DNA of 64,000 nt from Lysobacteraceae bacterium (GTDB taxonomy: Bacteria; Pseudomonadota; Gammaproteobacteria; Xanthomonadales; Ahniellaceae): contig JAJTHZ010000025.1 of assembly GCA_021299185.1 (NCBI GenBank), positions 1 through 64,000 on the forward strand, in the 5' to 3' direction. The notes beneath the pieces are model-generated. The model saw only the letters and a program-made list of their open reading frames with translations, did no database searches and had not been told where the DNA came from. The translations under genes and the position numbers were made by a program. Below, one piece after another: positions 1 to 64,000 of the stretch; position 1 is the stretch's first letter; each line of letters opens with the position of its first letter.

Positions 1-736
1 CGCGCGTCGCGGCGAGCCGCGTCGCGGCGCGCGGCTGGCGCTGGTCGACACCCTGCGCGCCGCCGCGCCCTGGCAGCCGCTGCGACGCCGCACCGCCGGT
101 GGCGACGCCGCGCGCGTGCACGTGCGTCGCGACGACTTCCACGTGGTGCGCTATCGCCAGCGCACGCCCACCACCACGATCTTCGTGGTCGACGCCTCGG
201 GCTCCGCCGCGCTCAACCGCCTCGCCGAGGCCAAGGGCGCGGTCGAACTGCTGCTCGCCGAGTGCTACGTGCGCCGCGACCAGGTGGCGGTGATCGCGTT
301 CCGCGGCCAGGCGCCCGAACTGCTGCTGCCGCCGACCCGCTCGCTGGTGCGCGCCAAGCGCAGCCTCGCGGGGCTGCCCGGCGGGCTGGGCACGCCGCTC
401 GCCGGCGCGCTCGATGCCGCCACCGCGCTCGCGCTGCAGGTGCGGCGCGCCGGGCATGCGCCGACCGTGGTCCTGCTCACCGACGGCCAGGCCAACATCG
501 CGCGCGACGGCACGCCGGGCCGCGAGCGCGCCGAAGCCGACGCCCTGGCCGCCGCGCGCGCGCTGCGCGCGGCGAACGTCGCCACCCTGTTCGTCGACAT
601 CGCGCCGCGCGCCAATCCCAAGGCCGCGCGGCTGGCCGAGGCGATGGGCGCGCGCTACCTCGCCCTGCCGCACGCCGATGCGCGCGCGCTCTCCAGCGTC
701 GTCATCGCCGCCACCGGCACCGACGGCCGGCGCTGA
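1..736 (+). CDS. bchD: Magnesium chelatase subunit D, C-terminal part
   Basis: C-terminal part of BchD, a subunit of the Mg-protoporphyrin IX chelatase (BchI-BchD-BchH) that starts the bacteriochlorophyll branch. The frame is open from base 2, so the gene enters from the left and its start is outside the window. What remains is the von Willebrand A (integrin I-like) domain: the VVDASGSAAL metal-site motif near base 190, followed by the LLTDGQANIARDG segment near base 475. The preceding RRGARLALVDTLRAAAPWQ stretch is also typical of BchD. The partner bchH is in this window (30314-34078); bchI is not seen and presumably lies just upstream. Confidence 0.93.
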   Translation, partial: ARRGEPRRGARLALVDTLRAAAPWQPLRRRTAGGDAARVHVRRDDFHVVRYRQRTPTTTIFVVDASGSAALNRLAEAKGAVELLLAECYVRRDQVAVIAFRGQAPELLLPPTRSLVRAKRSLAGLPGGLGTPLAGALDAATALALQVRRAGHAPTVVLLTDGQANIARDGTPGRERAEADALAAARALRAANVATLFVDIAPRANPKAARLAEAMGARYLALPHADARALSSVVIAATGTDGRR

Positions 737-739
737 GTC

Positions 740-1468
740 GTGCCGCACCGGCCCGGCCCGATCGCCGCACCCGGACTCATCGACCTGCTGGGCGAACTGC
801 GCGCGCCGCTGGAAGCCGCCGCCTTCCTGCTCGGCCCCGACCTCACCCGCGGACTGCCGCGCGGTGACGGCCATCCGGTGCTGCTGCTGCCGCCGTTCGG
901 CCTTGACGGCCGCGCGATGCTGCCGCTGGCGCGCGTCCTCGATCGGCTCGGCTACGCCGTCCACGACTGGGGCGAGGGCCGTTGCCTCGGCCTGCGCCAG
1001 CGCACCGCGAAGCGCCTGCTCGAACGCCTCGCCGACCTCGAGCGCCGCCACGGCCGCACGGTCAGCCTGGTCGGCTGGAGCGCCGGCGGTCTCTACGCGC
1101 GTGAACTCGCGCGGGCGCGACCCGAGCTCGTGCGCTGCGCGATCACGCTCGGCACGCCGGTGCACGCGCAGGCCACCGGCCACGCATGGGTCGACCTCGC
1201 GCGCGCCACCGCCGACGCGCTGCTCGCCGCGCGCGGCGAGGCGCCGCTGGTGGTGCATCCCGAGCCGCCGCCGGTGCCGCTGACGGCGATCCAGGCGCGC
1301 GGCGACGGCGTGGTGGCGGCCGCGGCGGCGCGCGAGTGCGAGCGCGCGAATGTCGAGAACGTCATCGTCGACGGCACCCACCTCGGGCTGCTGCTCAACC
1401 GCGCGGCGCTGGGCGTGATCGCCGGACGCCTGGCGAGCGATCCGGGCCGTCGCCCCGACGGCGCCTGA
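740..1468 (+). CDS. Alpha/beta hydrolase in the bchO position
   Basis: Alpha/beta-hydrolase of 242 aa starting at a GTG three bases after the bchD stop, so almost certainly cotranscribed with it. The likely triad is visible: Ser114 in GWSAGG, Asp189 in QARGD and His214 in GTHLGL. It sits where many phototrophs keep bchO, the chelatase-associated hydrolase. However, the sequence (GWSAGGLYARELA, then a late TAIQARGD and GTHLGL) looks more like the widespread PGAP1/lipase-like 'GWSxGG' hydrolases, and I do not see the usual BchO LLLHG entry motif. The substrate is unknown. Position suggests a link with Mg insertion, but that is inference. Confidence 0.75.
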   Translation: MPHRPGPIAAPGLIDLLGELRAPLEAAAFLLGPDLTRGLPRGDGHPVLLLPPFGLDGRAMLPLARVLDRLGYAVHDWGEGRCLGLRQRTAKRLLERLADLERRHGRTVSLVGWSAGGLYARELARARPELVRCAITLGTPVHAQATGHAWVDLARATADALLAARGEAPLVVHPEPPPVPLTAIQARGDGVVAAAAARECERANVENVIVDGTHLGLLLNRAALGVIAGRLASDPGRRPDGA

Positions 1469-1560
1469 GGACACGCATCCGGCGGCCGCCGCGCGGACGC
1501 CTAACCCCGCGCTCCGCGCCGGTCCGTTGCATTCCGGGCACCCCAACCCGGAGACCTGCC

Positions 1561-3324
1561 ATGTCGATCCGCCGCACCCCGCTCGTCCTCGCCATCGCCG
1601 CCACCCTGGTGTTCGGCCTCACCGCCTGCGCCGACGGACTCGCCAGCCAACGCGAGGTCGCGTCCGCGGCCGAACACGACAAACCCGCGCGCGTCGCGGA
1701 ACCGAAAGCGCTGGAAACCATCGCCGCGCGGCGCGAGGCCTCGCCCGAGGCGGCGACCGTCACCGGTGCGGCGGCGCAGGACGCGGCCGGGGCGTCGATC
1801 GGCCTCGCAGCGCCTGCGCCAGCCGCGCCGCCGTCGGCGCTGGCACTCGCCCCGCCGCCGCCCGCGCAGGCCTGGCGCTCGCCGGAGAACACCGAGCGTT
1901 ACGCCGCGATCGACGCCAACCCTGTCCACGTCACCGCGGAGAATCCGGTTTCCACGTTCTCGATCGATGTCGACACCGGCAGCTATGCCAACGTGCGGCG
2001 CATGCTCGAGTCCGGCGTGCTGCCGCCCGCCGACGCGGTGCGCGCGGAGGAATTCATCAACTACTTCGACTACGGCTATCTGCCGCCGCGCAGCGCCGGC
2101 ACGCCGTTCAGCGTCACCACCGAACTCGCGCCCGCGCCGTGGAATGCGCAGCGCACCCTGATGCTGGTCGGGCTCAAGGGCTTCGAAGTGCCGGCGGCCG
2201 AGATCCCTGCCTCCAACCTCGTGTTCCTGATCGATACCTCGGGCTCGATGGACGATCCGCGCAAGCTGCCCCTGCTGGTCGAGGCGTTCGGGCAGCTGGT
2301 GCCGCAGTTGCGCGCGCGCGACCGGGTGTCGATCGTGGTCTATGCCGGCAGCGCCGGGCTGGTGCTGCCGCCGACCCCCGGCGACCGCCACCACGAGATC
2401 CTCGCCGCGCTGGATCGCCTGTCGGCCGGTGGCTCCACCAACGGCGGCGACGGCATCGCGCTCGCCTACGCCGTGGCGCGCGAGGCCTTCGTCGAGGGCG
2501 GCGTCAACCGCGTGATCCTCGCCACCGACGGCGACTTCAACGTCGGCACCACCAGCCAGGACGCGTTGGAGACCCTGGTCGCCGCGCAGCGCCGCTCGGG
2601 CATCGCGCTGACCACGCTGGGATTCGGCGACGGCAACTACAACGACGCGCTGGCGGAACAACTGGGCGACGTCGGCAACGGCAACCACGCCTATATCGAC
2701 AGCGTGCAGGAGGCGCGCAAGGTGCTGGTGGAGGAGATGTCCTCGACCCTGCTCACCATCGCCCACGACGTGAAGGTGCAGGTCGAGTTCAACCCGGCAC
2801 AGGTCGCCGAATACCGCCTGATCGGCTACGAGAACCGCCTGCTGCGCCGCGAGGACTTCAACAACGACCGCGTGGACGCCGGCGAGGTAGGTGCGGGCCA
2901 CGACGTCACCGCGCTGTATGAACTCACCCTGGTCGGGCAGGGCGGGGCGGCCAGCGATCCGCTGCGCTACGCGCCGGCGCGCACCCTGCCGGCTGCGAAG
3001 GGCGAAGAACTCGCGTTCCTGAAGTTGCGCTACAAGCCGTCGGTGGGCGCCGACAGCGTGCTGGTCCAGCGCCCGATCCGGCGCGGCGAGATCGCCGCCC
3101 ACGCGGGCCCGCGCCTGTCGCTGGCCGCCGCCGCCGCGGGATTCGCCGATGCGCTGCGCGGCGGCGCGCACCTCGGCGACTTCGGCCTCGCCGACCTGCG
3201 GGCCCTGGCACGCGACGCCCAGGACGACGCCTTCGGCTATCGCGAGGGCCTGGTCGCCCTGATCGACCGTGCGCAGGCCTTGCAGGCGCCGGCGGTGGCG
3301 CAGCGACCCGTCATCGCGGATTGA
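1561..3324 (+). CDS. VWA-domain lipoprotein (YfbK-like)
   Basis: Putative lipoprotein of 587 aa. The first 21 residues form a signal peptide ending in LTAC, a lipobox. A Pro/Ala-rich linker follows, then a conserved block (NPVSTFSIDVDTGSYANVRR) typical of the YfbK family, and a von Willebrand A domain with a MIDAS motif DTSGSMDD starting at Asp225. The C-terminal part resembles DUF3520. Start chosen at ATG 1561, which gives the intact signal peptide. The family is common in Proteobacteria and not linked to photosynthesis; the role is unknown, probably protein binding at the cell envelope. It ends facing idi, with hairpins between the two genes. Confidence 0.85.
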   Translation: MSIRRTPLVLAIAATLVFGLTACADGLASQREVASAAEHDKPARVAEPKALETIAARREASPEAATVTGAAAQDAAGASIGLAAPAPAAPPSALALAPPPPAQAWRSPENTERYAAIDANPVHVTAENPVSTFSIDVDTGSYANVRRMLESGVLPPADAVRAEEFINYFDYGYLPPRSAGTPFSVTTELAPAPWNAQRTLMLVGLKGFEVPAAEIPASNLVFLIDTSGSMDDPRKLPLLVEAFGQLVPQLRARDRVSIVVYAGSAGLVLPPTPGDRHHEILAALDRLSAGGSTNGGDGIALAYAVAREAFVEGGVNRVILATDGDFNVGTTSQDALETLVAAQRRSGIALTTLGFGDGNYNDALAEQLGDVGNGNHAYIDSVQEARKVLVEEMSSTLLTIAHDVKVQVEFNPAQVAEYRLIGYENRLLRREDFNNDRVDAGEVGAGHDVTALYELTLVGQGGAASDPLRYAPARTLPAAKGEELAFLKLRYKPSVGADSVLVQRPIRRGEIAAHAGPRLSLAAAAAGFADALRGGAHLGDFGLADLRALARDAQDDAFGYREGLVALIDRAQALQAPAVAQRPVIAD

Positions 3325-3334
3325 AGCCGTTCCG

Positions 3335-3409
3335 TGTGGGAGCGACGCGTGCGCCGCGAGCTTTTCGCGCTTGCGGCAGCTCCATCGCGCTGCACGCAGC
3401 GCTCCCACA
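3335..3409. repeat. REP-like inverted repeat
   Basis: Inverted repeat with arms TGTGGGAGCG (3335-3344) and CGCTCCCACA (3400-3409), between the converging VWA gene and idi. The arm resembles the TGTAGGAGCGA-type REP elements common in Pseudomonas and Xanthomonadales. A related sequence lies at 63801-63823. It may help stop transcription from the left. Confidence 0.6.
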
Positions 3410-3453
3410 GTCTCCGTGTCGCCGAAGCGGCATCGCAGTGCGAGGGTTGTGCA

Positions 3454-3522
3454 GGGTGCAATGAGCGCAGCGAATTGCACCGCGCCATCGATGCGGCGCC
3501 ATTCGCCGTGCTCATTGCACCC
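3454..3522. repeat. Second inverted repeat between VWA gene and idi
   Basis: Perfect 13-bp inverted repeat, GGGTGCAATGAGC (3454-3466) and GCTCATTGCACCC (3510-3522), with a further GAATTGCACC in the loop. It lies in the convergent gap just before the idi stop codon. It probably works as a bidirectional terminator or is a dispersed repeat. There is no T-tract, so an intrinsic terminator is not certain. Confidence 0.55.
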
Positions 3523-3540
3523 GGCGAATCGCGCGGCGGC

Positions 3541-4104
3541 TCAGGCGCTGCGCACCATCCCGCGCCGCAGCCGTGCCCATTCGAGCTGGAACCACGGGGT
3601 GAAGGTCTCCGGCGCGCGGGTCATCTCGCGGTCCAGCGCCTGCGGCTCGACGTAGCGGATGTCGGCGATCTCGGAGCGGTTGTAGGCGGGTTCGTCGTTC
3701 GACACCCCGCGGTAGACCCAGCACAACTCGTGCTCGGCGCCGTCGGCGTCGTACTGCGCCTGGTAGCGGAACTTGAACTGGAACTCGAGCCGGCAGCGCA
3801 GGCCGAGTTCCTCATGCAGGCGGCGGTGGATCGCCCCGTCCATCGATTCGCCCTGACGCGGATGGCTGCAGCAGGTGTTCGACCAGAACGAGGGCCACAG
3901 GCGCTTGCCGGCGGCGCGCTGCTGGATCAGCAGGCGCCCGCGCTCGTCGAACACGAACAGGGAGAACGCGCGGTGCAGCACGCCGCGGCCGCGGTGGGCG
4001 TCGGCCTTGGACAGGGTGCCGACCTCGGCATCGTCGACGTCCACCAGCACCAGCGGCTCGTCGTCGAAGGACACCACGGTGTCGCGCGCATGCTCCAGGG
4101 CCAT
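3541..4104 (-). CDS. idi: Isopentenyl-diphosphate delta-isomerase, type 1
   Basis: Type 1 (Nudix-fold) IPP isomerase, 187 aa, converting IPP to DMAPP and so feeding both carotenoid and phytol synthesis. The active-site Cys lies in the WSNTCCSHP motif and the metal/acid region in RLHEELGL. ATG 4104 was chosen because GGAG stands 7 bases before it; a GTG at 4140 would add 12 residues without a ribosome-binding site. It is transcribed away from crtI, and the PpsR operator pair at 4165-4207 lies in the shared promoter region. Its supply of C5 units is therefore probably repressed together with carotenoid synthesis. Confidence 0.93.
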   Translation of the reverse strand: MALEHARDTVVSFDDEPLVLVDVDDAEVGTLSKADAHRGRGVLHRAFSLFVFDERGRLLIQQRAAGKRLWPSFWSNTCCSHPRQGESMDGAIHRRLHEELGLRCRLEFQFKFRYQAQYDADGAEHELCWVYRGVSNDEPAYNRSEIADIRYVEPQALDREMTRAPETFTPWFQLEWARLRRGMVRSA

Positions 4105-4163
4105 GGCCTGCTCCGGTTTGCCGGTCGGGGTCCGCCACACCCCCGGAGGGTGCCACGGACCCG

Positions 4164-4207
4164 TTGTCAGTCTGGGTTGACTTCGATATTGTCAGGGCAT
4201 GTTGACA
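4164..4207 (+). promoter_or_regulatory. crtI promoter with tandem PpsR/CrtJ operators
   Basis: Two PpsR-type sites: 4165-4182 (TGT-N12-ACT, one mismatch) and 4190-4207 (TGT-N12-ACA, perfect), 7 bp apart. A sigma70-like promoter overlaps them: -35 TTGTCA (4164-4169), 17-bp spacer, -10 TATTGT (4187-4192). The predicted transcription start falls at about 4199, the crtI ATG itself. Both promoter hexamers are covered by operators, as expected for a repressor. The region is shared with idi on the other strand. Confidence 0.75.
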
Positions 4208-5728
4208 CTGACTGGCCTCACCCGTCCAGCCGTCGACCGCGCCGGCCCGCCGCGCGCGGTCGTGATCGGCAGCGGTTTCGGGGGGCTGGCGGCGGCGATC
4301 CGCCTCGGCGCCCGCGGCTACCGCGTCACGGTGCTGGAGAAACTCGACGCCCCCGGTGGCCGCGCCTACGTGCACCGCCAGGACGGCTACACCTTCGACG
4401 CCGGCCCCACCGTGGTCACCGCGCCGTTCCTGTTCGAGGAACTGTGGACGCTGTGCGGCAAGCGGCTGGCCGACGACGTCGAACTGCGCCCGGTGACGCC
4501 GTTCTACCACCTGCGCTACGACAACGGGTCGACCTTCGACTACCACGCCGACCCGGCCGCGATGGACGCCGAGATCGCGCGCCTCGCGCCCGGCGACGTG
4601 GAAGGCTTCCGCGCTTACATGCGCGAGAGCGAGGCGATCTACAAGGTCGGCTTCGAGCAGCTCGGCCACATGCCGTTCAACACGGTCGGCGACATGCTCA
4701 AGGTCGCGCCGGACATGCTGCGCCTGCAGAGCTGGCGCACGGTGTATGGCTTCGTGGCCAAGTACATCAAGGACGAGCGCCTGCGCGTCGCGCTGTCCTT
4801 CCACCCGCTGCTGGTCGGCGGCAACCCCTTCACCACCACGTCCGTGTACTGCCTGATCGATTTCCTGGAGCGCCGCCACGGCGTGTTCTGGGCGATGGGC
4901 GGCACCGGCTCGCTGGTCAAGGGCCTGGTCGGCCTGATCGACGGGCAGGGCGGGCGCATCGAGTACGGCGCCGAGGTCGAGCAGATCCTGGTCCGCGACG
5001 GCACCGCGGTCGGCGTGCGCTGCACCGACGGCCGCGTGCACGAGGCCGAGGTCGTGGTCTCCAACGCCGATTCGGCCTGGACCTATTCGCGCCTGCTGCC
5101 GGCATCCGCGCGCAAGCGCTGGACCGACCGCAAGCTCGCGCGCGCGAAGTACTCGATGAGCCTGTTCGTGTGGTACTTCGGCACCACCCGGCAGTGGCCG
5201 GAGGTGCCGCACCACTCGATCCTGCTCGGCCCGCGCTTCCGCGAGCTGCTGCACGACATCTTCGACCGCAAGGTGCTGGCGCCGGACTTCAGCCTCTACC
5301 TGCACCGTCCGACCGCGACCGATCCCTCGCTGGCGCCGGCGGGCTGCGATGCCTTCTATGTCCTGTCGCCGGTGCCGCACCTCGAAAGCGGCACCGATTG
5401 GTCGGTCGAGGGCGAGCGCTACCGGCAGGCGATCCAGCAGCGCCTCGAAGCGACCTTGCTGCCGGGCCTGTCGGGATCGATCGCGACCTCGCGCACGCTC
5501 GACCCGCAGGGCTTCCGCCAGCGGCTCAACGCGGTGCAGGGCGCGGCCTTCGGCCTGCAGCCCACGCTGCTGCAGAGCGCGTGGTTCCGTCCGCACAACC
5601 GCAGCGAGGACGTGCGGAACCTGTTCCTGGTCGGCGCCGGGACCCATCCCGGTGCCGGAATGCCCGGCGTGCTGTCCTCGGCACGCGTACTCGACGCGGT
5701 GGTGCCCGATGCACGCGCTTTCGCCTGA
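4199..5728 (+). CDS. crtI: Phytoene desaturase
   Basis: CrtI, 509 aa, FAD-dependent desaturase turning phytoene into neurosporene or lycopene at the membrane. The N-terminal Rossmann motif VVIGSGFGGLAAAIRL (about residues 21-36) is followed by EKLDAPGGRAY; the C-terminal GAGTHPGAGMPGVLSSA motif is the bacterial-type CrtI signature. ATG 4199 has no usable ribosome-binding site, and the predicted transcription start coincides with it, so a leaderless mRNA is likely. The second PpsR operator runs into the first codons. The end overlaps crtB by 20 bases, indicating a crtIB operon. Confidence 0.95.
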   Translation: MLTLTGLTRPAVDRAGPPRAVVIGSGFGGLAAAIRLGARGYRVTVLEKLDAPGGRAYVHRQDGYTFDAGPTVVTAPFLFEELWTLCGKRLADDVELRPVTPFYHLRYDNGSTFDYHADPAAMDAEIARLAPGDVEGFRAYMRESEAIYKVGFEQLGHMPFNTVGDMLKVAPDMLRLQSWRTVYGFVAKYIKDERLRVALSFHPLLVGGNPFTTTSVYCLIDFLERRHGVFWAMGGTGSLVKGLVGLIDGQGGRIEYGAEVEQILVRDGTAVGVRCTDGRVHEAEVVVSNADSAWTYSRLLPASARKRWTDRKLARAKYSMSLFVWYFGTTRQWPEVPHHSILLGPRFRELLHDIFDRKVLAPDFSLYLHRPTATDPSLAPAGCDAFYVLSPVPHLESGTDWSVEGERYRQAIQQRLEATLLPGLSGSIATSRTLDPQGFRQRLNAVQGAAFGLQPTLLQSAWFRPHNRSEDVRNLFLVGAGTHPGAGMPGVLSSARVLDAVVPDARAFA

Positions 5729-6776
5729 ACGGATCGGCGCCGACGATCTCACCGCCTGCGCGCGCGAACTGCGCGCGGGCTCGAAGTCGTTCAACGCCGC
5801 CGCGCGTCTGCTGCCGGCGCGGGTCCGCGCGTCGGCCACCGCGCTGTACGCCTTCTGCCGCGACGCCGACGACCTGGTCGACCACGGCGCCGATCCGGCG
5901 GCCTCGGTCGCCGCGCTGCGCGCACGCCTCGACGCGATCTACGCCGGCCGCCCCGGCGCCCTGCCGTGCGACCGCGCGCTGGCGGCGGTGGTCGAACGCC
6001 ACCAACTGCCGCGCGCGCCGCTCGATGCGCTGATCGAAGGCTTCGAATGGGACGCCCGCGGCCGCCGCTACGCCACCCTGGCCGAGCTCGAGGACTACTG
6101 CGCGCGCGTGGCCGGCACGGTCGGCGCGATGATGGCGGTGCTGATGGGGACCCGCTCGCCCGAGGCGCTGGCGCGCGCCTGCGAGCTCGGCGTGGCGATG
6201 CAGATGACCAACATCGCGCGCGACGTCGGCGAGGATGCGCGCAAGGGCCGGCTGTACCTGCCGCTCGAATGGTTCGCCGAAGCCGGCCTCGAGCCGGAAC
6301 GGTTCCTCGCCGCGCCCAGCGCCTGCCCGCGGGTGCGCGGGATCATCCAGCGCCTGCTGGACGCCGCCGATGGCCTGTACGCGCGCATCGACCGCGGCGT
6401 GGCGCGACTGGCGCCGGCGTGCCGGCCGGGCATCCACGCCGCGCGCCTGATCTACGCCGACATCGGCCGCGTGGTGCGCGACAACGGCCACGATTCGATC
6501 AGCCGCCGTGCCGTGGTGCCCGGCCACCGCAAGGCCTGGCTGCTGGCCAAGTCCTACGTGCTGCTGGCGATGGCCGCGCGGGCGCCGGACCATCCGCCGC
6601 TGGCCGCGATCGGCTTCCTGGTCGACGCCGTCGCGCGGCCGGATCCGCCCGCGGTGGAAACCCCGTCGCGGCTCGCCGCACGCGCGATCTTCGTGATCGA
6701 ACTGTTTCAGCGCCTCGAGGCGCAGGAACGCATGGCCGCCGCCCGCATGGCCGGGCGACCGCATTCCGCGATCTGA
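5709..6776 (+). CDS. crtB: Phytoene synthase
   Basis: CrtB, 355 aa, condenses two geranylgeranyl diphosphates into 15-cis-phytoene. The two Asp-rich substrate-binding motifs are present: DADDLVDHG near residue 50 and DVGEDARKGRLYLP near residue 175, in the usual squalene/phytoene synthase arrangement. The start ATG 5709 lies inside the end of crtI (20-base overlap), implying translational coupling. It is followed after 9 bases by a small membrane-protein gene. Confidence 0.95.
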   Translation: MHALSPERIGADDLTACARELRAGSKSFNAAARLLPARVRASATALYAFCRDADDLVDHGADPAASVAALRARLDAIYAGRPGALPCDRALAAVVERHQLPRAPLDALIEGFEWDARGRRYATLAELEDYCARVAGTVGAMMAVLMGTRSPEALARACELGVAMQMTNIARDVGEDARKGRLYLPLEWFAEAGLEPERFLAAPSACPRVRGIIQRLLDAADGLYARIDRGVARLAPACRPGIHAARLIYADIGRVVRDNGHDSISRRAVVPGHRKAWLLAKSYVLLAMAARAPDHPPLAAIGFLVDAVARPDPPAVETPSRLAARAIFVIELFQRLEAQERMAAARMAGRPHSAI

Positions 6777-6785
6777 GTCGCGGCG

Positions 6786-6950
6786 ATGGAGCCGCGCGCG
6801 CTGAAGCTGATCGAGCTGGGCGTGGTGTTCGGCGGCGTGCTGCTGTTCGCGGTCTGGCAACTGGTGTCGGTGCGGCGCGAACTGCGCCGCGACCGCGAGA
6901 AGCAGGCCGCGCGCGACGCTGCCGCGCGCGACCGTCCACCGGCGGAGTGA
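6786..6950 (+). CDS. Small single-span membrane protein after crtB
   Basis: 54-aa open frame directly after crtB, probably the third gene of crtI-crtB-x. Residues 9-27 (IELGVVFGGVLLFAVWQLV) form one hydrophobic helix. They are followed by a highly charged Arg/Lys/Glu tail (VRRELRRDREKQ...), so the C-terminus is predicted to be cytoplasmic. No known family is recognised. Support comes from the tight spacing, the hydrophobic pattern and its stop one base before the crtC stop region. It could help hold carotenoid enzymes at the membrane, but no function can be assigned. Confidence 0.6.
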   Translation: MEPRALKLIELGVVFGGVLLFAVWQLVSVRRELRRDREKQAARDAAARDRPPAE

Positions 6951-6951
6951 C

Positions 6952-7875
6952 TCAACGCGCCCGGCGCGGCATCCGGAACGGCAGCATCGCCTGCACCAGC
7001 GGGTGGGCGAAGCGGTCGAGGTCGAGGCTTTCGTGCACCGCGTTCACCGCCTCCCCGTGCAGGACCTGCGCGACCACCGAGCGGGCGTAGAACGGCGTGT
7101 CCTCAAGCGTGCGTGCCACCCGCGGTGCGCCCTGCTGCGAGCGCGAGGCGCGCGCGATCCGCCACACCGGCGACGGCGGCAGTTCGGCCATCGGCGGCGG
7201 CTCGAAGGCGGTGGCCGCGCCGCCGCGGTCGAAGCGCAGCGCCAGCGCGGTGCGCGCGCCGTCGCGTGCCTCGACGTCGTACAGCACCGTGCTGCCGTCG
7301 CGCAGCGGCGCGCGCGACCAGTGCCAGCGGCGCAGGTTGGCCTCCAGCGGCTCGTCGCCTTCGTTGCTGTCGAGATAACCCTCGCCGGACCAGGACAGGC
7401 CGGGCGCATCGAGCGCCACCTCGACCCGCGCCGACGGCGCGATCGGCCGCCAGCGGTGCCGTCCGGCCGCGTCCAGCAGCGCCACGTGGGACGCCAGCGC
7501 GCGCGGGATGACGCGCACGCGGCCGCGGATGCGGCGCGGCAGCGGTACCGCCACCTCGTCGAGGTCGAACACCAGCGCATCGTCGCGCCACTCGAGCCGG
7601 CTGGGGCCGATGACGTAGGTGGTGGCGCCGCGGGTCGCGGCGCCGGCGCCGCGCTCGGTCATCGACCAGCGTCGCGCGCCCTGGCCATACAGCGCGACGT
7701 TGAGCGCCACGTGCTCGGCCGGGTCGCCGGCACCGCGCCGGCGCGCCCGCGCGTAGTAGGGCGAGAAGACGCTGCCGCCGAAGGCGATCAGGGTGATCCC
7801 GTGGCGGCCGTCGTCGCTCAGCGCATCGACGTACCACCAGGCATAGCCACCGCGCGCGACCGCGCGGTCGAAGCG
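6952..7875 (-). CDS. crtC: Hydroxyneurosporene synthase (carotenoid 1,2-hydratase)
   Basis: CrtC adds water to the psi end group of neurosporene/lycopene derivatives, a step toward spirilloxanthin. The protein shows the family's opening block RFDRAVARGGYAWWYVDALSDD and GSVFSPYYARARRR, and reads through to TGA 6952. The conserved N-terminus lies inside the 3' end of crtD in another frame. No ATG, GTG or TTG precedes it in frame anywhere near; the first in-frame GTG is well inside the conserved region. The end given here is only where similarity begins. Start by a rare codon, a -1 shift from crtD, or a sequence error are all possible. Confidence 0.8.
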   Translation of the reverse strand, partial: RFDRAVARGGYAWWYVDALSDDGRHGITLIAFGGSVFSPYYARARRRGAGDPAEHVALNVALYGQGARRWSMTERGAGAATRGATTYVIGPSRLEWRDDALVFDLDEVAVPLPRRIRGRVRVIPRALASHVALLDAAGRHRWRPIAPSARVEVALDAPGLSWSGEGYLDSNEGDEPLEANLRRWHWSRAPLRDGSTVLYDVEARDGARTALALRFDRGGAATAFEPPPMAELPPSPVWRIARASRSQQGAPRVARTLEDTPFYARSVVAQVLHGEAVNAVHESLDLDRFAHPLVQAMLPFRMPRRAR

Positions 7876-9365
7876 AGGTCCGCCGCCAGCCGCGCGGCCG
7901 CGATCCGGCCCGACAGCGCCGCCATCGGCACCCCCGGGCCCGGATGCGTGCTGCCTCCGGCCAGGTACAGGCCCGGCATCCGGGTGCGCGCCCCCGGGCG
8001 CTTGAACGAGGCCTGCCAGCCGTGCGAGGCCGCCCCGTACAGCGCCCCGCCCGTGCCCGGGAACAGGTGGTGGAAGTCCGTCGGCGTCGCCAGCCGCGTC
8101 CATGCCGGATGGCGATCCAGGGTGAGGCCGCAGCGGGCCAGCAGATCGAAGGTGCGGGTCTCGCATGGCAGGGTCTCCGTGTCGTCCCAGCGCCGCCGGT
8201 CGCCGTCGGCCGGCGCATTGACCAGCACCAGCAAGCGTTCGGGCGCGCCGTCGGCCGGTGGCGCGACCGACTCGCGATCCTGCGCGCAGACGTACACCGT
8301 CGGCGCATCCGGTGCTTCGCCGGCATCCAGGATGCGGGTGAACTCGCGCGCGTAGTCGCGCGAGAAGAACACGTTGTGGCGCGCCAGCGGGAAGCCCGCG
8401 GTCGGCGCGGCCATGAGCCAGGTCAGGGCCGACAGCGATCGCCGGGCGCCGCGCGGCATGGGAGCGGCGCGCTGCGCCGCCGTGCCGAACAGGCCCGCGG
8501 CGACCGCGGCGGGGTCGGCGTTGAGCACCACCGCGTCGGCCTCGATCCGCTCGCCGCTGCGCAGGGTGACGCCGGCCACGCGGCCGTTGGCGCAGCACAC
8601 CTCGGCCACCTCGGCACCGAAGCGCAGGGCCGCGCCGCGCGCGCGCGCCGCGTCGGCCAGCGCGGTGGCCAGGCGGTGCATGCCGCCGTCGACGAACCAA
8701 ACGCCCTCCTGCTCCACGTGCGCGACTAGCATCAGGGTCGCGGGCGCGAGGAAGGGCGACGAGCCGCAGTACGTCGCGTAGCGGCCGAACAGCTGGCGCA
8801 GGCGCGGATCGTGGAAGTGGCGGCCCAGCGCCTGCCACAGGGTCGAGAACGGCGTGATGTCCCACAGCTCGCGCAGGCGCGTGAGCCCCACGGCGCGCAC
8901 CAGGGCCAGCGGGCTGTCGCAGGAGGCCCGCATGAACGGGCCTTCCAGCGTGCGGTAGATGCCCGCCGCGCGATGCATGAAGTCGAGGAATCGGCGCGCC
9001 TCGGCGGGCCCCGCGAAGGCGCCGATCGCGGCCGCGGAGTCCTCCACCCGCGCATGCAGGTCGAGGCGCGCCGCATCGCCGTCCCAGGCGTGGCGTGCCA
9101 GCACGCTGGCGCGGCGGGTGGGCACGCGATCGGCGAACGACAGCCCGGCGGCGTCGAACAGGGACTCGAACACCCAGCGCATGGTCAGCACCGTCGGGCC
9201 GGCGTCCACCGCCATGCCCGGGGCGACCTCGACCGCCCGCATCTTGCCGCCCGGCACGGGCGCCTTTTCCAGCACGGCGACGTCCAGGCCGCGCGCCGCC
9301 AGGTCGAGCGCCGCCGCCAGCCCGCCGACCCCCGCTCCCACCACCACCACCCTGGCGTCCGCCAT
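7818..9365 (-). CDS. crtD: Methoxyneurosporene (1-hydroxycarotenoid 3,4-) dehydrogenase
   Basis: CrtD, 515 aa, FAD-dependent carotenoid 3,4-desaturase, paralogous to CrtI. The N-terminal dinucleotide motif VVVGAGVGGLAAALDLAARG and the C-terminal GGSTHPGPGVPMAALSGRIAA signature are clear. With CrtC and CrtF it converts lycopene to spirilloxanthin; no crtA is seen, so spheroidenone-type ketolation is not predicted. It overlaps the conserved start of crtC by about 58 bases. It is divergent from crtE, with a perfect PpsR operator between them. Confidence 0.93.
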   Translation of the reverse strand: MADARVVVVGAGVGGLAAALDLAARGLDVAVLEKAPVPGGKMRAVEVAPGMAVDAGPTVLTMRWVFESLFDAAGLSFADRVPTRRASVLARHAWDGDAARLDLHARVEDSAAAIGAFAGPAEARRFLDFMHRAAGIYRTLEGPFMRASCDSPLALVRAVGLTRLRELWDITPFSTLWQALGRHFHDPRLRQLFGRYATYCGSSPFLAPATLMLVAHVEQEGVWFVDGGMHRLATALADAARARGAALRFGAEVAEVCCANGRVAGVTLRSGERIEADAVVLNADPAAVAAGLFGTAAQRAAPMPRGARRSLSALTWLMAAPTAGFPLARHNVFFSRDYAREFTRILDAGEAPDAPTVYVCAQDRESVAPPADGAPERLLVLVNAPADGDRRRWDDTETLPCETRTFDLLARCGLTLDRHPAWTRLATPTDFHHLFPGTGGALYGAASHGWQASFKRPGARTRMPGLYLAGGSTHPGPGVPMAALSGRIAAARLAADLASTARSRAVAMPGGTSMR

Positions 9366-9404
9366 GGCGCCCCCTCACGGTGCGTTGACGCTGGCAGTAT
9401 CCAG

Positions 9405-9422
9405 TGTCTAGAGTAACTGACA
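9405..9422. promoter_or_regulatory. PpsR/CrtJ operator between crtD and crtE
   Basis: Perfect TGT-N12-ACA (TGTCTAGAGTAACTGACA) in the gap between the divergent crtD and crtE. A second, degenerate site (only the ACA half kept, GTGACA) lies exactly 8 bp further at 9431-9448. It includes CTGACA (9417-9422), a possible -35 for crtE. Both carotenoid operons are likely repressed from here. Confidence 0.7.
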
Positions 9423-9476
9423 CAAGCATCCGACCATCGGATGTGACACCCGCCGCCGGGCGGGGAGGGGTTGGCC

Positions 9477-10346
9477 ATGGCTTCCGTCCCGCGCATCGAA
9501 CAGGCCCTGCTGGCGGCGATCGAACCGGGGGAGCAGGCGGGCTGTCCGCCGCAGCTCGCCGCCGCGGTGCGTTACGCGGTGTTCCCGGGTGGCGCGCGGA
9601 TCCGCCCGCGGCTGTGCCTCGCGGTGGCTGCGGCCTGCGGCGAGGACCATCCCGCGGTGGTCGACGCGGCGGCCGCCGCGATCGAACTGCTGCACTGCGC
9701 CTCGCTGGTCCACGACGACCTGCCGTGCTTCGACGATGCATCGACCCGGCGCGGCAAGCCGTCGGTGCACCGCGCCTACGGCGAGCGCCTCGCGGTGCTC
9801 ACCGGCGATGCCCTGATCGTGCTCGCCTTCGAGTCGCTGGCCGACGGCTGCATCGCCGCGCCGCAGCGCCTCGCGCCACTGCTGCGCGTGATCGGCCGCG
9901 CGGTCGGCACCGGCGGCGGCATCGTCGCCGGCCAGGCCTGGGAGTGCGAGCCGCGCGCGGTGCTCGCGCAGTACCAGCAGGCCAAGACCGGCTCGCTGTT
10001 CGCCGCCGCCACCCTGGCCGGCGCCACCGCGGCCGGCGTCGCGGACGCCGCGCCCTGGGCGCTGGTCGGCGAGCGCATCGGCGAGGCCTACCAGGTCGCC
10101 GACGACATCCTCGACGCGACCGCGAACGCGGCCGAGATCGGCAAGCCGGTCGGGCGCGACGAGGCGCTGGGCCGCCCCAGCGCGGTGGCGCAACTCGGCC
10201 TGCAGGGCGCGGTCGCGCTGGTGCGGCGCCTGGTCGCCGACGCCGCGGCGGCGGTGCCCGACTGCCCCGGCGCCGATGCGCTGCGCGAGGTACTGCGCGC
10301 GCAGGCCGACGCACTGCTGCCGCTGAACCTGCGCCAGGCCGCCTGA
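9477..10346 (+). CDS. crtE: Geranylgeranyl diphosphate synthase
   Basis: CrtE, 289 aa, makes GGPP for phytoene and for the bacteriochlorophyll tail. First Asp-rich motif DDLPCFDD near residue 80 and second DDILD near residue 205 identify a short-chain trans-prenyltransferase. ATG 9477 follows a strong GGGGAGGGG ribosome-binding site; a TTG at 9471 is less likely. The stop overlaps the crtF start (TGATG), so the two are coupled. Confidence 0.94.
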   Translation: MASVPRIEQALLAAIEPGEQAGCPPQLAAAVRYAVFPGGARIRPRLCLAVAAACGEDHPAVVDAAAAAIELLHCASLVHDDLPCFDDASTRRGKPSVHRAYGERLAVLTGDALIVLAFESLADGCIAAPQRLAPLLRVIGRAVGTGGGIVAGQAWECEPRAVLAQYQQAKTGSLFAAATLAGATAAGVADAAPWALVGERIGEAYQVADDILDATANAAEIGKPVGRDEALGRPSAVAQLGLQGAVALVRRLVADAAAAVPDCPGADALREVLRAQADALLPLNLRQAA

Positions 10347-11509
10347 TGGCCACCCCGGCCGCCCCATCGTGGCCCGCGGCCGGCGGCTGGGCCGCGCGCC
10401 TGCACGCCTGGATCGACGCCCGCGTGTCGAGCGCGCGTTTCCGCCGCTGGGCGGCCGCGTTCCCGCTGACCCGGCCGATCGCGCGCCGCCGCGCCGGGCA
10501 GTTGTTCGACCTGGTCGCCGGCTTCGTCTACTCGCAGGTCCTGCTCGCCTGCGTGCGGCTGGACGTGTTCGAACTGCTCTCGCGCGAGGGGCCGCAGGAC
10601 GCGCCCGCGCTGGCGCGGCGCTGGGCGATGCCGCTGGATGCCTGCGTGCGGCTGCTGGAAGCGGCGGTCGCGCTGCGCCTGCTGGCGCGGCGTGGCGGAC
10701 AGTACGCGCTCGGCGCGCTGGGTGCGGCGCTGGTCGACAACCCCGCGCTGCGCGCGATGATCGAGCACCACGACGCCTTCTACGACGACCTGCGCGATCC
10801 GCTGGCGCTGCTGCGCCGCGGCACCGGCGACGGCGCGCTGGCCGCCTACTGGCCGTATGCCGCGCAGCGCGACGAGCGCGCGCTCGACGCGGCGGCCGTC
10901 GCGCCCTACAGCGCGCTGATGGCGGCCTCGCAGCCGCTAGTCGCCGACGACGTGCTGGATGCCTTCCCGCTGCACGGCCGACGCTGCCTGCTGGATGTCG
11001 GCGGCGGCGAAGGCGGCTTCCTGTGCAGCGCCGCGCGCCGTGCGCCCGACCTCGACCTGGTGCTGTTCGACCTGCCGGCGGTGGCCGATCGTGCGCGTGC
11101 GCGCTTCGCGGCCGAAGGCCTGGCCCACCGCGCGCGGGCGGTGGGCGGCAGTTTCGTGCGCGACCCGCTGCCGGAGGGCGCCGACACGGTGTCGCTGGTG
11201 CGCGTGCTGCACGACCACGACGACGACACCGTGCGCACCATCCTGCGCGCCGTGCGTCGCGTGCTGCCGCCCGACGGCGTGCTGCTGGTCGCCGAGCCGA
11301 TGGCCGGCCTGCCGGGGGTGGCGCCGATGGCCGACGCCTACTTCGGGTTCTACCTGATGGCGATGGGCCGCGGTCGCGCCCGCACGCCGGATCACCTCGC
11401 CGCGCTGCTGCGCGAATGCGGCTTCGACGGCGGGCGGCAGGTGCCGACCCGGCTGCCGATCCAGACCGCCCTGCGGATCGCCCGGCCGGTGACGACATCG
11501 TTCAGTTGA
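10346..11509 (+). CDS. crtF: Demethylspheroidene/hydroxycarotenoid O-methyltransferase
   Basis: CrtF, 387 aa, SAM-dependent methyltransferase that methylates the 1-hydroxyl of acyclic carotenoids. It has the winged-helix dimerisation half (residues about 30-130) and a class I SAM-binding motif LLDVGGGEGGFL at about residue 213, then LVRVLHDHDDD, typical of plant-type O-methyltransferases. Start by one-base overlap with crtE. The gene ends just before the operators of bchC; the crtEF and bchC units are adjacent on the same strand. Confidence 0.92.
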   Translation: MATPAAPSWPAAGGWAARLHAWIDARVSSARFRRWAAAFPLTRPIARRRAGQLFDLVAGFVYSQVLLACVRLDVFELLSREGPQDAPALARRWAMPLDACVRLLEAAVALRLLARRGGQYALGALGAALVDNPALRAMIEHHDAFYDDLRDPLALLRRGTGDGALAAYWPYAAQRDERALDAAAVAPYSALMAASQPLVADDVLDAFPLHGRRCLLDVGGGEGGFLCSAARRAPDLDLVLFDLPAVADRARARFAAEGLAHRARAVGGSFVRDPLPEGADTVSLVRVLHDHDDDTVRTILRAVRRVLPPDGVLLVAEPMAGLPGVAPMADAYFGFYLMAMGRGRARTPDHLAALLRECGFDGGRQVPTRLPIQTALRIARPVTTSFS

Positions 11510-11518
11510 CACGAAAAG

Positions 11519-11562
11519 CGTCACTTCTACTTGACACTTCATCCAGTCAGCATAGACTGACA
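11519..11562 (+). promoter_or_regulatory. bchC promoter with tandem PpsR/CrtJ operators
   Basis: Two sites 8 bp apart: 11519-11536 (CGT-N12-ACA) and 11545-11562 (AGT-N12-ACA), each one mismatch from TGT-N12-ACA. A sigma70-like promoter overlaps them: -35 TTGACA (11531-11536), 16-bp spacer, -10 TAGACT (11553-11558). The bchC promoter of Rhodobacter is a classic CrtJ/PpsR target with the same 8-bp geometry. Confidence 0.75.
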
Positions 11563-11634
11563 CTGACGCGAACCCTGCGCCGAACCCGGAGGACCGAACT
11601 CCGAGGACCGGCACCAGGCCGCGGGGAGGTTCCC

Positions 11635-12579
11635 ATCGACACCACGGCGATCGTGTTCGAGCGGCCCGGGCAACTGGCGCTGGCTCGCCTCGACCTCTCC
11701 CCGCCGAGCGAGGAGGACGTGGTCGTCGACGTGCATTTCAGCGGCATCAGCACCGGCACCGAGCGCCTGCTGTGGACCGGCGCGATGCCGCCCTTCCCCG
11801 GCATGGGCTACCCGCTGGTGCCCGGCTACGAATCGGTCGGCCGCGTGCGCGACGCCGGCTCGCGCAGCGGGCGCTGCATCGGCGACACCGTGTTCGTGCC
11901 GGGCGCGAAGTGCTTCGGCAGCGTGCGCGGGCTGTTCGGCGGCGCCGCCGCGACGCTGGTGGTGCCCGGCGCGCGCGTGGTGCCGATCGACGAACGCCTC
12001 GGCGACCAGGGCGTGCTGCTCGCGCTGGCCGCCACCGCCTGGCACGCGATCGCACCCGGCGGCACGCTGGACGCCCCGGAACTCATCGTCGGCCACGGCG
12101 TGCTCGGCCGCCTGCTCGCGCGGCTGTGCATCGCCGCCGGCGCGCCAGCGCCCACCGTCTGGGAGCGCAATCCCGCGCGCAGCGAAGGCGCCGCCGGCTA
12201 CGCGGTGCTCGATCCGGACGCCGACCCGCGCCGCGACTACCGCGTGATCTGCGACTGCAGCGGCGACGCCGGCCTGCTCGATGCGCTGATCGCGCGCCTT
12301 GCGCCCGGCGGCGAGATCGTGCTCGCCGGCTTCTACAGCGAACCGCTGTCCTTCGCCTTTCCGCCGGCCTTCATGCGCGAAGCGCGCCTGCGCGTCGCCG
12401 CGCAGTGGCAGCCGTCGGACCTGGCCACGGTCAAGCGTCTCGCCGAATCCGGTGCGCTGTCGCTGGCCGGACTCATCACCCACCGCAGCGCACCCGACGC
12501 CGCGGACCTTGCCTATCGCACCGCATTCGGCGATCCGGGCTGTCTGAAGATGATCCTCGACTGGAGGGCGTACGCATGA
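11635..12579 (+). CDS. bchC: 3-hydroxyethyl bacteriochlorophyllide a dehydrogenase
   Basis: BchC oxidises the C3 hydroxyethyl group to the acetyl group of bacteriochlorophyllide a. It is a medium-chain dehydrogenase-like protein of about 314 aa with the family's GISTGTERLLWTG and GMGYPLVPGYESVG blocks. The family normally begins M-D-T-x-A-V/I-V-F; here the matching codon is ATC (11635), and GGAGG stands 5 bases before it. The next GTG (11653) has no ribosome-binding site at a usable distance. So either ATC is the start codon or a G is misread or mutated. Its stop overlaps bchX (ATGA). Confidence 0.9.
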   Translation: MDTTAIVFERPGQLALARLDLSPPSEEDVVVDVHFSGISTGTERLLWTGAMPPFPGMGYPLVPGYESVGRVRDAGSRSGRCIGDTVFVPGAKCFGSVRGLFGGAAATLVVPGARVVPIDERLGDQGVLLALAATAWHAIAPGGTLDAPELIVGHGVLGRLLARLCIAAGAPAPTVWERNPARSEGAAGYAVLDPDADPRRDYRVICDCSGDAGLLDALIARLAPGGEIVLAGFYSEPLSFAFPPAFMREARLRVAAQWQPSDLATVKRLAESGALSLAGLITHRSAPDAADLAYRTAFGDPGCLKMILDWRAYA

Positions 12580-13598
12580 GCGCTGGCGCAGAAGGACTGG
12601 CAGGCACTTCGATCCCGATCCGCATGATCGACGACAACCTGCGCGCGGAAGCCGCCACACCGCCCGACCCGGTGGCCACCGGCCCGGTGAAGAAGGACAC
12701 GCAGATCATCGCGATCTACGGCAAGGGCGGCATCGGCAAGAGCTTCACCCTGGCCAACCTGAGCTACATGATGGCGCAGCAGGGCAAGAAGGTCCTGCTG
12801 ATCGGCTGCGACCCCAAGAGCGACACCACCTCGCTGCTGTTCGGCGGACGCGCCTGCCCGACCATCATCGAGACCTCGTCGAAGAAGAAGCTCGCCGGCG
12901 AGCCGGTGCGCATCGGCGACATCTGCTTCAAGCGCGACGGCGTGTTCGCGATGGAGTTGGGCGGTCCCGAGGTCGGCCGCGGCTGCGGCGGGCGCGGCAT
13001 CATCCACGGCTTCGAGACGCTGGAGAAGCTCGGCTTCCACGACTGGGGCTTCGACTACGTCCTGCTCGACTTCCTCGGCGACGTGGTCTGCGGCGGCTTC
13101 GGCCTGCCGATCGCGCGCGACATGTGCCAGAAGGTGATCGTGGTCGGCAGCAACGACCTGCAGTCGCTGTACGTGGCCAACAACGTGTGCAGCGCGGTCG
13201 AGTACTTCCGCAAGCTCGGCGGCAACGTCGGCGTGGCCGGCATCGTGATCAACAAGGACGACGGCACCGGCGAAGCGGCGGCCTTCGCCGAGAAGGTCGG
13301 CATCCCGGTGCTCGCCGCGATCCCGGCGCACGAGGACATCCGGCGCAAGAGCGCCTCCTACGAGATCATCGGCAAGCCCGGCGGCCAGTGGGGTGCGCTG
13401 TTCGAGGAGCTGGCGACCAACGTCGCGATCGCCCCGCCGATGCGCCCGACGCCGCTCGGCCAGGACGCCCTGCTGGGCCTGTTTTCCAGCGCCAGCACCG
13501 GCCGCGACGTGGTGCTCGACCCGGCGACCGAGTTCGACATGTGCGGTCGCGTCGAACTCACCAAGCCCTCGCTCGAAATCGTCTACGAGACCGCCTGA
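12576..13598 (+). CDS. bchX: Chlorophyllide a reductase, iron protein subunit X
   Basis: BchX, 340 aa, NifH-like ATPase that passes electrons to BchYZ for C7-C8 reduction of chlorophyllide a, the step committing to bacteriochlorophyll. The P-loop [10 protein letters not shown] is near residue 47. The cluster-binding cysteines lie in GRGCGGRG and in DVVCGGF, where two subunits share one 4Fe-4S cluster. Second gene of bchCXYZ, overlapping bchC by four bases. Confidence 0.96.
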   Translation: MSAGAEGLAGTSIPIRMIDDNLRAEAATPPDPVATGPVKKDTQIIAIYGKGGIGKSFTLANLSYMMAQQGKKVLLIGCDPKSDTTSLLFGGRACPTIIETSSKKKLAGEPVRIGDICFKRDGVFAMELGGPEVGRGCGGRGIIHGFETLEKLGFHDWGFDYVLLDFLGDVVCGGFGLPIARDMCQKVIVVGSNDLQSLYVANNVCSAVEYFRKLGGNVGVAGIVINKDDGTGEAAAFAEKVGIPVLAAIPAHEDIRRKSASYEIIGKPGGQWGALFEELATNVAIAPPMRPTPLGQDALLGLFSSASTGRDVVLDPATEFDMCGRVELTKPSLEIVYETA

Positions 13599-13606
13599 GC
13601 CGCGCC

Positions 13607-15133
13607 ATGAGCGAACCCCTCGCCACCGCGCTGCCCAATCCCGAAGCCGTCAAGGCTGACGGGCTGGGCTGCCATTCGGGCAAGGACGCGCTGCTCGCCG
13701 CGGCCAAGGCGGCGGGCAAGTCCGAAACGCTGGACCGCTACGCGAAGGACTACCCGAAGGGCCCGCACGACCAGCCGCAGTCGATGTGCCCGGCGTTCGG
13801 CTCGCTGCGCGTCGGCCTTCGCATGCGGCGCACCGCCACCGTGCTCAGCGGCTCGGCCTGCTGCGTGTACGGCCTGACCTTCACCTCGCACTTCTACGGC
13901 GCGCGGCGCACGGTCGGCTACGTGCCGTTCAATTCCGAGACGCTGGTCACCGGCAAGCTGTTCGAGGACATCCGCGACGCGGTGCACGCGCTGGCCGATC
14001 CCGCGCAGTACGACGCCATCGTGGTCACCAACCTGTGCGTGCCGACCGCCAGCGGCGTGCCGCTGCAGTTGCTGCCGCGCGAGATCAACGGCGTGCGCAT
14101 CATCGGCATCGACGTGCCGGGCTTCGGCGTGCCCACCCATGCGGAGGCCAAGGACGTGCTGGCCGGCGCCATGCTGCGCTACGCGCGCGGCGAGGCCGAG
14201 GCCGGTCCGGTGCAGGCCCCGCGCGGCGGGCGCGGCGAAAAGCCCACCGTGACCCTGGTCGGCGAGGTCTTTCCCGCCGATCCGGTCGGCATCGGCATGC
14301 TGCTCGAGCCGCTCGGGCTCGCCGCCGGGCCGGTCGTGCCCACCCGCGAGTGGCGCGACCTGTACGCCGCGCTCGACGGCGCGGTGGTGGCGGCCATCCA
14401 TCCGTTCTACACCGCCTCGATCCGCGAGTTCGAAGCCGCCGGCCGGCCGATCGTCGGCAGCGCGCCGGTCGGCCACGACGGCACCGCGGACTGGCTGCGC
14501 GCGATCGGTCGCGCGGCCGGCGTGGCGGCCGAGACCATCGACGCCGCGCAGAACCGCTTCCTGCCGATGGTGCGCGCCGCGCTCGCGCGGATGCCGGTGC
14601 AGGGGCGGATCACGCTCAGCGGCTACGAGGGTTCCGAACTGCTGGTCGCGCGCCTGCTGGTCGAAAGCGGCGCCGACGTGCGCTATGTCGGCACCGCCTG
14701 TCCCAAGACCCCGTGGAGCGCACCCGACCTGGCCTGGCTCGAAGCGCGCGGCGTGCACGTGCAGTACCGCGCCTCGCTGGAGCAGGACCTGGCCGCGATG
14801 GCCGAGTTCGAACCGGACCTCGCGATCGGCACCACGCCGGTGGTGCAGGCCGCGAAGGCGCGCAAGATCCCCGCGCTCTACTTCACCAACCTGATCTCGG
14901 CGCGCCCCCTGATGGGACCCGCCGGCGCCGGCTCGCTGGCCACCGTAGTCAACGCCGCGATCGGCAACAAGCCGCGCTTCGCCGCGATGGAGGCCTTCTT
15001 CGAGGGCGTCGGCAGCGGGCACGCCGCCGGCGTCTGGGAAACGGTGCCGAAGGACCGTCCCGAGTTCCGCGAACAGTACGCGCGCAAGGTCGCCAAGGCG
15101 GCCAAGGCCGCCAACGTCGAGGAGCCGATCTGA
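13607..15133 (+). CDS. bchY: Chlorophyllide a reductase subunit Y
   Basis: BchY, 508 aa, NifD-like catalytic subunit of chlorophyllide a oxidoreductase. Cysteines of the NB-type cluster region are visible in [11 protein letters not shown] and [12 protein letters not shown], together with the following [10 protein letters not shown] segment. It begins 8 bases after bchX and overlaps the start of bchZ (TGATG). It forms the catalytic heterotetramer with BchZ. Confidence 0.95.
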
Positions 15134-16581
15134 TGCTGGTGCTCGACCACGATCGCGCGGGCGGCTACTGGGGCGCGGTGTACGTGTTCACCGCGGTCAA
15201 GGGCCTGCAGGTCGTCATCGACGGCCCGGTCGGCTGCGAGAACCTGCCGGTGACCTCGGTCCTGCACTACACCGACGCGCTGCCGCCGCACGAACTGCCG
15301 ATCGTGGTCACCGGGCTGGCCGAGGAGCAACTCGGCCGCGAGGGCACCGAAGGCGCGATGAAACGCGCCCACGCCGTGCTCGACCCGAACCTGCCGGCGG
15401 TGGTGGTGACCGGCTCGATCGCCGAGATGATCGGCGGCGGCGTCACGCCCGAAGGCACCAGCCTGCAGCGCTTCCTGCCGCGCACCATCGACGAAGACCA
15501 GTGGCAGTGCGCGAACCGCGCGATGAACTGGCTGTGGACGCAATACGGACTCAAGAAGATTCCGGCGCGCAAGCGCAAGGAAGGCAGCAAGCCGCGGGTG
15601 AACCTGATCGGGCCCTGCTACGGCACCTTCAACATGCCGAGCGACCTGGCCGAAATCCGGCGCCTCGTGGAGGGCATCGGCGCCGAGGTGAACCTCGTGT
15701 TCCCGCTCGGCACGCACCTCGCCGACATCCCGAAGTTGATCGACGCCGACGCCAACATCTGCCTGTACCGCGAGTTCGGCCGCGCGCTGTGCGAGGCGCT
15801 GGAGCGCCCCTACCTGATGGCGCCGATCGGCCTGCACAGCACGACGCGCTTCCTGCGCAAGCTGGGCGAGGTGCTGGGGCTGGATCCCGAGCCCTTCATC
15901 GAGCGCGAGAAGCACACCACGATCAAGCCGCTGTGGGACCTGTGGCGCTCGGTCACCCAGGACTTCTTCGCAACCGCCTCGTTCGCGATCGTCGCCGGCG
16001 ACACCTACGTGCGCGGCGTGCGGCGCTTCCTCGAGGACGAACTGGGCATGCCCTGCCAGTTCGCGGTGCCGCGCATCCCCGGCGCCAAGACCGACAACGC
16101 CGCCGTGCGGCGCATGGTCCGCGAGAAGCCGCCGCTGGTGATGTTTGGCTCCTACAACGAGCGCATGTACCTCGCCGAGGCCGGCAGCCGCGCGACCTAC
16201 ATCCCGGCCTCGTTCCCCGGCGCCGTGATCCGCCGCCACACCGGCACGCCCTTCATGGGCTACGCCGGCGCGACCTACATCGTGCAGGAGTTCTGCAACG
16301 CGCTGTTCGACGCGCTGTTCCACATCCTGCCGCTGGGCACCGACCTCGACAAGGTCGATCCCACGCCCTCGCGCCTGCACCAGCAACTGCCGTGGATGGA
16401 CGACGCCCGCGCGCTGCTGGAACGCATCCTTGAGGAGCAGCCGGTGCTGGTGCGCATCTCGGCCGCCAAGCGGCTGCGCGATCGCGCCGAACGCGAGGCG
16501 CGTAGCGCCGGCGAGGCCGCGGTCAGCGCCGAGCGCGTGCAGCGCGCGCGGCGCGCCCTCACCGACGGAGAGCCGGCGTGA
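15133..16581 (+). CDS. bchZ: Chlorophyllide a reductase subunit Z
   Basis: BchZ, 482 aa, NifK-like partner of BchY. The N-terminal half carries the [17 protein letters not shown] block with the cluster Cys. A further conserved region, [25 protein letters not shown], lies in the C-terminal quarter. It is the last bch gene before the puf operon; only about 125 bases separate it from pufB and no PpsR site is seen there. Read-through from the bchC promoter into pufBALMC is therefore likely, as in Rhodobacter superoperons. Confidence 0.95.
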
Positions 16582-16597
16582 GCCGCACCCTCCACCA

Positions 16598-16616
16598 CGC
16601 CCGGCAAGCCCGGGCG
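16598..16616 (+). other. Hairpin between bchZ and pufB
   Basis: Inverted repeat CGCCCGG (16598-16604) / CCGGGCG (16610-16616) with a 5-base loop, 17 bases after the bchZ stop. No T-tract follows. More likely an mRNA processing or stability element, or a partial pause site, than a full terminator. Confidence 0.5.
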
Positions 16617-16706
16617 ACCCATCGGCCCCGACGCGCGAGCGCCGGGGCGGTTCCCGGCCACGCGGGTCGCGTGGCGCACGCCGCAAGGCGTAACCGGAGG
16701 TAGACC

Positions 16707-16853
16707 ATGGCTGAAGAAAGACGGTCGCTGACGGGGCTGACGGAAACGGAAGCGAAGGAGTTCCACGCCATCTTCGTATCCAGCTTCATCGGCTTCACGG
16801 TCATCGCGATCATCGCGCACTTCCTGGTGTGGCAGTGGAGGCCGTGGCTCTGA
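16707..16853 (+). CDS. pufB: Light-harvesting 1 beta subunit
   Basis: LH1 beta polypeptide, 48 aa, one transmembrane helix. His38 in AHFLVW is the expected ligand of the B875-type bacteriochlorophyll, and His20 in EFHAIF is the conserved N-side His. The end WQWRPWL is the LH1-beta signature that distinguishes it from the LH2 beta at 42411. A GGAGG stands upstream of ATG 16707. A small hairpin (16862-16877, TCCGCC/GGCGGA) follows the stop, before pufA. Confidence 0.94.
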
Positions 16854-16933
16854 GCACGCGCTCCGCCTGAGGGCGGACGCACTCGGTCCACGCCACACCG
16901 CACCGCGTTTCCAACCAACCGGAGGTTACAGAC

Positions 16934-17116
16934 ATGTGGAGAGTCTGGCTGTTGTTCGATCCGCGCAAGTCGCTGGTCGCGCTGTTCACCTTCCTGTTCG
17001 TCCTGGCCCTGCTGATCCATTTCATCCTGCTCAGCACCGCCAAGTACAACTGGATCGAAGGCGCCGCCGGCGCGGCTCCCGCCGCGTCGCAGAACTCGTC
17101 CCTGCCCGCGGGCTGA
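16934..17116 (+). CDS. pufA: Light-harvesting 1 alpha subunit
   Basis: LH1 alpha polypeptide, 60 aa: N-terminal [13 protein letters not shown], one membrane helix with the bacteriochlorophyll ligand His in LLIHFILLS, then YNWIEG at the periplasmic side. The last 17 residues are an Ala/Ser-rich extension. Preceded by a GGAGG ribosome-binding site. With PufB it forms the ring around the reaction centre; strong hairpins after it (17135-17226) probably stabilise the pufBA message. Confidence 0.94.
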
Positions 17117-17134
17117 GGACGGTTCCACGAAGTG

Positions 17135-17226
17135 CCGGCTGGCGGCATCGGACGCGCCCGGTCTGACCGGGAGCGCCCGCGGTCGCCAGCCGGTGGGGAC
17201 AAGTCGCCGTCCATTCGCGGACGGCG
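17135..17226 (+). other. puf intercistronic hairpins
   Basis: Two strong stem-loops between pufA and pufL. The first has 10-bp arms CCGGCTGGCG (17135-17144) / CGCCAGCCGG (17184-17193) with a smaller internal stem. The second is CGCCGTCC (17205-17212) / GGACGGCG (17219-17226) with a 6-base loop. In Rhodobacter, hairpins in this place protect the pufBA mRNA from 3' decay and set the LH1:RC ratio. Confidence 0.8.
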
Positions 17227-17251
17227 CGGCAAAAGACGCATGGGGTGATCC

Positions 17252-18073
17252 ATGGGCATGCTCAGCTTCGAACGAAAGTACCGGGTGCGTGGCGGCACCC
17301 TGATCGGCGGCGATCTGTTCGACTTCTGGGTCGGACCGTTCTACGTCGGCTTCTTCGGCGTGACGACGATCTTCTTCACGCTGCTGGGCACCGCGCTCAT
17401 CATCTACGGCGCGGCGATCGGACCGACCTGGAACATCTGGCAGATCAACATCGCGCCGCCGGACCTGAAATACGGGCTGGGGCTCGCGCCGCTGAAGGAG
17501 GGCGGGTTGTGGCAGATCATCACGATCTGCGCGATCGGCGCCTTCGTCTCCTGGGCGCTGCGCCAGGCCGAGATCGCCCGCAAGCTCGGCATGGGCTACC
17601 ACGTGCCGATCGCCTTCAGCGTCGCGGTGTTCGCCTACGTCACGCTGGTGGTGTTCCGGCCGGTGCTGATGGGCGCCTGGGGGCACGGCTTCCCGTACGG
17701 CATCTTCAGCCACCTCGACTGGGTGTCGAACACCGGCTACGCCTACCTGCACTTCCACTACAACCCGGCGCACATGATTGCGATCAGCTTCTTCTTCGCG
17801 AACTGCCTCGCGCTGTCGCTGCACGGCGGCCTGATCCTGTCGGCCTCGAACCCGAAGAAGGGCGAGCCGATGAAGACCGCCGAGCACGAGAACACCATGT
17901 TCCGCGACGCGATCGGTTACTCGGTCGGCGCGCTCGGTATCCATCGCGTGGGCCTGTTCCTCGCCCTCAGTGCGGCGTTCTGGAGCGCGGTGTGCATCAT
18001 CATCAGCGGACCGTTCTGGACCCGCGGCTGGCCGGAGTGGTGGGGCTGGTGGCTCAACCTTCCGATCTGGTGA
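17252..18073 (+). CDS. pufL: Photosynthetic reaction centre L subunit
   Basis: PufL, 273 aa, five membrane helices, the L half of the type 2 reaction centre. Conserved histidines are visible: SHLDW (accessory chlorophyll), [11 protein letters not shown] (special pair and iron region) and [10 protein letters not shown] (non-haem iron). It starts [15 protein letters not shown], the standard PufL N-terminus. It lies behind the intercistronic hairpins and 51 bases before pufM. Confidence 0.97.
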
Positions 18074-18124
18074 CCGTCCACCCGCACGCTGCCATTCCAA
18101 CCATCGACTGAGAGGGCCGATCCC

Positions 18125-19108
18125 ATGGCCGACTACCAGAACATCTTCACCCGGGTGCAGGTCGCCAGCCACGGCTATGCCGGCGTGCCGCTGCCGCCCG
18201 GCACCGGCGGCGGCGAGCGCACCAAGGCCGCGCCGCTGCACAACTACTGGATCGGCAAGATCGGCGACGCGCAGATCGGGCCGATCTACCTCGGCTGGCT
18301 CGGCGTGACCTCGGTGGTCTGCTTCCTGATCGCGTTCGAGATCATCGGGCTCAACATGCTCGCCTCGGTGAACTGGGATCCGGTCCAGTTCGTGCGACAG
18401 CTGTTCTGGCTGGCGCTGGAGCCGCCACCGCCGTCCTACGGACTCGGCTTCCCGCCGCTCAACGACGGCGGCTGGTGGTTGATCGCGGGGTTCTTCCTGA
18501 CGATGTCGCTGCTGCTGTGGTGGTTGCGCATGTACAAGCGGGCCCGCGCGCTGGGCATGGGCACGCACATCCCCTGGGCCTTCGCCAGCGCGATCTGGCT
18601 CTACCTGGTGCTGGGCTTCATCCGACCGCTGGCGATGGGCAGCTGGGGCGAGGCGGTGCCGTTCGGCATCTTCCCGCACCTCGACTGGACCGCGGCGTTC
18701 TCGATCCGCTACGGCAACCTGTTCTACAACCCCTTCCACTGCCTCTCGATCGCCTTCCTCTACGGCTCGGCGGTTCTGTTCGCGATGCACGGGGCGACCG
18801 TGCTCGCCACCACGCGCTACGGCGCCGACCGCGAACTCGAGCAGATCGCCGACCGCGGCACCGCCTTCGAGCGCGGCGGACTGTTCTGGCGCTGGACGAT
18901 GGGCTTCAATGCGACGGCCGAGTCGATCCATCGCTGGGCGTGGTGGTTCGCGGTCCTGACCCCGCTCACCGGCGGCATCGGCATCCTGCTCACCGGCACG
19001 GTGGTCGACAACTGGTACCTGTGGGGCATCGAGCACGGCCTCGTGCCTTCGTATCCGCCGGTCGTTCCCACGCCGGTCGACCCGGCCCTCGCCGGAGGTG
19101 CGCCATGA
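18125..19108 (+). CDS. pufM: Photosynthetic reaction centre M subunit
   Basis: PufM, 327 aa, M half of the reaction centre, binding the primary quinone and, with L, the special pair and iron. Motifs: [28 protein letters not shown] and the iron-ligand Glu in [11 protein letters not shown]; the last His is in SIHRWAWW. The C-terminal extension after WGIEHGLV is typical of RCs that bind a tetrahaem cytochrome. Stop overlaps the start of pufC (ATGA). Confidence 0.97.
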
Positions 19109-20226
19109 TCAAGCATTCGATGAGGGTGCCGCTCCGCGTGGCGGGCGTCGCCCTGCTCGCGCTGGCCGCCAGCGGTTGCGAAATGCCGGCGGAACAGAAA
19201 GCGCAGACCGGCTATCGCGGCACCGGCATGATCGATTACCAGAACCCGCGCATCGTCGCCGCCAAGCAGGCCGCCAACGTGGTGCCGCCGGCACAGCCGC
19301 CGGCGCCCGCGGTGGGCCCGCCGGCCTCGCAGGTCTACCAGAACGTGCAGGTGCTCGGCGGGCTCAGCGTCCCGCAGTTCACCCGCCTGATGCTCTCGAT
19401 CACCGCGTGGGTGTCGCCGGAGCAGGGCTGCAACTACTGCCACGAAGGCAACAACCTCGCCTCCGACGCGCTCTACACCAAGGTGGTGTCGCGACGGATG
19501 ATCCAGATGACCCAGCACATCAACGCCGACTGGCAGGCGCACGTCGCGCAGACCGGCGTGACCTGCTGGACCTGCCATCGCGGCAAGCCGGTGCCGTCGG
19601 AGATCTGGTTCAACCACGTCGACCCGCCGCGCGCGCGCCTGGCCGGCAACAACGCGCGCCAGAACAAGGCCGACGAGAACGCGATCGGCATGACCTCGCT
19701 GCCGCAGGACGTCTTCCAGACCTTCCTGCTCGGCGATTCCAACATCCGCGTCACGGGGACCGAGTCCCTGCCGTACGGCAATCGCAGTTCGATCAAGCAG
19801 GCCGAGTGGACCTTCGGCCTCATGGTCCACATGTCCGAAGGCCTCGGCGTGAACTGCACCTATTGCCACAACAGCCGCGCGTTCAACTCGTGGGAGACGA
19901 GCAATCCGGCCCGGGTCACGGCATGGCACGGCATCCAGATGGCGCGTTCGCTCAACAACGAGTATCTCGATCCGCTCAAGCCGGTCTATCCGGCCAACCG
20001 GCTCGGTCCCTCGGGCGATGCGCCGAAGCTCAACTGCGCGACCTGCCACCAGGGCGTGTATAAGCCGATGTACGGCGTCTCGACGCTCGCCAACTACGCC
20101 GAGCTCGCCGCACCGGTGCCGGCCCCCGCGCCGCCGGCGCCACCACCGAGCGATGCGCCGACCGAAGCCCCGGCGGATGCCCCGGCGTCGGCACAGGCCA
20201 CGCCTTCGTCACCGCCGGCCGGCTGA
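19105..20226 (+). CDS. pufC: Reaction-centre tetrahaem cytochrome c subunit
   Basis: PufC, 373 aa, periplasmic electron donor to the oxidised special pair. Signal peptide with lipobox LAASGC (Cys26-27 region), so it is probably lipid-anchored. Four CxxCH haem sites are present in order: CNYCH, CWTCH, CTYCH and CATCH. The last 45 residues are a low-complexity Pro/Ala tail. It overlaps pufM by four bases and is the final puf gene; a hairpin follows at 20241. Confidence 0.96.
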
Positions 20227-20240
20227 TCGGACGACGCAAC

Positions 20241-20262
20241 GGGCGGCGAATCGACGCCGCCC
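20241..20262 (+). terminator. Terminator-like hairpin after pufC
   Basis: GGGCGGCG (20241-20248) / CGCCGCCC (20255-20262) with a 6-base loop, 15 bases after the pufC stop, followed by only two T's. It sits in the convergent gap before the minus-strand genes. Likely end of the bch-puf transcript, though the T-tract is weak. No gene is seen in 20263-20409. Confidence 0.6.
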
Positions 20263-20409
20263 TTGCGGGCCAAGACCGGCCGGTGCCTCGATCGCACCGG
20301 CGCACATGGCGCAGGGCTCGCCTGCGCCGGGTCAGGCGTCGTCGGTGACGCCGTCGCGGCGTGCGCCGCGGGCCGGCGTCGCGCCGTTCCCGGATCGCCG
20401 CCCGGCGGC

Positions 20410-20667
20410 TCAGCGCCGCGGTGGCAGCCGCCCACCGATGTCCGCGGCATGGCAGGCGAGCGCGCACGCCATCGCGGCCGCGACCCACGGCCAGGCCAGT
20501 CCGGCCAGCGCCATGCGCCATGCGAGGAGCACGCAGCCGCCGGCCGCCAGCGTCAGCAGCAGGCGGCGTGCGGCCGCGCCGCGCCAGGCCAGCAGCACGA
20601 CCGCCTCGGCGATGACCGCCAGCAGGGCGAGATCGACCAGGCGGGTGGCCGTGAGCCATTCGGCCAT
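20410..20667 (-). CDS. Small three-helix membrane protein next to tspO
   Basis: 85-aa protein with three predicted membrane helices (around residues 9-28, 33-50 and 55-72) and a short charged tail. ATG 20667 lies 18 bases after the tspO stop, so it is the last gene of bch2-bchP-tspO-x. No family recognised. The hydrophobic pattern and operon position support a real gene. It might assist TspO or late bacteriochlorophyll steps; this is guesswork. Confidence 0.6.
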   Translation of the reverse strand: MAEWLTATRLVDLALLAVIAEAVVLLAWRGAAARRLLLTLAAGGCVLLAWRMALAGLAWPWVAAAMACALACHAADIGGRLPPRR

Positions 20668-20684
20668 GGCCGCGAGGAGTCCGC

Positions 20685-21182
20685 TCAACCGCCGGCGAAC
20701 GGCGCGTTGAGCTGCACGATGGTGAGGTTCAGGAAGGCCGCGAAGCCCACCCACGCGAGGTAGGGCGTCAACAGCAGGCTGGCCAGCCGCGACCACGGCC
20801 ACACCAGGAAGATCAGCGCGGCGATCGACAGCCACAGCAGGCCGACGCCGGCCACCGCCCAGTCAGGCCGCTGCAGGCGGAAGAACAGCACGCTCCAGCC
20901 CACGTTCAGTGCCAGGTTGACCGCGAACGCCCACAGCAGGTGCCGGCGCGCGGCGCCGTCCGGCGCGCGCAGCCAGGCCAGCGTCGCGGCCACCACACAC
21001 AGCGCGTAGATCGTCGTCCAGACCGGCCCGAAGGCCCAGTCGGGCGGCTGCCAGGTGGGCTTGGCCAGTTCGCGATACCAGGGACCGAGGTCGGTCGCGA
21101 GGCGTCCGGCGATGCTGGCACCGATCGCGGCGGCGAACGCGGCCAGCGCCGGCCGCCAGGGCGGGCGTGGCACGGCATTCAT
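20685..21182 (-). CDS. tspO: TspO/MBR family tryptophan-rich sensory protein
   Basis: TspO, 165 aa, five membrane helices. Family motifs: WYRELAKPTWQPPDWAFGPVWTTIY near residue 35 and ALNVGWSVLFF near residue 91. TspO binds porphyrins, and in Rhodobacter sphaeroides it dampens photosynthesis-gene expression under oxygen. ATG 21182 overlaps the bchP stop (ATGA), so translation is coupled to the geranylgeranyl reductase. A role in tetrapyrrole sensing fits the position. Confidence 0.92.
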   Translation of the reverse strand: MNAVPRPPWRPALAAFAAAIGASIAGRLATDLGPWYRELAKPTWQPPDWAFGPVWTTIYALCVVAATLAWLRAPDGAARRHLLWAFAVNLALNVGWSVLFFRLQRPDWAVAGVGLLWLSIAALIFLVWPWSRLASLLLTPYLAWVGFAAFLNLTIVQLNAPFAGG

Positions 21183-22396
21183 GCGCGCGCGAACCCCAGC
21201 AGGTGCGCGAGGTCCTTGAAGAAGATTCGCACGTGCGCCATCGGCTTCTTGCGCACCAATTCCTTGTTCATGTAGGACTCGAAGGTCAGTTTCTGCACGT
21301 CCTCGTCGCGGCAGATGCTGACGAAACTCTCGCGGCGCTTCTCGCTGGTGTACCAGAAGCGCTGCATGATCCCGAGCACCCAGAACACGCGGCCGTGCAG
21401 TTTCATGAAGCGCTTGCGCGCCAGCCGCAGCGCGCGCACGTCGCCGGTGGCGAGCAGGGTGTCGGCCGCCTCGGCGGCGAACTGGCCGCCGATCATCGCG
21501 TAGTAGATGCCCTCGCCGGATGCGGGCGCGACCACACCGGCGGCGTCGCCGGCCAGCACCACGTCGCGTCCGTTGTCCCAGCGCGGCAGCGGCTTGAGCG
21601 GGATCGGCGCGCCTTCGCGGCGCACCGTCTCGCCGGTGAGCCCGCACTTCTCGCGCAGCGCCGCCACTGAGTGGCGCATCTTGAAGCCCTTGTTGGCGGT
21701 GCCGGTGCCGACGCTGGTGTTCGGGCCGTGCGGGAACACCCACGAGTAGAAGTCGGGCGACAGCGCGCCACGGTAGATGACGTCGCAGCGCCGCGGATCG
21801 AAATCGGCGCCGGCCTCCGGCGCCGGCGAGCGCACGATCTCGTGGTAGGCGAACACGAACTTGCCGCGGTCGGCGCCCGGCACGGCCTGCCGCGCGACCT
21901 GCGAACTCGCGCCGTCGGCGCCGATCACGGCGCGCGCGCGCACCGCCTGCGGCTCGCCCTCGCCGTCGTCGTCACCGGTGGCGTCGTAGCGCACGATCGC
22001 GGTGCCGTCGGCGTCGCGGTCGATCGCCGTGAAGCGTCCCGCGCGCTGCACCGCGCCGCAGGCGACGGCGCGCGCGCGCAACCACGGGTCGAAGTGCTCG
22101 CGGTCGACCATGCCGACGAAGCCGTTCTCGATCGGGATGTCGACCTTGGCGTCGGAGGGCGACACCATGCGCGCCGAGGTGATGCGCGCGACCAGCAGTT
22201 CGTCGGGAATGCCGAAGTCGCGGATCAGGCGCGGCGGGATCGCGCCGCCACAGGGCTTGATGCGCCCGGCGCGGTCGAGCAGCAGGACCGAGCGGCCCTT
22301 GCGCGCGAGTTCGTGCGCCGCGGTCGCGCCGGCGGGGCCGCCGCCGACCACCACCACGTCGAACTGTTCGAGGCTGGGCTTGGGGATTGCGTTCAT
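21179..22396 (-). CDS. bchP: Geranylgeranyl diphosphate/bacteriochlorophyll reductase
   Basis: BchP, 405 aa, FAD-dependent reductase that saturates the geranylgeranyl tail to phytyl. N-terminal Rossmann motif VVVVGGGPAGATAAHELARKG near residue 14, then the family block RAGRIKPCGGAIPPRL; VVLAGDAAGVVAPASGEGIYYAM is the second FAD motif. Overlaps bch2 upstream and tspO downstream by four bases each. Confidence 0.95.
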   Translation of the reverse strand: MNAIPKPSLEQFDVVVVGGGPAGATAAHELARKGRSVLLLDRAGRIKPCGGAIPPRLIRDFGIPDELLVARITSARMVSPSDAKVDIPIENGFVGMVDREHFDPWLRARAVACGAVQRAGRFTAIDRDADGTAIVRYDATGDDDGEGEPQAVRARAVIGADGASSQVARQAVPGADRGKFVFAYHEIVRSPAPEAGADFDPRRCDVIYRGALSPDFYSWVFPHGPNTSVGTGTANKGFKMRHSVAALREKCGLTGETVRREGAPIPLKPLPRWDNGRDVVLAGDAAGVVAPASGEGIYYAMIGGQFAAEAADTLLATGDVRALRLARKRFMKLHGRVFWVLGIMQRFWYTSEKRRESFVSICRDEDVQKLTFESYMNKELVRKKPMAHVRIFFKDLAHLLGFARA

Positions 22397-23763
22397 GCGG
22401 GGTGCTCCTGCGTGCCGAGCGGCGCCTGCGGGCGCGGCGGCGTGGGGATCCGGCTGGTGGCCGGTGGGGCGTCGAGCCGCAGCGCGAGCCACGCGGCAGC
22501 CACGAAAAGAATGGCCTCGAGGCCGAACACCAGGGCATAGGCGGGACCCGGGCCGTCGAGCAGGCCGCGCGCGAGGTCGCTGCCGGCCGCGCCGACGAAG
22601 CCACCGAGCGCGAAGGCGATCGCCTGCGCCGCGCCCCACAGGCCCATGCGCACGCCTTCGCGTCGCGCATGCCCGCAGGCGGCGTGGGCCATCATCGAGC
22701 CGATGGCCGCCACCGCGAACGCGCCGTTGGCGACCCCCAGCACGAACACGTTCGCCGCGAGCGGCCAGCCGGGCCCCGCGTGGCCCGCGGTGGCGAGGCC
22801 GGCCAGCGCGATCGCGGAGGCGAGGCAACCGCCGACCGTCCATCCGCGCAACGAGCCGAGCCGCGCGCCGCCGATCACGCTGCAGGCGAACGCGACCACC
22901 AGCATGCCGGCCAGCACGCCGCCATGCTGCAGGCTGGCCAGGCGCGTCGATTCGCCGGGCGTCATGCCGAACACGGTGCCGGCGAATGGCTCGAGGATCA
23001 GGTCCTGCGCGCTGTAGGCGAGCATCGAGACGAAGATGAACACGGTGAAGCGGCGCGCACTCGCCTCGCTCCAGACCTCGGCCATCGCGGCGCGGAAGGA
23101 GGCCGCCGGCGCCGGCGCGGGGGCTTCGGCCGGTGCGCGATCGCGCCGCGCGGCGCCACGCTCCAGACCGCGCAGCGCGACCAGGGTGACGCCGAGGGCG
23201 CCGATCGACACCGCGGCGGTCAGCACCAGCAGGCGGGTCCCGGAATAGGGATCCAGCCACGCGCCCACCAGCACGGTGGAGGCGACGAAGCCGACGATCA
23301 TCATCAGCCAGACCACGGTGGCGGCGGCGGCGCGACGGCGCTCGTCGACGCGGGTGGCGAGCAGGACCAGCAGGTTGGTGCCCGCGGCGCCGACGCCGAA
23401 GCCGACCAGCAGGAACGCCAGCACGCTGGTCGCAAGCCCGAGTCCCGTGGCGACCTCGAAGGCGACGATGCCGGCCGCGGCCAGCACCGCGCCGGCACCG
23501 AGGGTGGCCATGCCGCCCATGATCCAGGGCGTGCGTCGGCCGCCGACATCGGAGCCGTGGCCGAAGCGCGGGCGCGACAGCTGGACCGCGTAGTGCAGGG
23601 CGACCAGCGCGCCCGGCAGCATCGCCGGCAGCGCGAGTTCCACCACCATCACCCGGTTCATCGTCGAGGTGGTCAGCACCACGATCGCGCCCAGCGCGGC
23701 CTGCACCAGGCCGAGGCGCACGATGCCGGACCAGCCGAGCGACGGCGTGCTCAAGCGGTGCAC
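22393..23763 (-). CDS. bch2: Bch2/PucC-family (BCD) major facilitator
   Basis: Membrane protein of about 456 aa with 12 predicted helices, of the BCD family (PucC, LhaA, Bch2), proposed to deliver bacteriochlorophyll to antenna assembly. The opening STMNRVMVVELALPAMLPGALVALHYAVQLSRPRFG block is the Bch2 type, distinct from LhaA (35684) and PucC (42850) here. Start uncertain: GTG 23763 is used; TTG 23754 has the better AGGG spacing. The open frame further upstream to 23967 lacks membrane character and is not included. bchG, its usual neighbour, is absent. Confidence 0.88.
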   Translation of the reverse strand: MHRLSTPSLGWSGIVRLGLVQAALGAIVVLTTSTMNRVMVVELALPAMLPGALVALHYAVQLSRPRFGHGSDVGGRRTPWIMGGMATLGAGAVLAAAGIVAFEVATGLGLATSVLAFLLVGFGVGAAGTNLLVLLATRVDERRRAAAATVVWLMMIVGFVASTVLVGAWLDPYSGTRLLVLTAAVSIGALGVTLVALRGLERGAARRDRAPAEAPAPAPAASFRAAMAEVWSEASARRFTVFIFVSMLAYSAQDLILEPFAGTVFGMTPGESTRLASLQHGGVLAGMLVVAFACSVIGGARLGSLRGWTVGGCLASAIALAGLATAGHAGPGWPLAANVFVLGVANGAFAVAAIGSMMAHAACGHARREGVRMGLWGAAQAIAFALGGFVGAAGSDLARGLLDGPGPAYALVFGLEAILFVAAAWLALRLDAPPATSRIPTPPRPQAPLGTQEHPA

Positions 23764-23980
23764 CCTGCGTTGCTGCGGCGCGTCCACGATCCGCCGGCGT
23801 GGCGGCCGGCGATGCGCCGGCGCTCGATCACCGGATCGGTCGATGCGGTCCGCCCGCGCCCCAGGCCGGATTGGCGCAGGGGGGTGTGGATCCGGGGGTC
23901 CGCGACTGCGGAAAGGGCTGGACGGGCCATGGGACCGCCTCGCGAGGGCCGGTCGCCAGAGTTCCACAGGCCGACGCGCT

Positions 23981-23998
23981 TGTCCAGTCCGGTTGACA
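23981..23998 (-). promoter_or_regulatory. PpsR/CrtJ operator upstream of bch2-bchP-tspO
   Basis: Perfect TGT-N12-ACA (TGTCCAGTCCGGTTGACA), with a half site TGTCAA at 24005-24010 which reads TTGACA (a -35) on the minus strand. It lies in the 275-base gene-free stretch between the 52-aa gene and bch2 and is placed to control the leftward bch2 operon. I see nothing else in 23764-24038. Confidence 0.7.
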
Positions 23999-24038
23999 CC
24001 TGATTGTCAACCGCGCCGGTCGCCGTAATGTGAAGGCG

Positions 24039-24197
24039 TCAGCCCGGCGGGTGGCCGGCGTCCGGCGGTCCGGCGCGCTCGTCGATCGGCGCGGGACGGC
24101 GTTTGGCGGGGCGGCAGGTGATCCACGCCTCGACGGCCAGTACCAGCAGGGCCCCGAGGATCACCCAGTCGAGCACCGGCACCCCGAGGAAGGTCAT
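24039..24197 (-). CDS. Small membrane protein downstream of ppsR
   Basis: 52-aa protein whose ATG overlaps the ppsR stop (ATGA), so it is translationally coupled to the repressor. Residues 7-27 (VPVLDWVILGALLVLAVEAWI) form one membrane helix. The rest is a Pro/Arg-rich cytoplasmic tail containing CRPAKRRPAPIDERA. No family recognised. A small membrane partner of PpsR or AerR is conceivable, but nothing in the sequence proves it. Confidence 0.6.
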   Translation of the reverse strand: MTFLGVPVLDWVILGALLVLAVEAWITCRPAKRRPAPIDERAGPPDAGHPPG

Positions 24198-25678
24198 CAC
24201 GGCGCGGGGCCGCTGTCCTCGGTTTCGGCGCCCGCGTCGATCAGGCCGTAGCGGCGCAGCTTGACGTACAGGCTCTGGCGGCTGAGACCCAGCACCTCCG
24301 CGGCCGAGGCGCGGTTGTTCTGCGTCAGTTGCAGCGCGGCCTCGATGCACAGCTTCTCGACCAGGTCGGTGGCGTCGCGGACCAGGTCCTTGAGCGGCAC
24401 GCGGCCGACCAGTTCGGTGAGCTGCCCGACCGAGATCGGCAGTTCGGCGCCCTGCGCGGGCTCGGTCACCACCCGGCGGCCGACGTTGCGGATGTTGAAG
24501 CCCATGCACGGCGGATCGGCGACCGGGATCGACACGCCGGAGATCTCGACCTCGGCGGTGGCGCCGTGCTCGCTGGTCAGGGTGGTGCCGAACAGGCGGA
24601 TGCTGCCGTGCTGGCGCAGGTTCGCCATCAGCACGCTGAAGTCGACCCGCGAGCGGCCGATCCAGTGGTCCAGCGACTCGCCGCGCACCTGGGTCTCGGT
24701 GGGGGCCTGCACGAGGTCGAGGAAGGCGCGGTTGGCGCCGATCACGCGGCCATCGAGGTCGGTGACCACGAAGGCATCGATCGCGTGCTCGAGCGCGCGC
24801 AGCACCGCCTTCGAGCCCGGCGCCACGGCCACGTCGCTGCGCGGGGCGGAGATCCGCAGCAGGTACAGCGCGTCGTTGCCCTGCCGGAAATAGAACGAGG
24901 AGACCATCAGTTCGCGGCGCTCGGGGCCGAGCCGCATCGCGACCTCGTCGGCGCGGCCGGAGGCGCGCACGCCGGCGACCAGGCCCTGCACCGACTGCGC
25001 GCCGGCCGCGCCCAGCGCTTCGGCGAGCGTGCGCCCGACCAGGCGCTTGCTGTTCTCGCCGAGCAGCTCGCCGGCGGCCGGGTTGGCCTCGACCACCCGC
25101 TCGCTGGCGGCATCGACGATCAGGATCGCCTCCGACGACATCTGGAACAGCATCCGGTAGCGCGTCTCGACGTTGCGCAGGCGCCAGTAGTCGCGCTCGA
25201 GCGACTGCTGGGCGTCGACCAGGCGCTGCTGCAGCGCCGCCATGTCGCGCAGGTCGCGGCCGAAGGCGACCACGCGGCCGTCGGGTCCCACGCGCGCGGC
25301 CGAGAACAGCACGGGCACGTCGCCACCGCGGGCCGAGGCCTGGTTGACGTGGCGCCACTTGTGCGGCGCCGGATCGCCCGCGTCGTGCAGCAGGGCCTCG
25401 ACCTTGGCGCGGCTGTCGGGCGTGACGGTTTCCACCCAGGGCTGGCCGACCAGCCGACGGTAGCCCTCCTTGGCCATCTCGTCCGAGCCGGTGTACACCT
25501 CGAGCACCACGCCGTCGCGGTCCAGCACGAGGGTCAGGTCGGCCGCCGACGACAGCAGCGCGGCGGTCGACGCCGCATCGAGCCCGCCAAGCAGACCGCC
25601 GGGGGTCTCGACGAGTTTCACGCGCTGGGTTCTCGGTTGGGCATCGGTCTGGGCGACCTCGGACAGCGGTTTCTGCAC
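24197..25678 (-). CDS. ppsR: Photosynthesis gene repressor PpsR/CrtJ
   Basis: PpsR, 493 aa, redox-responsive repressor of bch, crt and puc genes, binding TGT-N12-ACA. Order: N-terminal PAS-like domain (about residues 30-140), a coiled helix (QQRLVDAQQSLERDYWRLRN), PAS1 (about 165-275), PAS2 (about 290-400), and a Fis-type helix-turn-helix (about 445-485; NNRASAAEVLGLSRQSLYVKL). Cys444 at the head of the HTH corresponds to the redox-active Cys of CrtJ. GTG 25678 follows GGAG by 5 bases. It lies 25 bases after aerR. Confidence 0.95.
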   Translation of the reverse strand: MQKPLSEVAQTDAQPRTQRVKLVETPGGLLGGLDAASTAALLSSAADLTLVLDRDGVVLEVYTGSDEMAKEGYRRLVGQPWVETVTPDSRAKVEALLHDAGDPAPHKWRHVNQASARGGDVPVLFSAARVGPDGRVVAFGRDLRDMAALQQRLVDAQQSLERDYWRLRNVETRYRMLFQMSSEAILIVDAASERVVEANPAAGELLGENSKRLVGRTLAEALGAAGAQSVQGLVAGVRASGRADEVAMRLGPERRELMVSSFYFRQGNDALYLLRISAPRSDVAVAPGSKAVLRALEHAIDAFVVTDLDGRVIGANRAFLDLVQAPTETQVRGESLDHWIGRSRVDFSVLMANLRQHGSIRLFGTTLTSEHGATAEVEISGVSIPVADPPCMGFNIRNVGRRVVTEPAQGAELPISVGQLTELVGRVPLKDLVRDATDLVEKLCIEAALQLTQNNRASAAEVLGLSRQSLYVKLRRYGLIDAGAETEDSGPAP

Positions 25679-25703
25679 GGCGACTCCGACGGACGGCGCT
25701 CGA

Positions 25704-26597
25704 TCAGCGGGGAGGCCTCGCCCGGCGGCGCACCGTCGGCGCCAGCAGGGATTCGGCCTCGCCAAGCATATCGCGCGGATCGCCGGCGACCGCGTCGGCC
25801 CCCAGCCATGCCCCGTCGTCACGCAACGTCTCCACCGCCGGCCCACCGATCACCACCCGCACCCGCGCATTGCGCGAGGCGCGGCGGATCGCGGCGACAT
25901 CGGCGCCGAGCGCCTGCAGGCGTTCGCCACAGGTCGCGGCGACCTCGACCACGTCGAACCATTGCTCGCGCAGCAGCGCGCCCAGGCGTTCGCGCGACGT
26001 CGGCGGCGCGCGCCATACGTCCCAGCCGGCCTGGTGGAAGAACTCCGCCGCCACGCAGCGGTAGAACTCGGTGACCATGTACAGCCCGAGCATGCTCTGC
26101 TCGGCGGGCGCGGACACCAGCAGCACGCGCCGCCCGCACGATACGGCGCGGCCGCCGCCGGCGAGGTCCGCGCCGAGTTCGTGCAGCGACTGCTGAAGGT
26201 GGAGCATGCCCACCGCCAGTTCCTCGTAGCGGCACAGGTCGGCCGCCCAGCAGCGCGCGAGATGGCGGGCCGCCGGCACCAGCAGGTCGAGCATCAGCGT
26301 CCCGGCATCGACGCCGGCCGCGCGCAGCCGCGCGATCTCGGCCGAGGGGGCCTCGGGTCCGCCGCTGCAGGCCAGTCGCGCGAAGTTCGCCACCACGTCG
26401 GGCGCGGCACCCGCGCCCGCGGCGGCGTCGGCCCGTGGGGCCTCGGGCAGCCGCGGAATCGTCGACTGCGGCGGTCGGGCAGGGGCGTCCAGCGGCGCGC
26501 CGGACGGCTCGCGCATCCGCGCGCCCGCGCCCGCCTTGCGACCCGCACCCCGCCAGCCGCGGCGTGTACTGACACGGTCCGGTGTCAAGCCATCCAT
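25704..26597 (-). CDS. aerR: PpsR antirepressor AerR/PpaA (B12-binding, SCHIC-type)
   Basis: AerR/PpaA, 297 aa, light- and cobalamin-responsive antirepressor that counters PpsR/CrtJ. The first 80 or so residues are a disordered Arg/Pro/Ala stretch. A helical part (LLVPAARHLARCWAADLCRYEELAVGMLH) precedes a Rossmann-like B12-binding domain (VLLVSAPAEQSMLGLYMV, then DVVEVAATC and VRVVIGGPAV). ATG 26597 has GGAGG 7 bases upstream. It is divergent from bchF across an operator palindrome, and next to ppsR as in other phototrophs. Confidence 0.9.
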   Translation of the reverse strand: MDGLTPDRVSTRRGWRGAGRKAGAGARMREPSGAPLDAPARPPQSTIPRLPEAPRADAAAGAGAAPDVVANFARLACSGGPEAPSAEIARLRAAGVDAGTLMLDLLVPAARHLARCWAADLCRYEELAVGMLHLQQSLHELGADLAGGGRAVSCGRRVLLVSAPAEQSMLGLYMVTEFYRCVAAEFFHQAGWDVWRAPPTSRERLGALLREQWFDVVEVAATCGERLQALGADVAAIRRASRNARVRVVIGGPAVETLRDDGAWLGADAVAGDPRDMLGEAESLLAPTVRRRARPPR

Positions 26598-26633
26598 CGG
26601 GTTACCTCCGTACCGTTCGACCTGTCGCGCTGA

Positions 26634-28742
<2,109 letters not shown>

Positions 28743-28743
28743 C

Positions 28744-30313
28744 ATGCAGCTCACGCTCTGGACCTACGAAGGCCCGCCGCACGTCGGTGCGATGCGCGTG
28801 GCGACCGGCATGCGCGGCGTGCACTACGTGCTGCACGCGCCGCAGGGCGATACTTACGCCGACCTGCTGTTCACCATGATCGAGCGTCGCGACCAGCGGC
28901 CGCCGGTCACCTACACGACCTTCCAGGCGCGCGACCTCGGTGGCGACACCGCCGACCTGTTCAAGGCCGCGGCCGCCGAGGCCTATGAACGGCATCGCCC
29001 CGAGGCGCTGCTGGTCGGCGCCTCCTGCACCGCCGAACTGATCCAGGACGATCCGGGCGGGCTCGCGCGGTCGCTCGGGCTGCCGGTGCCGGTGGTCGCC
29101 CTCGAGCTGCCCTCCTACCAGCGCAAGGAAAACTGGGGCGCGGCCGAAACCTTCTTCCAACTGGTGCGCGCCTGCGCCGGCCCGCATGCGCCGCCGCCGG
29201 GCACGCCGCGCCGCGAGCGCGCCGCGGGACAGCGCCCGCGCTGCAACCTGCTCGGGCCCACCGCGCTGGGCTTCCGCCATCGCGACGACATCCGCGAGGT
29301 GACCGGGCTGCTCGCGCGGCTCGGCATCGACGTGCACGTGGTCGCGCCGATGGGCGCCCGGCCGTCCGACCTCGCCACCCTCGGCGAGGCGGACTTCAAC
29401 GTCGTGCTGTACCCGGAGATCGCGCACTCGGCCGCCTCGTGGCTGACCCGCACCTTCGGCCAGCCATCGACGAAGACCGTTCCGATCGGGGTTTCCGCGA
29501 CCCGCGAGTTCATCCACGAAGTCGCCGCGCTGGCCGGCGTCGATCCGGCCGCCGTGCTGGCCGACGAGGGCGCGCGGTCGGTCTGGTACTCGCGCTCGGT
29601 CGACTCGACCTACCTCACCGACAAGCGCGTGTTCGTGTTCGGCGACGCCACGCATGCGATCGCCGCGGCGCGTTTCGCGGCCGAGGAACTGGGCTTCAAG
29701 GTGGTCGGCATCGGCACCTACAGTCGGGAATTCGCGCGCGACGTGCGCGAGGCCGCGGCCCGCCACGGCGTCGAGGCCCTGATCACCGACGACTACCTCG
29801 CGGTCGAGGCAAAGGTCGCCGAACTGCAGCCGGAACTGGTGCTCGGCACGCAGATGGAACGCCACGTCGCCAAGCGTCTCGGCATCCCTTGCGCGGTGAT
29901 CTCCGCCCCGGTGCACGTGCAGGACTACCCGGCGCGCTACGCGCCGCAGATGGGTTTCGAAGGCGCGAACGTGCTGTTCGACACCTTCGTGCACCCGCTA
30001 ATGATGGGGCTGGAGGAGCACCTCATCGGTATGTTCCGCGAGGACTTCGAGTTCCACGGCGACGCCGCGCCCTCGCATCTCGGGCACGCGGCCGCCGCGC
30101 GCCCGGCCCCGGAACCGGCCGCGGTCGCGCCGACGCCCGTCGCGGCGGCGGCGGCCAACACCGCGGCCAGCGGTCCCACCCTGGTGTGGTCCGCGGACGC
30201 CGAGCAGGAACTGAAGAAGATCCCGTTTTTCGTGCGCGGCAAGGCAAGGCGCAACACCGAACGCTACGCGCTCGAGCGTGGCGTGACCACGATCACCCTG
30301 GAGGCGCTCTACG

Positions 30314-30339
<26 letters not shown>
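28744..30339 (+). CDS. bchB: Light-independent protochlorophyllide reductase subunit B
   Basis: BchB, 531 aa, NifK-like subunit that completes the BchN-B catalytic core. N-terminal [37 protein letters not shown] with a cluster Cys, and the C-terminal PCP_red domain ([28 protein letters not shown]) after an Ala-rich linker at about residues 445-480. Its end overlaps bchH by 26 bases. Confidence 0.95.
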
Positions 30340-34988
<4,649 letters not shown>

Positions 34989-34989
<1 letters not shown>

Positions 34990-35687
34990 TGGGCCAGGAC
35001 ACCTACAGCGCGCGCCGCGGCGAACTCGAGCAGTACTTCGACCGCACCGCGTCCGAGACCTGGGCGCGGCTGACGTCGACGGCGAAGGTGAGCCGGATCC
35101 GCGAGACCGTGCGCGCCGGGCGCGACCGGATGCGCGCGACCCTGCTGTCGTGGCTGCCGGCCGACCTCGCCGGGCAGCGCCTGCTCGACGCCGGCTGCGG
35201 CACCGGCGCGCTCGCCGTCGAGGCCGCGCGGCGCGGCGCCGCGGTGCTGGCGGTCGACCTCGCGCCGACCCTGCTCGCGCACGCCAGCGAACGCCTGCCG
35301 GCCGATGTCGCCGGGCGCGTGCGCTTCCAGGCCGGCGACATGCTCGATCCCGCGCTCGGCACGTTCGACCACGTTGTGGCGATGGACTCGCTGATCCATT
35401 ACCGCGCCGATGACATGCTCGATGCGCTGGCGGCATTGGCCGCGCGCACTTCGACCCGCATCGTGTTCACCTTCGCGCCGCGCACCACGGCGCTGGCGGC
35501 GATGCACGCGGTGGGCAAGCTGTTCCCGCGCGGCGACCGCGCGCCGGCGATCGAGCCGGTGGCCGAGGCGCGCCTGCGCGCCGGCGTGGCCCGCCATCCC
35601 GGCCTGCGCGGCTGGTCGGTCGGGCGCGACGAGTGCGTGCGCAGCGGGTTCTACACCTCCCATGCAATGGAGCTGGTGCGCGGATGA
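34989..35687 (+). CDS. bchM: Mg-protoporphyrin IX O-methyltransferase
   Basis: BchM, 232 aa, SAM-dependent methylation of the C13 propionate of Mg-protoporphyrin IX. N-terminal YFDRTASETWARLTSTAKVSRIR is the family block; the SAM motif LLDAGCGTGALAVEAARRG lies near residue 62. ATG 34989 overlaps the bchL stop (TGATG), and the end overlaps lhaA. Confidence 0.95.
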
Positions 35688-37141
35688 GCCCACGCGCGCC
35701 CCTGCTCGACGGCTGGATGCGGCTCGCGCCGCGCCTGCTGCCGTTCGCGGACGCCGCCACGGCGGAACTGCCGCTGTCGCGGCTGGTGCGCCTGTCCCTG
35801 TTCCAGGTTTCGGTCGGGATGGTGCTGACCCTGCTGGTCGGCACCCTGAACCGGGTGATGATCGTCGAACTCGACGTGCCGGCGGTCCTGGTCGGCGCGA
35901 TGATCGCGCTGCCGCTCGCCTTCGCTCCGTTGCGCGCGCTGGTCGGCTTCCGCTCCGACCACCATCGCTCGGCGCTCGGCTGGCGTCGCGTGCCGTTCCT
36001 GTGGTTCGGCACCCTGATGCAGTTCGGCGGGCTGGCGATCATGCCGTTCGCACTGATCGTGCTGTCCGGCGACACCCACGGCCCGGCCTGGTACGGCTAC
36101 GCCGCGGCCGCGTTCGGCTTCCTGCTGGTGGGCGCCGGCCTGCACACCACCCAGACCGTGGGCCTCGCGCTCGCCACCGACCTCGCGCCGGATGCCGCGC
36201 GGCCGAACGTGGTGGCCCTGATGTGCACCCTGCTGCTGGTCGGCGCGGCCGCCAGTTCGATCGCCTACGGCGCGCTGCTGGCGGATTTCAGTCAGATGCG
36301 CCTGATCCAGGTGATCCAGGGCACGGCGGTGCTGTGCCTCGTGCTGAACATCGCCGCGATGTGGAAGCAGGAACCGCGTGGCGCGACCCCCGCGCGTGGC
36401 GCGCCGGAGAGGCCGCGCTTCATCGACGCCTGGCGCCGCGCGCGGCGCGAACCGCGCGCGGTTCGGCGCCTGGTCGCGCTTGGCCTCGGCACCCTGGCCT
36501 TCGGCATGCAGGACGTGCTGCTGGAGCCCTACGGCGGCGAAGTGCTGGGCCTGTCGGTGTCCGGCACCACCCTGCTCACGGCGGTGTTCGCGGCCTGCGG
36601 GGTCGCCGGCTTCGTCGCCGCCACGCGCGCGATGCGCGGGCGCCACGACGCCTGGCGCATCGCCTCGCACGGCAGCCTGTTCGGGCTCGCCGGGATGACC
36701 GCGGTGCTGTTCGCCGCACCGCTGCACGCGACGCCGCTGTTCGTGACCGGCGTGGCGCTGGTTGGCTTCGGTGGTGGCCTGTTCGCGCACGCCACGCTGA
36801 CCGCCGCGATGCGGCTCGCGCCGCCCGGTCGCGTGGGGCTAGCGCTCGGCATCTGGGGCGCGGTGCAGGCCACCGCCGCCGGACTGGCGACGGCGCTGGG
36901 CGCGCTGCTGCGCGACGGCGTCGACCTGATCGCGGCCAGCGGCCACCTCGGCGCGACCCTGGTCGGCCCAGCCACCGGCTACGGCGCGGTCTACAACCTC
37001 GAGATCCTGCTCCTGTTCGCCACCCTGGCGGCGCTCGGACCGCTGGTGCGGTCGGAGCCGCTGCCGGATGCGTCCCCAACCCCGGGCCCGGCCACGTCGG
37101 GTCTTCCGATCCACCCCCTGCACAGGGAGGCCGTCGCATGA
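35684..37141 (+). CDS. lhaA: LH1 assembly protein LhaA (BCD family)
   Basis: LhaA, 485 aa, 12 predicted membrane helices, PucC/BCD family, needed for LH1 assembly in Rhodobacter. Typical elements: RLAPRLLPFADAATAELPLSRLVRLSLFQVS at the start and LNRVMIVELDVPA, FRSDHHRSALGWRRVPFLWFG. Position between bchM and puhA is the standard one for lhaA, which separates it from the paralogues bch2 and pucC here. Overlaps both neighbours. Confidence 0.93.
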   Translation: MSPRAPLLDGWMRLAPRLLPFADAATAELPLSRLVRLSLFQVSVGMVLTLLVGTLNRVMIVELDVPAVLVGAMIALPLAFAPLRALVGFRSDHHRSALGWRRVPFLWFGTLMQFGGLAIMPFALIVLSGDTHGPAWYGYAAAAFGFLLVGAGLHTTQTVGLALATDLAPDAARPNVVALMCTLLLVGAAASSIAYGALLADFSQMRLIQVIQGTAVLCLVLNIAAMWKQEPRGATPARGAPERPRFIDAWRRARREPRAVRRLVALGLGTLAFGMQDVLLEPYGGEVLGLSVSGTTLLTAVFAACGVAGFVAATRAMRGRHDAWRIASHGSLFGLAGMTAVLFAAPLHATPLFVTGVALVGFGGGLFAHATLTAAMRLAPPGRVGLALGIWGAVQATAAGLATALGALLRDGVDLIAASGHLGATLVGPATGYGAVYNLEILLLFATLAALGPLVRSEPLPDASPTPGPATSGLPIHPLHREAVA

Positions 37142-37908
37142 ACTTCGGCGCCATTGCGTTTCCGTTCGACATCGCGCAGATCGCGATCTGGTTGTTCTGG
37201 TTCTTCTTTGCCGGACTGATCTACTACCTGCATCGCGAAGACAAGCGCGAGGGCTATCCGCTGGAGGACAAGGACGCCTCGCCGCACAGCCTGGTGGAAG
37301 GCTTCCCGGCGATGCCGGCGCCCAAGACCTACCTGCTCGCGCACGGCGGCACGGTCTCCGTGCCGCGCGAGTGGACGCCCGGGCGGCCCAAGCTGCAGGC
37401 GCGCGAGACCAGCCCGCAGGACGGCGATCCGATCATCCCGACCGGCAATCCGCTGCTGGCCGGCGTGGGTCCCGGCGCCTGGGCCGATCGCGCGGACGTG
37501 CCCGACCTCACGCTTGAGGGCAAGCCGAAGATCGTGCCGCTGCGCGCCGACCCGCATTTCGGCGTGGTCGGTCGCGATCCCGATCCGCGCGGCCGCGCCA
37601 TCCTCGGCGCCGACGGCGAGGTCGGCGGCAAGGTGGTCGACCTGTGGGTCGATCGTTCCGAGTACATCTTCCGCTACATCGAACTCGAGGCCACCAATGG
37701 TCGCCGGGTGCTGGTGCCGATGACGTTTTGCCGCGTCGCCGGCGACGGCACGGTGCGCGTGCAGGCCATCCTCGGCGCCCAGTTCGCCGACGTGCCCGGC
37801 CTGCGCCACCCCGACCAGATCACCCTGCTGGAGGAGGACAAGGTCTGCGCCTACTACGGCGCCGGCACGCTGTTCGCCACGCCGGATCGCGCGGAACCCT
37901 TCATGTGA
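37138..37908 (+). CDS. puhA: Photosynthetic reaction centre H subunit
   Basis: PuhA, 256 aa. One N-terminal membrane helix (about residues 10-30, ending IYYLHREDKREGYPLE) and a cytoplasmic PRC-barrel domain containing GKVVDLWVDRSEYIFRYIELE. It caps the L/M core and shapes proton delivery to the secondary quinone. ATG 37138 overlaps lhaA; its end overlaps the puhB GTG start. Confidence 0.96.
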   Translation: MNFGAIAFPFDIAQIAIWLFWFFFAGLIYYLHREDKREGYPLEDKDASPHSLVEGFPAMPAPKTYLLAHGGTVSVPREWTPGRPKLQARETSPQDGDPIIPTGNPLLAGVGPGAWADRADVPDLTLEGKPKIVPLRADPHFGVVGRDPDPRGRAILGADGEVGGKVVDLWVDRSEYIFRYIELEATNGRRVLVPMTFCRVAGDGTVRVQAILGAQFADVPGLRHPDQITLLEEDKVCAYYGAGTLFATPDRAEPFM

Positions 37909-38543
37909 GCGCCGCCGGCATCCAACTCGCGGCCCTGCCCCGCAGCGAGCGGGTGCTGTGGCAGGGCGCGCCCGCATGGCGCTCGGTGTTCCTGCACGTG
38001 TTCCATGCGCGCGGGCTGGTGGTGTACTTCGCGCTGATGCTGGCCGGGCGCGCGGCCTTCGTCGTCGCCGATGGCGGTGGGGCCGCCGATGCGCTGCTGG
38101 CGGTGCTGGTGCTGCTGCCCGCGCCGGCGTTCGCGCTCGGCATGCTGGCCCTGCTGGCATGGCTGGTGGGGCGCACCTCGCACTACACCATCACCGACCG
38201 GCGCATCGTCATGCACGTCGGCGTGGTGCTCGATGTGACGTTCAACTTCCCGTACACGGTGGTCGAGTCGGCGGCCCTGAAGCGGTACGCCGACGGCAGC
38301 GGCGACCTCTCGGTCGCCTTCCTGCCCGGCAACCAGATCGGCTACGCCCACCTGTGGCCGCACGCGCGGCCGTGGCGGATCAGCCGCGTCGAGCCCGCGC
38401 TGCGCTGCGTGCCGGATGCGGCGGCGGTCGCGAACCTGCTGGGCCAGGCGCTGGCCGAAGCGGCCGGCGGCTCCCGCCGTGCACCGCGGGTGGCCACGGC
38501 TGCGTCGATCGAGACGCCGCTGCAGGGCGCCACCACCGCCTGA
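37905..38543 (+). CDS. puhB: Photosynthetic complex assembly protein PuhB
   Basis: PuhB, 212 aa, reaction-centre assembly factor. Two membrane helices (about residues 38-55 and 63-85) and a PH-like domain with the block HYTITDRRIVMHVGVVLDVTFNFPY and SVAFLPGNQIGYAHLWPHARPW, characteristic of PuhB. Starts at GTG 37905 within ATGTGA at the puhA end. Followed by puhC after 21 bases. Confidence 0.92.
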   Translation: MSAAGIQLAALPRSERVLWQGAPAWRSVFLHVFHARGLVVYFALMLAGRAAFVVADGGGAADALLAVLVLLPAPAFALGMLALLAWLVGRTSHYTITDRRIVMHVGVVLDVTFNFPYTVVESAALKRYADGSGDLSVAFLPGNQIGYAHLWPHARPWRISRVEPALRCVPDAAAVANLLGQALAEAAGGSRRAPRVATAASIETPLQGATTA

Positions 38544-38564
38544 ATCGACGAGGACCCCGCACCC

Positions 38565-39077
38565 ATGGGCGCATTCATCCATTTGCCGGACGACCATCGG
38601 CACGACGTGCCGAAGGCGCCGCTGTACGGCGCCGGCGCGCTGATCCTCATCACCCTCCTGCTGGTCGCGGGCGTGCGCCTGACCGGCATCGGCGAGTTGA
38701 AGACCCCGCGCGCGCCGATCGTGGCCGAGCGCCTGCTGCACTTCACCGACCAGCCCGACGGCGGGATCGCCGTGCACGATGCCGCCGACGGGCGCTTCGT
38801 GGCGCGTGCCGCACCCGGCGAGCAGGGCTTCCTGCGCGGCACCCTGCGCGGGCTCGCCCGCGAACGCAAGCGCGAGCGCATCGGTCCCGACGCACCGCTG
38901 CGCCTGAGCAGCCGTGCCGACGGGCGCCTGCTGCTGGAGGACCCCGAGACCGGCCGCCTGGTCGACCTCGGTGCGTTCGGCGCGCAGAACGTCGCCATCT
39001 TCACCCGTATGCTCGAGGGCGTGCCGCAGGCCGCGGTCGCGGCCGTCGACGCACCCCAGAGTCCCACGCAACGCTAG
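38565..39077 (+). CDS. puhC: Photosynthetic complex assembly protein PuhC
   Basis: PuhC, 170 aa, with one membrane helix (about residues 22-41) after a short N-terminal stretch and a soluble periplasmic domain. The domain carries the usual [20 protein letters not shown] and [15 protein letters not shown] blocks. It helps organise the RC-LH1 complex. Followed by acsF, 19 bases on. Confidence 0.9.
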
Positions 39078-39096
39078 TTCCGAAGCGAGGCCCGAC

Positions 39097-40179
39097 ATGA
39101 ACGCCACTGCAGCCAACGTCAACACCGTCGCCGGCCGCCAGCCGAACGAATCCACCCGTCGCGCGCAGGCCGACACGATGCTGTCGCCGCGCTTCTACAC
39201 CACCGACTTCGAGGCGATGGACCGGATCGACGTCTCGCCGATCCGCGCCCAGTTCGACGCGCTGATGGAGGAGTTTGAGGCCGACAACAACGAGGACCAC
39301 TTCCAGCGCCCGGCCAACCTCGACAAGGACTACTCGCACCTGCCGCCCGGCCTGTACGAGGAGTTCGTCGACTTCATGATCAGCTCGGTGACCGCCGAGT
39401 TCTCCGGCTGCGTGCTCTACAACGACATCAAGAAGCGCGCGAAGAACCCCGATGTGATCAAGCTGTTCGGCTACATGGCGCGCGACGAGGCGCGACATGC
39501 GGGCTTCATCAACCAGTGGCTGAAGGACTTCGGGATCGCGGTCGACCTCGGGTTCCTGACCCGCGCCAAGAAGTACCGCTACTTCGCGCCGAAGTTCATC
39601 TACTACGCCACCTACCTGTCGGAGAAGATCGGCTACGCGCGCTACATCTCGATCTACCGCCAGGTCGAGAAGCACCCCGAACTGCGCTTCCACCCGATCT
39701 TCCAGTGGTTCGAGAAGTGGTGCAACGACGAATACCGGCACGGCGAGGCCTTCGCCCTGCTGATGAAGGCCGAGCCGCACCTGCTCGAAGGCCGCAACCG
39801 GCTGTGGATCCGCTTCTTCCAGCTCGCCGTGTTCGCGACCATGTACGTGCGCGACCACTGCCGCCCTGCGCTGCACGAGGCGCTGGGCTTCGATCCCACC
39901 GACTACGACATGCAGGTGCTGCGCATCACCAGCGAGATCTGCAAGCAGATCTTCCCGGTCACGCTCGACATCGATTCGCCGCGCTTCCGCGCCGGGCTCG
40001 ACGCCCTGGTGCGCATCAACACCGCCTACGAGGCGGCCGAGAAGCGCGGCGGGCCGCTGTCGTTGCTTGCGCGCGGCTGGCATGCCAGCCGGGCGTTCGT
40101 GGCGTTCGCGCGGCTCTACCTGCTGCCGGCGAAGCACGCCCGTCTGCCCGACGACGTGCGCCTGGCGCCGACCTGGTGA
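39097..40179 (+). CDS. acsF: Mg-protoporphyrin IX monomethyl ester oxidative cyclase (aerobic)
   Basis: AcsF, 360 aa, O2-dependent diiron enzyme closing ring E of the chlorin. Diiron ligands are seen in two ExxH motifs, RDEARHAGF and [10 protein letters not shown], with further Glu in the [15 protein letters not shown] region. No bchE (the anaerobic cyclase) is in this window, so bacteriochlorophyll synthesis from this cluster needs oxygen. Located between puhC and puhE. Confidence 0.96.
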
Positions 40180-40189
40180 GCGACCGCGG

Positions 40190-40978
40190 ATGAGTGGCGC
40201 CACGCCCGTGCTGCCGATCCTGTTCGCACTCTTCGTGTGGTGGTTCAGCACGGGTGCGATCCTGTATCTGGACGGGCTGCCGCGCCGTACCCACCGCTGG
40301 ACGATGGCCGGCGCGAGCGCGCTCGCGCTGTTCGCGCTCTACGGCCTGCACGCCACCGCGCAGGACGGCGGCGTGGCGGCGGCCTACGCCGCGTTCACCG
40401 CCGCGATCCTGGTCTGGGGCTGGGTCGAGGTCGCGTTCCTGCTCGGCTGGGTGACTGGGCCGCGCACCAGCGCCTGCCCGTCCGGCGCACGCGGCTGGCG
40501 GCGCGCGGCGTTCGCCTTCGAGGCCATCCTGTGGCACGAATTCGCGCTGCTCGGCGGCGCGCTGCTGATCGCGCTGGTCACCTGGGACGCCAGCAACACG
40601 CTCGGGCTGTGGGCCTACCTGCTGCTGTGGGTCGCGCGCCTGAGCACCAAACTGAACCTGTTCCTCGGCGTGCGCAACCTCGGTGGCGAGCTGCTGCCGG
40701 AACACCTGCGCTACCTGCAGACCTATTTCACGCGGCGCCCGATGAACGGGCTGTTCCCGTTGTCGCTGGCCGGCGGCATCGCGGCGATGGTCCTGCTGTG
40801 GCAGGCCGCGGTGGCGGCGCCCGCCGAAGGCGGTGCGGTCGCGCTGTCGCTGCTGGCGACCCTGGCCACGCTGGCGGTGCTCGAACACCTGTTCCTGGTG
40901 CTGCCGATCAACTTCAACGCGCTGTGGGAGTGGGGCCTGTGGTCGCGGCGGGTGCAACCGCCGGCGGCCGGGACCTGA
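40190..40978 (+). CDS. puhE: Photosynthetic complex putative assembly protein PuhE
   Basis: PuhE, 262 aa, polytopic membrane protein with about seven helices. Conserved parts include FALFVWWFSTGAILYLDGLPR at the start, FEAILWHEFALL and the LPINFNALWEWGLWSR end. It is thought to modulate bacteriochlorophyll synthesis or complex assembly. ATG 40190 lies 10 bases after the acsF stop. Probably the last gene of the bchF operon; 40979-41077 shows no hairpin. Confidence 0.9.
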   Translation: MSGATPVLPILFALFVWWFSTGAILYLDGLPRRTHRWTMAGASALALFALYGLHATAQDGGVAAAYAAFTAAILVWGWVEVAFLLGWVTGPRTSACPSGARGWRRAAFAFEAILWHEFALLGGALLIALVTWDASNTLGLWAYLLLWVARLSTKLNLFLGVRNLGGELLPEHLRYLQTYFTRRPMNGLFPLSLAGGIAAMVLLWQAAVAAPAEGGAVALSLLATLATLAVLEHLFLVLPINFNALWEWGLWSRRVQPPAAGT

Positions 40979-41077
40979 CCGCATGCGTGCGCGACGACAC
41001 CCACCCGTGAGGACGCGCCGCGATCGCACGCGCGTTCCCGCGTCCCGCAATCCGCAACCCAACGGAGGCAACGGTCC

Positions 41078-42136
41078 ATGAGCACCCCCATCGTGCGCTT
41101 GTACGCCGACGAGGCGAAGGCCCGCCAGGCGCTGAATGCCCTGCGCGAGGAACGCTTCGCAAAGGACGACGTCAACCTCCTGCTGCCGGCGCAGGCGGCC
41201 GCGGCAGATGCATCGGATTCGCTGGAGTCGCTGGTGTCGGCGATCCTCGGCGGCAACGTCGCGCGTGCGCGGGCGAAAACCATCGCGGACGCCGTGCGCG
41301 GCGGGCAGGCGATGGTCGCGGTGCGCGCCGCATGGGGCCTCGCCGGGGCCGCGATCCGCGTGCTCGACGACCACGGTCCCGCGTCGAACCCGTTGCCACA
41401 GTCGGGCGAGTCCGTGGTCGGATGGGACGGCGCCGCGCCGCTGTCGTCCGCGCTGCGCATGCCGACGCTGATGCGTCGCGCGCCGATGCCGTTCTCCAAC
41501 CTGTTCGGCCTGGAAGACCTCGCGCCGAGCAAGCCGATCATGGGGGGCTTGCGGGACCACCGATTCACGGTGTTCGGCCAGCCGCGGCTGAGCCGCAATC
41601 CGGCGCCGCTGTCGTCGCTGTTCGGGCTCGGCACCCTCACTGCCGGCGGGCGCGCCCTGATCGGCGGGTTGGTCGACCACGCGTTCTACTTTTTCGGCAG
41701 CCCGCGGCTCAGGCGCGACGCCGCACCGCTCTCGCGCATGCTCGGCTGGCCGCTGCTCAGCCGCGGCGCCCGTGCGCGGACCTGGGATGACGCCGCGCCG
41801 CTGTCGTCGGCGCTCGGCTGGCGTCCGCTGGTGCGGCCGGAGGACGTCGGCCGGACGCGCGCGCCGGTCGGCCCGCACCGGACGCCGGCCTTCGGCGGCC
41901 TGGTCAGCCACCGGTTCGCGCTGTTCGGCTCGCCCGGGCTGAGCCGCAAGGCGGCGCCCTTTTCGGGGCTGTTCGGTCTGCCGACCCTCACGCGCGGGGG
42001 AAAACCGTTCTTCGGCGGTTTGTCGAGCCACGGCTTCTATCTGTTCGGCAAGCCGAGCCTCAGTCGCAACCCGGCCCCGCTGTCGTCCCTGCTCGGACTC
42101 GGAACGCTGCGGCGCAGTTCGGTCGACGGTGACTGA
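41078..42136 (+). CDS. Undescribed repeat protein beside the LH2 genes
   Basis: 352-aa protein, function unknown. Residues 4-100 look like a YflT/'general stress protein 17M'-type ferredoxin-like domain (VRLYADEAKARQALNALREERF, then GQAMVAVRAA...IRVLDDHG). Residues 120-344 consist of about 40-residue repeats rich in Gly, Phe, Leu and Pro; the core reads APLSSLFGLGTL, then GGL, then HxFxxFGxPxLSR. There is no signal peptide or clear membrane helix; the aromatic/Gly pattern suggests an amphipathic or membrane-surface structure. GGAGG precedes ATG 41078. It sits between puhE and the pucBA operators, so a photosynthetic role, perhaps structural, is inferred only from place. Confidence 0.8.
   Translation: MSTPIVRLYADEAKARQALNALREERFAKDDVNLLLPAQAAAADASDSLESLVSAILGGNVARARAKTIADAVRGGQAMVAVRAAWGLAGAAIRVLDDHGPASNPLPQSGESVVGWDGAAPLSSALRMPTLMRRAPMPFSNLFGLEDLAPSKPIMGGLRDHRFTVFGQPRLSRNPAPLSSLFGLGTLTAGGRALIGGLVDHAFYFFGSPRLRRDAAPLSRMLGWPLLSRGARARTWDDAAPLSSALGWRPLVRPEDVGRTRAPVGPHRTPAFGGLVSHRFALFGSPGLSRKAAPFSGLFGLPTLTRGGKPFFGGLSSHGFYLFGKPSLSRNPAPLSSLLGLGTLRRSSVDGD
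41435..42109 (+). repeat. Coding region of the 40-residue repeats
   Basis: Repeat units, by residue: partial 120-131; full 137-175, 176-215 and 293-332 (39-40 residues each); one with an insertion, 240-292; partials 216-239 and 333-344. Shared elements are AP-x-S-x-LFGL-x-TL, a GG-L turn, H-x-F-x-x-FG and P-x-LSR. Units differ enough at DNA level that they look old, not a recent slippage product. Confidence 0.8.
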
Positions 42137-42149
42137 TGAGGCTGCTGAC

Positions 42150-42203
42150 TGTCAACTCGCAATGACACGGCGTATTGACGCGCCAGGTTGACACTCCTAG
42201 GAT
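42150..42203 (+). promoter_or_regulatory. puc promoter with tandem PpsR/CrtJ operators
   Basis: 42150-42167 is a perfect TGT-N12-ACA; 42176-42193 is TGA-N12-ACA (one mismatch); the gap is exactly 8 bp. Promoter -35 TTGACG (42175-42180), 17-bp spacer, -10 TAGGAT (42198-42203) overlaps the second site. The leader to pucB is then about 200 bases; I see no gene in it. LH2 synthesis should be repressed by PpsR under oxygen. Confidence 0.75.
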
Positions 42204-42410
42204 GGGATTTGGAGGAAAGCCGTCCGCGTTGGGCTGACGCCCGCGGTCCGGTGCGCCGTCGCTGCAGGCCACTTTGTTTGGGGCCGCGCCGCGAATCGCC
42301 CCGCCCGCGTGCGGCATCCCGGTTCGGCCGGTCGCTTCGACCCGCGTGCGGGTTTCGCACGCTGCATCTGGCAGGGCCGGTTTGGCCTGCCGAGACTGGA
42401 GAGCAAGGCC

Positions 42411-42572
42411 ATGTCCAATCTGGACGATCCGAACCGCGTGTGGCCCACCGGCCTCACCATCGCGGAGTCCGAGGAGCTGCACAAACACGTGATCGACGGC
42501 TCGAGGGTGTTCTTCCTCATCGCGCTGATCGCTCACATCCTCGCCTACGCCTACACCCCGTGGATGGGCTGA
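42411..42572 (+). CDS. pucB: Light-harvesting 2 beta subunit
   Basis: LH2 beta polypeptide, 53 aa. [21 protein letters not shown] and [16 protein letters not shown] match B800-850 beta chains: the His in LIAHILAY ligates the B850-type bacteriochlorophyll and the N-side His (EELHKH) is near B800. It ends TPWMG, not WRPW as LH1 beta. GGAG lies upstream of ATG 42411. Overall pattern and the pucA and pucC neighbours make it LH2, not a second puf copy. Confidence 0.92.
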
Positions 42573-42585
42573 ACAGGAGAACGTC

Positions 42586-42732
42586 ATGAACCAAGGTCGA
42601 ATCTGGTGTGTGGTCAAGCCGACCGTGGGCCTGCCGTTGTTCCTCGGCACGGTGCTGGTGATTTCGCTGCTGGTCCACTACTCGATCCTCAGCAACACGG
42701 CGTGGTTTCCGGCGTTCTTCCAGGGCGGTTGA
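42586..42732 (+). CDS. pucA: Light-harvesting 2 alpha subunit (Phe44-Phe45 type)
   Basis: LH2 alpha polypeptide, 48 aa, too short for many gene finders. It aligns without gaps to the well-known Rhodoblastus acidophilus alpha chain: [12 protein letters not shown] start, ligand His31, WFPA at 40-43. At 44-45, where B850 antennae carry Tyr-Trp that hydrogen-bond the acetyl groups, it has Phe-Phe, as in blue-shifted B800-820 forms (Phe-Leu). The chain ends at Gly48 without the usual charged tail. GGAG lies 8 bases before ATG 42586, 13 bases after pucB. Confidence 0.93.
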
Positions 42733-42762
42733 TGCTCCTGGAAGGGACGGATTCCCGTCGAT

Positions 42763-42817
42763 CCTCCCGGTGCCGTGGCCCGCGCCTGACTGACGCGACG
42801 CTGCGTGCACCGGGAGG
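42763..42817 (+). other. Inverted repeat between pucA and pucC
   Basis: 11-bp perfect arms CCTCCCGGTGC (42763-42773) and GCACCGGGAGG (42807-42817). The right arm contains the GGGAGG that could act as a ribosome-binding site, so the stem could both protect pucBA mRNA and hide translation signals of pucC. A smaller stem (GACGG/CCGTC) lies just before it. Confidence 0.65.
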
Positions 42818-42849
42818 AGTCCTCGAGACCTGGCTGGCGAGCCATAACC

Positions 42850-44283
42850 ATGAGCGCCTTCGGTAGCCGCTTGGTCCGCACGTGGGTCGAACTCGGCCCG
42901 CGCTTCCTGCCGTTCGCCGACGTGGCGACGGCCGACCTGCCGCTGTCGCGCCTGCTGCGCCTGTCGCTGTTCCAGGTGTCCTGCGGCATGGCGATGGTGC
43001 TGCTGGTCGGCACCCTGAACCGGGTGATGATCGTCGAACTCGGCGTGCCGGCCTCGCTGGTCGCCGTGATGGTCGCCCTGCCACTGGTGTTCGCGCCGTT
43101 CCGCGCGCTGATCGGCCACCGCTCCGACACCCATCGCTGCGAACTCGGCTGGCGCCGCGTGCCCTTCATCTGGAAAGGCACGCTGCTGCAGTTCGGCGGG
43201 TTCGCGATCATGCCGTTCGCGCTGCTGGTGCTGGCCGGCAAGGGCCAGGCGCAGCATGCACCGGTCTGGCTCGGACTCGGGTCGGCCGCGCTGGCCTTCC
43301 TGCTCGTCGGTGCCGGCGTGCACATGGTGCAGACCGTGGGGCTGGCGCTCGCCACCGACCTGGTGCCGCAGGAGTCGCATCCCAAGGTCGTCGGGCTGAT
43401 GTACGTGATGCTGCTGGTCGGCATGATCGGCAGCGCGCTGGTGTTCGGCGCGGCGCTGGCCGACTTCACGCCCGGGCGCCTGGTGCAGGTGATCCAGGGC
43501 GCCGCGGTGGCGACGATGGCGCTCAACGTGATCGCGCTGTGGAAACAGGAGACGCGACGACCGCGCCACGGCGCGCCGCTGCCGGCCCCCGATCCGTCCT
43601 TCAGCGAGTCGTTCGCGCGTTTCTGCGCCGGCGACCACGTGGTGCGCCGCTTGCTGGCGATCGGCGTCGGCACGATGGCGTTCGCAATGGCCGACATCGT
43701 GCTGGAACCTTACGGCGGCCAGGTGCTGGGCCTGCCCGTCGCGGCGACCACCCAGTTGACGGCCTTGCTCGCCTTCGGCGGCGTGCTCGGCTTCACGCTC
43801 GCCTCGCGCGTCCTCTCTCGCGGCGCCGACCCCTTCCGCATGACCCAGGCCGGCGCGCTGATCGGCCTGCCCGGCTTCGCCGCCATCATCCTCGCCGCGC
43901 CGGCTGACTGGCCCGCACTGTTCCTCGCCGGCAACTTCCTGGTCGGGTTCGGCGGCGCGCTGTTCGGCCACGGCACCTTGACCGCGACGATGAACCTCGC
44001 GCCGCGCGAGCAGGCCGGGCTGGCGCTCGGCGCCTGGGGTGCGGTGCAGGCGACGGGTGCCGGGCTCGGCATCGCGCTCAGCGGCGTGTTGCGCGACCTG
44101 GTCAACGCGTTCAGCGATCCGGCACAGGGACCATGGGGCCTCGTGCCGGCAGCCTCGGGTTACCTCTCGGTCTACGCCGTCGAGATCATGCTGCTGCTGC
44201 TGACCCTGGTCGCGGTCGCGCCGCTGGTGCGCGGCGCGCGGAGCCGCGTGCGCCGCCCCGAAGCCGCGACGCCGCAGGCCTGA
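42850..44283 (+). CDS. pucC: LH2 assembly protein PucC (BCD family)
   Basis: PucC, 477 aa, 12 predicted membrane helices, required for LH2 assembly in Rhodobacter. Typical blocks: ELGPRFLPFADVATADLPLSRLLRLSLFQVS, LNRVMIVELGVPASL, HRSDTHRCELGWRRVPFIWKG. Closest in the window to LhaA. Start taken at ATG 42850; GTG 42805 is an alternative that would place the start inside the upstream inverted repeat. pucBAC is a complete LH2 operon; def follows after 4 bases. Confidence 0.92.
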   Translation: MSAFGSRLVRTWVELGPRFLPFADVATADLPLSRLLRLSLFQVSCGMAMVLLVGTLNRVMIVELGVPASLVAVMVALPLVFAPFRALIGHRSDTHRCELGWRRVPFIWKGTLLQFGGFAIMPFALLVLAGKGQAQHAPVWLGLGSAALAFLLVGAGVHMVQTVGLALATDLVPQESHPKVVGLMYVMLLVGMIGSALVFGAALADFTPGRLVQVIQGAAVATMALNVIALWKQETRRPRHGAPLPAPDPSFSESFARFCAGDHVVRRLLAIGVGTMAFAMADIVLEPYGGQVLGLPVAATTQLTALLAFGGVLGFTLASRVLSRGADPFRMTQAGALIGLPGFAAIILAAPADWPALFLAGNFLVGFGGALFGHGTLTATMNLAPREQAGLALGAWGAVQATGAGLGIALSGVLRDLVNAFSDPAQGPWGLVPAASGYLSVYAVEIMLLLLTLVAVAPLVRGARSRVRRPEAATPQA

Positions 44284-44287
44284 GCCG

Positions 44288-44791
44288 ATGGCCGTGCGCG
44301 AAATCCTGGTCGACCCGGATCCGCGGCTGCGGCAGCGCTGCGCGCCGATCGAGGCCTTTGACGCCGATCTCGCCGGCCTGGTCGAAGACCTCCTGGACAC
44401 CCTCTACGCCGGCACTGCGATCGGCCTGTCGGCGCCGCAGATCGGCGTCCCGCGGCGCGTGCTGGTGATGGACCTGTCGAGCGCGCGCGATACGCCGGAA
44501 GTATTCATCAACCCCGAGGTGCTCGCCGTCGACCGACTCGCACGCGTCGAGGAGAGTTGCCTGTCGGTGCCCGGGGTCAGCGCCACCATCGTGCGCCCGA
44601 TCCGCACCAAGGTCCGCGCCCTCGATCGCCACGGCGAGCTGGTCGAGGCGAAGCTGGAAGACCTGCGCGCGGTCTGCCTGCTGCACGAGGTCGATCACCT
44701 CGAGGGCCGGCTGTTCACCGACCACCTGCCGGCCTGGCGCCGGCTGCTGCTGCGCTGGCGGGGCCGCCCCGCCGCCCCGCGGGCCGCCTGA
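44288..44791 (+). CDS. def: Peptide deformylase
   Basis: Peptide deformylase, 167 aa, removes the formyl group from N-terminal Met of new proteins. The three metal-site motifs are present: GLSAPQIG (motif 1), EESCLSVPG with the metal Cys (motif 2; usually EGCLS), and HEVDHLEG (motif 3). It begins four bases after pucC and is probably cotranscribed with the LH2 genes. Since LH2 alpha uses its modified N-terminal Met to bind B800 in known structures, a dedicated deformylase here is suggestive. Whether a second def exists elsewhere is not visible. Confidence 0.92.
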   Translation: MAVREILVDPDPRLRQRCAPIEAFDADLAGLVEDLLDTLYAGTAIGLSAPQIGVPRRVLVMDLSSARDTPEVFINPEVLAVDRLARVEESCLSVPGVSATIVRPIRTKVRALDRHGELVEAKLEDLRAVCLLHEVDHLEGRLFTDHLPAWRRLLLRWRGRPAAPRAA

Positions 44792-44798
44792 GGCCGCG

Positions 44799-45980
44799 TC
44801 AGTCCCCGCTCGCGGCTGCGCGCCGCGCGCGCAGCAGCACGTCGCTGCCCTGCCGGCACGCGAGATAGAGATCCGGCGCGCCGTCGGCGTCGAAATCGGC
44901 CTGCGCGCTGTCGAACAGGTTGCAGGCCACGCGCGGCCAGGCCGCATCGGCGGCCGGCGCGAAGCGCCCCGTGCCGTCGTTGACCAGCGCCTGCACCGGC
45001 CGCGGCGCCGGCGCGCCGAGCACCACGTCGCCGCGCAGGATGTCGAGGTCGCCGTCGCCGTCGAGGTCGTGCAGGTCGCCGTGCGCGGCATTCGCCTCGT
45101 CCTTCGGCAAGCGCTCGGCGGTGACGTCGCTTAAGCGCGCCTGGCCGTCGTTCAGCAGCAGGCGATCCTGCGCCGACGGCGTCTGCGCCTGGAAGAAGCG
45201 CACGTTGGCGAGGAACACGTCGAGGTCGCCGTCGCCATCCACGTCGCCGAGCGCCACCTTTCGCGTCTCCTCGCGCGCGGCGGGCCACGCGGCGTCCGGC
45301 GCGCCGGCGAACCCGCCCCGGCCGTCGTTGAGCAGCAGGCGGTTGCCGTCTTCGTTGCCGAACACCAGGTCGAGGTCGCCGTCGCCGTCGAGATCGCCCG
45401 CCGCGACGTCCTGCGACACGTCGTCCGTCGCCGGCAGGCGTCGCGCGGATTCATCGGTGAAGCGTGCGCGGCCGTCGTTGATCCACACCTGGTCCGCGCC
45501 CGCGTTGGCGAACACCAGGTCGCGATCGCCGTCGGCATCGAGGTCGACGGCGATCGCGCCGTTGGTCACCGCGTCGGCGCGCAGGCGATCCGAGGCGTCG
45601 CGGAAGCGGCCCTTGCCGTCGTTGAGGTACAGCTCCTTGGCCCGGTCGTCCTCGGACACCAGCAGGATGTCGATCGACCGATCGCCGTCGAGGTCGGCGA
45701 GCACGGCCTCCTCGTGGTCATGGGTCGTGCGCGGCGCGCGCGTGGGATCGTCGGTGAACCGTCCCTGGCCGTCGTTGAACAGCATCAGGTGCGGCGCCCA
45801 CTCCATCGCCACCACGAGGTCGAGGTCGCCATCGCCGTCGAGATCGGCGGCCTTCGCATCCATCGACAGCCCGGCGGTCAGGCCCGGCGCCAGTCCCGCG
45901 CCCGGGACGACCGCGTATAGCGGAGCGCCGGCGAACGCGAGCCCGGGCAGGCACGCCAGCAGCAGCAGCACGATCCGCAT
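44799..45980 (-). CDS. Secreted FG-GAP/VCBS-repeat protein
   Basis: 393-aa protein with a signal peptide (MRIVLLLLACLPGLAFA) followed by about eight FG-GAP/VCBS repeats, each with a Ca-binding DLDGDGDLDLV-like motif. Such beta-propellers are extracellular and often bind ligands or surfaces; no catalytic domain is seen. ATG 45980 was chosen because it gives the signal peptide; further upstream codons add an Arg-rich stretch. It converges with def and is the first gene outside the photosynthetic cluster. Confidence 0.85.
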   Translation of the reverse strand: MRIVLLLLACLPGLAFAGAPLYAVVPGAGLAPGLTAGLSMDAKAADLDGDGDLDLVVAMEWAPHLMLFNDGQGRFTDDPTRAPRTTHDHEEAVLADLDGDRSIDILLVSEDDRAKELYLNDGKGRFRDASDRLRADAVTNGAIAVDLDADGDRDLVFANAGADQVWINDGRARFTDESARRLPATDDVSQDVAAGDLDGDGDLDLVFGNEDGNRLLLNDGRGGFAGAPDAAWPAAREETRKVALGDVDGDGDLDVFLANVRFFQAQTPSAQDRLLLNDGQARLSDVTAERLPKDEANAAHGDLHDLDGDGDLDILRGDVVLGAPAPRPVQALVNDGTGRFAPAADAAWPRVACNLFDSAQADFDADGAPDLYLACRQGSDVLLRARRAAASGD

Positions 45981-46065
45981 CGGAGCACCTCGTCGGCGGC
46001 GGGTCGCGCGGAAGGGTAGCGCGATCGGTCGGGCGTGCGCGCCGCGCGCGAGGTGGAGCGGCGCG

Positions 46066-46638
46066 CGCTTAGCCGGCATTGCCGGCTGCGCGGCGCGACG
46101 GTGAGGTCGAGCGGGACGCGCTCAGGCGGCACAGCCGCCTGCGTCCCGCGAGGGTGAGGCAGGGATGCCGAACGGGGTGACCGCAGGGATGCAGGCGCGG
46201 CTGTACAGCGAAGCTCAGAGCCAAGGACGCGGGTGACCGCAGGGATGCAGGCCCCGAGCCTCGGAGGAACCGAGGACCAAGACAAGGATGGCGCGCTCGG
46301 CCGTCGAGGCGCATGCGCCGAGGTCGAACCCACGACCCCAGCCTTCGGAGGTGGAGCGCGGCGCGCTCAGGCGGCACAGCCGCCTGCGCCGCGCGACGGC
46401 GAGGCAGGGATGCCGAGCGGGTGGCCGCAGGGACGCAGGCGCACCCTTGAACGAAGCCGGGCGGTGGGCAGATGGCGCGCTCGGCGGGACTCGAACCCAC
46501 GACCCCAGCCTTCGGAGGTCGAGCGCGGTGCGCGGCACCGCCGCGCACCGCGCGAGGGTCCGCGCAGGGATGCGCGGACGGCAGACCGCAGGGATGCCGG
46601 CGAGGGATGACAGCGAAGCCGGCGGCGGGGGCAGCAAA
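46066..46638. repeat. Tandem array of tRNA-Arg 3'-half copies and hairpin repeats
   Basis: Gene-free stretch made of repeat units. Each has part or all of a tRNA-Arg 3' half, a variable perfect hairpin (GCCGGC-ATT-GCCGGC; CAGGCGGC-ACA-GCCGCCTG at 46123 and 46367; 12-bp arms around 46528), then GAGG-TGAGGCAGGGATGCC and GCAGGGATGC. 46473-46518 equals 46 bases of the intact tRNA, from its CCA end into the anticodon loop; a decayed copy starts at 46289. Units begin at 46289, 46473 and 46639, that is 184 and 166 bases apart. No protein gene supported here or in 45981-46065. Confidence 0.8.
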
Positions 46639-46715
46639 TGGCGCGCTCGGCGGGACTCGAACCCACGACCCCAGCCTTCGGAGGGCTGTACTCTATCCAA
46701 CTGAGCTACGAGCGC
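46639..46715 (-). tRNA. tRNA-Arg (anticodon CCG)
   Basis: Complete 77-nt cloverleaf on the minus strand: acceptor GCGCTCG/CGAGCGC, D arm GCTCAGTTGGATAGAGT, anticodon stem CAGCC/GGCTG with loop CTCCGAA (anticodon CCG, reading CGG), five-base variable loop, T arm GTGGG-TTCGAGT-CCCGC, discriminator G and an encoded CCA. CGG codons are frequent in this GC-rich genome. The only intact copy among several fragments nearby. Confidence 0.95.
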
Positions 46716-46741
46716 GTCGACGTCATTCTAGACCGAGGCCC

Positions 46742-46848
46742 GCATCCCTGCGGCAACTCCGTTCGGCATCCCTGCCTCACCCTCGGGGCGCAGGCGGCTG
46801 TGCCGCCTGAGCACGCGCCCCTCGACCAACTGAGCTACGAGCGCGTCC
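46742..46848 (-). repeat. Inverted hairpin repeat and 5' tRNA-Arg fragment
   Basis: 46742-46811 is the hairpin/CAGGGATGCC repeat in reverse orientation. It is followed by 46826-46847, which matches the 5' part of the tRNA-Arg (D arm and acceptor strand, with the same bases after it). So the 5' piece of another tRNA copy is joined to the repeat where its 3' piece should be. It cannot fold as a tRNA. Nothing seen in 46849-46915. Confidence 0.7.
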
Positions 46849-46915
46849 CGACGATCATACCAGCCCGCGCCCCGACCGGCCTGTGGCGACCCCCGCCAAG
46901 CCGCCGGCGTCGGCT

Positions 46916-48352
46916 TCAAGCCACCGCCAGCACCTCCGCCGCCGCCTTCTCGCCCGACGACAGCGCGGCCTCCATGCCCGGCTCGTCGAACACCACGTGT
47001 TCGCCGGCAAAACGCACGCGGCCGAGCGGCCGGTCGGTCCACGCCACGGTGGCGTGCACGCGGCCCGGCGCGATCTCCGCGTAGGCGCCGCCGGCCAGCG
47101 GATCGCGGCCCCAGGACTTCACCGCCAGCAGTTCCAGCGCACCGGCCGCCGCCGGCCGCTGGCGCTCGATCTCGGTGCGGATCCATTGCGCGAGCCCGGT
47201 GTCGCTGGCGCTGGTCGCATCCAGCGCCGCGGCCGCCCCGCCGTTGAGCCAGGCGATCAGGCGCTGGACGCGTCCGTCGGGCCCGGGCACGGCGAACAGG
47301 CGCTCGACGCTGCCGTCGAACCACATGGTCGCGGGCAACCCGTCCTGGTCCCAGAACGGCTGCAGCGGGCGGAAATGCGCGGTGGTGATCGGCGTGTAGC
47401 GCCGCTCGCGCCAGGCCGCGAGTTGCTCCGGCGGCGGCGCGGGATCGAAGACGATGCGCGACAGCGGCGCACAGGGCAGGGCGAGCACGGCGAAGCGCGC
47501 GCCGAACGTGCGCCCGTCGGTGCAGCGCAGCGTGACCTGGTCACCGCGTGACGCCACGCCGATCACCTCCGCGCCGAGTTCCGGCGCACGCGACAGCGAC
47601 GCCGCCATCGCCGCCGGCAGCGCCTGGCTGCCGGGCACGATGCGCACGGTGCCGCGCGTGCTCTTGCGCCGCAGCGCTTCGCGGCGCAGCACGTCGAGCG
47701 CCGACACGCTGCGCAGTCCGGTGTAGTTCGCGGCCACGTCCATCAGGCGCAGCGCTTCCGCGCTCCAGCCGGCGGCGGCGAGGTGGTCCCACAGGCTGAC
47801 GTCGAGCGCGGCATGCGCGGCATCGAGCCAGGCCAGCGCGTCGGGCAGCTTCGCCGCCTCCGCTCCGAGGGCCGCAGCCAGCAGGCCCGCCGGCGGGATG
47901 GCGCGCTCGCGCCCGGTCAGCGGGTTGCGCGCATCGCCCGCCCACTGGTCGGCACGCAGCAGGCCATCGCGCAGCGCCAGCAGGCTGGGCGGCATCGGCG
48001 GCGGCGCGCCCGCCGGTGTGGCGGCCGGTCGCGGCGGTGCTGCCGATGCTTCCACCGCGATGCCGAGCCGTTTGGCGTGCGCGAGCACCCGCGCGTAGCT
48101 CGATCCGACCTCGACGCCGCCCAGTTCGAACCGTTGTCCGCCGCGCTCGACCGTGAGCAGCCGCCCGCCGATGCGCCGCGAAGCCTCCAGCGTGAGCACC
48201 GAGAGGCCCGCACCCTCCAGCGCATGCGCGCAGGCCAGCCCCGCGAGCCCGGCGCCGACCACCAGCACGTCGACCGGTGCCTGGTCGTCGGCCCGCGTGC
48301 GGCGGGTCGCGAGGGCCAGCGTGGTGCCGAGCAGGAAGGTGCGGCGATGCAT
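46916..48352 (-). CDS. Secreted flavin amine oxidase
   Basis: FAD-dependent amine oxidase family protein, 478 aa. N-terminus MHRRTFLLGTTLALA resembles a Tat signal. The dinucleotide motif VLVVGAGLAGLACAHALEGAG lies near residue 30, with EASRRIGGRLLTV after it; the C-terminal VRFAGEHVVFDEPGMEAALSSG closes the FAD fold. ATG 48352 has GAGGTG 6 bases upstream. Substrate unknown (polyamine, amino acid or a larger compound). It lies downstream of the TonB receptor but behind a strong terminator, so probably separately transcribed. Confidence 0.85.
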   Translation of the reverse strand: MHRRTFLLGTTLALATRRTRADDQAPVDVLVVGAGLAGLACAHALEGAGLSVLTLEASRRIGGRLLTVERGGQRFELGGVEVGSSYARVLAHAKRLGIAVEASAAPPRPAATPAGAPPPMPPSLLALRDGLLRADQWAGDARNPLTGRERAIPPAGLLAAALGAEAAKLPDALAWLDAAHAALDVSLWDHLAAAGWSAEALRLMDVAANYTGLRSVSALDVLRREALRRKSTRGTVRIVPGSQALPAAMAASLSRAPELGAEVIGVASRGDQVTLRCTDGRTFGARFAVLALPCAPLSRIVFDPAPPPEQLAAWRERRYTPITTAHFRPLQPFWDQDGLPATMWFDGSVERLFAVPGPDGRVQRLIAWLNGGAAAALDATSASDTGLAQWIRTEIERQRPAAAGALELLAVKSWGRDPLAGGAYAEIAPGRVHATVAWTDRPLGRVRFAGEHVVFDEPGMEAALSSGEKAAAEVLAVA

Positions 48353-48391
48353 GGGAATCACCTCGGATGTGGCGGTTTCCGGAAGGCCGAG

Positions 48392-48426
48392 AAAAAAGGG
48401 CCGGCAGGATCGCTCCCGCCGGCCCT
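48392..48426 (-). terminator. Rho-independent terminator of the TonB receptor gene
   Basis: On the minus strand: AGGGCCGGC (48426-48418) and its partner GCCGGCCCT (48405-48397) enclose a 12-base loop, followed by a run of six T's (48397-48392 region). It lies 27 bases after the receptor stop codon. The clearest intrinsic terminator in the window. Confidence 0.88.
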
Positions 48427-48452
48427 GCGTGCCCCGACCAGGGAGCGCGTGT

Positions 48453-50906
48453 TCAGAAGCGATAGGTCACGTTGAAGCCGTACATGCGCGGGCGCGGTGC
48501 CGAGATCGCGAAGTCGCGCACGTTGGTGGTGGTGCGCGCCGGTGCCGGCGCCGGCAGGACGTTGGGGATCGAGATGAACGCCGCCGGGTTGACGTAGCGC
48601 AGGATGTCCTCGGCGGTGTCGTCGTCGGTGACGTTGTTGACCCACAGCGTCCAGCGCCAGTTCGCGCTCACGTCGACGCCGAAGCGCAGGTTGAGCACGG
48701 TGCCGCTGCCGGTTTCGGCGAGGTTGTCGACCTGGGTGTAGCGGGTCGACTCGTAGTTCACGTCGCCGTTGGCGAACCAGCCCCAGCCGTTGGCGAACTC
48801 GCCGCTCCAGGTCAGGCCGATCGCGGCCTGGTTCTTGGGCACGCGCGGCAGCACGTTGCCGGCCGCGTTGGCGCACGGGTCGGCGAGGTTCGGCACCGGC
48901 ACGTTGCAGAACAAGTCGGCCTGGTCCTGGCTGATGAAGTCGCGGATCTCGGCGTCGTTGTACGAGTACGAGAAGTTGGCCAGCAGCGAGGGCGAGATCA
49001 CCCACTGGCCCTCGACCTCGAGGCCGCTGATGCGCGATTCGCCGATGTTGGTGGTGAACGAGGTCAGGAACGGCGCGTTGTTGACCAGGAACACCGAGCG
49101 CGACTCGGTGAGCTGCTGGTTCTGCCAGTCGATCCAGAACAGGTTGGCGTTCAGTCGCAGGGTGTCGTCGAGCAGGTCGCTCTTGAAGCCGATCTCGTAG
49201 TTCCAGGCCTCTTCCTCGGCGAACGAGGTCAGGCCCTCGTTGACCAGCAGGGCGCGGCTGTCGTCGCGCAGGTCGGCGCGCTGCACGTCGGTGTTGAAGC
49301 CGCCGGGCTTGGTGCCCTTGGATGCGAGGCCGTAGACCTGCACGTCGTCGGTCCACTGGTAGGACAGGGTGGCGCGCGGCGTGGTGGAGGTGAACTCCTC
49401 CTCCAGCAGGAAGCTGCGGGTGAAGGTGCGCGGCGGCGCCGGCGTCGTCACCACGCGGGTGTCGGTGCCGCCGGCGGTGATCTCGTCCTTGGCGTAGCGC
49501 ACCTCGAACGAGGCCGTCCACTGGTCGTCGATCTTCCACTCCACGAAGCCGTACACCGCGCGGTTGACCACGTCGGCGACCGGATCGGTGCCCACCGCGC
49601 GCACCGGTGCGCGCACGTTCGCCGGCGGGATGTTGAAGCCGCTGAGGCTGCCGTTGAAGCCCGGGCCGCGGGTCTCGGAGTAATAGTAGGCGCCGAGGAT
49701 GCCGTACACCGGAGCGCTGGTGTCGGTGGTGATGCGCAGGTCCTGCGACCAGTCGTAGGTCTTCGACAGGCCGAAGGTCTCGAACGCACCGCCGAAGCCG
49801 CGGATCTCGGAATAATCCTGGTCGATCGCGCTGTATTCCTCGGTCTCGTTGTAGGCCGAGGTCGAGGTGAGCGTCCAGTTGTTGCCGAAGGTCCAGTCGC
49901 CGACCAGGCTGGCGCGCAGGTTGTCGCGCTTGAGCCCGGCGCCGAAGCCCGCGAGGTCGTAATCCGGCGTGTTGATCGGGAACTCGTCCGGGGTTTCCGG
50001 CACGCCGCAGAAATAGCCGCGCGTGCGCGTGCGGCCGATCGGGAAGCCGGCGCCCGGCACGGTGCCGATGATCTCCGGCAGGAAGCAGTTGTTGAGCGCG
50101 CTGCCCTGGCGGCGGATCGCGAAGTGCTGGTCGCGGTTCTGCTGGTAGCCGAAGCGGCCGAGCAGCTCGAGGTTGTCCAGCGGGCGGAACAGCACCGAGG
50201 TCAGCATGCCCACGGTCTTGGTGCCGCCGATGTTGTCGCGGTCGGCGATCGGGTTGTAGAACAGGCCGTCGGTCTCGTCGTACACCGCGCCGATGTCGAA
50301 CGACAGCAGGTCGTCGACGATCGGGCCGGAGTAGAAGCCGGTCAGCTTGCGCTGCCCGTCGCTGCCGCCGCCGAGGGTGAACTTGCCGGTCGGATCGTTG
50401 CCGGGGCGGCGGGTGACGAAGTTCACAGCGCCCGAGAAGGTGCGCCGGCCGAACGCGGCCGACTGCGGGCCGCGGATCACCTCCACCCGCTCGAGGTTCT
50501 CCAGGCCATAGCCGGAGATGTCGCCCTGCACGTACACGCCGTCGATGAAGAACGAGGCGTTCGGTTCGCCCTGGATATTGGACATGCCGCGGATCACCGG
50601 CCGGTCGCCGTCGCGGCCGAAGCCGGAGCGGAACGAGAAGCTGGGCGTGAACGCGGCGATGTCGCGCACGTCGGTGAAGCCCTTCTCCTCGATCGTGTCG
50701 GCGGTGATCGCCGAGATCGGCAGCGGGACCTTCTGCAGTTCCTCGTCGACGCGGCGCGCGGTGACGGTGATCGTCTCCAGCGACTTCGCGTCGTCGGTCT
50801 CGGCGGCCGGGCCGGACTGCGGCGCGGGGTCGGGCGCGGCGAGCGCGGGGCCGGCGAGCGCGGCGGCGATGGCGATGGCGAGCAGGTGGCGCGTGGGCTG
50901 GTTCAT
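48453..50906 (-). CDS. TonB-dependent outer-membrane receptor
   Basis: TonB-dependent receptor, 817 aa. Signal peptide to about residue 23 (ALAGPALAA), a TonB-box-like SLETITVTARR near residue 42, plug domain about residues 60-170 (VPLPISAITADTI, RGPQSAAFGRRTFSGAVNFVTRRPG), then a beta-barrel ending in the outer-membrane Phe signature (YGFNVTYRF). It belongs to the broad group taking up siderophores, cobalamin, sugars or natural products; the ligand cannot be told. It follows the DUF1838 gene by 34 bases, so the two form an operon. Confidence 0.92.
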   Translation of the reverse strand: MNQPTRHLLAIAIAAALAGPALAAPDPAPQSGPAAETDDAKSLETITVTARRVDEELQKVPLPISAITADTIEEKGFTDVRDIAAFTPSFSFRSGFGRDGDRPVIRGMSNIQGEPNASFFIDGVYVQGDISGYGLENLERVEVIRGPQSAAFGRRTFSGAVNFVTRRPGNDPTGKFTLGGGSDGQRKLTGFYSGPIVDDLLSFDIGAVYDETDGLFYNPIADRDNIGGTKTVGMLTSVLFRPLDNLELLGRFGYQQNRDQHFAIRRQGSALNNCFLPEIIGTVPGAGFPIGRTRTRGYFCGVPETPDEFPINTPDYDLAGFGAGLKRDNLRASLVGDWTFGNNWTLTSTSAYNETEEYSAIDQDYSEIRGFGGAFETFGLSKTYDWSQDLRITTDTSAPVYGILGAYYYSETRGPGFNGSLSGFNIPPANVRAPVRAVGTDPVADVVNRAVYGFVEWKIDDQWTASFEVRYAKDEITAGGTDTRVVTTPAPPRTFTRSFLLEEEFTSTTPRATLSYQWTDDVQVYGLASKGTKPGGFNTDVQRADLRDDSRALLVNEGLTSFAEEEAWNYEIGFKSDLLDDTLRLNANLFWIDWQNQQLTESRSVFLVNNAPFLTSFTTNIGESRISGLEVEGQWVISPSLLANFSYSYNDAEIRDFISQDQADLFCNVPVPNLADPCANAAGNVLPRVPKNQAAIGLTWSGEFANGWGWFANGDVNYESTRYTQVDNLAETGSGTVLNLRFGVDVSANWRWTLWVNNVTDDDTAEDILRYVNPAAFISIPNVLPAPAPARTTTNVRDFAISAPRPRMYGFNVTYRF

Positions 50907-50940
50907 ATCGGGTTCCTGGGGCGTAGGGTGGATGGCGGGT

Positions 50941-51837
50941 TCAACCGCCCGCCTTGTCGTCGGAGTCGGCCGCGGCCTTCTCCCGTTCCTTCAACTTGCG
51001 ATAGTAGGTCCAGCTGGTTTCGTTCGGTTGCGACCAGGCCTCCGGCGCCGTGGCGTACTCAGGGTAGCGTTCCGCGATGCGCGCGCGCATGTCCGCCGGC
51101 AGCGCCTCGATGCCGTCGAGCTTGTGGCCCTGCGCAATGTACAGCAGGTTGCCGGGCGCGGTCCCCATCTTCATCCACGGCAGCCACGGCCCGATGCGCG
51201 TCCAGCCGTAGCTGGTCGGCGCGTTCTTCACCTTCGGGTCGTCGATCGCCGCGCGATCGGTGAAGAACATGAAGTGTTCCGAGCCCATGTACGTCTCGCC
51301 GCTGGACTCCTCCGGGAAGTCCTTCGGCGGCAGCGGGTTGGGGTAGGTCAGCGGCACGTTGAAGGTCATCATCAGGTCGCCGCCGGCGCTCTCCCACGGC
51401 AGGATGTTCGGTGAGCCGTCGCGGCGCTTGGTGCCGAACACGCTGTTCACCGGGTCGTTGGCGACGTGGATCACGTCCACCTTCCGGCCGTTGAACGGGT
51501 TGTCCCAGGTGTCGATCAGGGCGCCGGTCTTGAGGTCGCGGTAGAAGCTCAGTTCGCGCGAGATGAAGCGCCACGAGCCGTCTTCCATCGGCTCCATGCG
51601 GCAGATGTTGTAGCCCTCGAAGCCCATGATGGCGCTCGGTGCCTTGCCGGGGACCTGGGCGAAGATGGTGCCCTTCCACCAGGTCACCACGTGCTCGGCC
51701 GGGTCGAGCGAACAGCGCATCTTGGCCAGCGCGGTGAGGTTGTCCTCGGCCTTGGTGAGGTCGAGCGCGGCGACGGGCAGGGTGGTGGCCAGGGCGAGGC
51801 CGGCGAACGCGAGGCGGAGCAGGGCAGTCATGGACAC
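50941..51837 (-). CDS. DUF1838-family secreted protein
   Basis: 298-aa protein with a signal peptide (ALLRLAFAGLALATTLPVAALD) and a single domain resembling DUF1838. Recognisable stretches are WWKGTIFAQVPGKAPSAIMGFEG, a DTWDNPFNGRKVDV block and EHFMFFTDRAAIDD. Function of the family is unknown. GTG 51837 is 5 bases after GGAGG; ATG 51831 is an equally possible start. First gene of an operon with the TonB receptor, suggesting a periplasmic partner acting on what the receptor imports. Confidence 0.75.
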   Translation of the reverse strand: MSMTALLRLAFAGLALATTLPVAALDLTKAEDNLTALAKMRCSLDPAEHVVTWWKGTIFAQVPGKAPSAIMGFEGYNICRMEPMEDGSWRFISRELSFYRDLKTGALIDTWDNPFNGRKVDVIHVANDPVNSVFGTKRRDGSPNILPWESAGGDLMMTFNVPLTYPNPLPPKDFPEESSGETYMGSEHFMFFTDRAAIDDPKVKNAPTSYGWTRIGPWLPWMKMGTAPGNLLYIAQGHKLDGIEALPADMRARIAERYPEYATAPEAWSQPNETSWTYYRKLKEREKAAADSDDKAGG

Positions 51838-52032
51838 AGTTTCCTCCGGGGGCGGGCGTTTGCGGCGCGGGCCCCAAATGACATATCGTTATAACAATAG
51901 GTGTTTTGTAGCAGTCGCTATCCGCCATTGCATGTTGCGATGCAGCAAACGCCCCGCGCCTGATGTTGCCACGCGCAGCCGACGTTGTTTGCGCAACCAT
52001 CGACAGTCCCGAGGTTCGAATCGAGGCCCGCC
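51838..52032. promoter_or_regulatory. Divergent promoter region, DUF1838 operon / methyltransferase
   Basis: 195 bases between divergent genes with a conspicuous AT-rich patch (51880-51910, containing CGTTATAACAATA), where -10 elements in either direction are possible. An inverted repeat TTGCAT/ATGCAG near 51926-51944 could be an operator. No firm promoter pair can be named. Confidence 0.4.
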
Positions 52033-53220
52033 ATGAGCACCCGCGAACTGCCCCCCAGTTGGACCCACGTCGGCCGCCACGGCGTCTTCCCCACCGCCGG
52101 GCTGGATGATGCCGCGCGCTTCGACTTCCTCGCCAACCTCAACGGCTTCCTCAGCGGACAGGTGCTGCCGAAGGTGCGCGACGCCTACGAGCGCAAGGTG
52201 AAGCCGGCGTTCGAGCAGGCCGAAGGGCGCGCGCCCGCCGACCGCCACGAGGTGCGGCGCGCGATGGCCACCGAGCCCACCTGGCAGACCTGGAGCGCGC
52301 TGCGCCGCGCCTCGATGGAAATGCGCCAGCAGGCCGGGCGCTCGCTGGTGTTCCGCCAGCTCGACGAGATCAACGCGCGCGCCGCCGCGCTCAACGCCGA
52401 CGCACCCACGCTGCGCCTCGACCCGGCGGTGAAGGTGCCGCGCTACGCATCCGCGGTCGACATCCACTGCATGCCGGGCGGCTACCACACCGAGGTGGTG
52501 CCGGACGACACCTCGGCCGGCGCCAACTACGACAGCGGCATCTTCGCCACCACCGGCGGCATGCTCGGGCGCTACAACGACGGCGGCGGCCAGGCGGTCG
52601 CGCAGTGGCTGCGTCGCGAGCACCCGGATTTCCAGCCGCGGCGCATCCTCGACATCGGCTGCACCATCGGCCACAACACCGTGCCGCTGGCGCAGGCCTT
52701 TCCCGACGCCGAGGTGGTGGCGATCGACGTCGCCGCCCCGATGCTGCGCTATGGCCACGCGCGCGCAAAGTCGCTGGGCGTGGACAACATCGTGTTCCGC
52801 CAGGCCGACGGCGAGCGGCTCGACGACCCGGACGCGCACTACGACCTGGTCATGACCAGCATGTTCTGGCACGAGACCAGTTCGACCGCGATGCCGCGCA
52901 TGCTGCGCGAGATATTCCGCCTGCTCGCCCCGGGTGGACTCACCATCCACCTCGAGCAGCCGCAGTACCAAGGCATGGACCCCTATGAACAGTTCATCCG
53001 CGACTGGGACGCCTACAACAACAACGAGCCGTTCTGGAGCGTGATGCACGACTACGACCTCGCGGCCATGATGGCCGCGGCCGGCTTCGACCGCGCGCGC
53101 TACTTCGAGACCAAGGTGCGCGGCGTGGTCGACCGCAGCATCTTCCCCGAGGCCAGCGGCGAGAAGGAGGACTACGGCCGCGCCGCGCTGTGGACCGCCT
53201 TCGGGGCGTGGAAGCCGTGA
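52033..53220 (+). CDS. SAM-dependent methyltransferase
   Basis: 395-aa protein with a class I SAM-binding domain in its C-terminal half: RRILDIGCTIGHNTVPLA (about residue 211), then EVVAIDVAAPML and a VMTSMFWHETSSTAMPRMLREIFRLLAPGG block. The N-terminal 150 residues are mostly helical and not recognised. ATG 52033 is used; the frame stays open to 51985. Divergent from the DUF1838-receptor operon and overlapping the next small gene (GTGA). Substrate unknown. Confidence 0.85.
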   Translation: MSTRELPPSWTHVGRHGVFPTAGLDDAARFDFLANLNGFLSGQVLPKVRDAYERKVKPAFEQAEGRAPADRHEVRRAMATEPTWQTWSALRRASMEMRQQAGRSLVFRQLDEINARAAALNADAPTLRLDPAVKVPRYASAVDIHCMPGGYHTEVVPDDTSAGANYDSGIFATTGGMLGRYNDGGGQAVAQWLRREHPDFQPRRILDIGCTIGHNTVPLAQAFPDAEVVAIDVAAPMLRYGHARAKSLGVDNIVFRQADGERLDDPDAHYDLVMTSMFWHETSSTAMPRMLREIFRLLAPGGLTIHLEQPQYQGMDPYEQFIRDWDAYNNNEPFWSVMHDYDLAAMMAAAGFDRARYFETKVRGVVDRSIFPEASGEKEDYGRAALWTAFGAWKP

Positions 53221-53594
53221 GCGCCAAAGCGCCGCTCGACCCGGTCGCGCTGGCCAACGCCAAGGCCCGCGGCAAACGCCCGTACTTCTTCCGCGACCCC
53301 GACGTCGAGCGCGTGCTGTCGATCGCGATGGCCATCGCCATGGAGCACGCAGTCACGCGCCAGCGCCTCGACGCGCTGGAGCGCCTGGTCGAAGCCAAGG
53401 GCCTGCTGAGCCGCGCCGAACTCGACGCCTTCGTACCGGGCCCCGAGGCCGAGGCCGAGCGCACCCGCTGGATGAAGGAATACATCGCCCGCGTGCTGCG
53501 CATCGTGCAGCAGGAGACCGAAGCCGTAGAGCGCGCCGCCAGCGGCAGCGACCAGGCGATGGAGCAGGTGATGGATGAGTTGCGGCATTCGTGA
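53217..53594 (+). CDS. Hypothetical protein, coupled to the methyltransferase
   Basis: 125-aa acidic, mainly helical protein starting at a GTG that overlaps the methyltransferase stop. Contains RPYFFRDPDVERVLSIAMAIAMEHAVTRQRLDALERLVEAKG and a C-terminal coiled-coil-like helix (RIVQQETEAVERAA). No family recognised; no signal peptide. The overlap implies it works with the methyltransferase, perhaps as a subunit. Good codon usage and coupling support a real gene. Confidence 0.75.
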   Translation: MSAKAPLDPVALANAKARGKRPYFFRDPDVERVLSIAMAIAMEHAVTRQRLDALERLVEAKGLLSRAELDAFVPGPEAEAERTRWMKEYIARVLRIVQQETEAVERAASGSDQAMEQVMDELRHS

Positions 53595-53659
53595 TGCGTC
53601 GCGTGGTGCCGCTGACCATTCGATTTGCTGTACTGCGTGAGGAATGGTGTGTGATGAGT

Positions 53660-53890
53660 GTTGAACGAAATCACGCGCCCCGACAGCGCCACGTCGACCG
53701 CACCGACCCCGGCGATGGTCGCCGATGGCTGCAACTCCTCGGCGGCTGCCAGCCCGGCGCTCTCGGGCTCAACGCCTCCCAGACCGCTGAGCTTGGCTAT
53801 CTTCTGCCGGTACAAGCAAGCGGCGCGTTTCTGTCTTGACTCATTGCGAACCCGGACCTGCCTCGCATAGCGCTGGAACGCACCAACTCG
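53660..53890 (+). pseudogene. Decayed fragment of the S8 protease gene (propeptide region)
   Basis: DNA closely resembling 55310-55500 of the protease gene downstream. Both carry CTCGGGCTCAACGC-TCCCAGACCGC, then GAGCTTGGCTAT, and GCGAACCCG with CTGGAACGCAC further on. Here the frame is broken by shifts and a TGA, and neither the N-terminal domain nor the catalytic domain is attached. A remnant of an earlier duplicate. The rest of 53595-53997 shows no gene. Confidence 0.75.
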
Positions 53891-53997
53891 CTAAAGCCGA
53901 GCGCCACGGGGAGCCGAGTAGACGTGTGCGCAAGATCGGGGTAGAACCAGGCCGGTGCGCGCGGCCAAGCGGCTGACGGAACCTAGGGATGGAAGCG

Positions 53998-54627
53998 ATG
54001 AGCGCCAACAGTACGAGCACGCAGCGTTTCGCCTGGGGCCGATGGATGCGTACGGCGTATCGATGGGCGATTGCTGCGTTCGCCGCACTGGCCGGCCTTG
54101 GGCTGACAGCGCCACCGGCCAGCGCGCAGGGCTTGCGACCGGTGATTTTCACGCCTGCTTCCCCCGTTGCAGGCGAGGTCATCGAAGCCGCCTTTGACAG
54201 CAACATATGCGAGGGCATCGTCGACGGGCCAAACGAAGCCGACATCATTCGCATGGGGACCAACATCGATGTCATCGTCGACGGCACCGTCGCTGACGAC
54301 GTTATCCTTTGCTTCTTTACACCGGCCCGGCAGCGGTTCGTTCTGGGGGCGCTACCGCCTGGCCGCTACATGGTACGAATCGTCATTCGCTCTCTTTATC
54401 CGCCGTTTCCTCTGTTCCCGCCAAGTGCTTCCGGAGCGGTTGTTGTTGCCGCAGCGCTGATTCCTGCGTCCAGTGGATTGACTCGAGGCGTACACGCAAT
54501 GCTCACGCTCTTCTTTGGACTTTTGGTCATCGCCGCACGTAAGTCAGCGGTTCTCGTGATCGCAAAGCTCGCACACGATACGTTGGCCGCGGGCCCAAGC
54601 CAGGTCCCGGTCGAGCGGCAGTTGTAA
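53998..54627 (+). CDS. Secreted protein, paralogue of the protease N-terminal domain
   Basis: 209-aa protein with signal peptide (ending PPASAQ), a domain beginning LRPVIFTPASPVAGEVIEAAFD, then IPASSGLTRGVHAMLTLFFGLLVIAARKS. That last part, an I-P-x-S stretch, a membrane helix and basic residues, resembles an IPTL-CTERM-type sorting tail. It is very similar along its length to residues 1-195 of the protease that follows but stops where the protease part would begin. ATG 53998 is chosen by matching the paralogue; 53989 is an alternative. Lower GC than the neighbours. Role unknown. Confidence 0.75.
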   Translation: MSANSTSTQRFAWGRWMRTAYRWAIAAFAALAGLGLTAPPASAQGLRPVIFTPASPVAGEVIEAAFDSNICEGIVDGPNEADIIRMGTNIDVIVDGTVADDVILCFFTPARQRFVLGALPPGRYMVRIVIRSLYPPFPLFPPSASGAVVVAAALIPASSGLTRGVHAMLTLFFGLLVIAARKSAVLVIAKLAHDTLAAGPSQVPVERQL

Positions 54628-54646
54628 ACCACGGGTGGAGCAAGCC

Positions 54647-57600
54647 ATGAGCACCAACAGCACGGTTGCGCCGCAGTTTGCGTGGAGCCGACGGACGAAT
54701 TCCATCTGTCGATGGGCAGTTGCCCTGTTCACCATGGGAGTCGTGCTTGCCCTGGCAGCGGATTCGGCCGTTGCGCAAGGCATGCGACCTGTGATCTTCA
54801 CGCCTGCTGCTCCGGTCGCCGGCGAGATCATCGAGATCGCCTTTGACAAGAACATATGCGAGCTCATCACCGATGCGCCGAACGAAGTCGATCTCATGCG
54901 AACGGGGACCAACATTGACGTTATTGTCGACGGCAACGTCGCAGACGACATTATCCTCTGCAATCTGCCACCAGCACGGTCGAATTTCGTTCTTGGAGCA
55001 CTGCCACCCGGCCGCTATTCAGTACGCATCGTGATTCGGTCCATTTTTCTGCCATTCCCCCTGTTCCCACCGAGTGCTTCCGGGACCGTTGTTGTCTCCG
55101 CAGCGCCGATTCCCGCGTCCCGTGGTCTGAGCTTAGGCATACTCGCAATGCTCACATTTGTCGTCGGGCTCTTCGTCGTTGCCGCAAGGAAGACGGCGGC
55201 TCTCACGATTGCAGGGATCGCATCTCTCACCCTTGCCGCTATTGCCACCCAGGTCTCGGCGCAAGCAGCGGACCCTAGGCCCGTTCATGTGGTGTTGTCC
55301 GATGCACCGGCCGCACCCACGCCAGAGATGATCGTCGATGGCTGGAACTTTTCGGCGGGCGCGAGCCCGCCGTTGCTCGGGCTCAACGCATCCCAGACCG
55401 CAGAGCTTGGCTATCTGCTCCCCGTGCGGGCAAGCGGCGCATTCCTTTCGTACCTGATTGCGAACCCGAACTTGTCTCGCGCGAGGCTGGAACGCACAAT
55501 CATCGTGTACTACGTGCCAAGCGCGAACGTGCCGGCGGCGATCACGGCCCTTCGAAGTGACCCAAACGTCCTGAGTGCGAGCGAACCCGTTCCTCTGAAC
55601 TTCGGTCTTCCACCGGTAGCGTCCGCAACCCTGCCAGCCTCGACTACGGGCGGAACACAGAGCTGGGTCAGTGCGATGCAGTTTCCCGGTGCTTGGGCAC
55701 TGGCGGGCGGCTGGGGATTGGTTGGGTTGCTTGACAGCGGCCTAGCGGTCAGCCACCCAGACCTCATCAGCGTCAACTCAAGCAACATACTTTCCGGCGG
55801 GAATTTTCTGCCGGCCTACGCTGTCGACAACGGTCGCTACCAAGGACAAGCGTTCCCGTTGGAAACTGGGCTTGTCGACTTCAATGTCGACGAGCGGCAG
55901 CCGTTTTCTGTTGTACCCCTTGGCAGTGCGTGCGATACCAATAGCGATGGCTTCATCGTGGCAGACACAGCAGGCCACGGGACACATACTGCGGGGCTCG
56001 TCGCAGCCAACCACACGAACAACGATGGGACCGTTGGCGCATGCAGGAGCTGCGGGATCGCTTCCGTAAAGATCGGCAGGGATGTTTGCGATGTTCCCAC
56101 GCGCACCGTAAGCCAAGGAATCAATCCGATATCTATCCCCCAAGGCATTACCTACCTGATTGACAATGGCGTGCAGGTGATTAATGGCAGCTTCGGTACC
56201 CCAGTGGCTCAAGCACCGAACTGCGCACTGCCGGCGTTCCAGCTAACTCCAGAATGCGAAGCGTTGCAGTATGCATCGGAAGCCGGTGTAGTCGTTGTTG
56301 CCTCATCCGGCAACGAAAAGGCGACGTTGAGGTGGCCGGCGCGCGACTCCAGGGTGGTCGCAATTGGCGGTCTGAACGAAGACAACGCGACGTTCTGGGT
56401 CAATCGGAGCGATCTTGCGGGCGCAGTCAACAACTGCCCCGTCCTACCAGGCTTGCCGCTGAACTCGGAATGTGGATCGAACTTTTCGCAGTCGGCCACG
56501 GAGCCAAAGCAGGGTCTCGTGGCGCAAGCGCGCAATGTGTTCTCTCTGACTTATCCGGGCGTGAACTGGAACCCAATCCTGGGGTGTGGTGACAGTTTCG
56601 GCGGCACTGGATTAGGCGATGGTCGTGGACTGTGCACAGGGACATCGATGTCGGCGCCGCTGATTGCCGGTCTCGCGGGCATTCTTCGTTCGGTGAATCC
56701 GCTCGTGATGCCGGGCGACCCCGAAACAGTGGGCGATCCGCTGGGGATCCGCGATGCGCTGATCAGTGGCGGGGTACCGCCGGGCCTGAACGCATGGGAC
56801 CCGCAGTTCGGCTACGGACGCGTGAACGCGGCCGGGTCGGTGGGCGCGATGCTTGGTGTGTCGCGCAATGTCGGCATGAAGAACCGGCTGACGCCCCTGT
56901 TCGCGCTTTACAGCACGCCACGGACCGATTTTGCCTACACGACCGTGCCGCAAGTCGCAGTCGCCTTGATGACGAAGGGTCTTTCGGGCGGACAGGGGCT
57001 GATTGACGGCCGCCCAAACAATGGCGACTGGCGCCCTGAAGGTGCAGTCGTCCGCGGATACCCTGCGTTTCCGGGAGTTAATCTGCCAGGGATCCCTCGC
57101 GCCGATATCTTTGTGCTCACGACCGAGCATCGGGTTGACCCAACACATCCGCCGCTGGTGCCGCTGTACTGGCTGGACCGCATTCGGAACTTTCCGGTGG
57201 GCTGCACATCTGGCCCGGGCTGCGAGACGGCCAATCGCGACTTCCTGTTGATGACCGCATCGTCCGAGGTGACAGCCGCGCTCAATGACGGGTACAGCTA
57301 CCGCGGCCTGCAGGGGTACGTGTATCAGCGCTGCACGCCAGAGCCGACCTGTATTCCTCCGGGTGCTGAGCGGCTCTACCGCAAGTGCAACGTGAGTCGA
57401 GACGACTGCGCCATCTTCCTTGAGCGGCAGCGCGTCGGTTTCGAGTCGCAAGGCTACACCGCGACCTATCCCACGGGAACCAACGTGGTCATTGGCTACG
57501 CCTACCCGAACGTGCATTCCGACAACGACTCGTTGATCGACGGCCAGGAGCTGCTGCTGGGCTCTCGGCTGAATGCCGTGGATTCTGATCAGGATGGGTT

Positions 57601-57724
57601 CTGCGACGACGCTGAGTACCCGCTGGCAGGGTTGCCAGTCACCGACCTGTGCTCGGAGGGGCGGTGCACCAATACCGTGGTGTTCGCCGATAGCTTCGAG
57701 CTGCGCGGCCAGTGCAACTTGTAG
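54647..57724 (+). CDS. S8 (subtilisin-like) serine protease with CTERM-like N-terminal part
   Basis: 1025-aa secreted protease. N-terminal domain (about residues 45-165) and a CTERM-like segment (IPASRGLSLGILAMLTFVVGLFVVAARK), both shared with the preceding gene. Next comes what looks like a second signal peptide ending QVSAQA, a propeptide, and the S8 catalytic domain: Asp363 (LLDSG), His444 (GHGTHTAG), Ser667 (GTSMSAP). The C-terminus has Ca-binding-like DSDQDGFCDD and ends VVFADSFE, a tail style seen in Lysobacterales exoproteins. GGAG precedes ATG 54647; ATG 55148 could start a shorter preprotease. More A/T-ended codons than the surroundings suggest transfer. Confidence 0.88.
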   Translation: MSTNSTVAPQFAWSRRTNSICRWAVALFTMGVVLALAADSAVAQGMRPVIFTPAAPVAGEIIEIAFDKNICELITDAPNEVDLMRTGTNIDVIVDGNVADDIILCNLPPARSNFVLGALPPGRYSVRIVIRSIFLPFPLFPPSASGTVVVSAAPIPASRGLSLGILAMLTFVVGLFVVAARKTAALTIAGIASLTLAAIATQVSAQAADPRPVHVVLSDAPAAPTPEMIVDGWNFSAGASPPLLGLNASQTAELGYLLPVRASGAFLSYLIANPNLSRARLERTIIVYYVPSANVPAAITALRSDPNVLSASEPVPLNFGLPPVASATLPASTTGGTQSWVSAMQFPGAWALAGGWGLVGLLDSGLAVSHPDLISVNSSNILSGGNFLPAYAVDNGRYQGQAFPLETGLVDFNVDERQPFSVVPLGSACDTNSDGFIVADTAGHGTHTAGLVAANHTNNDGTVGACRSCGIASVKIGRDVCDVPTRTVSQGINPISIPQGITYLIDNGVQVINGSFGTPVAQAPNCALPAFQLTPECEALQYASEAGVVVVASSGNEKATLRWPARDSRVVAIGGLNEDNATFWVNRSDLAGAVNNCPVLPGLPLNSECGSNFSQSATEPKQGLVAQARNVFSLTYPGVNWNPILGCGDSFGGTGLGDGRGLCTGTSMSAPLIAGLAGILRSVNPLVMPGDPETVGDPLGIRDALISGGVPPGLNAWDPQFGYGRVNAAGSVGAMLGVSRNVGMKNRLTPLFALYSTPRTDFAYTTVPQVAVALMTKGLSGGQGLIDGRPNNGDWRPEGAVVRGYPAFPGVNLPGIPRADIFVLTTEHRVDPTHPPLVPLYWLDRIRNFPVGCTSGPGCETANRDFLLMTASSEVTAALNDGYSYRGLQGYVYQRCTPEPTCIPPGAERLYRKCNVSRDDCAIFLERQRVGFESQGYTATYPTGTNVVIGYAYPNVHSDNDSLIDGQELLLGSRLNAVDSDQDGFCDDAEYPLAGLPVTDLCSEGRCTNTVVFADSFELRGQCNL

Positions 57725-57863
57725 CGTCGTGCGACGGCAAGGGCTGAACCGCCAATCAAGTACCGGTGCGAGCTCGTTGCTCACCATTCGCTACTCATCG
57801 CCTTACCGCGCCCTCACCGAGCAAAGACATTCGCCCTCCGTAACCTGCCAACCTGCCCCGGCC

Positions 57864-58376
57864 ATGACCGACCTCCGCAAGCACCTCCCCATCCTCGCCC
57901 GCCACGAAGGCATCTGGGACGGCTGGTACCGCTACTACGATCCGCACGGCAACAAGATCGACGAGCACCGCTCGCGCCTCGTCTGCCGCTTCCCGGATCA
58001 CGGCATCTGGCCGTACCACCAGACCAACCACTATTCCTGGGCCGACGGCCGCACCGAGGTGCGCGACTTCCCCGCCGGCTACCAGTACGGCCGCCTGATC
58101 TTCGACAACGACCTGATCACCGGCTGGGCGGCCGAGGTTGGGCTGGACGACTTCCACCGCAGCGTGATGCTGTACTGGGTGCGCAAGGGCGAACCCGACC
58201 TGTGCCTGTACGAGATGATCCAGATCTCCGACTGCGGACAGCATCGGCACCGGGTCTGGCACTGGTACAAGCAGGGCCGCATCGTGCAACGCACCCTGAT
58301 CGACGAGCAGTTCGTCAGCCGCGACTGGCGCGCGGTGGGCGGCCCGTCGTTCGCCGGCGATCCGATCGCCGGCTGA
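57864..58376 (+). CDS. DUF3598-like (lipocalin-like) protein
   Basis: 170-aa soluble protein, no signal peptide. The pattern LARHEGIWDGWYRYYDPHGNKIDEH, then SRLVCRFP and QTNHYSWADGR, suggests a lipocalin/DUF3598-like beta-barrel. This is recognition by pattern, not proof. Such barrels bind small hydrophobic ligands. Start at ATG 57864. It precedes the nitrilase-family gene by 81 bases and is probably cotranscribed. 57725-57863 holds nothing recognisable. Confidence 0.6.
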   Translation: MTDLRKHLPILARHEGIWDGWYRYYDPHGNKIDEHRSRLVCRFPDHGIWPYHQTNHYSWADGRTEVRDFPAGYQYGRLIFDNDLITGWAAEVGLDDFHRSVMLYWVRKGEPDLCLYEMIQISDCGQHRHRVWHWYKQGRIVQRTLIDEQFVSRDWRAVGGPSFAGDPIAG

Positions 58377-58457
58377 AATCCGCCGCACGCGCCGCCACGC
58401 CGCCGCGGTCGGCGCCCGCTGCAGTACCCACCCGACCCAATGACTGAGGGGCAACCG

Positions 58458-59384
58458 ATGGCGAACGAACGACGGGACTTCCTGCTGGGCGCGGCCGGTC
58501 TGGCTGCGTTCGGCGCACTCGCCCCGAAGCCCGCGGAAGCGGCGATGGGCAAGGGGCCGGATGCGCTCTCGCTGCGCACCGACGGCACCTATGCCGCGGT
58601 GGATCTCGCCAAGCCGGCCTGGACGCTGGGCGTGGTGCAGTCGCGCGTGCGCACCTTCGACGCCGACGACTGGAAGGCGGGCATGAAGGCGAACCTCGAC
58701 CACATGCTGACCCTGATCGACAAGGCGCTCTACTACGGCGCCAAACCTGATCTGCTGTTCTTCCACGAGTTCCCGCTGTCGGGCTGGCGCAAGTGGACGC
58801 GCGAGGAAGTGCTGCGCTTCGCGATCGAGATCCCGGGGCCGGAGACCGAGGCGATCGCCAGGAAGGCGCGCGAGTACGGCACCTGGATCGTGTTCGGGGC
58901 CTATGCCCGCGACAAGGATTGGCCCGGCCACGTGCTGTCGATCACCACCGTGATGAACGAGCGCGGCGAGATCGTCGACAAGCACTGGAAGGCACGCAAC
59001 ATCAAGGGTGTTTTCCCCGGTTTCGAGCTGTTCACCACCACCGTCTACGACGTGCTCGACCGCTACGTGGAGATGTACGGCCGCGACGCCGTGATCCCGG
59101 TCACCCGCACGCCGCTGGGCAACCTGTGCACGAGTTCCATCCAGCGCGAGCCGGAGCTGTTCCGCGCGATGGCGTTCAAGGGCGCCGAAGTGATCCTGCG
59201 CACGGCGTCGGGCGGCTTCACGCCGATGGACATCGCCGCGACCAGCCTCTACAACGGCACCTACACCGCGATCGTCAACAACGCGGTGTCGCCCGACAAC
59301 GGGCTGTTCTTCGACGACGCCGGCAGCGGCGGCACCGCGGTCTACGCGCCCGACGGCAAGGCGATCGCGGAGGCGGACGGCTAA
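58458..59384 (+). CDS. Nitrilase-superfamily (carbon-nitrogen) hydrolase, frameshifted at its end
   Basis: 308-aa enzyme with a Tat-like signal (ERRDFLLGAAGLAAFGAL) and a nitrilase-superfamily domain. Likely catalytic triad Glu104 (FFHEFPLSG), Lys178 (DKHWKARN) and Cys224 (GNLCTSS), though the Cys surround is not the usual one. ATG 58458 has AGGGG 6 bases upstream. The frame stops at TAA 59382-59384. The next frame continues for 67 codons with sensible sequence, so one extra T at 59382 seems to have cut off the C-terminus. The catalytic core is intact; activity is uncertain. Could be amidase or carbamoylase. Confidence 0.8.
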   Translation: MANERRDFLLGAAGLAAFGALAPKPAEAAMGKGPDALSLRTDGTYAAVDLAKPAWTLGVVQSRVRTFDADDWKAGMKANLDHMLTLIDKALYYGAKPDLLFFHEFPLSGWRKWTREEVLRFAIEIPGPETEAIARKAREYGTWIVFGAYARDKDWPGHVLSITTVMNERGEIVDKHWKARNIKGVFPGFELFTTTVYDVLDRYVEMYGRDAVIPVTRTPLGNLCTSSIQREPELFRAMAFKGAEVILRTASGGFTPMDIAATSLYNGTYTAIVNNAVSPDNGLFFDDAGSGGTAVYAPDGKAIAEADG

Positions 59385-59586
59385 GGAGGAGCAGCTGGTC
59401 GTCGCCCGCATCCCGATCGCCGAACTGCGCGCGCGCAAGCGCCAGCCGGTGGTGCACATGGACCTCTACCGCGACGTGTTCGACGGCTACGCCAGTCGTT
59501 ATGCACCGAACCTGTGGCTGGAGCGCGTGCCCGATTCGCTGGAAGACGCCGCCGCCTTCCTCAAGGACAAGTCGCGCTGGCGCTGA
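59383..59586 (+). pseudogene. Detached C-terminus of the nitrilase-family gene
   Basis: Open for 67 codons in the frame one base on from the hydrolase: begins KEEQLVVARIPIAELRA, includes HMDLYRDVFDGYASRY and ends KDKSRWR. This is the kind of C-terminal tail such hydrolases have (the metabolite line followed by a 'D-L-Y' segment). Removing the T at 59382 would fuse the two exactly. 59587-59809 has no gene, only the CRP-like site. Confidence 0.8.
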
Positions 59587-59715
59587 CGCGCCACCCCACT
59601 CGGAATCCAATGCGCCGATCGATCACCGTCCGTCGCGCGCGAATCCGCGCCCGGCGGTACCTTCGCGGCGCGTCGGAAACGCCCCGATGCAACGCACGGG
59701 ACGACCCCGCGCAAC

Positions 59716-59731
59716 CGTGACCGGGATCACA
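59716..59731 (+). promoter_or_regulatory. CRP/Clp-like site upstream of the chemosensory genes
   Basis: CGTGA-N6-TCACA, nine of ten bases of the CRP consensus TGTGA-N6-TCACA, about 80 bases before the kinase gene and just ahead of an AT-rich patch (59740-59762) that may hold the promoter. Xanthomonadales use the CRP homologue Clp, which binds similar sites. Confidence 0.5.
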
Positions 59732-59809
59732 CTCCGCCAACGTTGTTTCTGAAAATATCGAACCTGAACGTGGGTGGCGGGATCGGCCGCCGCCCCGCAG
59801 GGGAACGAC

Positions 59810-61900
59810 ATGCGGAACCTCCTTCGCCGCTTCGGGCCGGCGGCGCGCCTCATCACCGCGTTCGTCGCGCTCACCGGCCTGCTGTTCGCGCTGACCCTCG
59901 ACGACGTGCGCGGCATCCGCGAGAACGGCAGCAACGTGCAGGTGGCGGGCAAGCTGCGGCTCGATGCGCAACGCACGCTGCGCTGGCTGGCCGAGGCCGG
60001 GAACGCCGATCCCGCCGCAGCGACCGCCGCGCGCGTCGAGCTCGCGCGCTATGCCGCCAGCGTCGCGCAGCTCACCGGGGTGCTGGCCGACGGCGGCGAG
60101 GCGCAGATCGCGCCCGGCAACACGGTGCGCGTGCGGGCCGAGGCGCTCACCGAGGACACGCGCCGCATCGCCGGCGAACTGCGCGCGGCATGGGCGCCGA
60201 TCGCGCAGGCGGTGGCCCCCGTGGTGGCCGCGGACGGTGTCGACGACGCCGCCGAACTCGCGGCCGCCATGCAGGCGGTCGCGGCCACCGAGTCGCGTTT
60301 CAACGGCACGACCTCGGCCCTGCTCGCGGCGATCGGCGGCGATTCGCTGGCCAAGGCCAACCGCCTGCGCATGGTCGGCGGCGCCGGCGCGCTCGCGGCG
60401 GTGGGGTTCTTCCTGCTGCTGGTGTGGCTGTACTCGCGCGAGTTCGGCCGCGTGCGCGCCGCCAAGCGCGAGACCGACGAGATCCTCGCCGCGGTGCCGG
60501 CCGGTCTGTTCCTGCTCGATCGCACGGGCCGCATCGGCGCCAACCACTCGGCGCGCCTGGGTGAGCTGCTGCAGCAGGCCCATCTGGCCGGCCGCGACTT
60601 CTTCACCCTGCTGGCGCCGATGGTGGCGCCGAAGACGGTGCAGACTGCGCGCGACTTCGTCGAACTGCTGTTCGGCGATCGCGTGCACGAGGAACTGGTC
60701 GCGCAGTTGAACCCGCTGGACCAGGTGGAGGTGCTGCTGCCGTCCGAGAGCGGGCGGATGGAGAACCGCTTCCTCGGCTTCGGTTTCCGCCGCGTGCGCC
60801 ACGAGGGCCGCACCGAGGCGCTGATGGTCACCGTCACCGACGTCAGCGACCGCGTGCGCCTGGCGCGCGAGCTCGACGTCGCCGCCGGCGAGCGCGACGC
60901 CCAGCTCGAGCGGCTGCTCGACATGCTGGCGACCCTGCTGCGGCTCGAGCCCGGCAGCGTGCAGGACCGCCTTGCGCGCTGGCAGGCGCTGGTCGAGGAT
61001 GCGAACGCCGCGCTCAAGCGCTCGGCGCGCGGCAACGTGGGCCTGCGTGAGACGGTCAACGCTGTGTTCCGCCCGATCCACACCCTCAAGAGCGAAGCCG
61101 GCGCGCTGCAGCTCGGCATGGTCGCGCAACGCGCTGCGGCGGTGGAGAAGGAACTCGCCGACCTGCGCACGCGGCCCGAGCTGGCCGGCAACGACTTCCT
61201 GCCGGTGACCGTGCGGCTCGACGAGCTCTACGCGCAGTTCGACGCCATCCGTCGCGTGCTCGCCCGCCTGCCCGACCCGGTGCGCGCCCCGCAGTCCGCC
61301 GCCCCGACCCTGCCGCCGGTGGCGACTGGCGACGGCTTCGGCCTGCTGGACCGCCTGTGCCAGCAGGTCGCCGGCGAGCTGGGCAAGCAGGCGATCCTGC
61401 GCCGCGAGGGGCTCGACGACGGCAACGTGCCGCCGCGCCTGCGCGAGCCGGTGCTCGAGATCGCCACCCAGTTGCTGCGCAACGCGCTGGCGCACGGCAT
61501 CGAGCCGCCCACCGCCCGCGTGCAGCGCCACAAGCCGCCGCTCGGCACGGTGCGCATGACCTTCGAGCGCGCCAGCGACGGCTGGGACCTGGTGGTGCAC
61601 GACGACGGCGCCGGGATCGACTTCGACGCCGTGCGCCGGCGCGCGGTCGAGACCGGCCGCTGCAGCGTCGCGGACGCCGCGGCGATGGACGCGCGCGCGC
61701 TCGCCGCGCTGCTGTTCGAGCCCGGCTTCAGCACCGCCAGCGCCGGCGAGGCGGCCGGTCGCGGCGTCGGGCTCGACCTCGTGCGGCATGTCGCGGCGCG
61801 CGCCGGTGGGCGCGTCTCGCTGTCGACGGCGGCGGGACGCCATGCCCTGTTCCGGGTGCATTTCGCGGACGCGCCCGCGTCCGCCGTGCGCGCGGCCTGA
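59810..61900 (+). CDS. CheA-like hybrid sensor histidine kinase
   Basis: 696-aa membrane kinase. A first membrane helix (about residues 12-30), a periplasmic four-helix-like sensor, a second helix (about residues 190-212), a PAS-like domain, then an Hpt-like phosphotransfer segment with His424 (IHTLKSEAG), and a HATPase domain (LLRNALAHGIE, DDGAGIDF, GRGVGLDLV). The phospho-His lies in an Hpt domain rather than a HisKA dimerisation helix, as in CheA, but no CheW-binding domain is seen. It heads a three-gene set with a response regulator and a CheX-like protein. Signal unknown. Confidence 0.85.
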   Translation: MRNLLRRFGPAARLITAFVALTGLLFALTLDDVRGIRENGSNVQVAGKLRLDAQRTLRWLAEAGNADPAAATAARVELARYAASVAQLTGVLADGGEAQIAPGNTVRVRAEALTEDTRRIAGELRAAWAPIAQAVAPVVAADGVDDAAELAAAMQAVAATESRFNGTTSALLAAIGGDSLAKANRLRMVGGAGALAAVGFFLLLVWLYSREFGRVRAAKRETDEILAAVPAGLFLLDRTGRIGANHSARLGELLQQAHLAGRDFFTLLAPMVAPKTVQTARDFVELLFGDRVHEELVAQLNPLDQVEVLLPSESGRMENRFLGFGFRRVRHEGRTEALMVTVTDVSDRVRLARELDVAAGERDAQLERLLDMLATLLRLEPGSVQDRLARWQALVEDANAALKRSARGNVGLRETVNAVFRPIHTLKSEAGALQLGMVAQRAAAVEKELADLRTRPELAGNDFLPVTVRLDELYAQFDAIRRVLARLPDPVRAPQSAAPTLPPVATGDGFGLLDRLCQQVAGELGKQAILRREGLDDGNVPPRLREPVLEIATQLLRNALAHGIEPPTARVQRHKPPLGTVRMTFERASDGWDLVVHDDGAGIDFDAVRRRAVETGRCSVADAAAMDARALAALLFEPGFSTASAGEAAGRGVGLDLVRHVAARAGGRVSLSTAAGRHALFRVHFADAPASAVRAA

Positions 61901-61903
61901 GCC

Positions 61904-62302
61904 GTGGCCGCCGTGCCGCGCCCCGGCGCGTTGACCCTGCTGGTGGTCGACGACTCGCAGTTCGCCCGCAACCGCATCCAGCGCGCGGTGGCGCTGCGCC
62001 ACGTCGGCCGCATGGTGCACGCGGCCAACGGGCGCGAAGCCATCGAGGCCTTCCGGCGCGAGCAGCCCGACCTCGTGACCATGGACCTGACCATGCCCGA
62101 GCTCGACGGCATCGCCGCCACCACCGAGATGGTGCGCCTGCGGCCCGACGTGCGCATCCTGGTAGTCTCCGCGCTGGCCGACAAGGCGACCGCGATCGAG
62201 GCGCTCAAGCGCGGGGCCTGCGGCTTCCTGCTCAAGCCGTTCGACGACCTGCGGCTCAACGACGCGCTGGCCCTGATGATGAAGGGGGTCGGACATGGAT
62301 GA
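61904..62302 (+). CDS. Single-domain response regulator (CheY-like)
   Basis: 132-aa receiver domain: LLVVDDSQFARNRI at the N-terminus (acidic pair), phospho-acceptor Asp in VTMDLTMPELDG, Thr/Ser in LVVSALAD and Lys in FLLKPFDD. GTG start 61904, three bases after the kinase stop. No output domain, so it acts by protein contact, most likely as partner of the upstream kinase. Confidence 0.92.
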   Translation: MAAVPRPGALTLLVVDDSQFARNRIQRAVALRHVGRMVHAANGREAIEAFRREQPDLVTMDLTMPELDGIAATTEMVRLRPDVRILVVSALADKATAIEALKRGACGFLLKPFDDLRLNDALALMMKGVGHG

Positions 62303-62747
62303 GAAGGACCTGGAGGTGCTCGTCGAGGGCGCCGTGCGCTACTTCGAAAGCGCGGTCGACCGCGCGGCCGCGGTCGGCACGCCGTGGCTGCTCACCGACC
62401 GCGCGCGGCCGGTGCTGTCGGACTACACCGGCATGATCGGGGTCAGCGGCGCGCGCCGCGGCTGCATCTACTTCACTGCCCCCAGCGCCATGCTGCGCCA
62501 CATCCTGCTGCGCCACGGCGAGAGCGCGATCGACGGCGAGGCGATGGCCGACGTGGTCGGCGAGGTCGCCAACGTGATCTCCGGCAACGCGCGCCGCGTG
62601 TTCGGCCGCGACTTCGCGATCTCCGTGCCCGACGTCTTCCACGGCGCGCCGCCGACCGGCGGCCTGCCGCTGGGCGAACGCGCCTTCGTGATCCCGATCG
62701 ACTGGAAGCAGTACCGCGCGGCGCTGGTGGTGAGCCTCGCGGCCTGA
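62295..62747 (+). CDS. CheX-like phosphatase-family protein
   Basis: 150-aa protein of the CheC/CheX/FliY fold. The pair of helices containing DYTGMIGVSGARRGCIYF and ADVVGEVANVISGNARR has the E-x-x-N pattern (GEVANVISGN) used by CheX to dephosphorylate CheY-P. Its start overlaps the response regulator by 8 bases. The three genes form a compact kinase-regulator-phosphatase module. Confidence 0.8.
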   Translation: MDEKDLEVLVEGAVRYFESAVDRAAAVGTPWLLTDRARPVLSDYTGMIGVSGARRGCIYFTAPSAMLRHILLRHGESAIDGEAMADVVGEVANVISGNARRVFGRDFAISVPDVFHGAPPTGGLPLGERAFVIPIDWKQYRAALVVSLAA

Positions 62748-62754
62748 GCGCCGG

Positions 62755-63753
62755 TCACCAACCGAAGTGCACGCGCTCCTTGCGCTGCGCCACGCCGGCC
62801 TGGAACCAGCCGAGGTTGATCCCGAGGCGCGTGCCGTCGGGCTCGTTCCAGGTGTAGGCGATGGTCTTGCCGGTGGCGTCGTCGATCACGCCGAACTTGA
62901 GGATCGGCGTGGTGGTGTTCTGGTAGGTCAGGCGGGCGAGTTCGATCGTGTAGCCGACCGGCTTGCCCTCGGCGTCGAGCACCTGCACGCGGTCGCCTTC
63001 GTTGTGCATCACGATGCCGCGCATGCCGATCCAGTCCTTCGAGTCCGCTGGCGCGTCCTTGCCGCCGCGCTTGATCGCCGCCCAGCCTTCGAAGTAACGC
63101 ACCTTGCGGTTCTTGTGCGGGATGCCGTCGCGGTTGCCGAACACGGGGTTTCCCTCGGCGTCCTTCGCCACGTCGCTGATCCACAGTTCATCCGGCGACA
63201 GGCGCAGCGTGTCGTTGACGATGATCGTCTTGCCGAGGCGCTGCGAGTGGAAGCGGCAGGCGTCGGCGTCCATCGAGCCTTCGAAGTGGTCCACCTGCAG
63301 GGTCAAGTACACCGCGCAGCCGGGTCGGCTTTCCAGCGCGTCCATCGACAGGCCGTCGAGCAGCGCCGGCTCGCGCCACGCGCCGGCGTACTTCGCCTCG
63401 TCCTTGAACGAGTGGATCGTCAACTGGATCGCGCCGCGCGTTTCGTTCTTCGAGAACGCATACAGCCGCTGGCGGTAGACCCTGGACGGGTCGTCGTCCA
63501 GGGTCTGGCGCACGAAGAACACGTGCTCGCCGACCGCCGGCACCGACACCGGCACGAACACATGGTGGATGCGCTCGATGGGTTCTTCGCGCTTCTCGAC
63601 CGTGGCCTGCTGCCAGTGCTGCTCGTGCTTGTCCCACTCGCCGGGGAACCAGGCGAGCAGCAGGGCGAGCTGCTGGTCGAGGTCGGGCGTGGGCGCTTGC
63701 GCGACCGCCGACGGCGATCCGAGCAGCAGGACGGCGAGGGCGATGCGGCGCAT
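62755..63753 (-). CDS. Secreted CpcT/CpeT-like protein
   Basis: 332-aa protein with a signal peptide (MRRIALAVLLLGSPSAVAQA). The following domain resembles the CpcT/CpeT (phycobiliprotein lyase) family: LALLLAWFPGEWDKHEQHW, VYRQRLYAF, and SRPGCAVYLTLQVDHFEGSMDADACRF, with the family's GC...FEG...C arrangement. About 100 residues at the C-terminus are extra. Cyanobacterial members attach bilins to phycobiliproteins; there are none here and this one is exported, so a different ligand is likely. Convergent with the CheX gene. Confidence 0.7.
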   Translation of the reverse strand: MRRIALAVLLLGSPSAVAQAPTPDLDQQLALLLAWFPGEWDKHEQHWQQATVEKREEPIERIHHVFVPVSVPAVGEHVFFVRQTLDDDPSRVYRQRLYAFSKNETRGAIQLTIHSFKDEAKYAGAWREPALLDGLSMDALESRPGCAVYLTLQVDHFEGSMDADACRFHSQRLGKTIIVNDTLRLSPDELWISDVAKDAEGNPVFGNRDGIPHKNRKVRYFEGWAAIKRGGKDAPADSKDWIGMRGIVMHNEGDRVQVLDAEGKPVGYTIELARLTYQNTTTPILKFGVIDDATGKTIAYTWNEPDGTRLGINLGWFQAGVAQRKERVHFGW

Positions 63754-63800
63754 AAGTCCTCCGGGTGTCGCGGTGTTGTCGCGGGGTGGCGTTGGCGGTC

Positions 63801-63815
63801 GCGAGCGTTGCTCGC
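63801..63815 (-). repeat. REP-like hairpin after the CoA-transferase gene
   Basis: GCGAGC-GTT-GCTCGC, preceded on the minus strand by ATGTAGGAGC. It is a TGTAGGAGCGAGC-type element like the one at 3335, immediately after the stop codon at 63818, and could serve as its transcription end. Confidence 0.55.
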
Positions 63816-63817
63816 TC

Positions 63818-64000
63818 CTACATGGGGAAGCGATGGGTGGCGAGGATGGCGTCGGTGGATTCGCCGACGTGTTCGAGACGCGGGTCGATGCGGCCGGGTT
63901 CGTGGCGGAAGCGGATCGGGATGCCGAGGTGGGTGCCGCCCGATGCGTCGGTGAACACCATCCCGCGGGCCTGCGTGTGGGGATCGGACAACGCCTCGGT
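63818..64000 (-). CDS. CoA-transferase family III (CaiB/BaiF), C-terminal end
   Basis: Last 60 codons of a gene entering from the right on the minus strand. EALSDPHTQARGMVFTDASG, LGIPIRF and the closing HVGESTDAILA are typical of the C-terminus of CaiB/BaiF-type CoA transferases (DPQ-x-x-ARGM and GEHTDEIL in relatives). The catalytic Asp lies outside the window. Ends at TAG 63818-63820; the following hairpin may terminate it. Confidence 0.75.
   Translation of the reverse strand, partial: TEALSDPHTQARGMVFTDASGGTHLGIPIRFRHEPGRIDPRLEHVGESTDAILATHRFPM

Follow-up and report, generated by a model that had tools for sequence, protein, structure and literature searches.

A probable LH2-dedicated accessory protein with a 16-residue repeat tail, encoded at the puc locus

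Few membrane complexes have been studied as thoroughly as LH2, a light-harvesting antenna of bacteria. A ribbon-like extra subunit of this antenna was first reported in 2022, by cryo-EM and in one genus (PMC9618040). In the window, by which we mean the whole stretch of 64,000 nucleotides analysed here (contig JAJTHZ010000025.1 of a Lysobacteraceae bacterium), a gene lying between puhE and the LH2 genes encodes a protein with a repetitive C-terminal tail. This arrangement raises the question of whether the protein is a further component dedicated to LH2 and, if so, how it might act on the antenna.

The open reading frame given in an earlier note on this DNA was confirmed together with a ribosome-binding site (Table 1), and the window genome holds one copy of the gene. 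Profile matches verified the neighbours named there, namely puhE, the LHC antenna pair and PucC; the gap from puhE to the repeat-tail gene is about 100 bases, and that from the repeat-tail gene to pucB is 275 bases. Within the latter gap lie both a TGTN12ACA motif and a promoter-like sequence, in agreement with the claim that the gene lies 5′ of the puc promoter. Given that the gene precedes this putative promoter, it is probably outside the puc transcript in the window. PpsR/CrtJ-like TGTN12ACA sites numbered 11 across the window against 4.1 expected, including those at positions 4190, 9405, 23981 and 42150. In the close pair of relatives G787 and G788, dN/dS was 0.068 over the head region and 0.058 over the tail; these low values indicate that the reading frame is protein-coding, with the tail under as much constraint as the head.

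Table 1 Features of the repeat-tail gene and its surroundings (positions within the window).
Feature	Position	Strand	Evidence
puhE (DUF3623), directly upstream of the repeat-tail gene	40184..40978	+	PF12291, E 2e-97
GGAGG ribosome-binding site, 9 bases 5′ of the ATG	41064..41068	+	sequence
LH2-locus repeat-tail protein gene, 352 aa, ATG to end of stop codon	41078..42136	+	ORF/translation; relatives adjoin puc genes elsewhere
Predicted ferredoxin-like domain at the N terminus (residues 1-106), acidic, distantly YflT-like	41078..41395	+	AlphaFold, structural matches, PF11181 in relatives
Repeat tail (residues 118-352), basic with a net charge of +19	41429..42133	+	autocorrelation, charge, pLDDT
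Tail motif GAAPLSSALRMPTL	41429..41470	+	motif count
Tail motif APMPFSNLFGLEDL	41480..41521	+	motif count
Motif pair FGQPRL / NPAPLSSLFGLGTL, 16-residue step	41573..41638	+	
Motif pair FGSPRL / DAAPLSRMLGWPLL, 16-residue step	41693..41758	+	
Tail motif DAAPLSSALGWRPL	41789..41830	+	motif count
Motif pair FGSPGL / KAAPFSGLFGLPTL, 16-residue step	41924..41989	+	
Motif pair FGKPSL / NPAPLSSLLGLGTL, 16-residue step	42044..42109	+	
PpsR/CrtJ-like site TGTN12ACA, TGTCAACTCGCAATGACA, between repeat-tail gene and pucB	42150..42167	+	motif search
Promoter-like site TTGACG-17-TAGGAT, putative puc promoter	42175..42203	+	motif search
pucB, LH2 beta	42411..42572	+	PF00556, 38.5 bits
pucA, LH2 alpha, F44-F45	42586..42732	+	PF00556, 45.6 bits
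pucC, antenna assembly protein	42850..44283	+	PF03209, E 1e-149

Subsequently, to delineate the repeat unit, we quantified the periodicity of the tail by BLOSUM autocorrelation. The earlier note had described at least four repeats of 40 residues. In the window tail, lag 40 (z = 9.0), lag 16 (5.0) and lag 24 (4.6) all exceeded the 99% maximum of shuffled controls (z = 3.6), and the z values summed over 12 family members reached 65 at lag 16 and 52 at lag 32. The repetition is thus far above chance, but its basic unit is 16 residues; the repeat of 40 combines a step of 16 with one of 24 and is a local elaboration of the 16-residue unit. In relatives, this unit reads [ND]PxPLSSxxGxxxL / FGxPLLS, the cleanest 16-residue case being that of G653 (NPAPLSSRFGMSTLTD / NPAPLSSKVGMSTLTD / NPAPLSSKVGMGVLKD / NPAPLSDKAGIDVLTS), and its serines are conserved. 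The window tail alternates steps of 16 and 24 residues and contains seven PLSS-type, four FGxPxL and four GGLxxHxF motifs; the Gly/His-rich GGLxxHxF stretch sits in the longer step and is peculiar to the window member.

The AlphaFold model of the window protein showed a head with strands and helices in ferredoxin-like order (residues 1-106, pLDDT of about 80), followed by pLDDT values below 50 at residues 107-331, and a second family member was likewise modelled with a folded head and a tail lacking confident structure. Since the alignments were only three sequences deep, the missing predicted structure of the tail is weak evidence. A beta-solenoid, prompted by the regular repeat, was rejected because neither model has strands in the tail, the alignments being shallow in both cases. 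All 17 sequences combine an acidic head with a basic or neutral tail, and none has a segment of sufficient hydrophobicity to form a membrane helix. PDB sequence searches with the tail, the family profile and the relatives returned only chance matches; PHROGs gave two weak single-member matches, and plasmid tblastn and viral contigs gave none.

The window protein matched no family in Pfam or NCBIfam, which agrees with the earlier statement that it belongs to no named family. The YflT-type assignment of its head, by comparison, held weakly and through relatives: PF11181 (YflT) was matched by three of seven family members (best E 4e-4), the printed scores of 21.9 bits for G788 and 19.6 bits for G975 falling below the curated Pfam cut-off of 26.2 bits. 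For the head, structure comparison returned generic folds of the ferredoxin-like type, among them ActD, PII and CutA, at Z no higher than 6.7; such values (Foldseek E above 0.4, Z below 8) fit many unrelated ferredoxin-like folds, and the matches thus say little about function. Some bare head domains outside photosynthesis are YflT-type stress proteins, including the stand-alone relative in G830, which scored 34.7 bits against PF11181 and thus exceeded the cut-off. A glycine-rich insert sets the stand-alone proteins in G830 and G836 apart from the repeat-tail heads, and the family as a whole differs from YflT proteins in its added tail. These stress-type relatives could suggest that the repeat-tail protein is itself a YflT-type general stress protein, one which modulates LH2 in stressed cells and uses its tail simply for anchoring. 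We consider this highly improbable, as the tail is constrained like the head and is the part specific to the LH2 locus.

We then asked how the protein is distributed among phototrophs. Among 398 genomes of the window's order, the repeat-tail protein was found in five and reaction-centre genes in 11. The five carriers are exactly those phototrophs that have a second antenna gene pair (four antenna genes each); the six other phototrophs have two antenna genes each (LH1 only) and lack the protein. In a second order (48 genomes, around G653), seven genomes carry the protein and ten have antenna genes; pucBA was present at the locus in six of the seven carriers, the seventh running off the contig end, and the three LH1-only phototrophs again lacked the protein. 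A class sample of 369 genomes contained it only in the window genome and G653; it was absent from G421, G503 and G515, which have the LH1 pair only, and from G502 and G716, which have scattered extra antenna genes. The association between the repeat-tail protein and an LH2-type set yielded a Fisher p of 7e-7 over 23 phototrophs, or 2e-5 when the two unlike multi-antenna genomes were counted against it, the species not being independent in either calculation. No genome without antenna genes in the order and class samples carried the tail. The co-occurrence with puc genes anticipated by the earlier note is therefore strict in these samples, and the refuting condition that it had set, widespread homologues in non-phototrophs, did not overturn it: every tail found belonged to a phototroph, while bare heads elsewhere include ordinary stress-type proteins. 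A universal LH2 partner was ruled out, since neither G502 nor G716, despite their extra antenna genes, has an adjacent pucBA-pucC set or the repeat-tail protein.

Antenna genes were counted in the order and class genomes, and the phylum sample of 289 genomes was searched for repeat-tail relatives. This search identified one full-length relative, in G821, at the same type of locus; by kinship, G821 and three genomes with more divergent relatives (G975, G999 and G1028) belong to another class of the phylum, presumably the Alphaproteobacteria. A scan of genome contigs with the window protein alone returned no match; with two artificial motif-variant rows it returned two loci, a result that used patterns outside the core motif and is not a census. 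Independently of our samples, Congregibacter and relatives (Halieaceae) have been reported to carry pucAB (PMC2654016, PMC3679898).

Full-tail loci, in which a head with a PLSS/FGxPxL tail is encoded beside pucC in a phototroph, as in the window, numbered 14 in 13 genomes; all 14 adjoin pucC, and at least 12 include pucBA. Gene order varied. The tail gene precedes pucB-pucA-pucC in the window, the first copy of G023, G776 and G780, and it lies between pucA and pucC in G039, G072, G157, G653, G787, G788 and G789; G821, with pucA directly before the tail gene, falls into the latter group. The order tail gene-pucC occurs in the second copy of G023 and in G799, which ends at the contig edge. The second copy of G023 (L006 9284-11567) stands next to a further pucC, and the sequence inspected around it contains no pucBA; it may represent an antenna locus that has decayed or become specialised. 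Collectively, the co-occurrence with puc genes and the absence of a named family support the earlier suggestion of a candidate for a new photosynthetic component, and we consider it very likely that the repeat-tail protein serves the peripheral antenna LH2 as a dedicated accessory protein, its gene being an additional member of the pucBA-pucC module.

The constancy of pucC bears on what kind of accessory protein this is. PucC is a polytopic membrane protein unrelated in sequence to the repeat-tail protein, yet it is the most constant neighbour, more so than pucBA, as the second copy of G023 illustrates. Moreover, distances among the tail proteins track those among the PucC proteins (Mantel r 0.76), a correlation that shared species history alone could yield. 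Both observations would suit an assembly factor that uses its repeated tail motifs to hold PucC, or newly made alpha and beta chains, and so brings several assembly machines or subunits together for building a ring without entering the finished antenna. However, PucC-type proteins support antenna assembly where no such tail protein has been described (PMC4949548), and we regard an assembly factor as unlikely.

In G975, G999 and G1028, the divergent head-domain relatives are encoded right behind pucB-pucC (pucBAC). Their tails are otherwise very divergent but keep LSxxFGxPTLxxR-type stretches. Two tandem head-domain relatives lie behind pucC in G1028 (L157 9171-11168). One G1028 relative has a 25-residue repeat (z = 18.9) of the type RMANWPIPLISRRKPADNFAFPRHA; together with the steps of 16 and 24 in the window, its steps of 25 indicate that a period of 16 is not universal. 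The position directly downstream of pucC recalls the little-studied PucD and PucE proteins of Rhodobacter capsulatus, on which Tichy et al. 1989 is reportedly the original paper. In that organism the cluster is pucBACDE, with pucDE after pucC (PMC9231093, PMC4634722). By gene position, the repeat-tail protein could be the gammaproteobacterial form of PucD/PucE, a reading compatible with the others. Both are products of extra LH2-operon genes, and the same-head proteins of G975, G999 and G1028, with their preserved stretches, occupy the pucDE position. Nevertheless, these tails are very divergent, only these three genomes have the gene directly downstream of pucC, and in the window it lies before pucB; we hold the equivalence possible, though somewhat doubtful.

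For the mode of action, LH2-gamma of Rhodopseudomonas palustris (RPA1495; PDB 7zcu, 7zdi, 7ze3 and 7ze8) offers the closest analogy. It forms an extended in-plane ribbon near the cytoplasmic side, around six of the nine alpha-beta pairs, and is built of repeats that each bind one pigment and add to one alpha-beta pair (PMC9618040). In the deposited chain (7zcu S), the repeats recur every 16 residues, at 4, 20, 36, 52, 68 and 84, with the core SGxPLIL; the repeat is printed as 15 residues in PMC9618040. The repeat-tail protein resembles LH2-gamma in its 16-residue tandem repeat, its Gly-x-Pro-Leu-(Ile/Leu) core, the conserved serine in each unit, the absence of regular secondary structure and the association with LH2. 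LH2-gamma, in contrast, is a polypeptide of 97 aa that lacks a head, and reports of it are confined to Rhodopseudomonas. Family and unit profiles run against PDB chains did not return 7zcu, and the similarity of the units gave a column-permutation p of 0.08. As homology to LH2-gamma was not found, the repeat-tail protein may share the mode of action of gamma without being a gamma polypeptide itself. Of the two, gamma is the one for which attachment to the ring and ligation of pigment have been shown; by analogy, the repeat-tail protein may bind the ring and might also ligate pigment.

We tentatively propose, at somewhat less than even confidence, that the repeat-tail protein is an LH2 accessory subunit whose tail forms an extended ribbon on the ring, with one 16-residue unit per alpha-beta pair. 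The head would remain cytoplasmic as a folding, oligomerisation or sensing unit, while the basic, proline-rich tail would extend along the cytoplasmic rim of the ring, each unit docking on one alpha-beta pair. Such docking would stabilise the ring and could add extra pigment, as gamma does in Rhodopseudomonas palustris. Against the ribbon weigh the lack of homology to gamma, the missing head of gamma, the departures from a steady 16-residue step in the window member and the G1028 relative, the second copy of G023 with its missing pucBA, and the position of the window gene 5′ of the puc promoter. The tail, basic and structureless, carries numerous short motifs set apart from one another, and their number and spacing differ between species; it could instead belong to an array organiser, a multivalent linker whose motifs bind different LH2 rings or the membrane to order arrays or curvature. 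Most members, however, keep rather strictly to the 16-residue register, as would be expected more of a fixed ring lattice than of a floppy linker, and we think such an organiser has little chance of being the right description. Among the three roles that the earlier note had offered, antenna-ring binding is the best supported, through the likeness to LH2-gamma; membrane coating and the shaping of intracytoplasmic membrane received no specific support.

The LH2 alpha sequences also allow a prediction of antenna type. Relatives have FF, FW or VF at positions 44 and 45, and G821 has YW. In the B800-850 LH2 alpha of Rbl. acidophilus these positions are presumably Y44-W45; with F44-F45 in their place, the window antenna is predicted to be of the blue-shifted B800-820 type. 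A tie between the repeat-tail protein and such an antenna was ruled out, as G821, with Y44-W45, still carries the gene.

The repeat-tail gene marks one type of pucBAC module, and its product may reveal what the poorly understood extra puc genes encode. If it is a form of PucD/PucE, the protein would already have a name in another lineage, whatever its mechanism. At its broadest, the ribbon proposal would make it a second, independently evolved ring-belting subunit, in which a ribbon with a sensor-like head wraps LH2 across several lineages of two proteobacterial classes, one 16-residue unit to each alpha-beta pair, and adds pigment or fixes ring size; this is an idea to which we assign a low probability. 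Should such a distinct repeat protein prove to belong regularly to the LH2 module in two classes, extra ring subunits would be common rather than an oddity, and repeat length would become a testable ruler for ring geometry.
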